Source: Cunninghamella blakesleeana (lineage: Eukaryota; Mucoromycota; Mucoromycetes; Mucorales; Cunninghamellaceae). From it: 64,000 nucleotides of DNA. The stretch spans positions 3,899,501 through 3,963,500 of the forward strand of contig JAFCIZ010000005.1 of the NCBI GenBank assembly GCA_017871115.1. Direction: 5' to 3'. Under the pieces are notes generated by a model. That model made no database searches, had not been told where the DNA came from, and saw only the letters and a list, made by a program, of their open reading frames with translations. Both the position numbers and the translations under genes were made by a program. This document shows, piece after piece, positions 1 through 64,000 of the stretch. How positions within the stretch are numbered: the first letter of the stretch is position 1; each line of letters begins with the position of its first letter.

Positions 1-981
1 CTTGAAGCCATTTTTTATTTAATATATATTTATAATAATAATAACAAAAAATATATATTTCTTTATACTTCTATTATCTTAATTTATTTTAATAAAAAAA
101 AAAAAAAAAGAATGTAAAGAGAGAAAGAAAGAGGTATAATTTTTTTTATATCATCAAAAATTAAACGCGCAATTGCCTATCCACGCAACCCTTTTCTCAA
201 TTTTAAATTCCGCCTTTTGGCTGTAGCCCAACAGTCCCATAGCTGAGTTTTAACCTGTACTAAAGAACAGGATCCAATAGAGCAACTATGACATTGATCT
301 CAAATCTTGTAAGGATATGCAAGTATATTAATAAAAAACAATTATTATTTTTTGAAATAAGCAAATAATTAAATAAGATAAAGCGTTAAAAAGGTATATA
401 AATAGAATTAAAGTAATAATATATGTTAATAATAATATTCAATATAACTAAACATCAATATATGAGCATCAAAAAAGAAAGATCAAAAGTAGAAAAGAAA
501 ACAAAAAAAAGTAACATTATTTTACCATGCTTATGGTTCGTAGAAATAAATATTGATATGGATATGAAATAATATGCATTAATTTTTCAAATAGTAATGT
601 ATATTAAAAAAATTGACAACAGAAAAATCAGATTGAAAATACAGCGGTAAAATAAAAGAGTATCAATAAAAGCAAACACAAGAAGGTATTGGATGATTTT
701 TTTTTTCTTTTCATATTTTTTTTTTTTATCATTATTATTTTATGACAATGAAAACTAAAAAAAATGAGAGAGAGAAGAGAGAGATTTAGTAAACCTGTTT
801 TAATTTTAAATGGCATAGAAGAATTGGAAATTGAAACACCGTCAAATATTTGGTGTGTGGCTTAATATTTTGCAGGATATTAGTAGGTGGATTTTTTTTT
901 ATTCTTCTCTCTTTCTCTTTTTTAATTTCTTTTTAAAAAATATAATTTATACAAATATACATATTTATATAACAGCATATA
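1..981. other. Intergenic, left edge
   Basis: No gene is recognisable. Positions about 162–330 form a block clearly richer in G+C than its surroundings and free of homopolymers. It does not match the snRNAs, 5S, SRP RNA or tRNA patterns I can recall. One minus-strand frame is open for about 33 codons (roughly 261–162) without a usable start. It may be an RNA gene or a decayed repeat fragment. The rest is A/T-rich leader sequence of RPB5. Confidence 0.5.
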
Positions 982-1297
982 ATGGATAATAGTAATAATG
1001 AAGTTACCAGATTATGGAGAGTATTCCGTACAACACATCAAATGGTCCACGATAGAGTAAATGATTTAATATAATTACTTTTCCATCCCATATTGTTTTT
1101 ATTATTATTATTATTATTATTATTTTTAAATTTTAAATAAAACAGATTAACTCACTTTTTTTTTTCTCTTTTTTATGTATGTATTTATATGTGAATAGGG
1201 TTACCTTGTATCTCAATCTGAATTAGATATGGAATTAGAAACTTTTAAACGTACTTTTGCTCCTTCTGGTGAAGTTGAGTATGTAGCATCCATTTTT

Positions 1298-1333
<36 letters not shown>

Positions 1334-2052
1334 GTAAAGATGAAATAGACAAGATATATTAATCATTTACTTTTTTTTTTCTTTTCCTTGTATTTTATAT
1401 TTAATATAATTAGTCGTGATCATTTAACTTTTGTAGTTCAAAAAAAAGATGATCCAACAGATCAATTACTTGTATTTTTCCCTAAAGATAAATCAGTGGG
1501 TGTGAAGCCTTTAAGAGTGTAAGTTTATATATATAAGAAAAGGCTATAGTTATTAAAAAAATAGAAAAAAGGGATGTTTTTATGAATTTAATTGATTTTA
1601 TATATTTATACAAACCACTTTTTTTTATTCTTCTCTACTATTATTGTTTTATATTTTACGTTACATTATATTATGTTATATATAGATATGTAGAACGTAT
1701 GGCACAGCAACAAATCCCTAAAGGAATTTGTGTATATCAAAACAGTTTAACATCATCAGCCAGTAAAGTCATGCAATCATTACCATCTAAACATACATTA
1801 GAATCCTTTAATGAAAATGAATTATTGGTGAACATCACACATCACGTCTTGGTACCAAAGCACGAAGTTCTTACAGCAGAAGAAAAGGCCATTTTATTAC
1901 AAAGATACCGTCTTAAGGATTCTCAATTACCACGTATTCAACATAGTGACCCTGTAGCTAGATATTATGGATTAAAACGTGGCCAAGTAGTTAAAATTTT
2001 AAGAGAAAGTGAAACAGCTGGAAGATATGTTAGTTATAGATTATGTGTATAA
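982..2052 (+). CDS. RPB5: RNA polymerases I, II and III shared subunit RPABC1 (Rpb5)
   Basis: Shared subunit of the three nuclear RNA polymerases, at the downstream 'jaw'. Four exons: 982–1056, 1199–1278, 1414–1518 and 1686–2052, giving 208 residues; yeast and human Rpb5 are 210–215. All junctions are GT/AG and in phase. The N-terminal jaw domain contains LWRVFRTTHQMVHDRGYLVS. The conserved C-terminal assembly domain contains GICVYQNSLT, LVNITHHVLVPKHEVL, RYRLKDSQLPRIQ and DPVARYYGLKRGQVVKI, all family hallmarks. Intron 2 holds a (TA)n run. The ATG at 982 is the only in-frame start that supplies the conserved N terminus. It is convergent with the Asn-rich gene at 2546–3208. Identity is secure. 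Confidence 0.97.
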
Positions 2053-2121
2053 TAGATCAAATCAAAAAAAAATAATCGATTCATCATTTTTTTTTTTTTT
2101 ACTACTACAACCATCTTTATT

Positions 2122-2164
<43 letters not shown>

Positions 2165-2282
2165 ATTATTATTATCATTACATCAACTATATTATCATCA
2201 TATTATATATATATAAAAAAAAAAATGATTTATATATCATTACATATTAAGTTTTTATTATTATTATTATTATTACTTGGCT

Positions 2283-2323
<41 letters not shown>

Positions 2324-2545
2324 AAATAAAAAAAAATAATATATATAAGAAATAAGAATAATAAAGCATACAAAAGAAATAAAAGAAAAAAGAAAAATCA
2401 GGGGGTAAAAGAACGATGGGAGAGGGGATTTATAAACTAGTGATGGGATAAAAATAATAATAAAAATAATGGAAGAAAGAAAAGGGTTCATATATATACA
2501 TATATATATATATATATGTACACTAGGGGCATTTTTTTTTTTAAT
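2053..2545. other. Convergent intergenic region with (TA)n runs
   Basis: 3' flanks of RPB5 and the minus-strand Asn-rich gene. Contains pure (TA)n tracts at about 2127–2160 and 2289–2321 and ATT trinucleotide runs. No gene is seen. Confidence 0.7.
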
Positions 2546-3208
2546 TTATTTTGAAGTTTTCTTTTTTCTTCCAGGATGAGGAGCACCTTGAACGATTTTA
2601 CGTACCAAAACAAAGACTTGATCTGCAGAAACAACAATATTTTGAACCATATCGGCCATACAATAGCCACCTAAATTAGCTTGCCAAAAATAAAAATCGG
2701 GTAAAATGGAATTGGATTGATATAAATTTTCTAAGTCTCGTTGATGTTTATGTGCTAAAGGATGAAATTCGTCTTCTTTCATAACACCCCATTCTGGGTG
2801 TGTTAATTTGGATGAAGTTGAATTAGGTATAGGTGTTGATATAGTATTTGCATTAGGTGTATTATTATTATTAGTATTATTATTGTTATTATTTAGATTT
2901 TGATTGTGATTATTGGTAGTATTATTATTTATTGTTGTAGAAGAAGAGGACGAAGAGGAAGGATTCATCATTGTATTATTGCTTGTTGATAGCATCATGG
3001 AAGGGGGAGGAGGATTCATATTATAATGATGAGGAGGAAGGTGCTGTTGATGGTGATGATGATTCATTGTATTATTAGTATTGTTATTATTAAAAGTGGT
3101 ATTGGTATTAATATTGTTATTATTATTTATGTTTGTATTTGTATTATTATTATCTATCCAATCAACTGAATTCATTTGCCATAAACTATTGTCGGAATTA
3201 AATACCAT
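2546..3208 (-). CDS. Asn-rich protein of unknown function
   Basis: Single-exon reading frame of 220 residues, not assigned to a family. Residues about 20–130 are low complexity: Asn/Thr runs, a His/Pro stretch near 50–65 and a Ser run near 85–92. The last ~90 residues are of normal composition (SKLTHPEWGVMKEDEF, LENLYQSNSILPDFYFWQ, GGYCMADMVQNIVVSADQV) and look like a folded domain with conserved aromatic residues. The protein ends in a basic tail, GRKKKTSK, that could act as a nuclear localisation signal (inference). No signal peptide or membrane segment. Convergent with RPB5. The non-repetitive C-terminal domain argues for a real gene. Confidence 0.7.
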   Translation of the reverse strand: MVFNSDNSLWQMNSVDWIDNNNTNTNINNNNNINTNTTFNNNNTNNTMNHHHHQQHLPPHHYNMNPPPPSMMLSTSNNTMMNPSSSSSSSTTINNNTTNNHNQNLNNNNNNTNNNNTPNANTISTPIPNSTSSKLTHPEWGVMKEDEFHPLAHKHQRDLENLYQSNSILPDFYFWQANLGGYCMADMVQNIVVSADQVFVLVRKIVQGAPHPGRKKKTSK

Positions 3209-4050
3209 AATTTTTTATCATTCATTCATTTACCTTGGTATTAAAAAGAAAGGAAAAAAGAAAAAGAAAAGAAAGAGAGAAAGGGAAATTAAAATAACCT
3301 TTTTTTTTTACAATATTCAAGCTTTTTTTATTTTTTTTATTTTCACTCTAATAACCCCCCAAAAAAAAAATAAAAAAATTACGGAGCGATTACGTTGGAT
3401 TAGTTTAATCATTTTACTTTTTTATTTTTTTCCCTTTAACCCCCTAATTTCTTTGGTTGTTTTTGTTTTTTTTTTTTTATAAATTACCTATTATGAATAA
3501 TAATAATAAATAATCATCGTATATAGCAAAGAGAACCTCTTTCCCTCTCTTTTTTTAGTGTTTTTTATTTTTTAGTGTTTTGAAACAATCCAGTAAATAA
3601 AAATATTTATTCTTTAAAAATAATAAATAACAATCATCATAAAATGTCAAGGTACATTTTATACGTAATAAATAATAATAATAATGATAATAATAATACA
3701 CTTCGTAAGCTTAGAAGTGGCTAAAAAAATAATAATAATAATAATAATAATAAATAACGTGATACACTTTTTTTTTATTTTATTTTAAAATAAGACAAAG
3801 AAAAATAAAATAAAAACCATCACTCCTGAGCTATTTTTTTTACTATGTATGTTTTTTAGGGATTTTGGGATTTAAGACTGGCTTTTAATTTAATTAATGA
3901 TTGATCTGTTTATGATATTATACTATCATCCTGGAAAAAAGAAAAAAAATGAAACGAATGAATATGAATTTTGATTATTTTCATGTGAATTCATTTTATC
4001 GTTTTGTTTAGAAATAATATTAATTTATGTATGTTTATAATTCATAATAA

Positions 4051-4082
<32 letters not shown>

Positions 4083-4386
4083 TCTATATGTACCTATTTT
4101 TTTTTTTAAAAAAAAAAAAAATAGAGCGAGAAAGATTATTAGTTGGATGAGGGATTTTATTATTTTATTTTTAAAAGACGTGTTTTTTTTATATTATTTT
4201 TTAAAGAAAAAAAGTCATTGATATTATTTACAAAGAATATCAATATACATATACATATATACATATATATTACTAAATGACTACCTTTTTTTATTTTTAA
4301 TTAGATTGTAATAATACCATGTATTATGATTCTCCATTCGATTATATTATATAATCTATTCTATTTTTATATTATTTTACATCTAT
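3209..4386. other. Intergenic, low complexity
   Basis: Upstream of the Asn-rich gene and downstream of the small membrane-protein gene. Consists of AAT/ATT repeats, a (TA)n run near 4057–4082 and a T-tract abutting an A-tract near 4099–4124. No coding signal. Confidence 0.6.
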
Positions 4387-4752
4387 TTATAATAAATGAT
4401 ATTTATATGCATATTTTAATATATAATGGGTTAAACTCATTTCCGATAAATCACCATGAGATAAACTTATCATAATACGTAAACATAAGAACCCAATCCA
4501 TAAAATACAACATCGCCAAAACCATTGTCTCCAGTTGATAATGCTTTCTGTTTCGGTCATTGTTGTAGTCGCTGCTTTGTTTAACTTTGGTAATATTCTT
4601 TCCTTTTTTTTTCTTTTACCATTATGATTCCTTACATTGATATCATCTGTTTTTTCAAGAGTAGCTGTAGTAGCAGAAGAAGAGGTGTTTTTTATTTTTC
4701 CGTGTAAAGGTAAGTGTCGACGTTGCCGACTAGGTCTTTGCCCAATATCCAT
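4387..4752 (-). CDS. Small single-pass membrane protein, unknown
   Basis: Single exon, 121 residues, family not recognised. The N-terminal half is basic and polar (RPSRQRRHLPLHGKIK, then Thr/Ser-rich, then NGKRKKKERILPK). Residues about 73–95 form one hydrophobic segment beginning WRQWFWRCCILWIGFLCLR, with two adjacent cysteines. A short tail of about 25 residues follows. There is no N-terminal signal peptide, so a signal-anchor or tail-anchored topology is likely (inference). Composition is unlike the flanking AT noise, which supports coding. Confidence 0.55.
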   Translation of the reverse strand: MDIGQRPSRQRRHLPLHGKIKNTSSSATTATLEKTDDINVRNHNGKRKKKERILPKLNKAATTTMTETESIINWRQWFWRCCILWIGFLCLRIMISLSHGDLSEMSLTHYILKYAYKYHLL

Positions 4753-5333
4753 AGCTTAGCATTTAGTTTGATTGCTTGCCTGCTTGATGAAATGGAAGAA
4801 GAAGAAAAAGAAAAAATCGAAGGGGGGAAAGAAGAAAATTAAAAACAAATCTAGAAAATACAAATTAAAATTCCGCGCAATTGCTAGAATTTTTTTTTAC
4901 CAAAAACTGTAAGTGTAAAAAAAAAAAGACTCGCTTTATTTTTTTGTTTATTTAGTTAAAGTTACGCGCGTTAAAAAAACTTTCTTGTTTTCTTTCTTAT
5001 TATGACTTTACTTTGACAACCTTTTTAAAAGTTTCATTTGATTTTAGGTAACCTTTTTTACTTTTAACTTGTCATACTTTTTCTCTTTTTGGGATTGAAA
5101 ATCGTTATCATCGATGTTTTCTTTTTTTTAAAAAAAAAATCATGAATAGACCATGTGTGTAGCACATTATTATTTATCGTTTTTCATTCTAGAAGTAACA
5201 CATGTTATAATGATACCCTTTCCTATACACACAAAAATGATTATTATAATTCGAACCAAAAAAAATTTAGGCTGCTCCCTTATTTTTTTTAAAAAAGGAA
5301 ATTGATTTTCGGTCCTTTATTTCTTTTTGTAAC

Positions 5334-5429
5334 ATGACAACTATAAATGCAAACATGATGGTTGTTCATCCTTCATCTTTACATCATTATCATCATCATC
5401 ACCATCTTATTTCTCAATATGTCAATTGA
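5334..5429 (+). CDS. Possible micro-ORF, His-rich 31-residue peptide
   Basis: ATG at 5334 to TGA at 5427–5429, 31 codons. The peptide starts MTTINANMMVVHPSSL and then has seven histidines in eight positions (HHYHHHHH). It lies in a stretch of less biased composition than its flanks. The His codons come from a CAT/CAC repeat, so it could be chance coding of a trinucleotide run. No family is known to me. It could also be an exon of an unrecognised gene or an upstream ORF. Confidence 0.2.
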   Translation: MTTINANMMVVHPSSLHHYHHHHHLISQYVN

Positions 5430-5571
5430 TCGACAATAGAGTTATTAGAGAATAAGAGAAACTTTATAATAATGTTAATTCTAATTATCTATCAAAAGAA
5501 AAAATTATCAAAAATAGATGAACGCTCAGACTTTACTCTTTTTTTTTTTTTTTTTTCATCTTTATTATAAT

Positions 5572-5574
<3 letters not shown>

Positions 5575-5612
<38 letters not shown>
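5575..5612. repeat. (TA)n microsatellite
   Basis: Nearly uninterrupted TA dinucleotides over about 38 nt in the intergenic region. Confidence 0.9.
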
Positions 5613-5617
<5 letters not shown>

Positions 5618-6174
5618 CGACTTTTTGGGTCATACGTACTTTTTTAAAGTTTCAATTGTTGAATTTTATTTTTAAGAAAAAGGAAAAATGAATGTCAAAA
5701 AAAGATATGCTAAATTGGTAAAAAATAATAAAGTAAAAATTCATATATATAGTGTATAAAATTATAATTTTTTTTTAAAAAAAAATAAAAAAAAAAACAT
5801 AAAATCATCATCATCATCATCAATAGTCATAATAATAAAATAATAAAATATAAATGAAATGTCATAAAATGTCATAAAAATAAAAAAATGATGAAAGGTT
5901 TAAACGTATAAATAATAATAATAATAATGAATGGATGGGTATGAAATAATATATATATAAAAACTTTTTGGTAAAGTGAGGTTTTTTTTTAAAAAAAACT
6001 TTTTTGAATTTTGCTTTTTTTTTTTAAAAAAATAAAATAAAAAAAAATGGAATGTTGGGTATCAATAATAAAAAATTCTTGAGAGTACTTGCTTTTTGTT
6101 TTTGTTTTGTTTGATATAATGATTTGTAGATTTTTTTTTTTTTTTTTTGGTTTGGTTTGAAAGTTTCTGTGGTA

Positions 6175-6358
6175 TCATTTCAGTAAAGGACAACTTGGAC
6201 GTTTATGGCCATATTTTCCACACCAACCACTAAATTAAATTAAAGAAAAAGAATAACGATTAATTAACTGAACGAGTATTAATATTATTAATAATCTTAA
6301 AAATCAAGCTTTACCATTGACCTCCTGATAAATTTAATGGTTTAAGTGTTTGCGGCAT
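6175..6358 (-). CDS. 32-residue zinc-knuckle (CCHC) micro-protein
   Basis: Two minus-strand exons, 6315–6358 and 6175–6229, joined by an 85-nt intron with donor GTAAAG and acceptor TTTAG. The spliced frame is exactly 33 codons including stop. The peptide begins MPQTLKPLNLSGGQ and continues CGWCGKYGHKRPSC, a textbook CX2CX4HX4C zinc knuckle, and ends PLLK. The intron interrupts the first Cys codon (TG|T). The unspliced frame stops at once, so the motif exists only after splicing. Zinc knuckles of this kind bind single-stranded RNA or DNA in other proteins; here it is almost the whole protein. I do not recognise a named family. It lies between the small membrane-protein gene and the F-box gene, all on the minus strand. 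Confidence 0.65.
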
Positions 6359-6530
6359 TCTTTAAAATATATATATATATATATGAATATGAATTTATTC
6401 TTTACGAAATAAAAACTGAGATAATAATGAAAAAAAGAAGAATAAAAGAATAAAAGAATAAAAAAATTAAAAAAAAAATAAGCTTTTTATATTAGTTTTC
6501 GGAAGAAATAAAAAAAACCTTTGTTCTCCC

Positions 6531-6561
<31 letters not shown>

Positions 6562-7562
6562 CTCTCACTCTCCTCCCCCTTTCTTTTTTATTTTATTTTC
6601 CCCTCATTTTAGTTTATTACCACTATCTATCTATCTTTATCTCCCAGGCTCTCTCGCTCTCGCTCTCTCTTTTATAAATATATATTTCGTCAGTGCACTA
6701 AAATAATTACATATATATAATTATATCATCGTTTTCTATATAAAATAACAAAATCAAATTACTTAGGATAGTAAACTAGTAACTTTTTCTCCTCGAAAAA
6801 AAAGTTTAAAAAAAGGTTTTTTTTTCTAACCAATAAAAGTGATTCCATGCGTTCATCATTTTATTATCAAAAAAGTGAAAAATGATGATTCCTCTTTTCG
6901 GAAGCATATGTTTATAAAAATAAATAAATTAGATGTTGTTTATTATTACTATTATTATTATTATTATTATTTTAATGAAATAACAAAGAACAATAAAGAT
7001 AATAAAAATCTAGAATGACAATAATAATAGACCTTGCTTTATTAATTAGATATAATAATACTCATTGCCACCTTGCCATTTTGAAACACCGAATAATATA
7101 TCCTGGACCAACTTTGCATACTTTTTTTTTAATTACTTACTCATCGATGTTTTTTTTACTATTTTAGTTTAGAAAAAAAAAAAAAAGAAAAAAAAAAAGG
7201 AAAAAAAATAAAAATAAATAAATGATACTAATGATGACATTATTATATAATAAAAGAAAATAAATACGTAAGTATGAATTCATAGTTATTATTACTATTA
7301 TTATTTTTATTAAAGAAAAAAAAAATATTAATATTTTATTACTATTGTCCCGAGAATCATATATTTAAATGATGTAATATTTAGATTTGATATGAAAGAA
7401 AAAAAAAAAAAAAAAAAAGCCGTATCACTTTTTTATTCTTTTTTATTTATTGACCCATAAAATAATAAAAATAAATATAATATATAAAAGCTAGCATAAG
7501 TTAATGTATATTCATAATAAATAAATAAATAAATAGAAAAAGGAAAGTTGGTATATAAATAA
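6359..7562. other. Intergenic
   Basis: Upstream of the zinc-knuckle gene and downstream of the F-box gene. Poly-T and CT-rich tract at about 6521–6672, then AAT/ATT repeats and poly-A. No gene recognised; the open frame across 6521–6706 is a product of the pyrimidine tract. Confidence 0.6.
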
Positions 7563-8537
7563 TTAATTTTTTTTATATCTCATGACATGAATGATTGGTA
7601 TAGTTGTATTAGTAGTATTAACTGAATGCTGATGATGATGATGATGATTAGATGAGGATGATAAAAACGTTGAATGACATTGTTGTTGCTGTTTTCTTTT
7701 TTTTTCTAATAGCTGATGGCTTAAATAATGAATTCGCTTATAATATTGTTCTTCTTTTTTCTCTTCTGTTTGTTGTTTTTTTCTTTTATTATTATTATTT
7801 TGATTATTATTGCTTTTTCTTTTTATGGTTTGATTAATTTGGGGTGGTGATGGTGATGATGATGATGATGATGCTAGGGTTATTTTTAATTCCTGCTGAT
7901 TTCTTGATAAAAATGAGATTATTTTTTTAATTTTGTTTTTATTTTTTTCAATGGCCCCTTTTTCTTGAAAATGAAAATGAAAATGGAATGATGCTAAAGA
8001 TTCAAAAGGAGGATCATCTAATAATGGGGATGGCTGGTTCAAATTTATTTGGTGTTTTTGATTTTTATAATGTTGATAATATTCATCTAAATATAAAGCA
8101 TATTGTTGAAAAGAGAGAGGAATTTGATGGTACGTCTGCAGACTGTTCAAATGAAAAAGAAACGATTCAAGATGTTGATAAAATTGTTGAAAATGATTGG
8201 CTTGGTGAAAATTAAGTTGAATATCTTCAACACAATGGGCATAATGGTCTAAAATATAAAAAATATGTTGTATAGGGTAATGATCATGAAGAATTAATTG
8301 TTTTAAATGATGATATCTTGGTATTTTTGTTAACAATTGAGGCAAAGTAAGAGGTTGGTGTAGTAGATAATACTGATCTTGGGGTTGAAAAATAAAATTT
8401 CTTTGTTGCCAGATCTTTTCATTATTGAATATTTGATCATTTAATATTTTACATGTCCAGCTTAATTGAACTATATCTCTAATTGATATATATTGTCCTA
8501 GAATGATAAGAATATTATCAATGGTTAGGATATTCAT
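7563..8537 (-). CDS. F-box-like protein, Gln/His/Asn-rich
   Basis: Single exon, 324 residues. Residues 1–45 look like an F-box (MNILTIDNILIILGQYISI, DIVQLSWTCKILNDQI, then a WQQR motif), the segment that binds Skp1 in SCF ubiquitin ligases. Residues about 60–165 are leucine-, tyrosine- and histidine-rich without clear repeats and may be the substrate-binding part. The C-terminal ~150 residues are low complexity (FHFHFHF, Ser runs, NNNQNNNNKRKK, QQQQ, HHHHHQH). It has no known partner in the window. The F-box call rests on the N-terminal pattern only and is moderately secure; the substrate is unknown. Confidence 0.65.
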   Translation of the reverse strand: MNILTIDNILIILGQYISIRDIVQLSWTCKILNDQIFNNEKIWQQRNFIFQPQDQYYLLHQPLTLPQLLTKIPRYHHLKQLILHDHYPIQHIFYILDHYAHCVEDIQLNFHQANHFQQFYQHLESFLFHLNSLQTYHQIPLSFQQYALYLDEYYQHYKNQKHQINLNQPSPLLDDPPFESLASFHFHFHFQEKGAIEKNKNKIKKIISFLSRNQQELKITLASSSSSSPSPPQINQTIKRKSNNNQNNNNKRKKQQTEEKKEEQYYKRIHYLSHQLLEKKRKQQQQCHSTFLSSSSNHHHHHQHSVNTTNTTIPIIHVMRYKKN

Positions 8538-9125
8538 AAAATAGCATATATCTATATAATAATAATAATAACGAAAAAAAAAAAAGGAAAGAAAAAGAAA
8601 AAAAGATAGAAAAAAGAATGAGAAAAAAAGAAAAACAAAACAAAAAAAAAATATTTATCAAAAATAAATTGTTTATACGCCGTAATAAATATATTTAATA
8701 ATAGAACGACAATTTCTTTTTTATTTATTTAGGATGATATTAACTTTAAAAAAGAGTTTGATGTATTGAATACGCGTGAGTAACACAGCGGCACAAAAAA
8801 TAAGTTTGACAAGTGCCAAAAAAGTTGCCTTTTTTTATTTTGGTGGCGCCCCCCTTAACTTACTAAACTCCAAAATATATTAGAAACATTACCAATCAAA
8901 TACTTGACTAATCTCAGATTAGTATAATATGCATCATGTAAAAAAAAAAAATGTCTTCTTTTTTATAAATATATACACAAAATTATCATTTCCATTTATT
9001 TTATTCTGCAAAAATATAAAATAAAATAAACTTGAAAGGTAGGAGATAAAATCATTGATTTTTATTGGTTTTTTTTTATTGTGGGTTCCTTATTTTTTTG
9101 TTTTTTTTATCCAGATGCATTAATC
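8538..9125. other. Intergenic
   Basis: Upstream of the F-box gene and 3' flank of the eL39 gene, both minus strand. A less AT-biased patch lies at about 8765–8870 and includes GGTGGCGCCCCCC. No gene is recognised in it. Confidence 0.55.
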
Positions 9126-9772
9126 TTAGATGTTTAATTTGGTGTGGCGCCAGTTACGACGTTTAGCATTCCAACTATTTATAAAATAACAAAAGCAATA
9201 AATGAGTATTTCTGTTGATGTAATTGTTTTGATTGAGAAAAATGAAAATAATAAATTCTATTCCTGACTTACCGGATCTTGGTATCAGACTTTAAACGGA
9301 ACCAGTGAGGTAAAGGACGGTTTTGTTTTTGAGCTTTACCAAGCTTGACTTTAGTAATGAATGACTTGTTGGAAGGCTACATTTAAATAAAATACAGAAA
9401 TAAATATATCATTGTTGCATAAATATCCATTCTAATATATATATATATATTTTGTGTATGTGTGTATGTGTGTGTATATGTATGTATATATGTATGTATG
9501 TATGTATACGTGTATGTATACGTGTATGTATACGTGTATGTATACGTGTATGTATACATGTATGTATGTATATATCCGCTATTCCATTAATCGATTCTTT
9601 TAAAAAAATATCCTTCTGAATTTTACCCATCCAAAATTATACATCCATTTAAATCATCCATCCATTTATTTAATTCATCTAAATACACATTATCTTATGT
9701 TCCTTTGCTTTCATCCATTTAAATGCATTTAATACTGTATATTCCTTTCTTTTCTATTTTCTCAATTACCAT
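9126..9772 (-). CDS. RPL39: 60S ribosomal protein eL39
   Basis: Small basic protein of the large ribosomal subunit exit tunnel. Minus-strand exons 9273–9376 and 9126–9174 encode [40 protein letters not shown] and [10 protein letters not shown], diagnostic of eL39. The initiator ATG is best placed at 9770–9772, where it is followed directly by a GTAATT donor. Joining this 3-nt exon gives exactly 51 residues, the normal eL39 length. The 5' intron (9377–9769, 393 nt) would therefore begin right after the start codon and contains a 12-nt tandem repeat. The internal exons are certain; the ATG exon is inferred from length, phase and donor. About 110 nt further upstream lies a GC-richer patch (9862–9895) that may be promoter. 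Confidence 0.93.
9500..9575. repeat. Tandem 12-nt repeat GTATGTATACGT
   Basis: About four exact copies of GTATGTATACGT from 9500, then a variant copy, set in a longer GTAT/GTGTATG-rich tract (about 9450–9575). Contains repeated GTATAC palindromes. Lies in the proposed first intron of RPL39. Confidence 0.85.
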
Positions 9773-12700
9773 CTTTCTATTCCTACTGGATATTTCTAAA
9801 GGGAGATTTCAATCTATTCTTCGTTTTAAAAGTTTACTTTGAGTAATTTTTCTATGTATTGAAGCGCCGATTGAATGCTTTTATGCGCGCGCTTGGATAA
9901 AGTCCCAAATAGATCAATAATAATTCATGTTTAAATTATTATTCAGTTAAAAATATATACAAGTTATTTATTGTACATTAATGAATAGATGAAGAGTCTA
10001 CCGCTGAAATTATATGTTATTGAATCAAACGCTTCAATAATAGTAGATGAATAACAAGTAAACAGAGCGGTAATAAAGGTTTTACTTTTCATTTATAAAT
10101 CCGTTTTTTAAAGGAACTTTAATTGGTTTATTTTACATAATGTCAAAATGTCAAGAAAGTGATCTATTTTTTTATTATTATAATAATTTATAGTGGTGTA
10201 TGTAATATATGGCAAGCTGAATAAATATAGCTCCTAGGTAAACAAAAAAAAAGGCCTATAGCTGTTAAAAAATAAAAATGATAATCTTTTAATTCACATT
10301 TTAGATGAATAAAAACACAAAAATATCATTTTTGTAAATATAAATGGTACATGTATAATATGTAAATTTTTGAAAGTCTATAAATTAATTTTTAACGAAT
10401 ATAAAACAAGCTCTACTTTTTATTGAATTATATATATATTAATTGTAGCATAATTAACTAATTTGTATATAAAACTTTTTTTTCGAATAATTACGATGGA
10501 TTCATTTGACCTATTAGTTATTATTATATTACTTATGACGGGAACATTATTGGAAAGCAGACATTTGCTTTTTAAGTTAAAAATATCATTTCGGTTATAC
10601 ATATAGTTATATAAATGAAATTAATCTACATCTTTATCTTTCTGAGTGAATAGAAAAGATTTATTGATTCATTTTATTATTATTATTAGTATTATTTATG
10701 ACTCGCCATTGGTGATTGTCTTTTATTGCACTTTCTTTCTCTTGATTATCTTTAATAATTGCTAGTATTAGCCTTTTATTATTTATTCCTAATAACTATT
10801 ATTTAAAACTTTTGATGGTTTTTTCTTATATGGCAAGTAAATATATCCTTTTATAATATTATTATCGCGTATTAATGGATTGTTTACCTATTTTTGATAG
10901 TATAGCGAATCTACCTTATATATCTTTGAGAAAATATAAATAGATCATCCATCTTGTAATTATTTTTGGTTCTTATTTACTAATATTTTTGATTTCTATG
11001 CGCTATGGATCTACACACACTTTTACGTCTCTTCCTTTACATCTTAATAACAGTATCTATATTTAAAATATGATATTAGATGCAATGGAAAACTATATAA
11101 ATATATAAGTATAGATTGTCGATGCACTAACTATTTGTAATGTTCTGGGCCGATGGATGACATCGTAAAAAAAAAAAAAAGGCTCAAAAATTGTTAACTT
11201 GAATTTCAGAGTTTAGTCTTGCGATTCGTTTTGGAGGTTTTTTTTTTACTGTTGTATGGTGATAAAAAATGCCCAAAGGTAATTGAACTTGACTAAAGTG
11301 GATATTTGAGATGATTTAATGCAAAGCTCCCAAAGATATCATGTGAAGGTATGGAAAAAAGAAAAGAGAATGTGCAATTAGCAAATTATGTTAATTTATT
11401 GTTCAAGATTATCAAGGATTCATTTGATTCAGTATAAAATAGCTTTTTATTTTATTCAAGATGGTCTGGTGCTACTCTTTTGGCTGTATATTACCCAATA
11501 AAGTGAACTTGATTATGATCTTATTTACTTTCTCGATACATAGTTAACATTTTTCATTTTATATACAAACTTTTTATTATATTTAATTGCTATATAGGTA
11601 AAGATTTTAACCAGGTGTAACAGTTTTTAGTGGTAACACATTTGTCTTGGAAGTAAATTTTTATACTAATATTATTCTACCCTAACTACATTTTACCACT
11701 CTATTGGTTATTTAACAAAATGCAGTGAGACCCCAGTATCAATCTGTATTTTATTATTAATAAATAAATCCTACTTTTTTTTAAAAAAGAAAAAAATGCA
11801 AAAAAAAATCAGAGTGAGCAAGAAATTAAAAAATTTACAAAAAGGGATTTTTTTTAAAAATAATAGCGCCGATCAATTTGTTATTACTAGGTTCCAATTT
11901 TTTTTTTTTTCATCGCCATTCTTTTTTTAAAAAAAGTGTTACATTATATAAAATCTATCTTAAATATATACATTATTAAATTATAATATATATATATATA
12001 AATAATACAATTTGTTTATTTAATCATTATATATTTTTATTCTTTAATAGTATTCATGCTTTTATTTTATTTTTTAAAAGAATTTCATTCAAACTGAGTT
12101 GTTTATTGAGCATTTGACAAAAGTTGATCTTTTTTTTATCCATTATTTTCAGTCACTTTCAAGTGAAACTAAAAAAAAAACTACTAACATTAAGCGTTTC
12201 ATGTTATTGACTTAAAATAAACCACTTTTAAAACAGTATAAAATAAAAAGTCATTGTTTGGATTGCCTCTTGGATTTTTAAACTATTAAAAATCTATAGA
12301 TCCTAATTATGTTTTTTTGTATGATATAAACCATTAGTAAACATTAAAATACAATAATAAAATACGTCAATGTATGTATTGTATCAAATGGTATAAAAAG
12401 AACAAAAGGAAAAAAATTTCGATCCGAGATCAGAAATAAAAAAATTTTTCACATATCTGACTCTGTATTTATTTATTTTTTAGTTCATACATAGATTAAT
12501 GCTAAATTAATTATGTATATAGAAGATAAAATAAGAGCCATTCATTCTATATATAAACAATTAAGAAGGGCTTGAATTTTTTTAAGATCCAGAAGTTTCT
12601 TTAAATAACAATTTACGTTGTTTTCCGGAACTAGCATTAATGATGCATAATATTTAATCTTTTCTATAATTCAACCTATCTTATCATTATCATATTATCT

Positions 12701-13494
12701 AATGATAAAAGATAGATAGAAAGAGAGAAAGAGAAAGAATGAGATAAAGAAAAAAAATTATATAAATTTGTAATGAATATTGTTCTTTATTGTTACAAAA
12801 TGTAAATCATTATGCTTTTAATGGAATATTATCATGTAAAAAAAAAATCTTATTATAAAGCATGGAATGGAATTTCTTTTTTTTATTATATATATTCAAC
12901 TCTCTTGGTGATTTAGGTTCTATAAATAATATCAACTCCGTTTCAATGGATGGACTTTATTATCTAACAACCTGCCAATAAAATTAATAGTTTGATTATA
13001 CTGGTATATTAATAAAGTGATATCATTCTTCTCTTATTTAAAGTTTAGATATACTGTTTTAGACTCGATTTTTGTTTAAATTTTTTTTCCTTTTTTTAAT
13101 TTATTAAGTTTAAAAAAAATAATAAGGTACAAAAAAAAAAAAGTTAAAAAAAAGGTTAAAAGAAAGTAAAATAATAAGGCGTTAATAAAGATGTACAATG
13201 GGGAGAGAGAATAATAATAATAAAAATAAAAAATAAAAAGTAAAAAATAAAAATAAGGTAATCGACATATCAAATGAAGTGATAGGTTATATAGAAAAAA
13301 ATATAAAAGTACATAAATAAATATAAATAGAAAAAAAAAAGTTAATTATACACATAAGAATAATAAATAAATAAAAAAAAAAGGTAATTGAATAAAATAA
13401 AGTTGACAGATTTGAAAGGTAATGGGTAACTATTTCATAAATTACATTTGGAATACTTTTTTTTTTTAAAAAAATAAAAAAATAGGTAGAGAAT
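9773..13494. other. 3.7-kb gene-empty region
   Basis: RPL39 promoter side up to about 9900, then some 3.5 kb in which I see no supported gene on either strand. It has less homopolymer than other intergenic DNA (about 10,000–12,700), so it may contain decayed coding or transposon sequence, but no protein motif or terminal repeat could be recognised. The 60-codon minus frame at 10420–10602 has no recognisable features. Downstream it grades into AT-rich 3' flank of the sugar transporter. Confidence 0.5.
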
Positions 13495-15220
13495 TTAATT
13501 CACTACTTCAACTTCTTTCTTTTCTTGCTTATAATCACTACCATTGCTTGAACCAGATTCAGCTTGATGTTCTACACCTTCAGATTTTTCATCGGCTTCG
13601 TCAAGATCCTTACCGGTAGTTTCAGGCATGAAGAAGGCAATGAATAAGAAACCGACGAAATTGATAACAACAAAGACGATGAAGGCATTCTTTCCTAAAC
13701 CATCACTCATGTAAGGCCATAAGAAGTTGATAAGGAAATTCATGAACCAGTTGGAAGAACTACCAAGAGCAGAAGCGGAAGCTAAAGCATGCATAGGAAC
13801 TAATTCAGGAGCAATGAACCAAGGAATGACACCACAACCAAGGGAATAGAAACCAATGTAAATAACAGCAGCAGCAATAACAACGCCACCAAGGTGAGTA
13901 TTATGGGAACCGACTACCATTAAAATACAACCAACGGTACAACCAAATAAGGAAGCCAACATTAAATTCTTACGACCTAATTTATGGACAAACATGACAG
14001 AGACTAAAGTAGCAATAGTGTTGACAGCACCATCAATTAAAGAAAGAGTAGTAGCTTGTTTTCTGTCACCATTGAAGATATCAGTGAAAATACCAACGGA
14101 ATAAACAGACATAGGACCAATACCACCAGCTTGGTTATAAGCTTGAATTACCATGATAATAATTGTACGCCATGAGATATGTCTATCTTTGAAACTAACT
14201 AAATCCCAAATAGACATGGTAGGAGTAGCATTTTCGGTTTCGCGTTGACGAGCAGCTAACAAAGCAGCAAATTCTTCTTCGATATCAGCACCAGCACGTA
14301 ATTTTTGTAAAGCAGCAGCAGCACGATCGTATTCTTTATTAGCACAGAGACGACGAGGACATTCGACAGTGAAAACTAATAAAAGAACCAATTGAATAGC
14401 AGCAAGAATGGCAGAGATACCCCAGAGGAAACGCCATAAAGGATCATAACTCATATAAAGACCACAGACTTGAGCAAATAACACACCAGCATTTAAGAAG
14501 AGTTCAAACAAACTACCTAAAGCACCACGAGCTTTGTTGGTAGAGATTTCAGATACATAAATAGCAACAGAAGAACCGCACATACCTGCTGCAATACCAA
14601 CAATAGCACGACCAATGGAATACATAGGTGCATTAATACCAACAGCAGAAATTACGTTACCAATAATGAATAAAAGACAGGTAATCATAATGTTATGACG
14701 ACGGCCAAAGTAGACGTTACTGTATTTTGAAACAAAAGATCCTACCACACCACCAATAGGATAGGCAGAAATAGTATGACCCCTATAATATATATTAAAT
14801 AAATATTTTTAAAACCAAAAAGAAAATATAATTATATTAATGAAAAGAACTTTTTATGTATCGCGCGGATTTAACAACAATAATAATTATAATAATTGTA
14901 TATTTTATTTACCATGTAAGATGGTCCATAGGCATACAAGGTGGTAAAGGTCCTCCAGAATTACCACCAGTACAGTTAGTAATAGCTTCGGTAGGCATAT
15001 TAGGTACACCTATATAATATTAAAATAGAATATAAATATAATTGCATAAGTATTTATTTATGTGTTTATTTTTTGACATATTATGAATCTATGGAATTGA
15101 GTGAATAATATATTTACCAATAGCCCAACCAACTTGGAAACCTGAAAATGCGGCAATAGTAGCGCATACAGCCATATATAATGGGTAACCCATTTCATGA
15201 GACTTTGTTTGTGTTGTCAT
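13495..15220 (-). CDS. MFS sugar transporter (hexose porter family)
   Basis: Plasma-membrane sugar/proton porter of the major facilitator superfamily. Minus-strand exons 15118–15220, 14913–15009 and 13495–14782 give 495 residues, the usual length. It starts MTTQTKSHEMGYPLYMAVCA; membrane helix 1 contains FSGFQVGWAIG. The first extracellular loop is Cys- and Gly-rich (NCTGGNSGGPLPPC). Family marks: FGRRHN between helices 2 and 3, GRAIVGIAAG, RGALGSLFE, QAYNQAGGIGPMSVYS in helix 7, HKLGRKN, PWFIAPELVP and the C-terminal PETTGKDLDE. The usual PESPRWL after helix 6 is altered to VECPRRLC. The tail is acidic and hydrophilic. Resembles GLUT-like glucose porters; substrate not determined. Confidence 0.93.
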
Positions 15221-16954
15221 ATTGATATATATATGTATATATGTTGATTTTAATTAATATATTAATAAAAAAGAAAATAGGTATCAAAAGAAAAAAAGAA
15301 AAAGAGAAAGAGAAAAAATAAAAAAGCTACCAGAGCTTAATATATTAAGTAATAAAAAAAAAGAAGAATGAATATAAAATAAAAAATAAGAAGATATAAA
15401 AAATAATAAAAAGGATTTGCTTTTTTGTTTTTTTGTTATCTAAAGACAAATTAATAAAAAGGGAAAAGAAAAGTAAAAAAAATAAATTCGATAGCTGACT
15501 TTTTATAAAAAAAAATTCAATAGGGTATTTTTATTTTTTTACCTTATGTTGATATATTTCTAAAAAGGGATTAGGTTAATATACCCCACAATCTAAGGTC
15601 TATGATTCGTCATGAAATCAAAACCACACGGACTTTAAATCGACTTTATGGCCATCTTAAATAACGAACCTTTTTTTTTCTACACCTATCATATTAATTA
15701 ATTGAATTAAAATTTATACTGGCCCTTTTGGTTTTTCTTCTCGCTCTCTTCAAGGGTAACCCCACCCAATCAAAATCATATAAGAATAAAAAGTTTTTAT
15801 ATATACTCCCCCATTTTTTTTTTACTCTTTCACTCTCTCTTTTTTCTTCTTTTCTCTTCCCCCCATTTTTTTTTGAAATTACCTTTTTTTAACGCTCGTG
15901 TGAATTATACTTGGTGTACCCTCTATGATGAAATTATATTATATTTGATACTCAATCCATTGTGGTTTTTTTTTTTTTTACTCTGGTCAACTTTTTTTTT
16001 TTTGAAACTCAATAAGTAACCCATCAATGTAATAATAAATAATACTACTAATAATAAAGGAATTGCTATTTTTTATGACAAATAATTTTTTTAGATCAGA
16101 GGAAAAACTCGAAATTGAGATCGGTTGTCAGCCTCATTTGGGAAACTTAAAAAAAAACAAAAAAAAAAAAATACCGGTACTAAAGAACCTTAAACCTCCA
16201 CAATAATATTTTTTGTTTGTAATCAGCTTGTGTTTTTATTTCTGTGATACATGTGAAGATTGAAAATTTACTAGATATTCTCATCATACTCCCTTTTAAA
16301 TACTATATATAATTATAATACACTGATCGTCCTTAAATATATATTTCTTTGATAAAATTATATTCATTATCTTTATCTTATCATTACTTTACGAACAATT
16401 AAAATAACTATATAAAGATTTAATTTAATAAATGTTTTTTTTTTTTTTAAAAAAAAAAGATAGTTTTCTTTTTCAATAGAAATCAACAATAGCAACAACA
16501 ATGTCCAATTTTTTTGACTAGTATTTTTTTTTTTTATTTTATTCTCGCTAAATTATTCTCATTATGAATTATAGATGTATTTTTCCCATCAATATACCTA
16601 AACCTGTATATTCAACTCTCATTATACTTAACTATTTTATATAAAACACATGACTCACCCTAAAACAATCAAACAATAAGATTTTTTTTTTTTTTTTTAC
16701 ATATTTTATTAAAAACAAATAAAAAAATAATACATGTACATATGTATATATATCTAACTAAAAAGAGTTTCACACGTTTTATTTTTTTTATTTTTTTTTG
16801 TTTATTTATATATTGTTATTTCATTTCCCCACACATGTTAAAACCCCACTTTTCATTGACATCAACCCTAAAAAAGCAACCAATTCACGATGTATATTTA
16901 TTATATATATTAACCATTTATTTAAAAAAAAAAATACAACTACAACTATTATTA
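15221..16954. other. Intergenic, upstream of sugar transporter
   Basis: Promoter side of the sugar transporter and 3' flank of the EEP-family gene. Pyrimidine tracts at about 15,735–15,900 and a T-tract/A-tract junction near 16,434–16,460. A less biased patch at 15,590–15,670 has no recognised feature. No gene seen. Confidence 0.5.
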
Positions 16955-18000
16955 TTATACAGTGAGGTTTCTCCAATAATTTCTTCTTACTGACCAATAT
17001 TCATAAGGGTTTGATTTATACGAAGCATCAAAATCTACTTGGATCATTAACCATTGATGATCACTTAACTTATAATCTGCATTACCAAACCATCGATGAG
17101 TCAGATTTAAATTTCGAATCAACGTCCAATCCAATTTTGCTTTGAAAAGTCCAAAATAAGCAGGATTGTGTAAAGTAACATGATGAGTAGGCCATGCATC
17201 ATAAAATCCAGGATTTCTTATATTTTGGATAACATCCTTTGAAAATCCACTGAGCCAACACCCTAACCATAATACGCATTCTTTTAACCAAGGTGGTATT
17301 GTTGTTGTGGTTGCTGCTGTCATCCATTCAATCCATTTTAATAATGTTGAATTCAAAGTTAATAAACGAGTATTTAAAGGACCATCCATAACATGATAAT
17401 CTAATACTTGATGATCCCACCAAGATGATTCTGTTGTGCCTAATGATAAAAATCGATATCGATCCCTTGCATATTTAGGTGATAACCTTGCTATTGAATG
17501 TGCCATGGTATTCAAATCACCACATATTACTTGATGAGGATAAAGTTTTTGGTTTTTTTGGGCATGTTCAAATAACTCTGAAAAGGCAGATATTCTACCA
17601 ATTATACCTGTAAATACCTATGTATATTAAATATATATGTATAATAAAAAAATAAAAAATAGATATAGAGAAATGATAATTAAAGTTAGTGTTGTTTGAG
17701 ATTTAGAGTTGATCTTCTCATTTTTTCCTCCTCTTCTTCTTCTTCTTTTCCTTCTATATGATATAAGACTAAATAAATAAATAAAAAAAAATAAAAAATA
17801 AAAAAAACTTCCCACTCAGCTTCGCTCTCACTCTCTTTCACACTTTTTTCTTCCTCTGTTTCCATTTATTATTTATTTATTTATTTACTAGTTGTTTACC
17901 TCCAAATGAACGTTGTAACATAAGATGGGAGGACAAGAATGTTTTTCAATGACACCAACCAATGAATAACGTCTATAATATTAGTAACAAACCAAAATCA

Positions 18001-18032
<32 letters not shown>

Positions 18033-18456
18033 ATAAGTATAATTGTTGAGTACCATTTCCCCCACATATATTTATATATATTTATATATATATCTTTAAC
18101 TTTCTTTTCTTTTTTCTTTTTTCACACTCTAATTGATTTTGTTTTTTTTTGTTTTTTTAAAGTTTACTAAATCACGATATACTTACTTTCCCTTTCTTGG
18201 TTCATTTAACAAATGACCATCCTTATCCCATTTAAAAGGTTGATATTTATGATCTATTACTTGTACATTGAAATCATATTTTGATAGGATAGCATTTCCA
18301 TGAAAACCTCCGCCCTAAAAAAAACCAACAAAAATAAATAAAAAGGAAGTAATTAAGAGTTAAAATATAGATATACAGATATATATATGCAAGTATTAAT
18401 TTTTTATTATTATTATTTTCTCTTTCTATAATTAAATATGTACATATATGTATATG

Positions 18457-18502
<46 letters not shown>

Positions 18503-18706
18503 CAACTTACTTGGTCTCTAGATTTTCTTAAAGGACTATAAAGTTCTAAAAATTCACATACAAAAACACCTTTCATATTTAAACTTTTGCATAATTCCTC
18601 CATATGGTTTCTATTTCCAGATCTTTCACAATCAATATCTATTTCTTGTAATATACATACATCGGGCGCTAATCTTTTTATTTCTTCAATTATACCATCA
18701 GCTTCT

Positions 18707-18748
<42 letters not shown>

Positions 18749-18961
18749 CCTTTTTTATTTTTAAAAAAAGAATGGACTTAACGTTGTACATGTATATATT
18801 TCTATTTTCATTGTTTTCATTTATTTTATTTTATTACCATAATTACGTTCCACATTCCATTGTAATATTGTTATGTCTGTTTCTTTGTGTTTATTATTGT
18901 ATAAAGATTTATTTTCAGATCTATAATCATATTCTAACAATTCCCCAGGAGAGAGTTCCAT
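16955..18961 (-). CDS. Endonuclease/exonuclease/phosphatase-fold protein
   Basis: Member of the DNase I-like EEP superfamily of metal-dependent phosphodiesterases; the substrate cannot be told from sequence. Five minus-strand exons: 18838–18961, 18511–18704, 18187–18314, 17900–17972 and 16955–17617, in phase throughout, 393 residues. Catalytic motifs in order: ILQWNVER (Asn), CILQEIDID (metal-binding Glu), GGGFHGNAILSKY, YNVHLEV, ICGDLNT (Asp/Asn), LDWTLIR and SDHQWLMIQV (final Asp-His). An upstream in-frame ATG (19076–19078) would add a 39-residue hydrophobic leader. I prefer 18961 because the conserved domain starts soon after; a membrane-anchored longer form is possible. Intron 1 is mostly (TA)n. 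Confidence 0.9.
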
Positions 18962-19506
18962 AATATAAAAAATAATAATGAATAAATGAAAATGAAACAG
19001 AAAAGGAAAGAGAGAAAGTATAAAATTAGCTGGGAATAAAATTAAGTTTTCGTTAAATTTTTTTTTCCAACCAATCAAAACCCTGTTCCTTTTTTTATAT
19101 GTATAGCAAACATTTATGATCCCATACTTACAAAATTTTTATAGAATGTATCATGATTAATAATAAATGAAAATATAAAATACATTTTGCTAAATTATAG
19201 CGATATATGTATATGATTGATATAAATAATAAAAATATGTATGTGCAAAAAAAAGTAAATTTCATAAAAAAAAGAATAATACCCTTACATGCGTAATTGT
19301 AATTTCATGACTATAAAAAATTATTTGCACTAATTTTTAATTAAAAGGTGGATATTATTAAAAAGACACTTTTATATGTATTTACGTAAAAATATAATAA
19401 AATATATATTTTTATTCATTTTTATTTTATAAAATCAAGCATACCAATTAGAATACTTTGATTTTAATTCATAAAATGTTTTAAATTAATAAATCAAAAT
19501 AGTTTT
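18962..19506. other. Divergent intergenic region
   Basis: Between the start of the EEP-family gene and the F-box relic. AT-rich with no recognisable element apart from a possible hydrophobic N-terminal extension of the EEP gene (18962–19078, minus). Confidence 0.5.
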
Positions 19507-19845
19507 TTGACATATATGGCTATTTTTGTGGGACGGATGAGTTATTTATCCACTGAAACCAAAAAAAGGTATCTTTCTAATAATATCGACAGTAGTAACA
19601 TATATATTATATCATCAACGCCAACTTTAAAGAATGAAATAAAGATAGATTGTATGATCATTGATATACCTCGTTTGCAATTGGATAAATTAATAGTTTG
19701 TTACCTTCGAGGTGAAATACTTGGATCGTTTTCTTTGGGAAATACACTAATTAAAGTAATGATAAATCAAATTGATTTAAAAAATACTTTCAAAGTTGAA
19801 AAACATACTACTGCATTCTGCGAAAAATGTCGTCACAAATTGTAA
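19507..19845 (+). pseudogene. Decayed C-terminal fragment of an F-box protein
   Basis: An open frame of 112 codons whose middle (CMIIDIPRLQLDKLIVC) matches the C-terminal part of the intact F-box gene 2 kb downstream (YMIIDIPHLHMDKLIIC). DNA on either side also aligns with about 21880–22060 of that gene. No F-box is present. It is best read as a remnant of a tandem duplicate, still open by chance or recently broken; a short expressed protein is less likely. Confidence 0.65.
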
Positions 19846-20128
19846 ATATGTTGATATTTTTCACTTACTGATTTATGACTTATTATTATACTACTGTCTT
19901 TTTCCTTCAATATTACAATAATAAAAAGAAGGAGTAGCCATATTTAATAACGTTGTTTATGATTTTGTTAAAAAGCTAGATGCCAACGTGTTGAATAATC
20001 GTACAAATTGTAAAAAATTCCAAACTTTAATTTTTTTTAGTGGTTGGCCATTTAAATTTTTTATATTTTTACTGCGACATTTTTTCCTCTTTTTTTTCCA
20101 ACTTGTAGAAATATACTTTATATAATAA

Positions 20129-22141
20129 ATGAATTGTTTACCTAATGAACTTCTTCAACATATATTTTCTTTTTTATCACAAAGATACATTTCAACTTGT
20201 TCCATTATTTGTAAAAAATGGTTAGTGTTGACACGCGATCCACAGTTCTATAAAACAATTCATTTCTATTCAGAAAAACAACTAATAAAGTTCTTGGACA
20301 TAGCTACCACTTTGAAATTAACAAAAAACAATATACCTGTTGGACAATGTGTTTCTGTTTTAAACATAGAAAGGAAGGTTTATAGCATATCAGAGCGATT
20401 GGATGATTTGTATTATTACTGTCCTAATGTAACAGTCGTAAATGGATTATTTTCAGACAGTTTTTTTCCTTGGTCAAGATTAAGTACTATTCCATTTTGG
20501 TTTACAAACTACGATCGTTCCTTATCTTATAATAAAAGGCATGATATGATTAGATCATTAAGCTATACCATAAAACAGAGTAATACTGATAATACTAGTA
20601 TTATTCAAATACAAACAGATAAAAAAAAAAGACATCGTTTGACTAGATATTCACATAGTGGTAGATCAATTAATAATAATAACAATAACAAAAGCTTTGT
20701 AGAACATTATGGAAAAACAATCTTTTTTTTATCACCATCTTCTTGGGTTCAATTGATAAGTTTGAGGTTGGATTTTAATAGAGATGGAGAAACAAATGGA
20801 AGAAGGAGAGCTGATACAATCTTTTATGAATTCGATGAACGCGTTTTGGATACCATACGAACAACTTGTCCTCAGCTCGAATCATTATACTTACAAGGTT
20901 TTTATATGAATTTATCTGATAGTTATCTTTCAACAGTCATTTCAACAACAAGAAATAAACCTATTTATCCTCATTCTTCTCTTAAACAACTACGGTTGTT
21001 TGATTGTAGTTTAAATGATATATTGTGTTTTGATTATATTTCAAAATCATACCCTAATATCATTGATTTATGTCTCGACTGTACTCGTTCTTCCTTGTTT
21101 TGGATGGATTATGATATTCAAGAATGGGAACAATATATGTTAACTCTTTTTAATATGGTCACCCAGTTTACTTTTTTAAAAATATTACGAGTAAATTTAC
21201 TGGGCTATCCACCAATAGAAAATATGCTATGGTTTAGTATGAAATTATATCAATGGCTCATGGACCATCCAACTCAAATAGAAGAGTTAGATTTTCCATT
21301 TGATTTATTAACAATTAAAAATGGATATTTAAATAAACTACAACCGCCGTCGTCTCAATCATTTTTATTACCATGTTACCAACAAAATGTTAATTTGAAT
21401 CATTCTTTGACCTATATTTGCCACTTAACAGCTCTTACTTTACATTTGGAAAATAATTTATCTCAAGTATTGGATTATTTACAAAGTGGGAATCACAATA
21501 ATCATGTATCTTTATCTATAACATCGTTAAAAATACAAAAATATAATTATAAAACGAGCAGCAGGTCATGTGAAGAAGGCAATTGTTTTTTTATATACCA
21601 GTGGTTAGATGCTTTTCCCAATGTAAAAAAATTACAACTACATGCAAGAATAAACATTAAAGCAGATACAAGAAATCAGAATATGGGTGATAATCAATAT
21701 GAACAAAAACAGACGGTTTATAAATTAAAAGAATTAAAAATTTCGAACGTTTTTATAGATATAACTAGTGATCAATTGAAGTTTTTTTTTGAATCTTGTC
21801 CATCCTTGCATATTTTGGAATTATCTTTTGTTAATTTTTTGCATACCAATAAAAACCCAACTCTACCATCTTTTGTACCATCTATCAAGGATGAAAATGA
21901 TTTGGATTACATGATTATTGATATACCACATTTACATATGGATAAATTAATAATTTGCGAACCAACATCTGGAAAAATTAGGGAGTGGAAAACTAAGGAA
22001 GGAAGACTTTACAAGTCAATAGTAACTGAAATGGGTTCAAAGAGTACTTATGAACTGGATCATATAGCTTATTCATCACCACCTGTAAATATGATTGTCA
22101 ATTGCAAATCGATAGATATATACCATGATCTGAATTTTTGA
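20129..22141 (+). CDS. F-box protein with LRR-like body
   Basis: Single exon, 670 residues. The N terminus is a clear F-box (CLPNELLQHIFSFLSQRYIS, CSIICKKWLVLTRDPQFYKT), the Skp1-binding part of SCF E3 ligases. The rest carries irregular leucine-rich segments (SLRLDFN, CPQLESLYLQGFYM, SLKQLRLFDCSLNDI, NIIDLCLDC, FLKILRVNLLGYP, IEELDFP, ALTLHLENN, VKKLQLHARI, LKELKISNVFIDI, LHILELSFVNF). This is typical of the expanded F-box/LRR families of Mucoromycota, which presumably select substrates with this region. Flanked on both sides by decayed relatives, so it belongs to a local tandem family. The target is unknown. Confidence 0.85.
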   Translation: MNCLPNELLQHIFSFLSQRYISTCSIICKKWLVLTRDPQFYKTIHFYSEKQLIKFLDIATTLKLTKNNIPVGQCVSVLNIERKVYSISERLDDLYYYCPNVTVVNGLFSDSFFPWSRLSTIPFWFTNYDRSLSYNKRHDMIRSLSYTIKQSNTDNTSIIQIQTDKKKRHRLTRYSHSGRSINNNNNNKSFVEHYGKTIFFLSPSSWVQLISLRLDFNRDGETNGRRRADTIFYEFDERVLDTIRTTCPQLESLYLQGFYMNLSDSYLSTVISTTRNKPIYPHSSLKQLRLFDCSLNDILCFDYISKSYPNIIDLCLDCTRSSLFWMDYDIQEWEQYMLTLFNMVTQFTFLKILRVNLLGYPPIENMLWFSMKLYQWLMDHPTQIEELDFPFDLLTIKNGYLNKLQPPSSQSFLLPCYQQNVNLNHSLTYICHLTALTLHLENNLSQVLDYLQSGNHNNHVSLSITSLKIQKYNYKTSSRSCEEGNCFFIYQWLDAFPNVKKLQLHARINIKADTRNQNMGDNQYEQKQTVYKLKELKISNVFIDITSDQLKFFFESCPSLHILELSFVNFLHTNKNPTLPSFVPSIKDENDLDYMIIDIPHLHMDKLIICEPTSGKIREWKTKEGRLYKSIVTEMGSKSTYELDHIAYSSPPVNMIVNCKSIDIYHDLNF

Positions 22142-23266
22142 ATTAATAATTGTATTATTAAAAATTTAATAAAGTTGAAGTTAAACAAATTCATAAAAAA
22201 TACTAGGCAATAAAAATAGAGAATAGGTATATACTAGGACTATTAATTTATAATAACTTAGTGATGAAAGAAAATAAAGTTTAGTATGTAGGATAAAAAT
22301 TTCCTTTTATGGAACCAAAGAAAACTTTCAGTAGTGAGTGTGCTTAGTATAATGGATTTTCCAACGCAACTTGAAGAATTAGATAATTCGTTGCATTTTA
22401 AAAATCAAAACCATCACCGTCAATATTCGTATAATATAAATAAAAAATTAAATTGGATTGTTCTTTAGTTTATAGTCTTCATTAAATAGCACTTTACATT
22501 TAGAAAATAATCCATATAGAGCATTACATCTTTTATAAAACGGCAATTACAATATTGATTTAACTTTGTCATTGCAGCTATTAATAATATAAATATTTAA
22601 TCCAATAGGTAAATATACACGAATGAAAATTATGGCTTTTTATAAAAAATTTAAGTAATTAGAAATAGTAATGTATTAAAAATTGAGTTATCATTTAGTA
22701 AATGATTATAAGTATTCATTTTATTAATATTGTAATTGCTTTTTTATTTTCTATTTTCTATTTTTTTTTTTAAAAATTCATTATTTGTAACAAAATAATA
22801 ATCATATAAAACAAATATTACTGGAAAATAAAAAATTATAAATGTTGAAAACCAAAATCAAAATCAAAATATAAAAAAATATACTAATATTAATAATAAA
22901 TTAGGATTGGAAATACTGTAATATGGAAATGTATATGCCGAAATCAAATGCATTTCACTGAGCCAAAATAAAATAGTTACAACAATATATATCTTTAATA
23001 AGGTATTATATGAACATATTTAGTATAATTTTTTTATTCTTAAATTATATATAAATCCAAACATATATGTTTATATGTATATAAAGCGGTGATAATAAAA
23101 GTTCATTGTAAACGTATAAATAAGAAGGAAAAACATATTTCACATAAAAATTAGGCACTAAAAAAACGGAATTTTAATTTTTTATTTTAAAAATGATGGT
23201 GTTGGGCGCTTTAATTTCTTTTACTTTTTCTTTTTTTAAAAAAAATATTATTTTATATTTTCTATT
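22142..23266. other. Intergenic with F-box relic
   Basis: Apart from the relic at 22340–22610 it holds AT-rich DNA and the RGP1 promoter. A T7A8 tract at about 23231–23245 lies just upstream of the RGP1 start. Confidence 0.55.
22340..22610 (+). pseudogene. Decayed middle fragment of the same F-box family
   Basis: DNA similar to two parts of the upstream gene. 22351–22395 (ATGGATTTTCCAACGCAACT and on) matches the segment at 21259–21300, and 22462–22600 matches 21405–21530 (shared ACTTTACATTT and GAAAATAAT). A region is deleted between them and stop codons and frameshifts are present. No open frame survives. Confidence 0.7.
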
Positions 23267-23280
23267 ATGAGCGTCCTTGG

Positions 23281-23349
<69 letters not shown>

Positions 23350-25186
23350 CACATATACATATTAAATAATAGCAATATGATTACTTTTTTAAATAGATGA
23401 ATATAATTACTATTTTATATTCATTTTGTCTTCCTTTTTTTTATTGTTATTGTTACTATTACCACTAAACTTTTATTTTTCTCTTTTAAATAATTGATCC
23501 CTTATTCTTTTTACTAATCTTTAACCTTTTATTGTTGTTTATTTAATTCATATATATTATTATTAATATTGATAATAATAATAGTGACTACAACGTTTTC
23601 ACAAGGGGCAGTTTTCTATGCTGGAGAAACTTTATCATGTACAATATCATTTACAAACACCATACCTGTTTTAGTTAAATCGCCAAGCTCTTCATCCTCT
23701 TTAACAAAACAAAATAGACAAAAATCCTCGAATTCTAGAAAAAGTTATGGTCACGGAAGAACACCATCTACATCTTCGGCTGTTTGTGAAACAATACCTG
23801 AGCATACAACAGCATCACTTGAGCCTGATCCCTCTTTAAGTTCAAATGGAAAATCACGATCTCTGGTATCATTAGCTTCATCTACTCTAGCTTATCTTAC
23901 AGGTTATTCTACTGATTACGATTCAACGCCTTCATCAACGCCACCAAATAATAACAATAATGATATTATGGATAGTAATATGAATCAGAATAACAAAGAA
24001 TCTTTAATTACGCGCGAAACTATATGGGAGCAACAAAGTAAATATATAAGATACAATTCTGTACCTTTTTCTTCTCTTTTTCTTTCCTTTATTAATGTAT
24101 TATCATTATTAATTTTAAAAAAATAGGTACAAAAGATATAACGGACGAATATGATATAATATCCAATGGAGAAAAAGATAGTAATATAAATGATAGTAAT
24201 GAAACAATACCTATTGAACTTGAATCACATGAAATTATGACTCCACGTACAAGTATTGATACAGTAGCTTCATCCTATATACATCCAACATCACAAAGTA
24301 GAAGAAGTTCGGTAGATTCTATGGCTTCATCTCATCCCTATATAAACACTACTCAATTAAATCATCACCACCATCATCAAGGTCCATCTTCATCAGTTGT
24401 TTCGCCAATAGTAGTTCATTCAGCAAATTCTCGTCGACTTTCTCGTCTTTTAAAATCACCTTCGACTCCATCTTTATTGAAAAAACCAGAGCATTTACTA
24501 TGGGGTTTTGCCCAAGTCGTAGGTCAATTTACTGTAGATCCAACATTAATTAATAATAATGAATTTGCTCCTTTAAAACATCGCACAATGTATAGACCGC
24601 AAGGTTCAGGATTTGGTGGAGGAGGGGGTTTATGGAATGGAAAAGCTGATCCAAAAATAGGTAAAATACAAATTCTCTTAATATATACATATATATAAAT
24701 GCTAAATTAAAAAATAAATAAATAAACTAAAATGATAATAAACAAAAGGTGCATCACAAGGTATTAATAATTATAATTATAATTATTTTAGATACTCGAA
24801 CAACGCCTGTATTTTCAACACCTCCTTCTATATTATTTGTTGACCTTGATTTAGCGCCTGGTGAAACGAAAAAATGTAAGCAACAATAATATAAATATAT
24901 AAATATGTACTGATGTTCGAGAGAGAATATATATTGATAAAACCTTTTTGTGTGTGTTTGTATGTTTACGATTAGATTCATATAAACTAAAATTGCCAAA
25001 TGATTTACCACCTTCTCATCGTGGAAAGTCTATACGATTCAACTATTATCTTGTAGTAGGAACTCAGCGAGCAGGAAATATAAATCAACCTAGATCTAAT
25101 GGTATACAACCACAAGGCCAAGTTGTACAATTACGTTTCAGAATATTAAATCATGTATCAGGTATTGTTATAATTAATAATATAAG

Positions 25187-25221
<35 letters not shown>

Positions 25222-26586
25222 GGTAGATTGTGAAATTTATTTTATACTTTATATATATATATACTATTAGAGGATGGATCACGACCTATATATGACTTAA
25301 TGAATCCTGTAGTTATTTATAAAGATGAAGCCCAAGTAGAATTAGTAGGTGATCAGCATAACAAAAAATCAAAACGAAGTACAAGTATTAGCTCTACTAC
25401 ATCTGGATCATCAGCAACAGTGCAATCTAACCATCATAAAACAACGTCATCATCAGCTTCACCAGAAATTTTAAAAGAAAGACAACTGTTCATGGATTAT
25501 GTAAATGAATTATTAGAAAAAAGTCATAACGGGCATGAAGATATTCAAGAAATTACTAGACGTGAAAGTGATGCTTATGAAGAAAGACATACACCTAATG
25601 ATGATGATGAAGAAAACGATGTTATGACAGAACAAGAATATAGAAAGTCATGTGCTCAAGTAGTATCTCGTATTACTCACGCTAGTCGAAAGGGTATAAA
25701 TATATATATATATTAAAAAGAGAGCAATAGATAACTGAAAATGTATTAACTTGCAATAATAAAAATAGTCATACATGTAATTAACCATATGTGTATTTTT
25801 TATTATGTTTTTTTATTGTAGCTATGTACGATCTATGTAAGAACAACCAACGTGTAGCAAAATTGCAATTAACTAAAATAGCGCATAGACTAGGTGAATC
25901 AATACTTGGTGTATTAGACTTCAGTGAGGCAACTTTATCCACTTATAAGGTAGAATAATATAATATAGTATAATATATATTTACATATAATTATATGCTA
26001 AATTTTTATATTCATTTTATTTTATTTTTACTTCATTTTTAAAACAGATTTCCTTATATCTAGAAAGTCACGAAGTTGTTGAATCAAGTATAGCATTACG
26101 CACTCCACAATACATTACACGTGTATCAAAGAAATGTCATTCAGAATTTCATTCTTTTTGTTTGAATAATCGTCGACTTGCATTTTCACTACCAATACCA
26201 ACCACTGCTTCACCTGAATTTCAAACTACTGGAGGTAAAATATATTATATTATTTCGATGATAGCTATGATTATAACCGTTTTTGGTACGTGAGGTATAT
26301 ATACTTATTTTTATATAATGTTTAAATATTCTTAGTAAAACTACAGTACTATCTTAAATTGGAATTTATTACAAGTAATCAAGTCAAAAATAATAACGAT
26401 ACCGAACATTCATCACCAAAATCATATTTGTCTATTAATGTTGATGAACGACATCAATATTTCCAAAGTCAACAAAATATTCCAGTTAGTACTTTTGATT
26501 GTCAAATTCCGATTAAAATTTATGGATCTCCAAATGGTTCTGATCGCGCTATATATGGTCGACCTCATACCTTTTCTGTAATATAA
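23267..26586 (+). CDS. RGP1: Rgp1 homologue (Ric1–Rgp1 GEF subunit)
   Basis: Arrestin-fold partner of Ric1; the complex activates Ypt6/Rab6 for endosome-to-Golgi retrieval. Nine exons: 23267–23279, 23585–24037, 24127–24660, 24792–24875, 24976–25161, 25271–25693, 25822–25949, 26048–about 26295, 26337–26586; about 770 residues. The start ATG sits in a 13-nt first exon (MSVL|V). Family marks: QGAVFYAGETLSCTISFTN, FVDLDLAPGETKKY, PSHRGKSIRFNYYLVVG, YDLCKNNQRVAKLQL, LGESILGVLDF and a terminal FDCQIPIKIYG. Long Ser/Thr-rich inserts lie at residues 40–250. Oddity: the most obvious exon 8 donor (after 26234) leaves the last exon out of phase; only donors after 26286 or 26295 restore it. Confidence 0.88.
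23281..23361. repeat. Interrupted (TA)n tract in RGP1 intron 1
   Basis: Long run of TA dinucleotides with TACATA interruptions, filling the 5' part of the first RGP1 intron. Confidence 0.85.
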
Positions 26587-26989
26587 TTTATTTTATTTTT
26601 TCCCTTTTATATATATACACTCATTTTATATTATATTATATTATATTTCTACTCCTATTATACTTTACTATTATTACTATTACTGCTACTACTTTGTTTT
26701 TTTTATTCCTATATTTATTTATTAACCTTTTGTTTCTATTATTTTGTTTTTTATAATTTCAGTTTATATCTATATGAATATACGTTTAAAATGATATGTT
26801 TATAAATATATTTAAAGGAGATTGCAATAAAATGTATATTAGATTTCACTTTTATTTAATTCGCGTATTTTTTTAGTGAAAAATTTAAGAAGCGCCACCC
26901 ACTTTTTTTAACTGATCAAATTTTTTAGTTTGTTTACTTTTTCTTCCTCTTTTTTTAAAAAATAAAAAAGTATTTTCTTCCATGATTTA
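26587..26989. other. Short intergenic region
   Basis: RGP1 3' flank and promoter of the UBE3D-like gene. A T8A6 tract near 26950–26963 precedes the start by about 30 nt. Nothing else seen. Confidence 0.6.
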
Positions 26990-28848
26990 ATGGTGGTTCC
27001 TTTTTATGCTGAATTATTATCGAATATACAAGTATTACGTGCTACTATAGAAACCACCGATATTATTGATGCAAGTTTATTTAATATAAAAAACAATCAA
27101 TTATATTTACAAGATGATTTGATTGTTGATGTATCATCCCTTCATATCAAGTTGATACCAGCCAGCTTAGAAGTACGTGTTGATGATCATGAAATAGATT
27201 TTGATAGTAGAAAAAATAATAGTTTATTATGGCATATTAAAATTAACATCCAAAGAGATGAGCAACTGCAACAGCAGCAGTTAGCTAATAATGGTTTATC
27301 ACACGAAAAACAATGGTGGACTTCGAAAACAATATCACAAAACAATATTCAATATTTAAACTGTCGACACTGCATGCAACTACTTTTAGATTTAAATCCA
27401 AAGGATAGCAAGAACAATAATTTATTTAAATGTAAAGATTTACCTTCAGAACACTGGTATGAATTAGTTGAATGTTGGATATGTCATGAAGCAAAACCAG
27501 AAGAACATAGAGAACGGATGAGGCCTATCTTTGCAAGACAAGGCGTTTTGTTGGTTGGCACTTATTATTTTTTAATTCATGTTAATGATTTCTTTTCCAA
27601 AGATACTCTTAAATTGGATTATGAAATGGCTAATCAAACTAATGTAAGTATATGATATGTATATAGTTTTAAAAAAATAAAAAAAATAAAAAAAAATACG
27701 GATCTAAAGAAAGCTATCGAAATACATTTTTTCTTTGTAGCTGATACAAAGATCCAAGATTAATAGAATGTTATATTAAAACAAGCTTTGATATGATTAA
27801 GTTATTTCATATTTATTGGGGCTTACTACAATAACATATATTTAAATAAATATATAGATATAATTCATCATGCTAAATATCATCATTATTTTTTATTATT
27901 TACATATATAGTGGAATCGTGGTACAACAACTAAGTGGATACCCGTCAATTGTGGTAAATGTGGTAAAGTGCTTGGTGAAGGTCATTATGAGCAAAACGA
28001 AGGTAAGTGTTTTTTTAAAAAATAAAAAAGTAGAATAAGAAAAATTGGAGAAAAGGTATAAATCAATATTAATTAATTAATTAATTAGATAAACAGCTGA
28101 AGTTGATGGAAGTAAAAATATTTAAATATTGTGTTAATTTACAACCTACAATTGTTGAAAATCCAAACTTTATTAATTTCGTTACTGGCGATATGATTAA
28201 CACCGCAAATGCCCATGCTACACGTAAATATCTTATTCAAGGAAGAAAAAGTAACCAAATTTATGCTTTGGTATGACATTATTATTATTTTTATTATTAT
28301 TAAATTGATCACCTTTGACAATATTATACTAACAGCTGTTATATTACTATTACTATTTTTTTTTTTCGGTTATTATATTTATTAGATATGGTTATTTAAT
28401 TGGGATACAACTATTATTTATAATGATGGTTTTGTTGATAATGATAATGACGTCGATGACGAAAATGAAAAGAAAGTTAATATATGTCGAAGTGAAAATG
28501 GTAAGCATTTTGTTTTTATTTAATTTTTTAAACGTGTATAATAAATAAAAATAATACTAATGAGATGCTATCTTAATAATAATACAATTGTATTTTTATT
28601 TTTATTCTATTTGTTTTTCTTTAGTAATGAAGCTATTTTATGTAGATGCTAAACATAATGCCGAAACTGTAAAAAGATGGACACTGGATAAAACAACAGA
28701 TCATTTAGTATATCCTGACTCTTATTGTGAGCAATTAATTAATTATTTACAAAAATCTACCAATATTCTTCCTGCTCATTTACGTATAATGAATCATCCA
28801 GCAATGGTTATGATAAAGAATTTTTCAATAGGTTTCCTTCCTCAATAG
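26990..28848 (+). CDS. E2-binding protein, UBE3D/H10BH-like E3 ligase
   Basis: Family of ubiquitin-conjugating-enzyme-binding proteins with HECT-like E3 activity reported for the human member. Five exons: 26990–27643, 27912–28002, 28089–28270, 28386–28500 and 28625–28848, all in phase, 421 residues. Family marks: CRHCMQLLLD (Cys pair), the LPSEHWYELVECWICHE block with Cys and His, then CGKCGKVLGEGH (second Cys pair), all probably metal-binding. Near the C terminus come KLFYVDAKHNAETVKRW and the end (NFSIGFLPQ). No signal peptide or membrane helix. Neighbours do not suggest a shared pathway. Confident in family, not in substrates. Confidence 0.85.
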
Positions 28849-29089
28849 TATCAGCGTTTTTAATTATTAGTATTATTATTTTTGTATATAAAATAAAACA
28901 AAATAAGCTTATATAAAAAAAGCATGGGTAATGAAACATTTTGGGTTTTTATTTATCGCATATTTTTTTATGTATGTATATATTTCATGTGTTTTTCAAT
29001 TTTCTTTTTTCTCTTTTTTTATTTTTTCCGTTTTTAAAATATAACAAATATATAAACAAACCAAATAATAAAAGCAACAACAATAAAAG

Positions 29090-29950
29090 ATGGATCAGTT
29101 GCCTTTAGAAATAGTGGAGATGATTCTAGAAGAATTGTTTATATCAGATTTATGTCAATTATGTCTTCTCAGTCACCAGTGGTATGATTATAGTATATCG
29201 AGGATCTATGCGTGCCCACAGTTGGATGATTCTAAAAGCCATAATTTGTTTTTTGAAACAACCACACCTAAAACACAAGTTTATATACGAAAGCTAAGTC
29301 TTCTACCTACACTTATCAGTAATAAACAACTACAACAATTAAATGGGTGTGTCAATTTAATATCATTACAATTATCGCACTGCCAACATCTTACTCCTAA
29401 TACCCTTAATATATTGCTTGAAGCATGTGTAACCTCAATCCAAGAAGTTAATTTTATGGATAATCAGTTAGATCAAAAGACTTTATATTGGTTAGGGCAA
29501 GCAAGTTCAAATTATCAGCTTTGTAAATTGAATCTAAGTAATACAATGATTCGACCATGTCAATTTATTGATGTTCCTTATGATCTTCATTCAATGATAT
29601 TTAAGAATAGTAATACTAATAATGTGATGAATAATCGTTTGATGAATAATCAAAATATATTAATGGATCTAGATTTATCATACTGTAATTGGGTGGATGA
29701 TTCAACGTTACTCAATGTGGCCGAGGCTTTACCTTTACTAAAATCGATTCGTTTACGTTGGTGCCAGCAACTTTCTGAAATGGCAATTATTCTTATGGTT
29801 AAACGTTTAAAATATTTATCTGATGTAGATATTTGCCATGTTTCTAGTATAAATCGTCCAAGTAAAGCAAATCAACTATTGAATATAAATCCTTTTATAA
29901 AGAAAATTTTTTTTACTGATCATTATAGACAAACTTTAATTGTTAGATAA
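29090..29950 (+). CDS. F-box/leucine-rich repeat protein
   Basis: Single exon, 286 residues. F-box at residues 1–40 (MDQLPLEIVEMILEELFISD, LCQLCLLSHQWYDYS), the Skp1-docking segment. It is followed by leucine-rich repeats of the cysteine-containing type: LISLQLSHCQHLTPNTL, IQEVNFMDNQLDQKTL, LCKLNLSNTMI, LMDLDLSYCNWVDDSTL, LKSIRLRWCQQLSEMAI, LSDVDICHVSSI. This is the FBXL architecture of SCF substrate receptors. It is not a close copy of the larger F-box gene at 20129. Substrate unknown. A perfect hairpin lies 31 nt after the stop codon. Confidence 0.88.
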   Translation: MDQLPLEIVEMILEELFISDLCQLCLLSHQWYDYSISRIYACPQLDDSKSHNLFFETTTPKTQVYIRKLSLLPTLISNKQLQQLNGCVNLISLQLSHCQHLTPNTLNILLEACVTSIQEVNFMDNQLDQKTLYWLGQASSNYQLCKLNLSNTMIRPCQFIDVPYDLHSMIFKNSNTNNVMNNRLMNNQNILMDLDLSYCNWVDDSTLLNVAEALPLLKSIRLRWCQQLSEMAIILMVKRLKYLSDVDICHVSSINRPSKANQLLNINPFIKKIFFTDHYRQTLIVR

Positions 29951-29981
29951 TAAATAAATAATAATATTAAAACTCAGTTTG

Positions 29982-30014
29982 AGCATTTTTTGCTGGAAGA
30001 GAGCAAAAAATGCT
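29982..30014. terminator. Perfect inverted repeat (13-bp arms)
   Basis: AGCATTTTTTGCT (29982–29994) and its exact complement AGCAAAAAATGCT (30002–30014) around a 7-nt loop. One G·U and two A·U pairs can extend the stem outward. It lies in the 3' flank of the F-box/LRR gene and 218 nt before the copper ATPase start. A role in 3'-end formation or transcript stability is possible but unproven; its size also resembles small transposon ends. Confidence 0.6.
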
Positions 30015-30231
30015 TAATTTTAAATTATAAAAAAAAATTCATTTTTTATTTTTTTTCAATCTCTTTTTATTTTAGATTACTTTTTTTTTATACTTGTATA
30101 TTTTTTAATATATATATATATATATACATTTGTTTCTTTTCTTTTTTTTTTCTTCTCATTGTTAAACTATTAAATTTTGATTAATTTTTTTTATTTTATA
30201 CATTGTGAAAAATATATACAACTAAATAAAT

Positions 30232-33200
30232 ATGATAAACTATTCTATAAATGTCAGCATAGCTGGTATGACCTGTCAACACTGTGTTAAAACAATAACA
30301 GAAAGATTACAAAACTTACCTGGAGCTGAATCAGTTAATGTAGATTTGGATCGTGAACTTGGGTCTTTAAACTTAAACACAGAATTATCAGTCAATGATA
30401 TCAAAACACTTGTTTCAACGAGTATTGAAGATTTAGGTTATGATTCAGGTACACCAAACGTTTATAATCTTGACGCAACCGATAACATTATAACGGCAAA
30501 GCTTAAAGTGGAAGGCATGACTTGTTCAAGTTGTGTCCATGGTGTTACTTCTGTTCTTAGTGATTCTCCTTTGGTGATTCCAGAATCTGTTCAAGTATCT
30601 TTAGAAACTCAACTGGTGACTTTCCAAATCAAGAAACAATCTCTTACACAACAAGAAAAAAGTGAAATTATAAGTTTGGTGGATGATATGGGCTATTCTG
30701 TATTACAATCTGATTTTTTTGTCAGTGAAGATAAAGGTCAGCAATTATTATCTAATTTGAAGGAAAATGAAGAAGAAGTGGATTATACTTTACAAACTGC
30801 AACAGTGTCTATAATTGGTATGACTTGTTCGCATTGTGTTAATACAATCACAACTGGATTACAATCTCTTCCTGGGGTACTTCAACAAACGGTGGATGTT
30901 AATTTAGATAAAAACTTGGCTATTTTAACTTTTGAAAAAAATACAATTACTTCTCAACTTTTGATTAATACTATTGAAGACCTTGGTTATGAAGTTTCTC
31001 ACCCTCCTCGTATTGTAAATGGAAGGAAAACAAATGAACCTCAACTTATAGAAACATTAACAACAGCAACAACAAAAATTGGATCAGCAGATGGTAATAA
31101 AAAGGATGATGAGCTATCTCAACTTCCATGGATAAAAGTAGTTATGAGTATTAGTGGCATGCATCAAGAATCATGTGTGGATGTTTTATCTTCTGCTTTT
31201 TATACTTTACAAGATGTTCAACCTAATTCTGTACATATTTATTTATCAACCGATATGGCTATGTTTATTTGCAAGAATCCCAATAAAGATATTATTCAAG
31301 ATTTGGTGGAAAGTCGTGGTTATAAAGTTGATAATATTCAAATGATTCATAATTTAAAAGAGCCTGCTGCTGCTATGGTTACTGTTGATGACGGTATTGA
31401 TAAACTGAGTATCAAGTCTCCTTCGATTATATCCCTTGGTGCAGTTTCTGTGGTTTCTAATGATGATCTTAATCTTAAAAAAATATCTTTTAATATTTCT
31501 GGAATGACTTGCTCTAGTTGTGTAAATACGGTCGAAAAGGGATTAGCTAAATTAAATAGTGTAGATCCTACATCTGTCAAGGTGAATTTATTAACTGCTA
31601 GTGCAACTCTGAATGTGCGTGGAGATGTTCTTACTGATCAAGATATTATAAGAGCTGTTGAAAATATGGGATATACAGCATCCAATGTATCTATCGTGGT
31701 CCTGGAAAAAAATTCGGTGTCAACAACAACTGATATTTATCAAGTAGGTTTTATCGTCTCTGGTATGTTTTGTGATTCATGTGTTGAAAAAGTCCGTTCG
31801 GTTATATCTATTATGCCTGGTGTCAATAAATCAAGTATCTTTGTTGATTTAGATTCTGGTTATGTGAAATTTACTATGGATAATAATACTGTAACTCGTC
31901 AAAAGATTTATAAAGATATACAACAATTGGGTTTTTCTGCTGATAGCATTGATATCAAAAAAGAAACTTCTGAAAATGAAACAACTAAAAAAAGTGGTAG
32001 TAATGGTAGCGGAGATGCATCTAAAATCACAACAACAACAACAAGATTAACTGTAACTGGTATGACTTGTAGCTCTTGTGTTGCTAATATTGAACGTGCT
32101 ATGCTCAAACAACATGGTATTAAAAGTTGTCAAGTAAATTTATTAGCTAAATCAGCAGTAATTGTACATGATCCTAACATTATTGGTGCTCGTACTTTAG
32201 CTGACATGATTGAACAAATTGGGTATAAAGCCGAGTTGGCTGGTGTAGATGCTTCTGATGGACTGTCTGACCAACGTGCTGCTATGCGTGAAACTATGCA
32301 AAAAGAAATCAAAATATTAAGAGATCGATTCTTATGGTCTTTATTATTTGCTATCCCTGTAGCTTTAATATCTATGATTTTCTTAATGGCTGTTCCTTCT
32401 TCCTTTGCTGTACATCAAGCATTTCAAACAGAAGTGACAGGTGGATTAACTGCTGCTGATTTAATATTATTTATTCTATCTACTCCTGTACAATTTTGGT
32501 TAGGTTTCCCATTTTATAAAAAGGCATGGCGTTCTCTTTACTATACCCATACAGCTAATATGGAAACTCTTGTGGCTCTTGGTACAACAGTAGCTTATCT
32601 TGCATCTGTTGGGTCTGTTATTGCTTCTATTGTACGTGCACACCAGCCTAAAGATATGGCTCATATGGTTCATGGTATGGAAGATGCTGGTGAAGCGATG
32701 TCTATGAATTATTTTGAAACAAGTGTACTTTTAATTACTTTTATTCACCTTGGTAAATGGCTAGAAGCTTTGGCTAAAGGAAAAACTGCTGAAACAATTA
32801 CTAAATTAATGGATCTCCAACCTGAAAAAGCTACTTTGGTTCAAGTTAAAAAAGATGGAAATAATGAAATCTTATTGGAACATGAAATAGATTCAAAAGA
32901 AATTCAAGGTAAATAGATATATATTTAGTTTATGTAATATATATATATAAATATTTATTTTTATTTTATTTTTATTATTTTTATTATCATTTTATTTTAG
33001 TTGGTGATATTTTAAAAGTAAATGCTGGTGGGCGTATACCTTGTGATGGTAAATTATGGCGCGGTAATACAACAACAGATGAATCGATGATTACCGGTGA
33101 ATCTATTCCTGTATCTAAACAAGCTGGTGATGAGGTGATCAGTGCTACTATTAATTTGACTTCTCCTATATATATACGTGCTTTAAGAGTTGGGTCTGAT

Positions 33201-35227
33201 ACTACATTATCTCGTATTATTCAAATGGTTCAAGATGCTCAAGCATCACCAAAAGCTCCTATTGAACAAGTAGCTGACAAAATTTCAAGTGTATTTGTAC
33301 CTATTGTCATTATTTTGGCTATAGTAACCTACATTGTTTGGCAAGTATTATCTGTAAAAGGTTTATATCCTTCTTGGTGGATAGAAAAAGGAGAAAGTTC
33401 TGCTGTCTTTTCAATTATGTTGGGTGTATCTGTTCTTGTCATCGCTTGTCCATGTGGTCTTGGTTTAGCTAGCCCTACAGGTAAACTAGAAAAAAAAATT
33501 AAATAATATAATTATAATTATAAATACTTATATGTATTGTTATTAATTTTTTTCCTAAATTTTTTTATTTTCATTTTATTTTATTACAATAGCTGTTATG
33601 GTTGGTACTGGTGTAGCTGCTCGATATGGTGTTCTTGTTAAAGGTGGTGGATATGCATTAGAAATGGCTAGTCGTATTACTTCTGTAGCATTTGATAAAA
33701 CTGGTACATTAACACTTGGTAAACCTGTTGTTACAGATAGTTGGCTTAACTTTAATAAAGACTCTGAAAATGATGAAGGTATTGCTGCAATTTGGAAAAT
33801 CATTGGTAGAATGGCATCAATTAGTAATCATCCTCTTTCTAAGGCTATTGAAAAAAATGCACGTATAACTTTATCCTATATTGCTAAAGGCAATTCTATT
33901 ACTGAGGCTGTTAATGAAAAAACAATACAAGAATTCGGAGAAACAATTGCAAATGGTGATATTGATGAAGAAGATGGTGATAAAGAAATAAACAAAAAGG
34001 AATGGTTTGAAGGTGTTACTGTTGTTCATGCTAAAGAAATACCTGGACGTGGCATATCTGCTACAATTACCTTACATGATTCTATTGCTAAACATTTATC
34101 TGGAAAATTAAACGGCGTTAAAGTTTTGAACGTTTTTTTGGGAAATAAAGCTTGGATGGATGAAAATTACGCCCGTTATGAAACAACCAAACAGGCTACT
34201 ACCCAACAAAATCAACAGATCCAATGGCAGGATAAAGGAAATTCTATAGTTATGTTTTCTGCATCCCCTGTTGCTGGTCATGTAGAAGAAGGACTCTCTC
34301 ATAAGGATGGCTGTAATAATTCTTGTGCTTGTGTAGTCTGTCAATGTAGTTCATCATCTATTTGTTGTAGCGCCTCTCGTACGATGATGCTTGGCCAAGT
34401 AGCTATCGCTGATATTCCTCGCCCTGAAGCTATTCAAGTGGTTGAACAATTACGTAAACTTGGTATAGAAGTTTGGATGGTAACGGGTGATAATGAACGC
34501 ACCGGTCGCGTTGTAGCAGCTCAATTAGGTATTGATAAAGATTTTGTTTTAGCTGGTGTAAAACCTGAACAAAAGGCAGATAAGATTCGCAATTTACAAC
34601 GTCGTGGATTATCTGGTGACCAGCAAAACAAATCTTCTTCGTGGTTTTCTAAACTTTTTAAAAAGAAAAACAAACATGGATTCCATCAAGCTGTTGTAGC
34701 TATGGTCGGTGATGGTATTAATGATTCTCCTGCTCTTGCTCAAGCTGATGTAGGGTAAGTTTAATTAATTCATACTCTACATTGCTATACTATACCATAC
34801 TAATATAGTATAACATAATATAGTATCAAAAATATTTATATATAAATACTTATTCACTTCCTCCTTATTTTACATGTTTTATTTTTATTTTATTTTGAAA
34901 AATAGTATTTCTGTTGGATCAGCTACTGATATTGCCATTGAAGCAGCTAGTATTGTTTTAATTCGAAATAATTTAATGGATTTATTAGCTATGTATGATA
35001 TATCAAAAACAGTTGTAAGACGTATTCGATTAAACTTTTTATGGGCCTTTATGTATAATGTATGTGCTATTCCAATTGCTGCTGGCATTTTATACCCACC
35101 AACTGGTAAAGGATTACCTCCTTATATCGCTGGACTTGCTATGGTTGCTTCAAGTATTAGTGTAGTGTGTTCAAGCTTATTGCTTCGCCTTTATCGAGCT
35201 CCTAAATACACTAAATTTAAGGAATGA
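30232..35227 (+). CDS. CCC2: Copper-transporting P1B-type ATPase (Ccc2/ATP7 family)
   Basis: Pumps Cu(I) into the secretory pathway, where it loads multicopper oxidases such as Fet3-type ferroxidase. Exons 30232–32908, 33001–33480, 33593–34754 and 34906–35227 join in phase to 1546 residues. Seven N-terminal HMA repeats: GMTCQHC (12), GMTCSSC (95), GMTCSHC (196), GMHQESC (309, CxxC lost), GMTCSSC (424), GMFCDSC (511), GMTCSSC (610). Pump marks: TGES, CPC at 1042–1044, DKTGT (Asp 1087), SNHPL (His 1132), TGDN, VGDGINDSP. A seven-Cys cluster (1293–1311) is inserted before the TGDN segment. Yeast Ccc2 has two HMA repeats and human ATP7A/B six, so seven is unusual. Substrate Cu(I) is inferred from CPC plus the HMA array. 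Confidence 0.96.
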
Positions 35228-36034
35228 TTTTTTTTATTTTTACTCCAGAAACACATTTATTTAGATTTTATTTTTATTTTATATATATGTTTTATATGTA
35301 TTATTAAGTGTAAATTTTATTATTTCTTATTTGAACATTTTTACTTTTATCATTTTAAAATAAAAAAATTTTTCAACGCATTACAATATATATTTTAATA
35401 CTGAATATTAACGAAAAAATATATATTTAAATTAACTAAAAGTAGAAGATATAAATTAAGTACTTTAGAAGTTTATATATTCATTAAAATTGACCATTTT
35501 CAAAAAAAAAATAAAAAATAAAATAGCACTTTCACCAATAATTGCATTAAAGGACGTTATTTTTTTTAAGGAAAAAATGCCTGGAGCATACTTTACGCTA
35601 TTATTTTGATTATTAATTATATAGCTCATTATCATTCATTTTTACAACATAATTCTCACATAATATATCCAATCATATACAACATCTCATCTATTTTTTT
35701 TATTTATTTATTTGTATAAGATATAAAAAGGCAAAGAAAAAAAAGCATTATTCATGCAATAAAATTCATACAATAGACAGCTTTTTTTTGATAGATGAAA
35801 TAATTTAATTGGTAAATTTTATTTTCATCTAAATTCCGAAATTTATATAAAATTGTAAAAGTTTAAATTTTTTTTCTTTTTTTTTCTTTTTTTAATTATT
35901 AATAATATTTTTAAACTTAACTATATATATATATATATATATTATATACTACAAACTATATATATATAAATACAAAAATATTTAAATCATTATATAAAAT
36001 TACGCTTTATATTTATACACATATTTGAAATAAA
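35228..36034. other. Intergenic
   Basis: 3' flank of the copper ATPase and promoter side of the CAF16-like gene. AT-rich, with a (TA)n run near 35921–35942. No gene seen. Confidence 0.6.
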
Positions 36035-36289
36035 ATGAAGTATCCAGAAAAAGATTATGAATATTCAGTAGATGTGCAAAATCTCAGCTTTGACTATGGA
36101 GGACCACCTATTTTGAACGATCTAACATTGCGATTAAAGCCGGGAAATAGATGTATTTTAGTAGGTGCTAACGGTGCTGGTAAAACTACTTTATTACGTA
36201 TTTTGGGTGGTAAAAGAATGATGCCTGGTATTCACGTTAATGCTTTGGGTAAAAACGTATTCCATGAATCACCAAAGGTAAACGCGAAT

Positions 36290-36329
<40 letters not shown>

Positions 36330-37423
36330 TCAAACAAAGCGATGGAAAGATGAAGAGTTTTTTTAATATACATATGATTCAATATTCGATACATTGCTTA
36401 TTTCCTCACCATACGTTTAATAGAATCTTACTTATCTTGGAACAGAATGGAGTAATAACCCAGTAGTTAGATCAGATTTATCTGTTGGCTATTTATTATA
36501 CAGTATGGTAATTCACATTTTAGAATCAATAATGGAGTTTATTATTATTATTATTATTGTATTTACAAATCAACTATTCTCTTTTTATTTTTTATTTTGA
36601 TTTCTTTATATTATGACATAGGGTTCAAAGCGCTGGCCAGAAAGAACACAAAAGTTATTAGATGTATTGGATGTTGATATTAATTGGCGTTTACATCAAG
36701 TATCTGACGGTAATATCTAGATAGCTAAATAATATTTATATATTAGTATGTAATACATATTCATTTATATTAATGTATAATGAATTTATTTGTACAATTA
36801 TGTAATTTTATTTTTATTTTTATTTTTTCAATTATGATCATTTTTTGAATAGGTCAACGTCGCCGAGTGCAACTTGTAATGGGATTACTCCAACCTTGGG
36901 AATTATTATTATTAGATGAAGTGACAGTAGATTTAGATGTGTTAGTACGTGCTGATTTTTTAGCTTATTTGAAAGAAGAAACTGAAACTCGTGGTGCTAC
37001 TATTGTTTATGCAACTCATATTTTTGATGGTAAAACAAATAAAACTTAGTAAAATAAATGAATGAACAAATGAATAATGATTTACTGTTTATTATTATTT
37101 TAATGTGTATATATATATATATGCATATAGGATTAGGACAATGGCCAACGCACGTCGCTCATGTAACAGAAGGAACAATAGTTGGTATGCATACAATGGA
37201 TAGTAGTTTTGATGAATTGGAAAAAATTAAAAAAGAACATCATTTAAAACAAAGTTTGGATTCGCCATTAATGGAATTATGCTATTTATGGTTACGGGAT
37301 GATCGAGAGCTGTTAAAAAATAAAAAAATTGAAATTAATGAAGAGACAGGTCTTCCTAAAAGTAAATGGGATGATCTTAAAGATTTAAGATATGGTGATA
37401 AATATTATAATTATTGGAAATAA
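36035..37423 (+). CDS. CAF16: Caf16-like soluble ABC ATPase
   Basis: Non-membrane ABC protein; the yeast homologue associates with the CCR4–NOT complex. Exons 36035–36277, 36424–36507, 36622–36709, 36853–37029 and 37131–37423 join in phase to 294 residues (yeast Caf16 is about 289). Single nucleotide-binding domain: Walker [10 protein letters not shown] near residue 48, the NLTYLGTEW block, the atypical signature [11 protein letters not shown] replacing LSGGQ, Walker [14 protein letters not shown], and the switch His in ATHIFDG. No membrane segments. Intron 1 contains a (TA)n tract. The signature with Asp-Gly is characteristic of this subfamily, so the assignment is firm. Confidence 0.92.
36293..36327. 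repeat. (TA)n microsatellite in CAF16 intron 1
   Basis: Uninterrupted TA repeat of about 35 nt. Confidence 0.9.
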
Positions 37424-38180
37424 AATAAAAAAAAAAATCATTTTTATCAATTGAATGATTAAATAGGCTGATTCTAATCATATATAATAGTAATAGTAAA
37501 AGCATTTTTGTTTTTTTTAAATCAAAATAAAAACAAATAGTTCAGCCCCAAGTATATATATATTGATATTTTATTTTTATCACAATAATAGTTTTTTAGT
37601 TACACATTTTACTTTATTTCCATCAAACAATAAACAATATGTCTGCACTTGAAATGAATATGAATTAGTCATTTTCAACCACTTAATTTTAAAATAAATA
37701 AATAAACATATATATAAATAATAATAATAAATATATATTCATCATAGTAAGCATTCTGTTTTGTTAAAACGAGTAAATAACTATAAAATAATATAAACCG
37801 ACTATAAGATTTTTCTTTAATAAATCATATTGATAAGGTTGATTAAAAAAGTGTGGAGAAAAAATGATCACAAATTAATAGAGTCAATATTAGTTGAACT
37901 TAAAAAAAATAATAAAAGTCGTACCATGTATGCTTAATTTGGAAACTATCAATAATTTTTTTAAAAAAGGCCATTCCCCTTTTTTTTAATTTTTTTTTTT
38001 TCTCTCTTTCACTTTTTTTTTATCTTTTATCTTTTTTATTCCCCCTTCTCTTTTTTTCAATATTATTATCTAATATATCCTTATATTTACTTATTTATTT
38101 TTATATATTTAAAATATAAATATATATATTCTAAAAAATACACTTTTTCCTTTCTTTAATTTATTGTACTTTTATATATA
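37424..38180. other. Intergenic
   Basis: AT-rich flank. A T7A6 tract near 37956–37968 and a pyrimidine-rich stretch at 37975–38060 precede the TMEM135-like gene. No gene seen. Confidence 0.6.
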
Positions 38181-40128
38181 ATGTATACCAAAGCAACTAC
38201 AACAACCGCTTCATCATTAAATACAACTCTTCATAATATAAAATCAAAGTTACCACCAAGTTTACAAGCACCCTTTTTAACCGCAGTGAGGGCTTTTGGT
38301 TTATCATGGTCCTTAACTACTCTTCCCGGTATCATTGGTTTATTAGTGAAATTATGTTTAGCTCTTTTAAAAAAAAGATCTCAAAAGTCTAAATTAATTG
38401 AAAAGTTTTTATTCCTTGATCTTCCAAAACAACTTGGTAACAGTATTTTCAAAAATGGCTTTCCTTGGCTTATCACTGGCGCTTTATCAAGTCATCATTT
38501 TATTACTTATTTCTTAAAAAAATGGCATCTTTTATTAATAAAAAAATACCCAGCTTTAGAATCAACCTTACCTTTCAATAAAAATAATAATAATAATAAT
38601 AATGAACAACAATTATCACCATCATCGCCCTCCAAACGTATGATCTTTTTATCATCATTGCTTAGCATGTTTGTCGCGCGTCGTATATTCCCTAAATTAA
38701 AAACCATGGAACTTACCTTCTTTGTATTAGTGCGTGCTTTAGATGTCTTTTCTCATCGTGCTTATCATTCAAAAACTATCACTGATATTGTACCTAATTG
38801 GATGATGAAGTATGGTAATGTTATTGTATTTTCTATTGCCTGTACAGAAATCATGTTTTCTTGGTTTTATGAACCCGAACGCTTACCAAAGTAAAAATTT
38901 AATAAATATAAAATAAAAGTATATAAATGTGCATATTTAATTAATATTAAAAAATATATTTTATTGCTTATTATAAACTTTAATTATAGGGGTTACTCAA
39001 AATGGATTACCAATTTAGCAGAAATGGATGAAAGATTATTGACAGCTTTAAGATTGATAAGAAACAAAACTTGGTTATATGGTGTAAGTTATGTATATAA
39101 TATAATGGATATACGTGGATATAATAGATATGTGGTGCTTGAAACTAAAATAACGGTTTTTTTTATCTATCTATTCATTTACTTATTTATATTTTATATA
39201 TATAGAAAGATACTGGAATAGATGATCTATTAGGAAACTTTTGTGTGGACATTGGATTACCTTATGATCTTGGTAAACCTTCTAGAGGACGTATTCCATG
39301 TAAAGTGGTTCATGGTGGTAATTCTTGGGGATGTGAGGCAAATGCGTTAGTAAGATTTATAAAAGGATTTATCAAAGTATTTTCGGTAAGGATTATTTTT
39401 TTCAAAAAAAATAAATATAAAAAAATCAAACAATAACAATTAATATAATAATAATAATAATAATAATAATAGTAGTAGTAGTAATAGTAGTAATCGTCTT
39501 TTTTTTATTTTTCTTAATTTTCTAATAAAATATATAGTTATATTTTACAGTTCATTTTACACCACATTTAATATTCCGACGCGATAAACTCGTACAAGAT
39601 CCAATTGGTAGCGGATTAAATATATTAAAAGCATCAGCTCGATCTTCAGCATTTATTGCCACCTTCATATCATTAATTTGGTATTCCATCTGTTTAACTC
39701 GTACTCGTATTGGGCATCAGGTTCTTGGTGTGAATCAAACAATCCTGGATGATACATTAGGGCCATTAATTGGATGTATGATGTGTGGATTATCATTATT
39801 AATTGAAAATAAACATCGTCGTGGGGAAATGGCATTATATGTGGTACCTCGTGCACTTTTTTCAATTACAGAAAGAATAGTAGAACCATGGTTCGTGCGC
39901 GGAAGATGGTGGGAACCTAAAGTAGCAGAAACGGTAGAAACTTTAGCATTCGCAGCTTCAATGACAACATTATTAAGTGCTATGTATAGGGATAAAGATA
40001 TGGTTCGTAGTTCTGTAAAAGGTATACTCAACTGGATTATGAAAAATGAATTACCAAATCAAAAACAAATCAAAGATAGTGATCATCATATTGATGATAA
40101 TAATATTAATAATAAGGAACAAAGCTGA
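38181..40128 (+). CDS. TMEM135-like membrane protein
   Basis: Multi-pass protein resembling the TMEM135 family, which in animals acts at peroxisomes and mitochondria in lipid and fission control. Exons 38181–38890, 38990–39083, 39206–39385 and 39538–40128 join in phase to 524 residues. Hydrophobic segments occur around residues 30–65, 90–115, 155–170, 210–225 and 320–380. Characteristic pieces: RALDVFSHRAYH, IVFSIACTEIMFSWFYEPER, then GYSKWITNLAEMDERLLTAL, CKVVHGGNSWGCEANALVRF and a late LGPLIGCMMCGLSLLIENKH segment. A Lys/Asn-rich cytoplasmic loop lies near residues 135–150. The family call rests on the overall pattern; the cell location is inferred. Confidence 0.75.
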
Positions 40129-40845
40129 GATTTAAAAATATAATTAAAAAAAAAATCAAACAGGCAAAAAAAAAAAGAAAAACTTTATATTTTATTATTC
40201 CATTCTACATAATTTATTTTATTTTACATATTTATTTACATTATTTAATATTTAATAAAAATGGTATTTACATATTATTATTATTTTAAAATAAATAATA
40301 TATACAAAAGAAACTTATCCAATTATAAGAGTCACGTGTAGTTTAGAATACATTGGTCTTATGATCACCAACCTATGTTAAAATAAAAAAAATTTAAGAA
40401 TCTCGCTCGTCATCTGGAAAAAAAGGAGGAGGCTTTTATCATAAAGCCAGCCACCATTTTTTTTTAAAAAAAACTAATTCTATATCTATTTTTTTTCTCT
40501 CTTTTCCCCAATATTTTTTTTTTATCATAAAATAAAAACTTATTCGTTACTATTGTTATTAGTTATTATTTCTAGTAAAGTTACTTATATTTTAATACAA
40601 AAGGTATGTTCAAATAATAAAAAAAGTAAAGTCTAAAAGATAAAATAAGTTTCCCCTTTTTTTTTTTTCTATATTTTTTCAAAATATAAAAAAGTCTTTT
40701 CTCCGCTTTTTTTTTTTCTCTCTTTAATATAATACTTTTTTTTTATATATATATATATTTTCTCACTGGTGCCTTATTTATTTCCATCATCCTATTCACT
40801 ATTATTTTAAAACTATATAATTTACTCATATATTCTTAGTTAACC
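40129..40845. other. Intergenic
   Basis: Contains a T9A8 tract at about 40457–40473 and several poly-T and CT tracts upstream of the C2H2 gene. The patch at 40320–40440 is less AT-biased but has no recognised feature. Confidence 0.55.
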
Positions 40846-42156
40846 ATGTCATCTACTCTTACGTTCCAATTACGTCAACAACAAGAAGATAATAATAATA
40901 AACATGATGGTAACCAAGTTACTAACCTTCCTTCTCCACCTAATTCATCTTGTGGTGAAGACACTACCGCTACTACTACAACTAATGCTGTTACTCCAAC
41001 AACAACTGCATCTACAGAAAATAATAAAATACCTATAATAAATACACCTACACCTACACCTACACCTATTTCTCAACAAAGAAGGGATTCTTTGCAGTCT
41101 CACTTTAGTACTCTTACTTTACAAGCCATATCAAACTCACTTCCTGAAAACTATACCATAGACCATTCTTCTATTAAAGCGTCTTTACAACAAGCATTAA
41201 GTAATACAAAGTTAACCTCTCCACCTCCTCCACCTTCGTCGATTACAATGAAAGCTTCTTCACCTATTCCTATTGATAATAATAATAATAATAATAATAA
41301 TAGTATTAATTCACCTCTACGACGTCATGGTACCACCCATCCTAATGGTTCTTATCGGTCTGAATCACCCATTCTTACTTCACAGCATTTATCACCGGCT
41401 TCAGTTGCTGCAGGAACAGGTGGATTAACCATTCGTCATCGTCGCCCATCCACTATTGATCATCGTACTAAAAAAAATAATAATAATGGCCATTCTACCT
41501 TATTATTATCCGAATCACCTAATATATCATCAAATCAATTATTGAAAGCATCTACTTCTTTACCATCTACAGCAGTAGCAATGAATAACAATAATTCAAA
41601 TGGACAATATAGATGTGATGATTGTGGAAAAGTATACAAGCATCCAAGTTGTTTAACAAAACATAGATGGGAGCATTCGGAAGAATGGGAATTGACTTCA
41701 AAATTATTATTAACAAAGCATCAACAAGTGCAGATGTTGGAAGCAGCTGCTATTTTAGTCAGTATGGATCCTCAACAAAATAATAATGGGCTTTCTACTT
41801 CGATGGGCTCACCCCTTTTAAAACATCATTCTTTTAATAACAATAATATTAATCGCCATTATGGATATCAAAATAATAATAATCAGCAGGATATTAATAA
41901 TAATAGTGATATGAATACAGATGATGATGAAGCGGATGATGATATTAATGTTGATATTGTCAATGAAGATGATGAAGATGAAGACGAAGAAGAATCTATT
42001 CATATTGATGATGATGATGATGATATATCTATTGAAATGGATCAAGATGATGATAATAATCAATCAACTATGGATACACAACATACTACCTTTCCTACCA
42101 TGATTGGGTCTACCCATGCCATGTTACCTTCTTCTTTTGCAACCAACACTGTCTAG
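40846..42156 (+). CDS. C2H2 zinc-finger protein, low-complexity
   Basis: Probable transcription factor or nuclear regulator, single exon, 436 residues. One C2H2 finger at residues about 256–276 (CDDCGKVYKHPSCLTKHRWEH), directly followed by SEEWELTSKLLLTKHQQVQM, a helical extension. The N-terminal half is rich in Thr, Pro, Ser and Asn with several SP dipeptides that could be phosphorylated. The C-terminal quarter is very acidic (runs of Asp/Glu with intervening hydrophobic residues) and could be an activation domain (inference). A single finger alone usually gives weak DNA specificity. Family known, targets unknown. Confidence 0.85.
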   Translation: MSSTLTFQLRQQQEDNNNKHDGNQVTNLPSPPNSSCGEDTTATTTTNAVTPTTTASTENNKIPIINTPTPTPTPISQQRRDSLQSHFSTLTLQAISNSLPENYTIDHSSIKASLQQALSNTKLTSPPPPPSSITMKASSPIPIDNNNNNNNNSINSPLRRHGTTHPNGSYRSESPILTSQHLSPASVAAGTGGLTIRHRRPSTIDHRTKKNNNNGHSTLLLSESPNISSNQLLKASTSLPSTAVAMNNNNSNGQYRCDDCGKVYKHPSCLTKHRWEHSEEWELTSKLLLTKHQQVQMLEAAAILVSMDPQQNNNGLSTSMGSPLLKHHSFNNNNINRHYGYQNNNNQQDINNNSDMNTDDDEADDDINVDIVNEDDEDEDEEESIHIDDDDDDISIEMDQDDDNNQSTMDTQHTTFPTMIGSTHAMLPSSFATNTV

Positions 42157-44162
42157 TTTATATATATGCTCGTTTGCATTTATTTTTATTTTATATTTTG
42201 TATATTTTTATTCTTTAATTTTTTATTTTAATGGATATATTGAAACTACCAATTTGCTTTGGATTTTGAATTATCTTTATTTTTATTTATTACCTTTTTT
42301 TTTACATGTATGTCGTGTTTTTTTTTTTTTTTATTTTTTTTTTTTATTTTTGTATTTCAACTATTACTCACCCACCCTCTCTACCTTACCTTTCCATTCT
42401 CTCTCCCTCTATTTTTTTTTAACTTTTTTTTTTTTCAATCTTTTTTTTTAAAAACTTAGTAGTATTATTATATTCATACTTTTATTAGCAAAGTGTTTAT
42501 TATTATAATAATCCGAATGTCAAATGTTTATAATCGAGAATTAGATTATTCCTCATTTAATAAAATATTAATTTCAAATAAAAATTTTAAATTCGTATAA
42601 AAATATTAAAGAGAGAAAGTGATCGGCAACGGTTTGTTACATGTTTATATTACATTGTACTTTGAGTTATATACAATCAATGTTATTTAAAAAAAATTGT
42701 AACTCCTCATTATCAAACTTCATTACCATTTGATCTAATTATTTATTATTGTTTTATACTAATTAGTTATATAATCCTATTTCTTTTCTAATTTTGATGA
42801 ATAATCTTCATCTGAGATCTATTTTTTGTAATTTTTTTTAGACATCAAACGTTTAACATTTTCCGTGATCACGGCAAAAAAAAAATTTTTTTTTGTTGGT
42901 AAAGATGAATTCCAAAATAAGTTTAGTATATATAAGGTTCCGAATACATTTTTTCATATAAATAAATGTATAAATATATAGATAAATAGATAATTTTTTA
43001 AAAAAAAAGTTATCAAATAGATATTAACTTATAAATTAATTTTTTTTTTTTACTTTTTATGCTGAAAGTTTTCAATGCATATTTTTTGATTTTTTTTTTT
43101 TTTTTGATTTTACTATATGTTAATGTTACAATAATCAAGAGTAATAGTCATTGATTGACAATCAATATTTTTTATCAACTTATCTATTTCTATTGATAAT
43201 AAAACGTTTATAGGTTTTATATCCATATAGTATGTATTTATTTATTTATACTCTTATTTTTCCTAATTAGGATATAAAAAAAAGAGAAATAGAAAGAATT
43301 GCCTTGTTTAGTTTTTTTTTTAAGTATGCTATATAATTGGTTATTTATATTTTTATATGGGTTATCCGGGGTAAACAACAAAAAAATTATCATACCATAA
43401 ATAATATTAAAATATATCATTTATTTTCTTATACTTAAAAAAAAAGATCTGATAATCAATCTTTTTATGGTGGGACAAAAAAATGAAAAAACATTAGAAT
43501 TGTATATGACTATATTATTATAGCATATAATATTGGTTTTATACTATTTTTTTTTTAGAAAATTATATGAAGTATATATTTTATTTTTTATAATGTACAG
43601 TATTCATTGTAATGCCACTATTGATTCATGTTAAAAATAAATAAATAAATAAATAAAATAATAACCAAGTCAGAGTAAAGATTGATTATCAGATGGCAGC
43701 TCTTAATCTGATAACAATCAGCTGGGTTTTCTTTTTCTCCTACATTTTTTTTTATGTAACAATAGATCTTAACCTGACAGAAGAGCCTCTATATTTTTTT
43801 TTTATCGTAATAATAGTTATAACAGTAAATATTACTTTAATGTAGTATGCATTGATTTTATTAGAAAATATATAACGAAAGTTATATTCATTTTTATATG
43901 TATGTATTGTTATAGTAATAAAAAAATGATCGATTATTAAAAAATAATTAATTTTTTCAGGATGTTTAAATTTATATTATTATATATAAATATGGATCAA
44001 TATTTTAAAAAACCTTAAATAGAAATATTAATATATATATTTTCATATAAAAGCTTAATTTGATCAGTGGTTATTTTTTCTTTCTTTCTTTGGTTTTAAT
44101 TTTAAATTTTTCTGTGATTTTTCTTTCTATCAGATCCTAATTTTTTTTTAAAAAAAGGTTCA
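42157..44162. other. 2-kb upstream region of first ferric reductase
   Basis: No gene seen. The proximal half (43447–43780) holds the iron-type GATA sites listed separately. A T9A7 tract (44141–44156) lies six bases before the reductase ATG. The distal half is the C2H2 gene 3' flank with poly-T/C tracts. Confidence 0.6.
43447..43780. promoter_or_regulatory. Iron-type GATA cluster, first ferric reductase
   Basis: Three exact ATCTGATAA sites: 43447–43455 (+), 43686–43694 (as TTATCAGAT, minus) and 43706–43714 (+). They fit ATCWGATAA, the site of fungal iron-sensing GATA repressors (Urbs1, SreA, Sre1, Fep1 type). Also ATCAGCTGGGTTTT at 43717–43730 and GATCTTAACCTGACAG at 43765–43780. The same set recurs in the same order before the second reductase. 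Expected effect: repression in iron-replete cells (inference). Confidence 0.8.
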
Positions 44163-46849
44163 ATGAAATTTTTTTATTTTTTTTCTCTCTTCCTCTTTTA
44201 TTATTTTCCTTCAATAAATGCTCGTCAAGGTATCCCACCTCTTTTAGCCGCCTGTGAAGGTGCCTCTAATCCATTTTTATTTAGCAATTGTACTGAAAGG
44301 GTATTTAATGACCCTGATTGTTTATGTAATAGCACACCTTGGTTAGGGTCTATGGTCACTTGTATAGATCAATACTCATTTAATAATACTCATGAAAAAA
44401 ATGACGCATGGGCTCTTGTCACAACATATTGTCCTGATCTTAGCTCTTTGGCAAACCAAATATCGTTTCAAGACCTTTTAAATAATGCAACCAACCACCT
44501 TATTTCTGTACCCAGTGGTGAAAAAAAACACATTATTTATAATCCAACACGTTTCAATGAATCTGTAGTCCTTCCTATCAAAAGAACTGTTCAAGAATTT
44601 AATAAACAGCTTGAATATGGCCTTATTTATGGCGGTGCTGGTGTAGCATTCGTTTTTGGAGTGATGTTACTTGGTATGTTGAATAACTTTTATCATTATT
44701 ATTATTCCTTACTACAAGGTTCTTTTATCAATAAAAATAATAAAATGAAGATAATAAAGAATAAACCTAAAGCTATTCCAGCTTCCTCTTCTTGGATTAA
44801 AAGTCTACGTCGCCATTTCATCAATCCTTCTTTATTATTGGATGGGGTGCACTTAGAACATGCTTCGTGGTTTGGTATTCTGGTTACTTATCCAACTCGG
44901 TTAGAAAGTATCTTTGTATTTTTATATGTTGCTTTGAATATTTATCTTTTGTTTCCAAATTATGATTTATTTGTAGAAAATACTTATTGGGATGATCTTG
45001 GTTTACAACTTATTCGGTATATAGCTGATCGTTCTGGTGAAATGAGTTTTGCCCAATTACCTTTAGTTTACTTATTTAGTGGCCGCAATAATATTATGAT
45101 TTGGTTAACTGGTAATAGTATATAGAAATATATAAAAAACTACATACTTATATACGTACATGCATATATATATGTATGTAAGTCTGTATAATCAACTATA
45201 TTCCGTTGGTTTGATACTAATTAATTTTATTTTTATTTTTATTTTTACTTTCTATTTTTTTTTTAAATAATACAAATAATTAAATTTATAATAATATTCA
45301 GGTTGGAGTTATGATCGTTTCATGGTAGCTCATAAATGGACATCACGTGTCATGTTTTTCCATGCCGTCGTTCATTCCATTACTTATACCTGTTATCCTT
45401 TTCGAATCAGTGGCTGGGAAACCTACGTTACTTACTATCAAGACGTTTATTTTGTTTGGGGTGTTGTAGCAACTGTTCTAGGTGGATTTATCTTATTATT
45501 CGCTATGCCGCAATTACGTCGTGCTTTTTATGATATATTTTTATATACACATATCGTTTTGGTTGTACTCTTTACAGTTGGATGCTGGTATCACGTATAT
45601 TTAATTGAAGATCATGAAAATATGGCTTGGCTTTATGCATGTTTTGCTATTTGGGCCTATGATCGTATTGCTCGTTTGGTACGTGTAATTTATTATAATG
45701 TGCTATTAGTGACAACTAAAAGCAATATATTAAGAAAAGCGCATGCTGATATCATATCTGGTACAGATTGTATTCGATTAACTGTGGATGCAAACAAAGC
45801 TGGTCTTAGTCAAAGAGTGCCTGGTGTCTTTGTTTATATTTATATCCCTAGTGTTTATTTTTGGCAATCCCATCCTTTTACAATTGCATCATGGTATCAA
45901 CCTTCTATCGATTTACTATCGCCACAATCAACATTAAGATCTATCCATGATAAAACAGTAGCTACTACTATTGATGTACCCTCCTCAGGCGTTGAAAAAA
46001 AATCAAAAGAATGCGAGCATTCCACTTCCACCTCCTCTTCGTCTATTTCTTCAGATCAGCAAGATATTACAAGTATATCTTCTGCCAAGGAAAACAGAAA
46101 TTCTACTACTTTTGAGCTTTTAATTAGACCACAACAAGGTATGACGAAGAAATTGTATGAAAAAATTGAAAAGGAAGGTCGTGATGGATGTGATATATAT
46201 GTAGTGATTGAAGGACCTTATGGCCATACACATCCTATTTTACAATATGATACTGCAATTTTAATAGCCGGTGGGGTTGGTACAACAGCAACCGTTCCTT
46301 ATTTACAAGAGGCTGTTTATAATGCATCTAATATGGCTGTTAGACATTTGGTATTTATCTGGGTTGTTCAAAATGAAGATCAACTGAAATGGTCTCAAGA
46401 TGCTATCGAAAAGTGTATTTTACATCTTGATCAACAACAGCAACAGAAAATATTAAATGGTACAAATGATCATGACATTACGGATATTCAAAGTGAAAAA
46501 ACCAGCTTAGCTTTGGATGTATCTATTTATGTCACTCGCTCAAAAGCTCCAACTGATAAGAATTCGAAAAATAAACTACAGGGATCATCTATTTCATATG
46601 GAGTTCGACCTGATTTAAATAAACTAATTGGAAAATACATTGATATGGCATCTGGTAATTCAGTAGCTGTGTTACACTGTGGTCCTGTTCGTATGAGTGA
46701 TCAAATTCGTCAAATCACTGCTGATCAAGGTAAAAAAAAAAAAGTGAGAGAGAGAGAGAGAGAGAAAAAAAAAGTATTAATACTAATCTTCTTTTTTTGT
46801 TCTTTATAAAATAGGAATTCCTTATTTTGAAGAAGCCTTCAATTGGTAA
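44163..46849 (+). CDS. Ferric-chelate reductase (FRE family), copy 1
   Basis: Plasma-membrane flavocytochrome that moves electrons from NADPH via FAD and two haems to extracellular Fe(III) or Cu(II). Exons 44163–45111, 45302–46729 and 46815–46849 give 803 residues. Signal peptide about 1–20; extracellular domain with Cys 31, 43, 53, 55, 67 and 90 (PDCLC core), then a membrane helix near 155–175. Haem ligands appear as two His pairs 14 apart: 327/341 and 400/414. FAD motif HPFTIAS at 507–513; NADPH motif GGVGTTAT near 640; terminal EEAFNW. A Ser/Thr-rich linker (about 535–590) interrupts the FAD/NADPH region. Tandem paralogue at 47883 has the same length. Probably iron-repressed through the upstream GATA sites. 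Metal preference unproven. Confidence 0.93.
44732..44990 (+). repeat. Identical tract 1, copy in first reductase
   Basis: 259 nt identical, by line-by-line comparison, to 48452–48710 in the second reductase. Sequence on both sides diverges. Confidence 0.9.
46117..46720 (+). repeat. Identical tract 2, copy in first reductase
   Basis: 604 nt matching 49803–50406 with one mismatch (46581 G versus 50267 A). Covers the NADPH-binding domain. Flanks diverge sharply. Confidence 0.9.
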
Positions 46850-47248
46850 TTTGGGTAATTATTCTATTTTTGTACAAGATTATTTTATTTTATTTTATTG
46901 TTATTCTTACTGTTTATAATTCATTTATATATATATATATTTATTATTGTTTATTATTATTTATTATTATTATTACTATTATAATAAAAAAAGGAAAAGA
47001 AAGTAACTAGATTAAATTATCCCAAATATTTAGTTATTTGTTTATTTATTTATTTTAAAAAATGATATATAATTGTTTATATTATAAAATGGGTTATAAT
47101 TACAGGGTGAAAAAAACAGAATATCATATCATAAAAAAGATCTGATAATCAGAAAAGCCATATTGATATAGGTAATACATACCAACTCAAAAACAACTAT
47201 AAAAAAAGCGAGTAGTTTAAGATTATTTTATTGCTAGAACATCCAATA

Positions 47249-47280
<32 letters not shown>

Positions 47281-47882
47281 CAATAATGATAATAATAATA
47301 CATATTCATTAAAATTATTTTACTTGATAATAGAGTATTCATTGCGGGGACATAACAGGTAGATCCGTTAGAAAAAATAAAAATAAAACTCAGAACGGGA
47401 TATTAATTATCAGATGGTAACCCTTACTTCATCTGATAAATATCAGCTGGGTTTTGTTTTTTTATTTTTTGTTTTTCTTATTTTCTTGTGATTCTATTTG
47501 TAATAATAGATCTTGACCTGACAGAAACAAACTATTTATCTATATTATATATATATATATATAATAACAATAATTATAATAATAGTAATATGTAGTACAT
47601 CGTTGTTTTTGATATTATTATTTATTTTGGTTTTCATTAAAAAAATTAGATAGAAAAAGTAGGTGATAATATATTTATTTTTTCTCAGAATGTTAAACTT
47701 ACTTATTTCATGATTCTATATTTGGGGCTTTATAATATATTAACTTTAAATTGAAATATCTGTTTTTTTTGTATAAATATCTCGAATAAAATTTTTTTTC
47801 TCTCTCTCTCTTTTCCTTTTACATTTTATTCAGACTGCGGATTTTGAAAAAAATTAGTATTTAAAATTTTAAAAAAGGATTA
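46850..47882. other. Region between the two ferric reductases
   Basis: No gene. Holds the second GATA cluster and a very long T-tract/A-tract junction at about 47250–47280. The first 130 nt resemble the 3' flank of the second reductase (50588–50720), which fits a tandem duplication. Confidence 0.65.
47140..47524. promoter_or_regulatory. Iron-type GATA cluster, second ferric reductase
   Basis: ATCTGATAA at 47140–47148 (+), its complement at 47407–47415 and again at 47431–47439 (+): same number, order and orientation as before the first reductase. ATCAGCTGGGTTTT at 47442–47455 and GATCTTGACCTGACAG at 47509–47524 are also shared. The distance to the ATG (444–743 nt) nearly equals that of the first copy (449–716 nt), while most bases between the motifs differ. 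Confidence 0.8.
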
Positions 47883-50587
47883 ATGAAAAAATTTTGTCTC
47901 TTATTCCTCTTCTTTATTTTTTATCCTACCTCCATCTTTGCACGAAGGCAAATCTCACCACTTTTATCAGCATGCCACGGCGCTTCTGAAAAATATTTAT
48001 TTAGCCATTGTACAAAAAGAGTATATGCAGAGCCTGAATGTTTATGTAATAGTTATGCCTATATCGGTTCATTAGCTACTTGTGTTGAAGAATATTCATA
48101 TGGTGATATCAAGGAACAGAGCAAAGCATGGACGTTTATGGATTTTTTTTGCCCAACAAGTAACTTATTGGCTAACCAAATCCCTTATCAAGATATTTTA
48201 AATAATGCTACAAAATATCTTGTCCCTGCACCACTGAATGGAAAAGAAACCAACTTGGAGGCGCCTATTCGTTTTAACGCTACAATTTTTTACCCTATCA
48301 AAAGAACTGTTCAAGAATTTAATAACCAGCTTCAATATGGTCTTGACTATGGCATACTTTGTTGCTATTTTGTTTTTGGAGTGATGTTACTTGGTATGCT
48401 GAATAACTTTTATCATTATTATTATTCTTTACCACAAGGTTCTTTTATCAGTAAAAATAATAAAATGAAGATAATAAAGAATAAACCTAAAGCTATTCCA
48501 GCTTCCTCTTCTTGGATTAAAAGTCTACGTCGCCATTTCATCAATCCTTCTTTATTATTGGATGGGGTGCACTTAGAACATGCTTCGTGGTTTGGTATTC
48601 TGGTTACTTATCCAACTCGGTTAGAAAGTATCTTTGTATTTTTATATGTTGCTTTGAATATTTATCTTTTGTTTCCAAATTATGATTTATTTGTAGAAAA
48701 TACTTATTGGAGTGATACTGAATTACAAATCATTCGTTATGTATCTGATCGTTCTGGTGAAATGAGTTTAGCGCAATTACCTTTGATTTATTTATTTGGT
48801 GGCCGCAATAATATTATGATTTGGTTAACTGGTAATGAAATATAAACACTTACTAAAAAGTAAAAGAATAAAATAAATAGAGAGGACTTATAAGAATATA
48901 CAATACATATTAATGGAGTGTTGACTATTAATTGATATTATTATTATTATTAAAATAAATAAATAAATAACCTATAATGCTATTCAGGTTGGAGTTACGA
49001 TCGCTTCATGGTAGCTCATAAATGGGCATCACGTGTCATGTTCTTACAAGCAATGATCCATTCCCTTGGTTACGTTTGGTTTCCTCTTAAAGAAGGCGGA
49101 TGGGCCATGGTTCTTTTTTATTGTCAACAAGTGTATTTTCTCTGGGGTGTATTAGCAACTGTTGTAGGTGGCTTGATTTTATTATTGGCTTTACCTTCAT
49201 GGCGTCGTGCTTGTTACGACTTCTTTTTGTATACCCATATATTTCTAGTGATTCTTTTTACTATTGGATGCTGGTATCATGTGTATTTATTAGGCGATAA
49301 TGAAAATATGGCTCCCGTCATTATTTCCTTTATTATTTGGTCCTATGATCGTGTTGTCCGCTTTATCCGTGTCTTATATTACAATATCATGTTGGCTACA
49401 GGGAACAAAGTGTTTAGAAAAGTACGTGCTGATATCATACCTGGTACAGATTGCATACGATTTATTGTCGATGCAAATAAAATAGGACTTTCCCAAAGAG
49501 TACCTGGAATTTATGTCTATATTTATGTTCCTGATGTTTATTTCTGGCAATCTCACCCTTTTACAATTGCATCGTGGCATCAGCCTTCTATTGATTTACA
49601 ATCTTCACAATCAATATTAAATGATGAGTATGGCTCAACATTATCAACTCCATCCAGTGGCTCATCTTTTATCAAAAAAAGGTCAAAAAATAATTCAACT
49701 CCCTCCTCTTCTTCATCATCATATTTAGACGAACAAGATAATGTTTATCTACCTTTATTATCAAATAAAACAGCAAACAATAATGACAAAAATACTTTTG
49801 AACTTTTAATTAGACCACAACAAGGTATGACGAAGAAATTGTATGAAAAAATTGAAAAGGAAGGTCGTGATGGATGTGATATATATGTAGTGATTGAAGG
49901 ACCTTATGGCCATACACATCCTATTTTACAATATGATACTGCAATTTTAATAGCCGGTGGGGTTGGTACAACAGCAACCGTTCCTTATTTACAAGAGGCT
50001 GTTTATAATGCATCTAATATGGCTGTTAGACATTTGGTATTTATCTGGGTTGTTCAAAATGAAGATCAACTGAAATGGTCTCAAGATGCTATCGAAAAGT
50101 GTATTTTACATCTTGATCAACAACAGCAACAGAAAATATTAAATGGTACAAATGATCATGACATTACGGATATTCAAAGTGAAAAAACCAGCTTAGCTTT
50201 GGATGTATCTATTTATGTCACTCGCTCAAAAGCTCCAACTGATAAGAATTCGAAAAATAAACTACAAGGATCATCTATTTCATATGGAGTTCGACCTGAT
50301 TTAAATAAACTAATTGGAAAATACATTGATATGGCATCTGGTAATTCAGTAGCTGTGTTACACTGTGGTCCTGTTCGTATGAGTGATCAAATTCGTCAAA
50401 TCACTGTTGATAATGGTAAGAAAATAGAAATTACAATATATAAGAATATAAAAAGAAGAAGAAGAAAAGGAAAGGAAAAAAATGTTAAAGTATAGGTACT
50501 TAATCAAATTTAATGATAAATTTTATATATTTATTCGTATTATATAAAATAGGAATTCCTTATTTTGAAGAAGCCTTCGATTGGTAA
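47883..50587 (+). CDS. Ferric-chelate reductase (FRE family), copy 2
   Basis: Paralogue of the preceding gene with the same reaction and membrane topology. Exons 47883–48831, 48988–50415 and 50553–50587; each exon is exactly as long as in copy 1, giving 803 residues. The six extracellular Cys (31, 43, 53, 55, 67, 90), haem His pairs 327/341 and 400/414, HPFTIAS and GGVGTTAT are all kept. The protein differs mainly in residues 1–185 and 320–590, whereas residues about 190–275 and 652–852 nt before the stop are almost the same because of shared DNA tracts. The diverged haem-helix region (GWAMVLFYCQQVYFLWGV versus GWETYVTYYQDVYFVWGV) suggests a different substrate or partner (inference). Terminal EEAFDW. 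Confidence 0.93.
48452..48710 (+). repeat. Identical tract 1, copy in second reductase
   Basis: Partner of 44732–44990; no mismatches seen. Confidence 0.9.
49803..50406 (+). repeat. Identical tract 2, copy in second reductase
   Basis: Partner of 46117–46720; one mismatch at 50267. Confidence 0.9.
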
Positions 50588-50900
50588 TTTGAGCATCGCC
50601 CTATTTTTTTATAATACTATATCATTTATTATTATTATTTTTACTGTTTATAATCCATTTATATATCTATTTACTATTTATTATTTATTATTTATTATTA
50701 CTATTAAAAAAAGAAATTAGACTAATTGCATAATTTGAAAATTTCTATCGGGGATTTAAATTCTTTTTTAAAAATTCAATTTTTTTTGAATTCCCTTTTT
50801 TTACATTTTTCTTTCCTTTTTAACTTTTTTTTTTTTTAAAAAAAAATCCTATATAAATATATTTAAACTTTATATAAATTTCATTGCTTTTATTTATATT
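50588..50900. other. Short intergenic region
   Basis: Reductase 3' flank and VPS9-gene promoter. A long T-tract/A-tract junction (about 50825–50846) lies some 55 nt before the VPS9-gene ATG. Confidence 0.6.
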
Positions 50901-53900
50901 ATGTTCCGTTTCGATAATTTTCGTAAAAACAATTCACCTAATCCATTAGATAATTCAGCATCAGTGTATGGGAATGATCCTTTATCAGCAGATGTAAATA
51001 AAGGTTTAGAGGCAAACAACAATAATGGGTTTTTACAACGTATTGCAAGTTCGGATGCTCTATTTCGCCCAACACCTAACAAACGCCCCAGTACCCCCAA
51101 TCTCCATAAAAGTAGTTCATCATCTTCCCTTCAATCAAGCCAATCCTTTCATATACCTATTCCAATCAACTCTTGGGCTATGAAAGCTATTTCACAGCTT
51201 AAAGATAATGAAAATAATGAATATGACGACATTATTCAGTTACTTTTAAATGGTGATTTGGTAATTTTTTTATGTTATTTTATATGATCTTTTTATCTCT
51301 CCTTATCATTATTTTTATTATTATTACTATTATTATATATGTGTGCATATGATTTATTTAACGATTCTTTACTAAATAATAATAACAATTTTTATATATA
51401 TCTCTATGCATATTTTACTTTTATATTATATTTTTCCTTTCTATCCCATTTTTTTTATTAGGCTGTCCTACTTTTACCTGTATCACGGCCTACTCATCCT
51501 TCTGCCCATATCGATCTGGAGTTTATCAAAGATCACGTGGTAGTTTATCCTTTTTCACAAGATAAATCCCATGTTATGACTTTAAGTGGTATTCGTGGTG
51601 TATTTAAAAAGTAAGTGACAAAAAAAAACTTGGCAAAAAAAAAAGCGGGATTTTTTTTATTGAGTAAATAACACATATATATAAATACATTACTTATTAT
51701 ATTATAGTGATCAATTTGTACCTATAGATATATCATCTGAAGAATGTAATATTTCAGCTCTTCTGTCAAAAAATGAATCAAAAAAGTAAGTGGATTTCAA
51801 TCATAATAAATAATAAGAATATAAGTACAACACTCCAACGGATCATTGTTACAACCATTACTATTTCTATTATTATTGTATTAAATAGGTCTTCATTAGA
51901 TAGTTTCAATTTGGATATCTCATCTATTACCCCAGATTTCCCTGCTTATAATATACTCGCTACACATGTACCTATGAAATTAAATAATGAAATTACAATT
52001 GATACTATGTTAATTCAAAAACCTATATCAAAATCAGATGTCAGCGAATGGGTACGAAATAAACAAATATCATCATCAACGGTTAAATCATTACAACAAA
52101 CATCTGCTATACTAAATGACCCATTAGTAACAAAAATAGAAGGGTAAATATTAAAATATATAAAAATAATTAAATTAAATTAAATTAAAAGATTAATATC
52201 AATCTTCTTTTTTCATATTTTCTTTTTTTTCTAATTTTTTTTCTTCAGGTTTATTAAATCATATCGACAACGACCACCAAAAACAATGGATATAGCAAGT
52301 ACACGTTGGCATGATTTTTTTAACGATTTGCAACATTCTATGGAACAAAATAAAGCTATAGATATAGATGATCGTTTGGATAGGTTTGAATCTTTTATGT
52401 GTTTGGAATTATATGAAAAGTAAACTAGATATAATGACATCCTATATACATATATGCCTGTAAAAAAAATGCAAGGGTAGATTTACTTATTTTTATTTTA
52501 TTTTATTTTATTCATTTTTTATTAATAGATTATTTATAGCTAGCCCTAACGAAGAGAATTTTCAAGATGAAGTGTTAGAATCACGTATTGCAGCATTAAA
52601 CTTGCTGGATTTAAATCTTGGCCATTTAGGTGTTACAGTAGATAATTCAGAAACTGAAAGCATTGATATCATGGTAAAAGCAGCTGGTTCTGAATTACAG
52701 CGGCTAAATGAAATACCTGATGCTAAAGGAAAGTTAGACGCTTTGGTGAAGACACATCAAATAATTGTTGGTAATTATAATAGATTTTTATTTTTTAATT
52801 AATATGTATATTATAAATAGTTTTAATTTAAGTAAATGTCTTTTTATTATATTATAAATGCAAATATAATATAGATGCCATTGAACAATTTGCAACTAAA
52901 GACAAAGAAACAACTATAGATACTAATTTAGAAGTAGTTCAAGAGATGCAACAAGCCATGTCAACTGTTAATGATATTGAGGTTACAAATCAAAATACAG
53001 AGCTATCAGAGAATAAAGAATCTATGCAAACATCCGTTATTGATAATAACAATAATAATAATAGCAAAAGTGATGAAACGATAAATAATAAAGATGATGA
53101 TCAAGATGAAACAGCATTCATTAAAAAGCACAATGAATCTATAGATACTAAACAAGAAACAGCTGACGCATCTCCAAAGATAAGTACTGCAAGTGCAGAT
53201 GTATTATTACCTTTACTTATATTCACTATTGTTAAAAGCAACCCTACTAATTTTGTATCCAATTTGAAATTCATTCAACGTTTTCGACGACCAGGTCAAC
53301 TCATTGGACAAGCGAACTATTGCCTCACTAACGTTGTAAGCATCTAGTTGAATTTTTATATAGAAAAAATTAAAAATTAAAAACAAAATAATGAATGAAT
53401 TAATTAGTATTAATCCATACTTATACATACTACACCTTTCTTTTTCTTCTTCTTTCCTTCTTTCTTTCTTTCTTTTTTTTTAAAAAAAAAGCTAGCAGCA
53501 GTTTCCTTTCTTGAAACAACCAATTTAGTTGGACTTGGACTATCTGTTGATAAAGTACATAGGTAAATATATAGAATATTAGAATATCTATTTTTTTTTT
53601 TTTTATTTTTATTTTAATTGGATAATTTTTTATTTGATTCTTTTTCTTAACTTTATTTATTAGTAATGTAACAGATTTAAATGCTGTTGAAGCAAATCGA
53701 TCGATAGATATTCAAATAATTCACAATCAAAACAATAATAGTACTGGAAGTGGTGGATTAAAATTAGTGTCTGAAGTGATGGATAGCTCTTATAAAGTCT
53801 TTGATGGTATTGGAAGACTATGGCAACGGAATACTACAGCAGAGGGAGATGGAACTTCAGAAACAAATTTATCAGGTGGAAATAACAAACAAACAGGATT

Positions 53901-54409
53901 ATCAATATCGCCTAGTGAACTTAAAGAATTAGCAACATCCGCTGTGATAGGCTTTGGAAAATCTTTAAAAGATTCAAGTCGTGAAGGACGTGAATATACT
54001 GTACCAGGATTTTTAGAACAACGCAAAGCGCCAATCAAGGTATATGTATAGTACAATACAATAAAATATAAGTGTATACAAGTCTGGCTTTTTTTTTTCT
54101 AATTTTGTTTTGTTTATTTTTTTTTAAATAATAATAATAATATTATAAATTATAAACATTTAGCCATCTACGTCAACATCATCAACATCATCAAATAAAA
54201 CAGACTCATTACAATCATTTTTACAAGCACCGTCCCAATTTATACATTCAGTACAAAGTAAAAAAACAAACCAACAAAACCATGATGGTCCTATACAAAA
54301 GTTTTTAAATGTGAAATCAGTGGATGACTTGACTATAAGAGATATTACAGAATTATTAGCTGATTATAAACGTTTGGCAGCTATATTGAAACAATCTAAT
54401 GTATTATAA
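50901..54409 (+). CDS. VPS9-domain protein, Rab5-type GEF
   Basis: Guanine-nucleotide exchange factor candidate for Rab5/Vps21 on endosomes. Ten exons: 50901–51260, 51462–51610, 51708–51785, 51889–52143, 52249–52419, 52529–52770, 52875–53335, 53492–53562, 53664–54039 and 54164–54409; phases all close, 802 residues. The N terminus is Ser/Asn-rich. The helical bundle and VPS9 core run from about residue 250 to 525: LFIASPNEENFQDEV, KLDALVKTHQIIVDAIEQF, then SADVLLPLLIFTIVKSNPTN, NLKFIQRFRRPGQLIGQANY and NVLAAVSFLETTNLVGLGL. An acidic Asn/Gln-rich insert splits the core (about residues 425–490). The C terminus ends in a predicted coiled helix (LTIRDITELLADYKRLAAIL). Muk1/Vps9 family relationship is inferred. 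Confidence 0.88.
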
Positions 54410-54969
54410 ATATGAACCCAATATAAGTAAATTGTTTATTGAAGAGTTTTGGAATATAAAATCATTAAATAAACAAACAAATTATATTGAATTTATATCA
54501 AATTACTATTCTTAAATCGTCATGATGTTCCTGTAATTTATGTATCGGGCATTTTTTTAATATTCTTAGAAAAAATTAACTGCAAATTTGGTACTAGTCT
54601 AATTTAGTATTAAGATTATTATATATCCTTTTTATGATTAAAAGAATTTTTGATATTAACAAACAAAAAAATGAGTTAATTAATAATAACGTTATTATAT
54701 AGGCACATAGATGGATAAACATGGACAACAACAAAAAAAAAAAATCATGACACCTAAATCATCACACTATTGATAATCAACGAGCAAAATATATTTATAC
54801 AAACATTACCTACAATTGCACCCATTTTAATTTACTTATAAATTAAATTGAACCTTTGACTTTTCAACTTTTTTTTTTTCATTATTATCATTCTTTTATA
54901 AAAAAATCAACTTTTTATAAAAAAATCAATTCAATAAATCTATCTACTCAAATTACTATATTATAAAAA
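54410..54969. other. Intergenic
   Basis: AT-rich. Directly before the protease gene the motif CTTTTTATAAAAAAATCAA occurs about twice (near 54893–54925). No gene seen. Confidence 0.6.
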
Positions 54970-56506
54970 ATGAAGTTATTCTACCTTGTTACTATTGTAT
55001 TATCCTCCGCCTCCTTTATTGTTGCTGACCCAACTCATATTATTAAGTTTAAAGATAACATGAACATTGCTTCAGCCAATGAATTTCTTTTTGCAACTCA
55101 TAAAAAATATGTTCAATCGCACTCTGAAATTATGAAGAAAGACTTATATAATACAGAAGATGAAAAAATGACCGCTGCAGCACTTATTCAACAATGGCAA
55201 TTAGAAACTGTTCAAGTTGGACCTAAATTTATGGCCATGGCTGGTAGCTTCAAAGATAATGACTTTTTAAACTACCTTCATGCTGATAAGAGTATGGTAG
55301 ACTATGTTGAACCAAATCAAATCTATAAATCTGATGTAGTTATTCCAAGAAGTGGAGGTAATTCAGTGATGCGAGAAGCCGAAGCATCCAATTGGGGATT
55401 GGCAAGAATTAACCATCGTTCTAATTCTGATTTACAATCTTATACTTATGATGAAAATGCTGGGTAAGTTGTTTTTTTTTTTTAAAAAATCAAAATGAAA
55501 TAGGGTATATTGATTTATAATTATTAATACATGATATTTTTTAATATATTATAAAATAGTCGAGGGATTCATGCTTATGTATTAGATTCTGGTGTTAATG
55601 TTGATCATAAAGATTTCGGTGGTCGTGCTTTCAAAGAAGCTAATTTTATTTCAAATGAAGAAGATGATGATCTTGGTGGACATGGTACACATGTTGCTGG
55701 TAAAATTGCTGGTACAGTTTATGGTGTTGCTAAAGGTGCTACTATTCATGCAGTTAAAATCTTAGATAAATCTGGATCTGGAACTACAAGCGGATTGATT
55801 AAAGGTATACATATATATTATTTATTTTTATTATTTTTATTTTTTTAATATCAAAACAAAATGTTTTTTTAATTAATTTTATTTTATTAAAAAAAAAATA
55901 TAGCCATTTCTCATGTCATCGAAGTAGCAGAACCAGGAAAATCCTTAATCAATTTATCTTTAAGTGGGCCTAAATCAAAAATTTTAGATGATATTTTAAG
56001 GGAAGCTACCCAATCACGTAATATTCCCGTTTTCGTTTCTGCTGGTAACGCTGGCACGGATGCCTGTTATTTCTCACCTTCTTCAAGCAAAGATGTATTT
56101 ACAGTTGGTGCCACAGATTCTAATGATAGAGTACCAAATTATTCCGATGTAGGAAAATGTGTCAGTATTTATGCTCCTGGATCAAATATTAAAAGTACTT
56201 GGATTGGATCTGATGATGCTACAAAAAATTTGGATGGAACAAGGTAAAAAACAAATATTATCTACTTTTTTTAATCCATTTATTAACATTTTTATCTTAT
56301 CTTTTTGATTATTAAAAAATAGTATGGCCAACCCTCACGTAGCTGGTATTGCTGCTATCTTAATGTCTCAAAAGAATTATGGATCTGTTGATGAATTATA
56401 TAAAGATCTTCGCTCTTCAGCTACCACTGATGCCTTAACTTTTGGTCAATCTAAAAAATCTACCTCTACTAACTACAACCTTTTAGCTTATTATGGTGAT
56501 CAATAA
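54970..56506 (+). CDS. Secreted subtilisin-like serine protease (S8, proteinase K type)
   Basis: Extracellular or vacuolar endopeptidase. Exons 54970–55463, 55560–55804, 55904–56243 and 56323–56506 join in phase to 420 residues. Signal peptide about 1–19 (MKLFYLVTIVLSSASFIVAD), then an I9-type inhibitor propeptide to about residue 115–140 (HIIKFKDNM, DYVEPNQIY). Catalytic triad: Asp 174 (VLDSGVN), His 206 (GHGTHVAG) and Ser 360 (GTSMANPHVAG); oxyanion Asn in SAGNAG. The mature domain starts near NWGLARINHRS. Cys residues are few (two near 305 and 340). The catalytic Ser codon is split by the last intron. Resembles fungal cuticle-degrading and alkaline proteases; biological target unknown. Confidence 0.95.
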
Positions 56507-57522
56507 TTCATAAATATTATTTTTTTTTTATATTTTATCTTTGTTTCCTTATTTCTATTCTTTTGAAATACTACATTCGTTCCTTTTATTTTTATTATTT
56601 AATTATTTTATTAGTATTTTTTAAATTTTATACTTATTCCTTTCATTATCATAAAACATTACTCTTTATTATTTGTAAATAAATAAAACGAATATCTTGA
56701 TGATTTCATTTTTATTAGAAAAATACTTATATTTTATAATTTGATTACTAGTAAAAAAATTTATGTATTAAAAAATGAATAATAATATATTGTGTTTGTT
56801 ATTAGATTGCTTATTAAAAAAAAATAATATACTTTTTATATTTTTATAACTTGCTCTGTAAATTAATTAAATAAAAGACTCCATTTATTTTTTAATAAAA
56901 ATAATTCTACGTTTCTTCGACTATTATTGTATAAAGATATAATATCGCATGCTGTATTTTTATTTATACTTTTGTAAAAATGCAATATTTTTATTATAGT
57001 TACTTATAATATTTTAATGTTATTTTTGTGATATAAATATATAGTATATGCTGCATATTATATTTATATATACACTTATACATATGCATATTGATACGAT
57101 TTACAGAACAGAGTTACTAATATAAAATAATTAAAGACATATTTTGTGGTTATTATTTTGATAAAAAAAAAACATTCGAAAATGATATCATGTAATAAAA
57201 AAGAGAAACATTTTTTAATTCTAGAATTATTGTATTTGTTTGTTAGTATATATATATATACACTTAAACCATATATAAAATGTAGGGAACAAATAAAAAA
57301 AATGTAGAAAAAAATTTTTTTTTCTCCTCGTTTAATCAAGTTGTTTCAAGATAATTATATTTCTTAATTATTCTCTTTATTGTTACTAATCATTTATTTT
57401 TCTTTTATTCTCTCTCTCTCTCTCTTTTTTAATATACATATATATATATATATATTATTCTAATTTATTTTAAAAAATTAATTTTCAATATCTTTTTTTT
57501 ATTGATTATTTAATTATCGTTA
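56507..57522. other. Intergenic
   Basis: About 1 kb of AT-rich DNA between the protease and the RSPRY1-like gene, with TA and CT runs near 57410–57456. No supported gene. Confidence 0.55.
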
Positions 57523-58628
57523 ATGCCTGATGCTAGTATTCCCAACGTATCCGAGTCATTTACTCGCACAATTGAACAAGCATGGAACCGAACTTTAGCA
57601 GTAGCACAAAATCATGTTCAAGCATATAATGACCAAAATAGACCAAATCAACAAGATACCCAATTGAATCAACCTAATAATGAATTTTATGATCGAGAAA
57701 GACATATGATGGAAGCTTTAGATGCTTTATTCAGCTATGCTCATGATGGTAAGTATATGTAGGTTTTTTTTTTTTTGGAAAATAAAAGCAAAAAAAAAAA
57801 CTGCTCTCTAAATTTTTAATTTTTAAAAAAATTACCATATATAGGTCCAGGTTTTCTTGCATTTATTCAAACATTAACCATGGTATTAGATTCAGATAGT
57901 CCGGTTGCTATGGCATTTTTAAGTCACGTTATTGAAAGGTCGTCTTTACCATCAAAAAAAACAATTCAATCTATTTCGCCGGTTATTTTGTCTACTATGA
58001 AAACATCTCATTTAAAACAAAAAAATCAGCCGCTTTTACAAAAAATGTTTAAATCTTTAAAACAGCAGCATCCTAATAATAAACCACCTAGTTCAAAATT
58101 AAAATTAAATGCTACAGTCATATGGTCCATTTTGGCTGAAAAATATGCTGGTGATATGTGTATGAATATATGGAATGATCAAGTTGGTCAGTTATTAATT
58201 AATATGCTGGCAGATGTGAATGAAGATACAATGGTGAGATTGTTTTCTCTTGTTGCGCTAGAGAAGTTTTCTTTGACAGGTATGGTTTAAAAATAATATC
58301 CAAAAAAACTCCGCATTATTTTATAAAATTCTCCAACTCAATTTTTTTTCTTCCTCTCCTTTTTTTTATAGGCAGAGTCAAAAAACTTATATTAGAAACA
58401 AGTAATATTCAAACTGTACTTTTACAAATTCTTAAAGAATGCGAAATAGCAAATAATAAATATTATACAGTATCTGAGTGTAGTAATGAAGATTTTGAAA
58501 ACAGCCTTGATTCTTTACCATTACCTCGTAAACAAATAACTACAGACAATGGAATAACAGCGCAAGATATTTATTGGAGAGCAGATCATAGTTCACAATG
58601 GATGGATTCCCTTTATAATAATCTTCAC

Positions 58629-58667
<39 letters not shown>

Positions 58668-61447
58668 CCTACACGTTGGGGAATTTTGAAACAGCTCTTA
58701 CAAAATACCACAAGGATATGGAAACGACAAGAACATGAAAATGCTCAATCTATTAACACTTCTTCAAAAATAACAAAGGTTACTGCAACAAAAGAAGTAC
58801 CATTAAAGGATAAAAAAAATAAAAAAGAGAAAATAGTAAAGAAAGAAAGTGGCAATATATCAATAACAAAACAAGAAGGAGAAGAAGTAATAGCAAAAGA
58901 AAAAGTATCCATGCTTCAAGATGGCAGTATAGTCAATACAAATAATCCTCATTATGAACAACATAAAAGTACATTAAAATTAGGAAAATCATCAACAACA
59001 CCATCTTCATCGCTGTTTTTACCATCTACCTCTTCAGATACACTTCCTATAATAGATGAAAATGAATTAAGCAATTCTAATTTTAATTCCACATCTAATC
59101 TATCCCTATCGCAATACTCTTCAAGCTCATTCTCTACATTAAATATATTTGATACTGGTTTTATCCCTCCTCCTGGGCCAATGAGAGATGAATGGGCAAA
59201 GTATCTTCAATTGGCTTTTTGTGCCAGATGGGCGTTAGAAAATGTGTTTAGTAAGTTTATTTTATTTTATTTGTACTTTTTTTGATATATTTTTGAATGA
59301 AGAGGGTAAAAGAAAACTAACTCATATTATTTTTATTTTATTTATAATAGATGAAGGAAAAGAAGTAAATAATAAAAAAAAAAAATAGAAACTGATATAT
59401 ATATAACCATAAAAAAATAGGCTTTAAATGACAATTCATTCATTTTTTTTATTTTTTTTCTATATATAGAATTTTAAACCAAATCCTTGGGATTTAAAAA
59501 ATCTTAGAACTATTATGAACCCTTTTGATTCTACTTCTCATTGGAAAATTGGTTCTAGTGGTTTAGAGGTAAATAATATATATATATATATAAATTAAAT
59601 AATCCTACATATTTAATTATTTAATTAAATAAATAATAAGATCATCATTCTTACATGAACTCTTATTCAATATTTATATTTATTTATTATTAGCTTCGTA
59701 ATGATAGACCTCACTTTGAATCCATTAGAGCTACAGCAAGTGTAAAAACTGGTAAATGGTATTATGAAGCGTTATTGTTATCATCTGGTATCATGCAGTT
59801 AGGTTGGGCTACAAGTAAATGCAGATTTACTCCTGAAGAAGGATATGGTGTGGGAGATGATTGTGTACGTAATTCTGAACCCTAATTTATAAATATTAAA
59901 GTTGTATATCTAATCATTACTTTTATTAATCATTTTGTTTTTTACTACTATTTTTTTTTATATATATTTATATTTTCTTTATTAGAATGGATTTGCCTTT
60001 GATACTTATCGAACGGCTGTTTGGGTAATTATATTTATATATATTATCTAAATATAAAATTGAATATCATACTCATTTTATTTTTATTTTTATTTTTATT
60101 ATTCCTTTTCTTCTCTTATTATTATTTTCTTTTTATTTAGGCTGATGGAACAGCAGTGTATCCTCAAACAACAATTAAAATTAGATGCCGCGCTGGCGAT
60201 GTATTGGGTAGTTATTTAGACCTTGACAATGGTTCTTGTAGTTATTACATTAATGGTCAAGATTTAGGTTTAACAATTGAATTTGAAAATCCAACCAAAC
60301 AAGCAGAAAAAGTAAATGCAGCAGTAGCAGCTAATGCAGTTAATGCAACGGAAATAGAAGAAAAGAAAGAAAGTAATATAAAACAACAACCATTATATCA
60401 AAGCCATTTAGCAGAAAGTGACATTTCACCAAATTCCACTTCCACTTTAAATTCAACATCAACGTCAACCCGATCAACATCCAAACTTATTTCACCTCAA
60501 AATAATAGTGATCAACAACAACAGCAGCTCTCATCATATAGTAATGCTATAAACAATGACTCCGATCCTTTATTAGGTCTTTCCACTTTAGAAACAACAT
60601 CTTTTCCACAACAAGATTTTAATAATGGTGATAAGAATGAATCCAATTCAACCAATATACAAACAAACATGGTAATAAATGAATCCTCACCCACTCCTAC
60701 TGGTGCAACTACAATTCAATCTAATATTAATATGAATATTAACAACAACGACCAATCAAAACAGCAACAACAAACATCTGAAGTAAAATCAGCCAAAGGA
60801 CTTGGATTATATCCAGCCGTCAGTTTAACCACACATCAACATATCATAATGAATCTTGGCGATCGACCTTGGATTTATCCACCACCTATTTCTTGTCGTT
60901 ATCGTGGAATTTGTGAAGCAGGTCAATTGGATGACAAATATAAAAAACGTGTATCGAAATGGGTAAGTCATCGGGAATATCGTATGCGAAAATCGAATTT
61001 GGCAGATAACAATACACCTATTCGACCCAAGTTAAACAGCAATCATAGTAGTAATAATATTCATATTGTCACTAATAATAACAACAATTGCAACAATGGT
61101 GAAGATCAAATTTTAAGTTCCAGTCCATTATCATCCATATCATCCACTACTTCTTCCAGTAGCTTAATAGAATATGATTGGGATGGACCTATGTGTACTA
61201 TATGTTTCTCTGAATCAAAAAATATTATTCTTTTACCTTGTCGTCATGGTGGTATTGGTCAAAATTGTGCAAAAGCTCTAGATATGTGGTAATAATCTTT
61301 ATAGTAACTTGCTCAAAGTTAATAATTACAATAATATATATTATTTATTATCAGTATTAATTTTATTTTATTTTTATTTCACTTTTTAGCCCCTTATGCC
61401 GAGCCAATATTGAAGATAGAATTATAAATAATGATAATGACAGTTAG
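57523..61447 (+). CDS. SPRY + RING protein, RSPRY1-like
   Basis: Probable ubiquitin-ligase-type protein with SPRY and C-terminal RING, the order of animal RSPRY1. Nine exons: 57523–57748, 57845–58279, 58372–59250, 59351–59364 (14-nt micro-exon), 59470–59568, 59694–59864, 59986–60024, 60141–61288 and 61390–61447; phases close, 1022 residues. The N-terminal helical region (about 80–250) is followed by a Ser/Asn-rich linker. SPRY at about 520–660 (LRNDRPHFESIRATASVKTG, YYEALLLSSGIMQLGWAT, EEGYGVGDDCNGFAFDTYR), with a large low-complexity insert before its last strands (GLYPAVSLTTHQHIIMNLG). RING: CTIC, LPCRH, NCAKA, CPLC. One expected zinc ligand (CRHxxxC) is Gly 994, so the RING may be impaired. 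Confidence 0.88.
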
Positions 61448-61618
61448 ATATGGGATAAATAGTAAAAGTATATATCTAAATATTGTATAGTATATTTTTT
61501 TAAAAGTGTAATAAAAATTTAAGACCCGTGGGATCTTTTTTCTTATATAATAAAAAAAAAGTCAGAACTTCAATTCTTTTCTATTTTTTTATTGCAGCAG
61601 CAATATAAAGTAATCGTA

Positions 61619-62944
61619 ATGACCCATTCAGTATATATTATTACTGGTGCTAATAAAGGTTTTGGGCGTTGTACTGCTTTCAATATATGTAAAAAAATAC
61701 ATGAGCCCCTTCAGCTAATTTTAGTTGGACGCGACAATAATAGTTTACAATTAGTAAAACATGATATTGAACAGCAAAACTATTCTCACATAAAATCAAT
61801 TGATATTATATCACACCCTCATATCCTTGATAATGCTGAAACAACTTCTCAATTCTTGTTACCTGCTTTGGATACACTTATATCACCTATAGTAATATAT
61901 ATAAACTAATAGTTTTACAAGTAGAAATGTGTACTAATATATCAATATTATGATTATTATATTTTTTTTTGTAATAGAGTGCTGAAATAAACAATATAAC
62001 GTTAATAAATAATGCTGGATCCACTGGTGACTTATCAAAAAAAGTTGGTGAGTACGACCTTGGGAATATTCAACAATATGTCGATTTAAATATCACTTCT
62101 TACATTACTTTAAAGTAAGTTCAATAGTAATAATAGAAACAAAATGTAGTAATAAAAAATGCAAAACTACGATAAAAAAAAACTGTGTCATGTATGTACC
62201 AATTTAATATTTTTATCTATTTTGATTTTATTTTTATTTATAGTTCTGGCGTTTTGCAATTATATAGTGATAAATGGAAAACTGAGAATAGTCCGCTTAC
62301 TTTGGTCAATATATCATCATTATTAGCCATACAATCATTCCCAAACTGGGGATTATATGCTACTGGCAAAGCTGCCCGTGACATGTTGATGAGTGTTATA
62401 GCTAAGGAACATAAGGTAAATGAATATTGAAAAAGAAGATATAACAATAATCATTACTATATATTTATTTATTTATATTGTTGTCATTATTTTTATGCTT
62501 TATATAGACTGACATTCGTACATTATCCTATTCACCTGGACCTTTAGATAATGAAATGCAAAAATCAGTTAGAGAAACGTTGGGTGACCCAGAACAGGCT
62601 GTATTGTACACTGACATGGCAAACAAGGTACATAGTCAATGAATTTATATATAAAAAAGGAAGAGATATAATAGAAAACTTTAAAAATATGATGTAAGGG
62701 GGTAGGAAGAGAAGAAGGGGGCGGTAGAATATAGGAAAAATAATGAAAAATAATGATAAAAAGATAATATAACTCCTTTCATTCTCTCTCATTTGAACTT
62801 TATTCATAACATTTTTCTATTTATTTATTTACTTTTATTCAGGGAAACTTGGTGAACATGGATGATTCAGTTTTAAAATTGATCAAGTTATTACAAGAAA
62901 ATACTTATAGTTCAGGCGCCCATATAGATTATTATGACGTTTAA
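61619..62944 (+). CDS. SPR: Sepiapterin reductase
   Basis: Short-chain dehydrogenase that makes the last NADPH-dependent reductions of 6-pyruvoyl-tetrahydropterin to tetrahydrobiopterin in the cytosol. Exons 61619–61891, 61978–62114, 62244–62415, 62508–62627 and 62843–62944 join in phase to 267 residues (human SPR 261). NADP site TGANKGFGR; LINNAGSTGDLSK; catalytic Ser in VNISSL and Tyr/Lys in YATGKAARDML; SYSPGPLDNEMQ; terminal SSGAHIDYYDV, which is diagnostic of SPR within the SDR family. ATG at 61619 chosen because upstream codons in frame include no ATG. Mucoromycota are known to make tetrahydrobiopterin, so the role is credible. Confidence 0.93.
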
Positions 62945-63283
62945 ATCAACTTTTTAATCAAAGAGTTTTTTTTAAATAAAAAGTAAAATAAATTGATTCA
63001 AATTTATTTTACTCTGTTGTAAATATTTTTTTTTTTATTTTACTTTTAATAAAAAAAGGGGTCGAAGAAGAAAAGAAAAAAAAAAAAAAATGCACCAATG
63101 TTTCTATATAAAAAGGGGGAATATTTATAATTAAATATATATATATATATATGTATATATATAATATAAATACGATGTACTTTTTTATTTTATTTTATTT
63201 TATTCTTTTTTCTTTCTTTTTTCTACAACTTTCCATATATATAATTATTATATATATTTTATTAGATAAAGTTTAGTTATGTC
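62945..63283. other. Short intergenic region
   Basis: Poly-T/A and TA-rich DNA between the sepiapterin reductase and the last gene. No other feature. Confidence 0.6.
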
Positions 63284-64000
63284 ATGAACATTGATGCAAA
63301 TAATGTAAAGTCAACAGTCGTTACAACTATTACAAAACAATTATTGAAAAGGATGAATACTATGACATCATCAACAACTACTTCACCTGAAGAAACCAAT
63401 GGACCTACAGATATGTTACATGCTTTACATAGAGATGAAAGAGAATTAAGAGTGTTAGCTGTGATATTATCCCTGGCTGGTGGGTTAGTATTATCATTTT
63501 TATTAGGTGTTGGGATTTTTATTTATTGGCACTGGAGAGCATATAGAGCTAGGCAGCTAAAGCGTAAAAAGAACAAAGATGATAAAAGAAAATTATCGTG
63601 CACTTCTACCTTATCAACATCATCATCAACGTCATCAAATAATGTCTATACTGTACAACACTCTTTTTCAAACATATCTGAAAATAGTTTACCTTCTCCA
63701 ACCTTAAATATGTCATTCTCCTCAAACTTATCATCATCGTTATCCTCATCATCATCATCGTCTTATGCTAATCACCATCAGCAACAACACCACAGTAGTC
63801 ATTATATTTATCAACAAAGCCCTTTACAAAGTGTCCAGAATTATCATAATCCTCATATATCAACTTTATCATCTTTCTCATCATCATTGCCTATACCTAC
63901 AACATCTCAACTAGTATCAACGACATCAGCAGTAACAACACAAAATAGAGAATCAATAGACGATTTAGAACCTAATATCAGTGATATCGATGAAAAAAAA
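63284..64000 (+). CDS. Single-pass membrane protein, partial (runs off the edge)
   Basis: Open from ATG 63284 to the end of the window (239 codons, no stop), so the 3' part is missing. The first ~65 residues are polar and contain no signal peptide (MNIDANNVKSTVVTTITKQL, then LHALHRDERELRVLAV). One hydrophobic helix follows at about 66–88 (ILSLAGGLVLSFLLGVGIFI), then a basic stop-transfer segment YWHWRAYRARQLKRKKNKDD. The cytoplasmic tail is Ser-, His- and Gln-rich. Architecture resembles fungal type III membrane proteins with a low-complexity tail; I do not recognise the family. Confidence 0.7.
   Translation, partial: MNIDANNVKSTVVTTITKQLLKRMNTMTSSTTTSPEETNGPTDMLHALHRDERELRVLAVILSLAGGLVLSFLLGVGIFIYWHWRAYRARQLKRKKNKDDKRKLSCTSTLSTSSSTSSNNVYTVQHSFSNISENSLPSPTLNMSFSSNLSSSLSSSSSSSYANHHQQQHHSSHYIYQQSPLQSVQNYHNPHISTLSSFSSSLPIPTTSQLVSTTSAVTTQNRESIDDLEPNISDIDEKK

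Follow-up and report, generated by a model that had tools for sequence, protein, structure and literature searches.

Two near-identical tracts in a tandem ferric reductase pair of Cunninghamella blakesleeana, very probably left by recent ectopic gene conversion

The gene pair and its promoters

The window analysed here is the whole 64,000-nucleotide stretch of the C. blakesleeana assembly, and it contains two neighbouring genes, hereafter A and B, each read as a single open frame of 803 amino acids interrupted by GT..AG introns:

44163-46849, + strand: gene A, predicted FRE-type ferric reductase, 803 aa (open frame, splice sites, domain matches)
44163-45111, 45302-46729 and 46815-46849, + strand: exons of gene A (frame and splice sites)
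47883-50587, + strand: gene B, tandem paralogue of A, 803 aa (frame, splice sites, Ferric_reduct match)
47883-48831, 48988-50415 and 50553-50587, + strand: exons of gene B (frame and splice sites)

The exon lengths are equal in the two genes (949, 1428 and 35 nt in each), as the first-pass annotation of this DNA had noted. The A protein matches the Ferric_reduct (114.5 bits), FAD_binding_8 (51.5 bits) and NAD_binding_6 (63.6 bits; residues 632-789) profiles, all above cut-off and in this order; for B, a Ferric_reduct match above cut-off was found at the locus, the remaining assignment being made through alignment with A. The bis-haem signature consists of two H-x13-H pairs, and both proteins carry such pairs at H327/H341 and H400/H414; both also retain the HPFTIAS, GGVGTTATVP and CGP motifs. 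A legend of PMC8065604 refers to four histidines conserved in the bis-heme motif. Domain order and the bis-haem histidines would place both proteins among the FRE-type ferric reductases, and both look functional, as judged from their sequences. Elsewhere in the same genome, Ferric_reduct matches occur on contig 1 (one) and contig 2 (three), and exon 2 of A, when used as a genome query, returned besides A and B a single place on contig 2 at 29%.

The regions upstream of the two genes share two kinds of element:

43447-43455 (+), 43686-43694 (-) and 43706-43714 (+): three candidate ATCTGATAA sites in the A promoter (motif scan)
47140-47148 (+), 47407-47415 (-) and 47431-47439 (+): three candidate ATCTGATAA sites in the B promoter (motif scan)
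43761-43782, + strand: second shared upstream module AATAGATCTTRACCTGACAGAA, A copy
47505-47526, + strand: second shared upstream module AATAGATCTTRACCTGACAGAA, B copy

The consensus for iron-GATA (SreA-type) sites is ATCWGATAA, as given in part of PMC2610380. The sites of this type follow the same order in the A and B promoters, which together hold six of the eight found in the window. In 20000 Markov simulations of the two 1-kb stretches upstream of A and B, a total of six sites was never attained; the count of eight for the whole window is less striking, at least eight being obtained in 3 of 100 shuffles. The pairing of these sites at both promoters is a new observation and, since both genes also look functional, A and B are probably induced under iron shortage.

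Two near-identical tracts and their edges

Two stretches of the coding sequence are shared by A and B almost without change, and the first of them is bordered by shoulders of milder divergence:

44732-44990, + strand: tract 1 in A (0/259 mismatches against 48452-48710)
48452-48710, + strand: tract 1 in B (partner of 44732-44990)
46117-46720, + strand: tract 2 in A (1/604 mismatches against 49803-50406)
49803-50406, + strand: tract 2 in B (partner of 46117-46720)
44652-44731, + strand: shoulder on the 5' side of tract 1, graded (A and B differ at 4 of 80 nt)
44991-45111, + strand: shoulder on the 3' side of tract 1, within exon 1 (A and B differ at 17 of 121 nt, dS about 0.26)

The tract coordinates and mismatch counts had been reported earlier and proved exact to the base; the sole mismatch in tract 2 lies at 46581. 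Tract 1 encodes residues from about 191 to 275, a loop and one membrane span predicted from hydropathy at ~246-265, whereas tract 2 encodes residues from about 586 to 786, that is, nearly the whole NAD_binding_6 domain and the stretch preceding it. Of the edges described as sharp, three are so (44990/44991, 46104-46117 and 46720/46721). The 5' edge of tract 1, by contrast, is gradual, and its shoulder is possibly an older or repaired conversion edge. Of the 17 differences in the 3' shoulder, 11 lie within its opening 34 nt. Divergence between A and B is only mild in the remainder of exon 1 and over the first 55 nt of exon 2. Elsewhere, synonymous sites differ strongly over most of the coding sequence. 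Around the tracts, coding identity is mostly 52-80% per 60 nt, both introns are diverged, and tract 2 is bounded by an indel-rich linker and by intron 2.

Among degenerate codons for the same residue, synonymous differences were found at 2 of 276 inside the tracts and at 86 of 293 outside (Fisher p=1.8e-25, with tract limits set after seeing the data). Stretches lacking any synonymous change reach 150 and 92 such codons at their longest; in 20000 shuffles no run exceeded 81. By the NG86 method, dS is 0.59-1.55 in the eight diverged segments (pS 0.41-0.65) and 0.00 and 0.02 in the tracts; it is 0.15 and 0.26 in two zones adjoining tract 1, and 0.00 in the 17-codon tail. GC3 is 0.17-0.22 in the tracts and 0.22-0.27 in the other stretches measured, a comparison that gives no sign of GC-biased conversion.

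An artefact of assembly or polishing, with the reads of one gene collapsed or copied into the other, is improbable: the 32-Mb assembly consists of 12 contigs and keeps the two copies apart, each with exons, introns and flanks of its own, and the mismatch at 46581 survives. When two copies are nearly identical, mis-mapped reads can lead polishing to remove the few differences left; polishing would, however, hardly overwrite the ~20-48% divergence usual outside, and the tracts would have been very similar anyway. Own-genome DNA searches returned each tract twice, in A and in B, with no further copy that might have served as donor. Both flanks of each tract carry their own gene's sequence, and so show no signature of crossover. 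Direct tandem repeats are the usual substrate of unequal crossing-over, but a single crossover would give one switch point and an altered copy number; in the window each tract sits between diverged sequence of its own gene, and both genes are still complete, each with its own upstream region, which makes this route very unlikely.

Orthologues, trees and the case for gene conversion

Protein searches gave 49, 29 and 77 matches, and 10 of these proteins were aligned with A and B. The database had been clustered at 90%, the matches were limited by length, and one search scored the 7998 top word-sharing candidates. Inside the tracts the A and B proteins are identical (85/85 and 201/201 residues), whereas A and the Cunninghamella echinulata protein P0001 share 73/85 and 177/199 residues; a second C. 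echinulata protein, P0003, compared in tract 2 only, shares 192/201 with A. Outside, the relation is reversed: A and B agree at 65/140 (residues 1-140) and 155/265 (317-585), A and P0001 at 109/123 and 226/267 in the corresponding segments. Against a C. blakesleeana protein, A shows 66% identity in tract 1 and 75% in tract 2, compared with 49% (1-140), 58% (141-195), 78% (276-316) and 62% (317-585) outside.

That purifying selection, on the protein or on the DNA or RNA itself, has held the tracts identical is barely credible. Across species, tract 2 ranks with the better-conserved parts, as the 75% identity indicates, but A and P0001 differ at 11-14% of residues in the tracts and at 2-15% outside, and synonymous sites vary freely outside but hardly at all inside. 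Coding on the reverse strand was also considered as a constraint and rejected, no open stretch over either of the two regions tested being longer than 61 codons. Since A differs from its orthologue at 12/85 and 22/199 tract residues, the tracts are not slow-evolving; slow evolution of the same tracts in orthologues, named in the first-pass annotation as a finding that would tell against conversion, was sought at the protein level and not found.

The trees conflict in the same manner. Outside the tracts, A groups with the C. echinulata orthologues and a grouping of A with B is rejected (AU 1.5e-11 and 1.7e-4). This outside topology is in turn rejected for tract 2 (AU 0.0023) and marginally so for tract 1 (AU 0.033, KH 0.052, SH 0.053). 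A placement of A beside the orthologues with B as sister is not rejected inside the tracts (AU 0.15 and 0.20), so that proteins alone cannot date the conversion; its recency would rest on the DNA of one assembly. In trees addressing the age of the duplication relative to the split from C. blakesleeana, the best placed B with C. blakesleeana, and a grouping of the A clade with B was not rejected (AU 0.33 and 0.096). A search for a B orthologue in another species gave no match above 74% identity to B among the 29 and 77 matches listed.

Recent ectopic gene conversion between A and B, as proposed earlier, is very probably the best explanation of both tracts: it accounts for synonymous near-identity in two blocks set within old divergence, for the conflicting trees, and for tracts that are not slow in orthologues. 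From the tract pattern and these trees we infer a recombination mechanism. On this reading the pair arose by an old tandem duplication of a ferric reductase of the surface type, with haem membrane, FAD and NADPH domains, and two coding stretches were very probably overwritten in recent time by ectopic, non-crossover conversion between the neighbours. Several events, or repair patches, would suit the gradual 5' edge of tract 1 better than a single clean conversion. Of the 12 sequences aligned, A and B alone have Asn at residue 674, a point in favour of conversion. At residue 758, Leu is present in A, B and seven of eight outgroup rows, and Gln in both C. echinulata proteins, which suggests copying from B to A at that site; the closeness of the tract to the A orthologues would also suit copying from A to B.

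In P0003 an A-type body is joined to a B-type end: the last 17 residues match B at 17/17 and A at 14/17. The hybrid could reflect either repeated exchange or misassembly; it could be an artefactual chimera of another assembly, which would lend something to the artefact explanation above, or the product of a crossover or deletion in another strain, which would do the same for crossing-over.

Placement of the tracts and known systems

From the placement of the tracts, the first-pass annotation went on to suggest that the electron-input side evolves in concert and substrate contact diversifies, an adaptive reading in which selection would hold the one side together and the other apart. It is true that the tracts take in a single predicted membrane span, its loop and almost all of the NADPH domain, and that A and B differ at the N-terminus and over most of the haem domain; but in the eight diverged segments dS exceeds dN, a coarse comparison with dS near saturation that shows no positive selection. 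Moreover, tract 1 is not an electron-input part by its domain limits, and when A is set against its C. echinulata orthologue the N-terminus shows no faster change (89% identity) than other non-tract parts (85-98%). The same positions are predicted by the limits of homology, namely the indel-rich linker, intron 2 and the slower NADPH domain, which account for them equally well, and we consider the adaptive addition unlikely even with conversion accepted.

Because conversion needs local similarity, it would be confined to stretches that are still similar, and the greater conservation of the NADPH domain across species means that homology for recombination persists there. The shoulders of intermediate divergence suggest that earlier conversions probably kept the tract stretches similar, and the tracts resemble the last remaining islands at which A and B are still competent to recombine. 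It is conceivable, if doubtful, that the same few stretches have been exchanged repeatedly in the C. echinulata group as the sole parts similar enough, leaving one NADPH-input module in effect common to two membrane and extracellular halves that evolve separately, with iron-responsive promoters that match.

A and B are a good, clear new example of a known process. As described in PMC3728101, the duplicates GOT1p1 and GOT1p2 of Tigriopus californicus likewise form a mosaic of low and high divergence with apparently ongoing conversion; that case was followed across copepod populations, whereas ours concerns a ferric reductase pair in one fungal assembly with orthologous proteins. Recursive ectopic conversion in Aspergillus flavus and A. 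oryzae, as described in PMC12844118, likewise involves neighbouring fungal paralogues and was inferred from trees, but includes split and lost genes, whereas A and B are both open and were converted in two parts only. For interlocus conversion in yeast, passages of PMC3924818 give mean-tract estimates of about 50 to several hundred bp, to be compared with 259 and 604 nt here, and place most conversion above 80% identity, giving reduced rates under that level, compared with mostly 52-80% per 60 nt in the coding surroundings of our tracts. Reductive iron assimilation in Mucorales, including three LcFRE5 genes in Lichtheimia corymbifera, is covered in passages of PMC8065604 and PMC4133162; these ferric reductases are of the same kind as A and B, with several copies per genome, some induced by iron limitation. 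Those passages hold no tandem pair with conversion, 'gene conversion' occurring zero times in the text from PMC4133162 and 'tandem' zero times in that from PMC8065604. Ferric reductases are named among tandem clusters in PMC2880306, in the available part of which gene conversion appears only in the reference list, and the open-licence papers listed in the searches included, by title, no comparable case for this early-branching fungal lineage; the words gene conversion do occur in PMC3116813, on Mucor.

The pair offers a clean natural illustration of how conversion can hold parts of two enzymes together as the remainder drifts apart. Phylogenies or age estimates for Mucorales ferric reductases that rely on the NADPH domain could be led astray by it, and assemblies of this locus from short reads may contain chimeras.

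Near-identical tracts in a tandem reductase pair

Two ferric reductase genes, A (44163-46849) and B (47883-50587), lie head to tail in the window, which is part of contig 5 in a genome of 32 Mb and 12 contigs. The equal exon lengths proposed in the first-pass annotation were borne out: in both genes the three exons measure 949, 1428 and 35 nt, the splice sites are standard, and the predicted product has 803 residues. A domain scan found three fungal ferric reductase domains in A. The FAD motif, the NADPH motif and two H-x13-H pairs are retained in both A and B, and because of this both genes look functional. The closest named proteins to A are from Cunninghamella echinulata (order Mucorales): P0001 (88% over 97% of A) and P0003 (93% over 60%); on this basis the window belongs to the C. 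echinulata group.

Direct comparison of A and B also bore out the two near-identical tracts: tract 1 (44732-44990 in A, 48452-48710 in B) has no mismatch in 259 nt, and tract 2 (46117-46720 in A, 49803-50406 in B) has one in 604 nt, at position 46581. In 60-nt steps, identity is 52-80% across most of the remaining exon sequence. Higher values are found next to tract 1 (80-95%), where exon 2 starts (93%), around exon 3 (90%) and at 45838-45897 (85%). Calculated by codon, dS is 0.00 in tract 1 and 0.02 in tract 2; the zones on either side of tract 1 have 0.15 and 0.26, and eight diverged segments have 0.59-1.55. Over the final 17 codons dS is 0.00, with four nonsynonymous changes. At degenerate codons for the same residue, synonymous differences number 0/81 in tract 1, 2/195 in tract 2 (position 46581 and the edge base 46116) and 86/293 outside. 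The change-free synonymous runs are 150 and 92 codons long; in 20000 shuffles of the positions, no run exceeded 81. The tract pattern is real and far beyond chance.

The edges had been described as sharp, which holds for three of the four. The exception is the 5' edge of tract 1, a graded one with dense divergence up to 44651 and then four differences in 44652-44731. The 3' edge of tract 1 is sharp at 44991, and is followed by 11 differences in 34 nt and then by 6 in 87 nt; shoulders of this kind hint at events that were older or patchy. Tract 2 starts after an indel-rich linker and ends 9 nt short of intron 2.

Orthologues and the age of the identity

Slow evolution, under which orthologues would keep the same tracts identical, was tested at the protein level. 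Outside the tracts, A matches its C. echinulata orthologue P0001 at 109/123 positions within residues 1-140 and at 226/267 within residues 317-585; the corresponding figures for A and B are 65/140 and 155/265. Inside tracts 1 and 2, A and B agree at 85/85 and 201/201 residues, whereas A differs from P0001 at 12/85 and 22/199. The tracts are thus not kept identical by slow evolution: between relatives they change about as fast as the rest, so that the A-B identity there must be recent.

In maximum-likelihood trees, a grouping of A with B was rejected outside the tracts (AU 1.5e-11, 398 columns; AU 1.7e-4, 194 columns), and the outside topology was rejected inside tract 1 (AU 0.033, 83 columns, with SH at 0.053) and inside tract 2 (AU 0.0023, 199 columns). 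For the tracts, a weaker tree in which B is sister to A plus its orthologues was not rejected (AU 0.15 and 0.20); since this tree survives, the event is dated by the near-zero synonymous divergence and not by the proteins alone.

Mechanism and direction of the probable exchange

Gene conversion between A and B, the core of the original interpretation, is sound. Most likely, the neighbouring copies recombined without a crossover, and one copy was overwritten. Conversion between duplicates is already known in animals and fungi (PMC3728101; PMC12844118); by title, no such case for ferric reductases or Cunninghamella was found in searches of open-licence papers. For yeast, a review (PMC3924818) puts the mean length of interlocus tracts at about 50 to several hundred bp, with conversion mainly above 80% identity and at lower rates below. 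As most A/B coding sequence is less than 80% identical, conversion would now act mainly in stretches still alike, and every event would renew their likeness; this accounts for the tract positions, including the linker and intron 2 that bound tract 2, without selection for domain function. The adaptive gloss put on these positions is unproven, and there is no indication of positive selection on the diverged parts, dN being below dS in 8/8 diverged segments (a coarse measure, with dS near saturation).

Among the 12 aligned rows, Asn674 is common to A and B only. Leu758, also present in both, agrees with 7/8 outgroup rows, both C. echinulata proteins having Gln. Copying from B to A would fit residue 758, and copying from A to B would also fit the overall closeness of the tract to the A orthologues; the two are compatible with opposite directions.

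P0003 (482 aa) is encoded on a 16-kb contig that belongs to a different C. echinulata record. Its body is A-type, and its last residues match B at 17/17 and A at 14/17. Such a mosaic reflects either an additional exchange, in a strain other than this one, or an assembly that is chimeric; each would be easiest if the tracts were near-identical in that strain too. P0003, which is not from the window, is without the part encoded by exon 1 in A and B.

Shared promoter sites and neighbouring genes

In Aspergillus fumigatus, ATCWGATAA is over-represented upstream of SreA-repressed iron genes, and it agrees with the sites that related factors bind in other fungi (PMC2610380). The window holds eight such sites (shuffle mean 3.6; at least eight in 3/100 shuffles), six of which stand before A and B; each gene has three, in the same orientation order.

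Iron-GATA-type sites (ATCTGATAA) from the motif search, with distances from the start codon
43447-43714; +, -, +; before A, at -716/-477/-457
47140-47439; +, -, +; before B, at -743/-476/-452

For the two 1-kb upstream stretches a Markov model expects 0.11 sites, and six were reached in 0/20000 runs, a figure that overstates independence because the two promoters are related. The triple arrangement is absent from the first-pass annotation. Across the genome, exact copies of a longer module, CTGATAANNATCAGCTGGG, stand only before A and B, and six other places have two mismatches (reversed control, one); a second common module, AATAGATCTTRACCTGACAGAA, is exact only before A and B, with one other place at three mismatches (reversed control, three), and AAAGATCTGATAATCA is likewise restricted to those two places. 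On account of these common sites and modules, both genes are probably iron-responsive.

In yeast, copper pumps of the heavy-metal P-type ATPase kind load multicopper ferroxidases, and a functional link of the reductases with the P-type ATPase about 10 kb away is possible.

Other genes in the window
30226-34758; +; heavy-metal P-type ATPase gene pieces, six heavy-metal-associated domain stretches and then a HAD-type hydrolase part (domain scan)
13495-14808; -; major facilitator superfamily sugar transporter (Sugar_tr, 275.3 bits)
40840-42156; +; frame rich in asparagine, with a single weak C2H2 zinc finger under the curated cut-off
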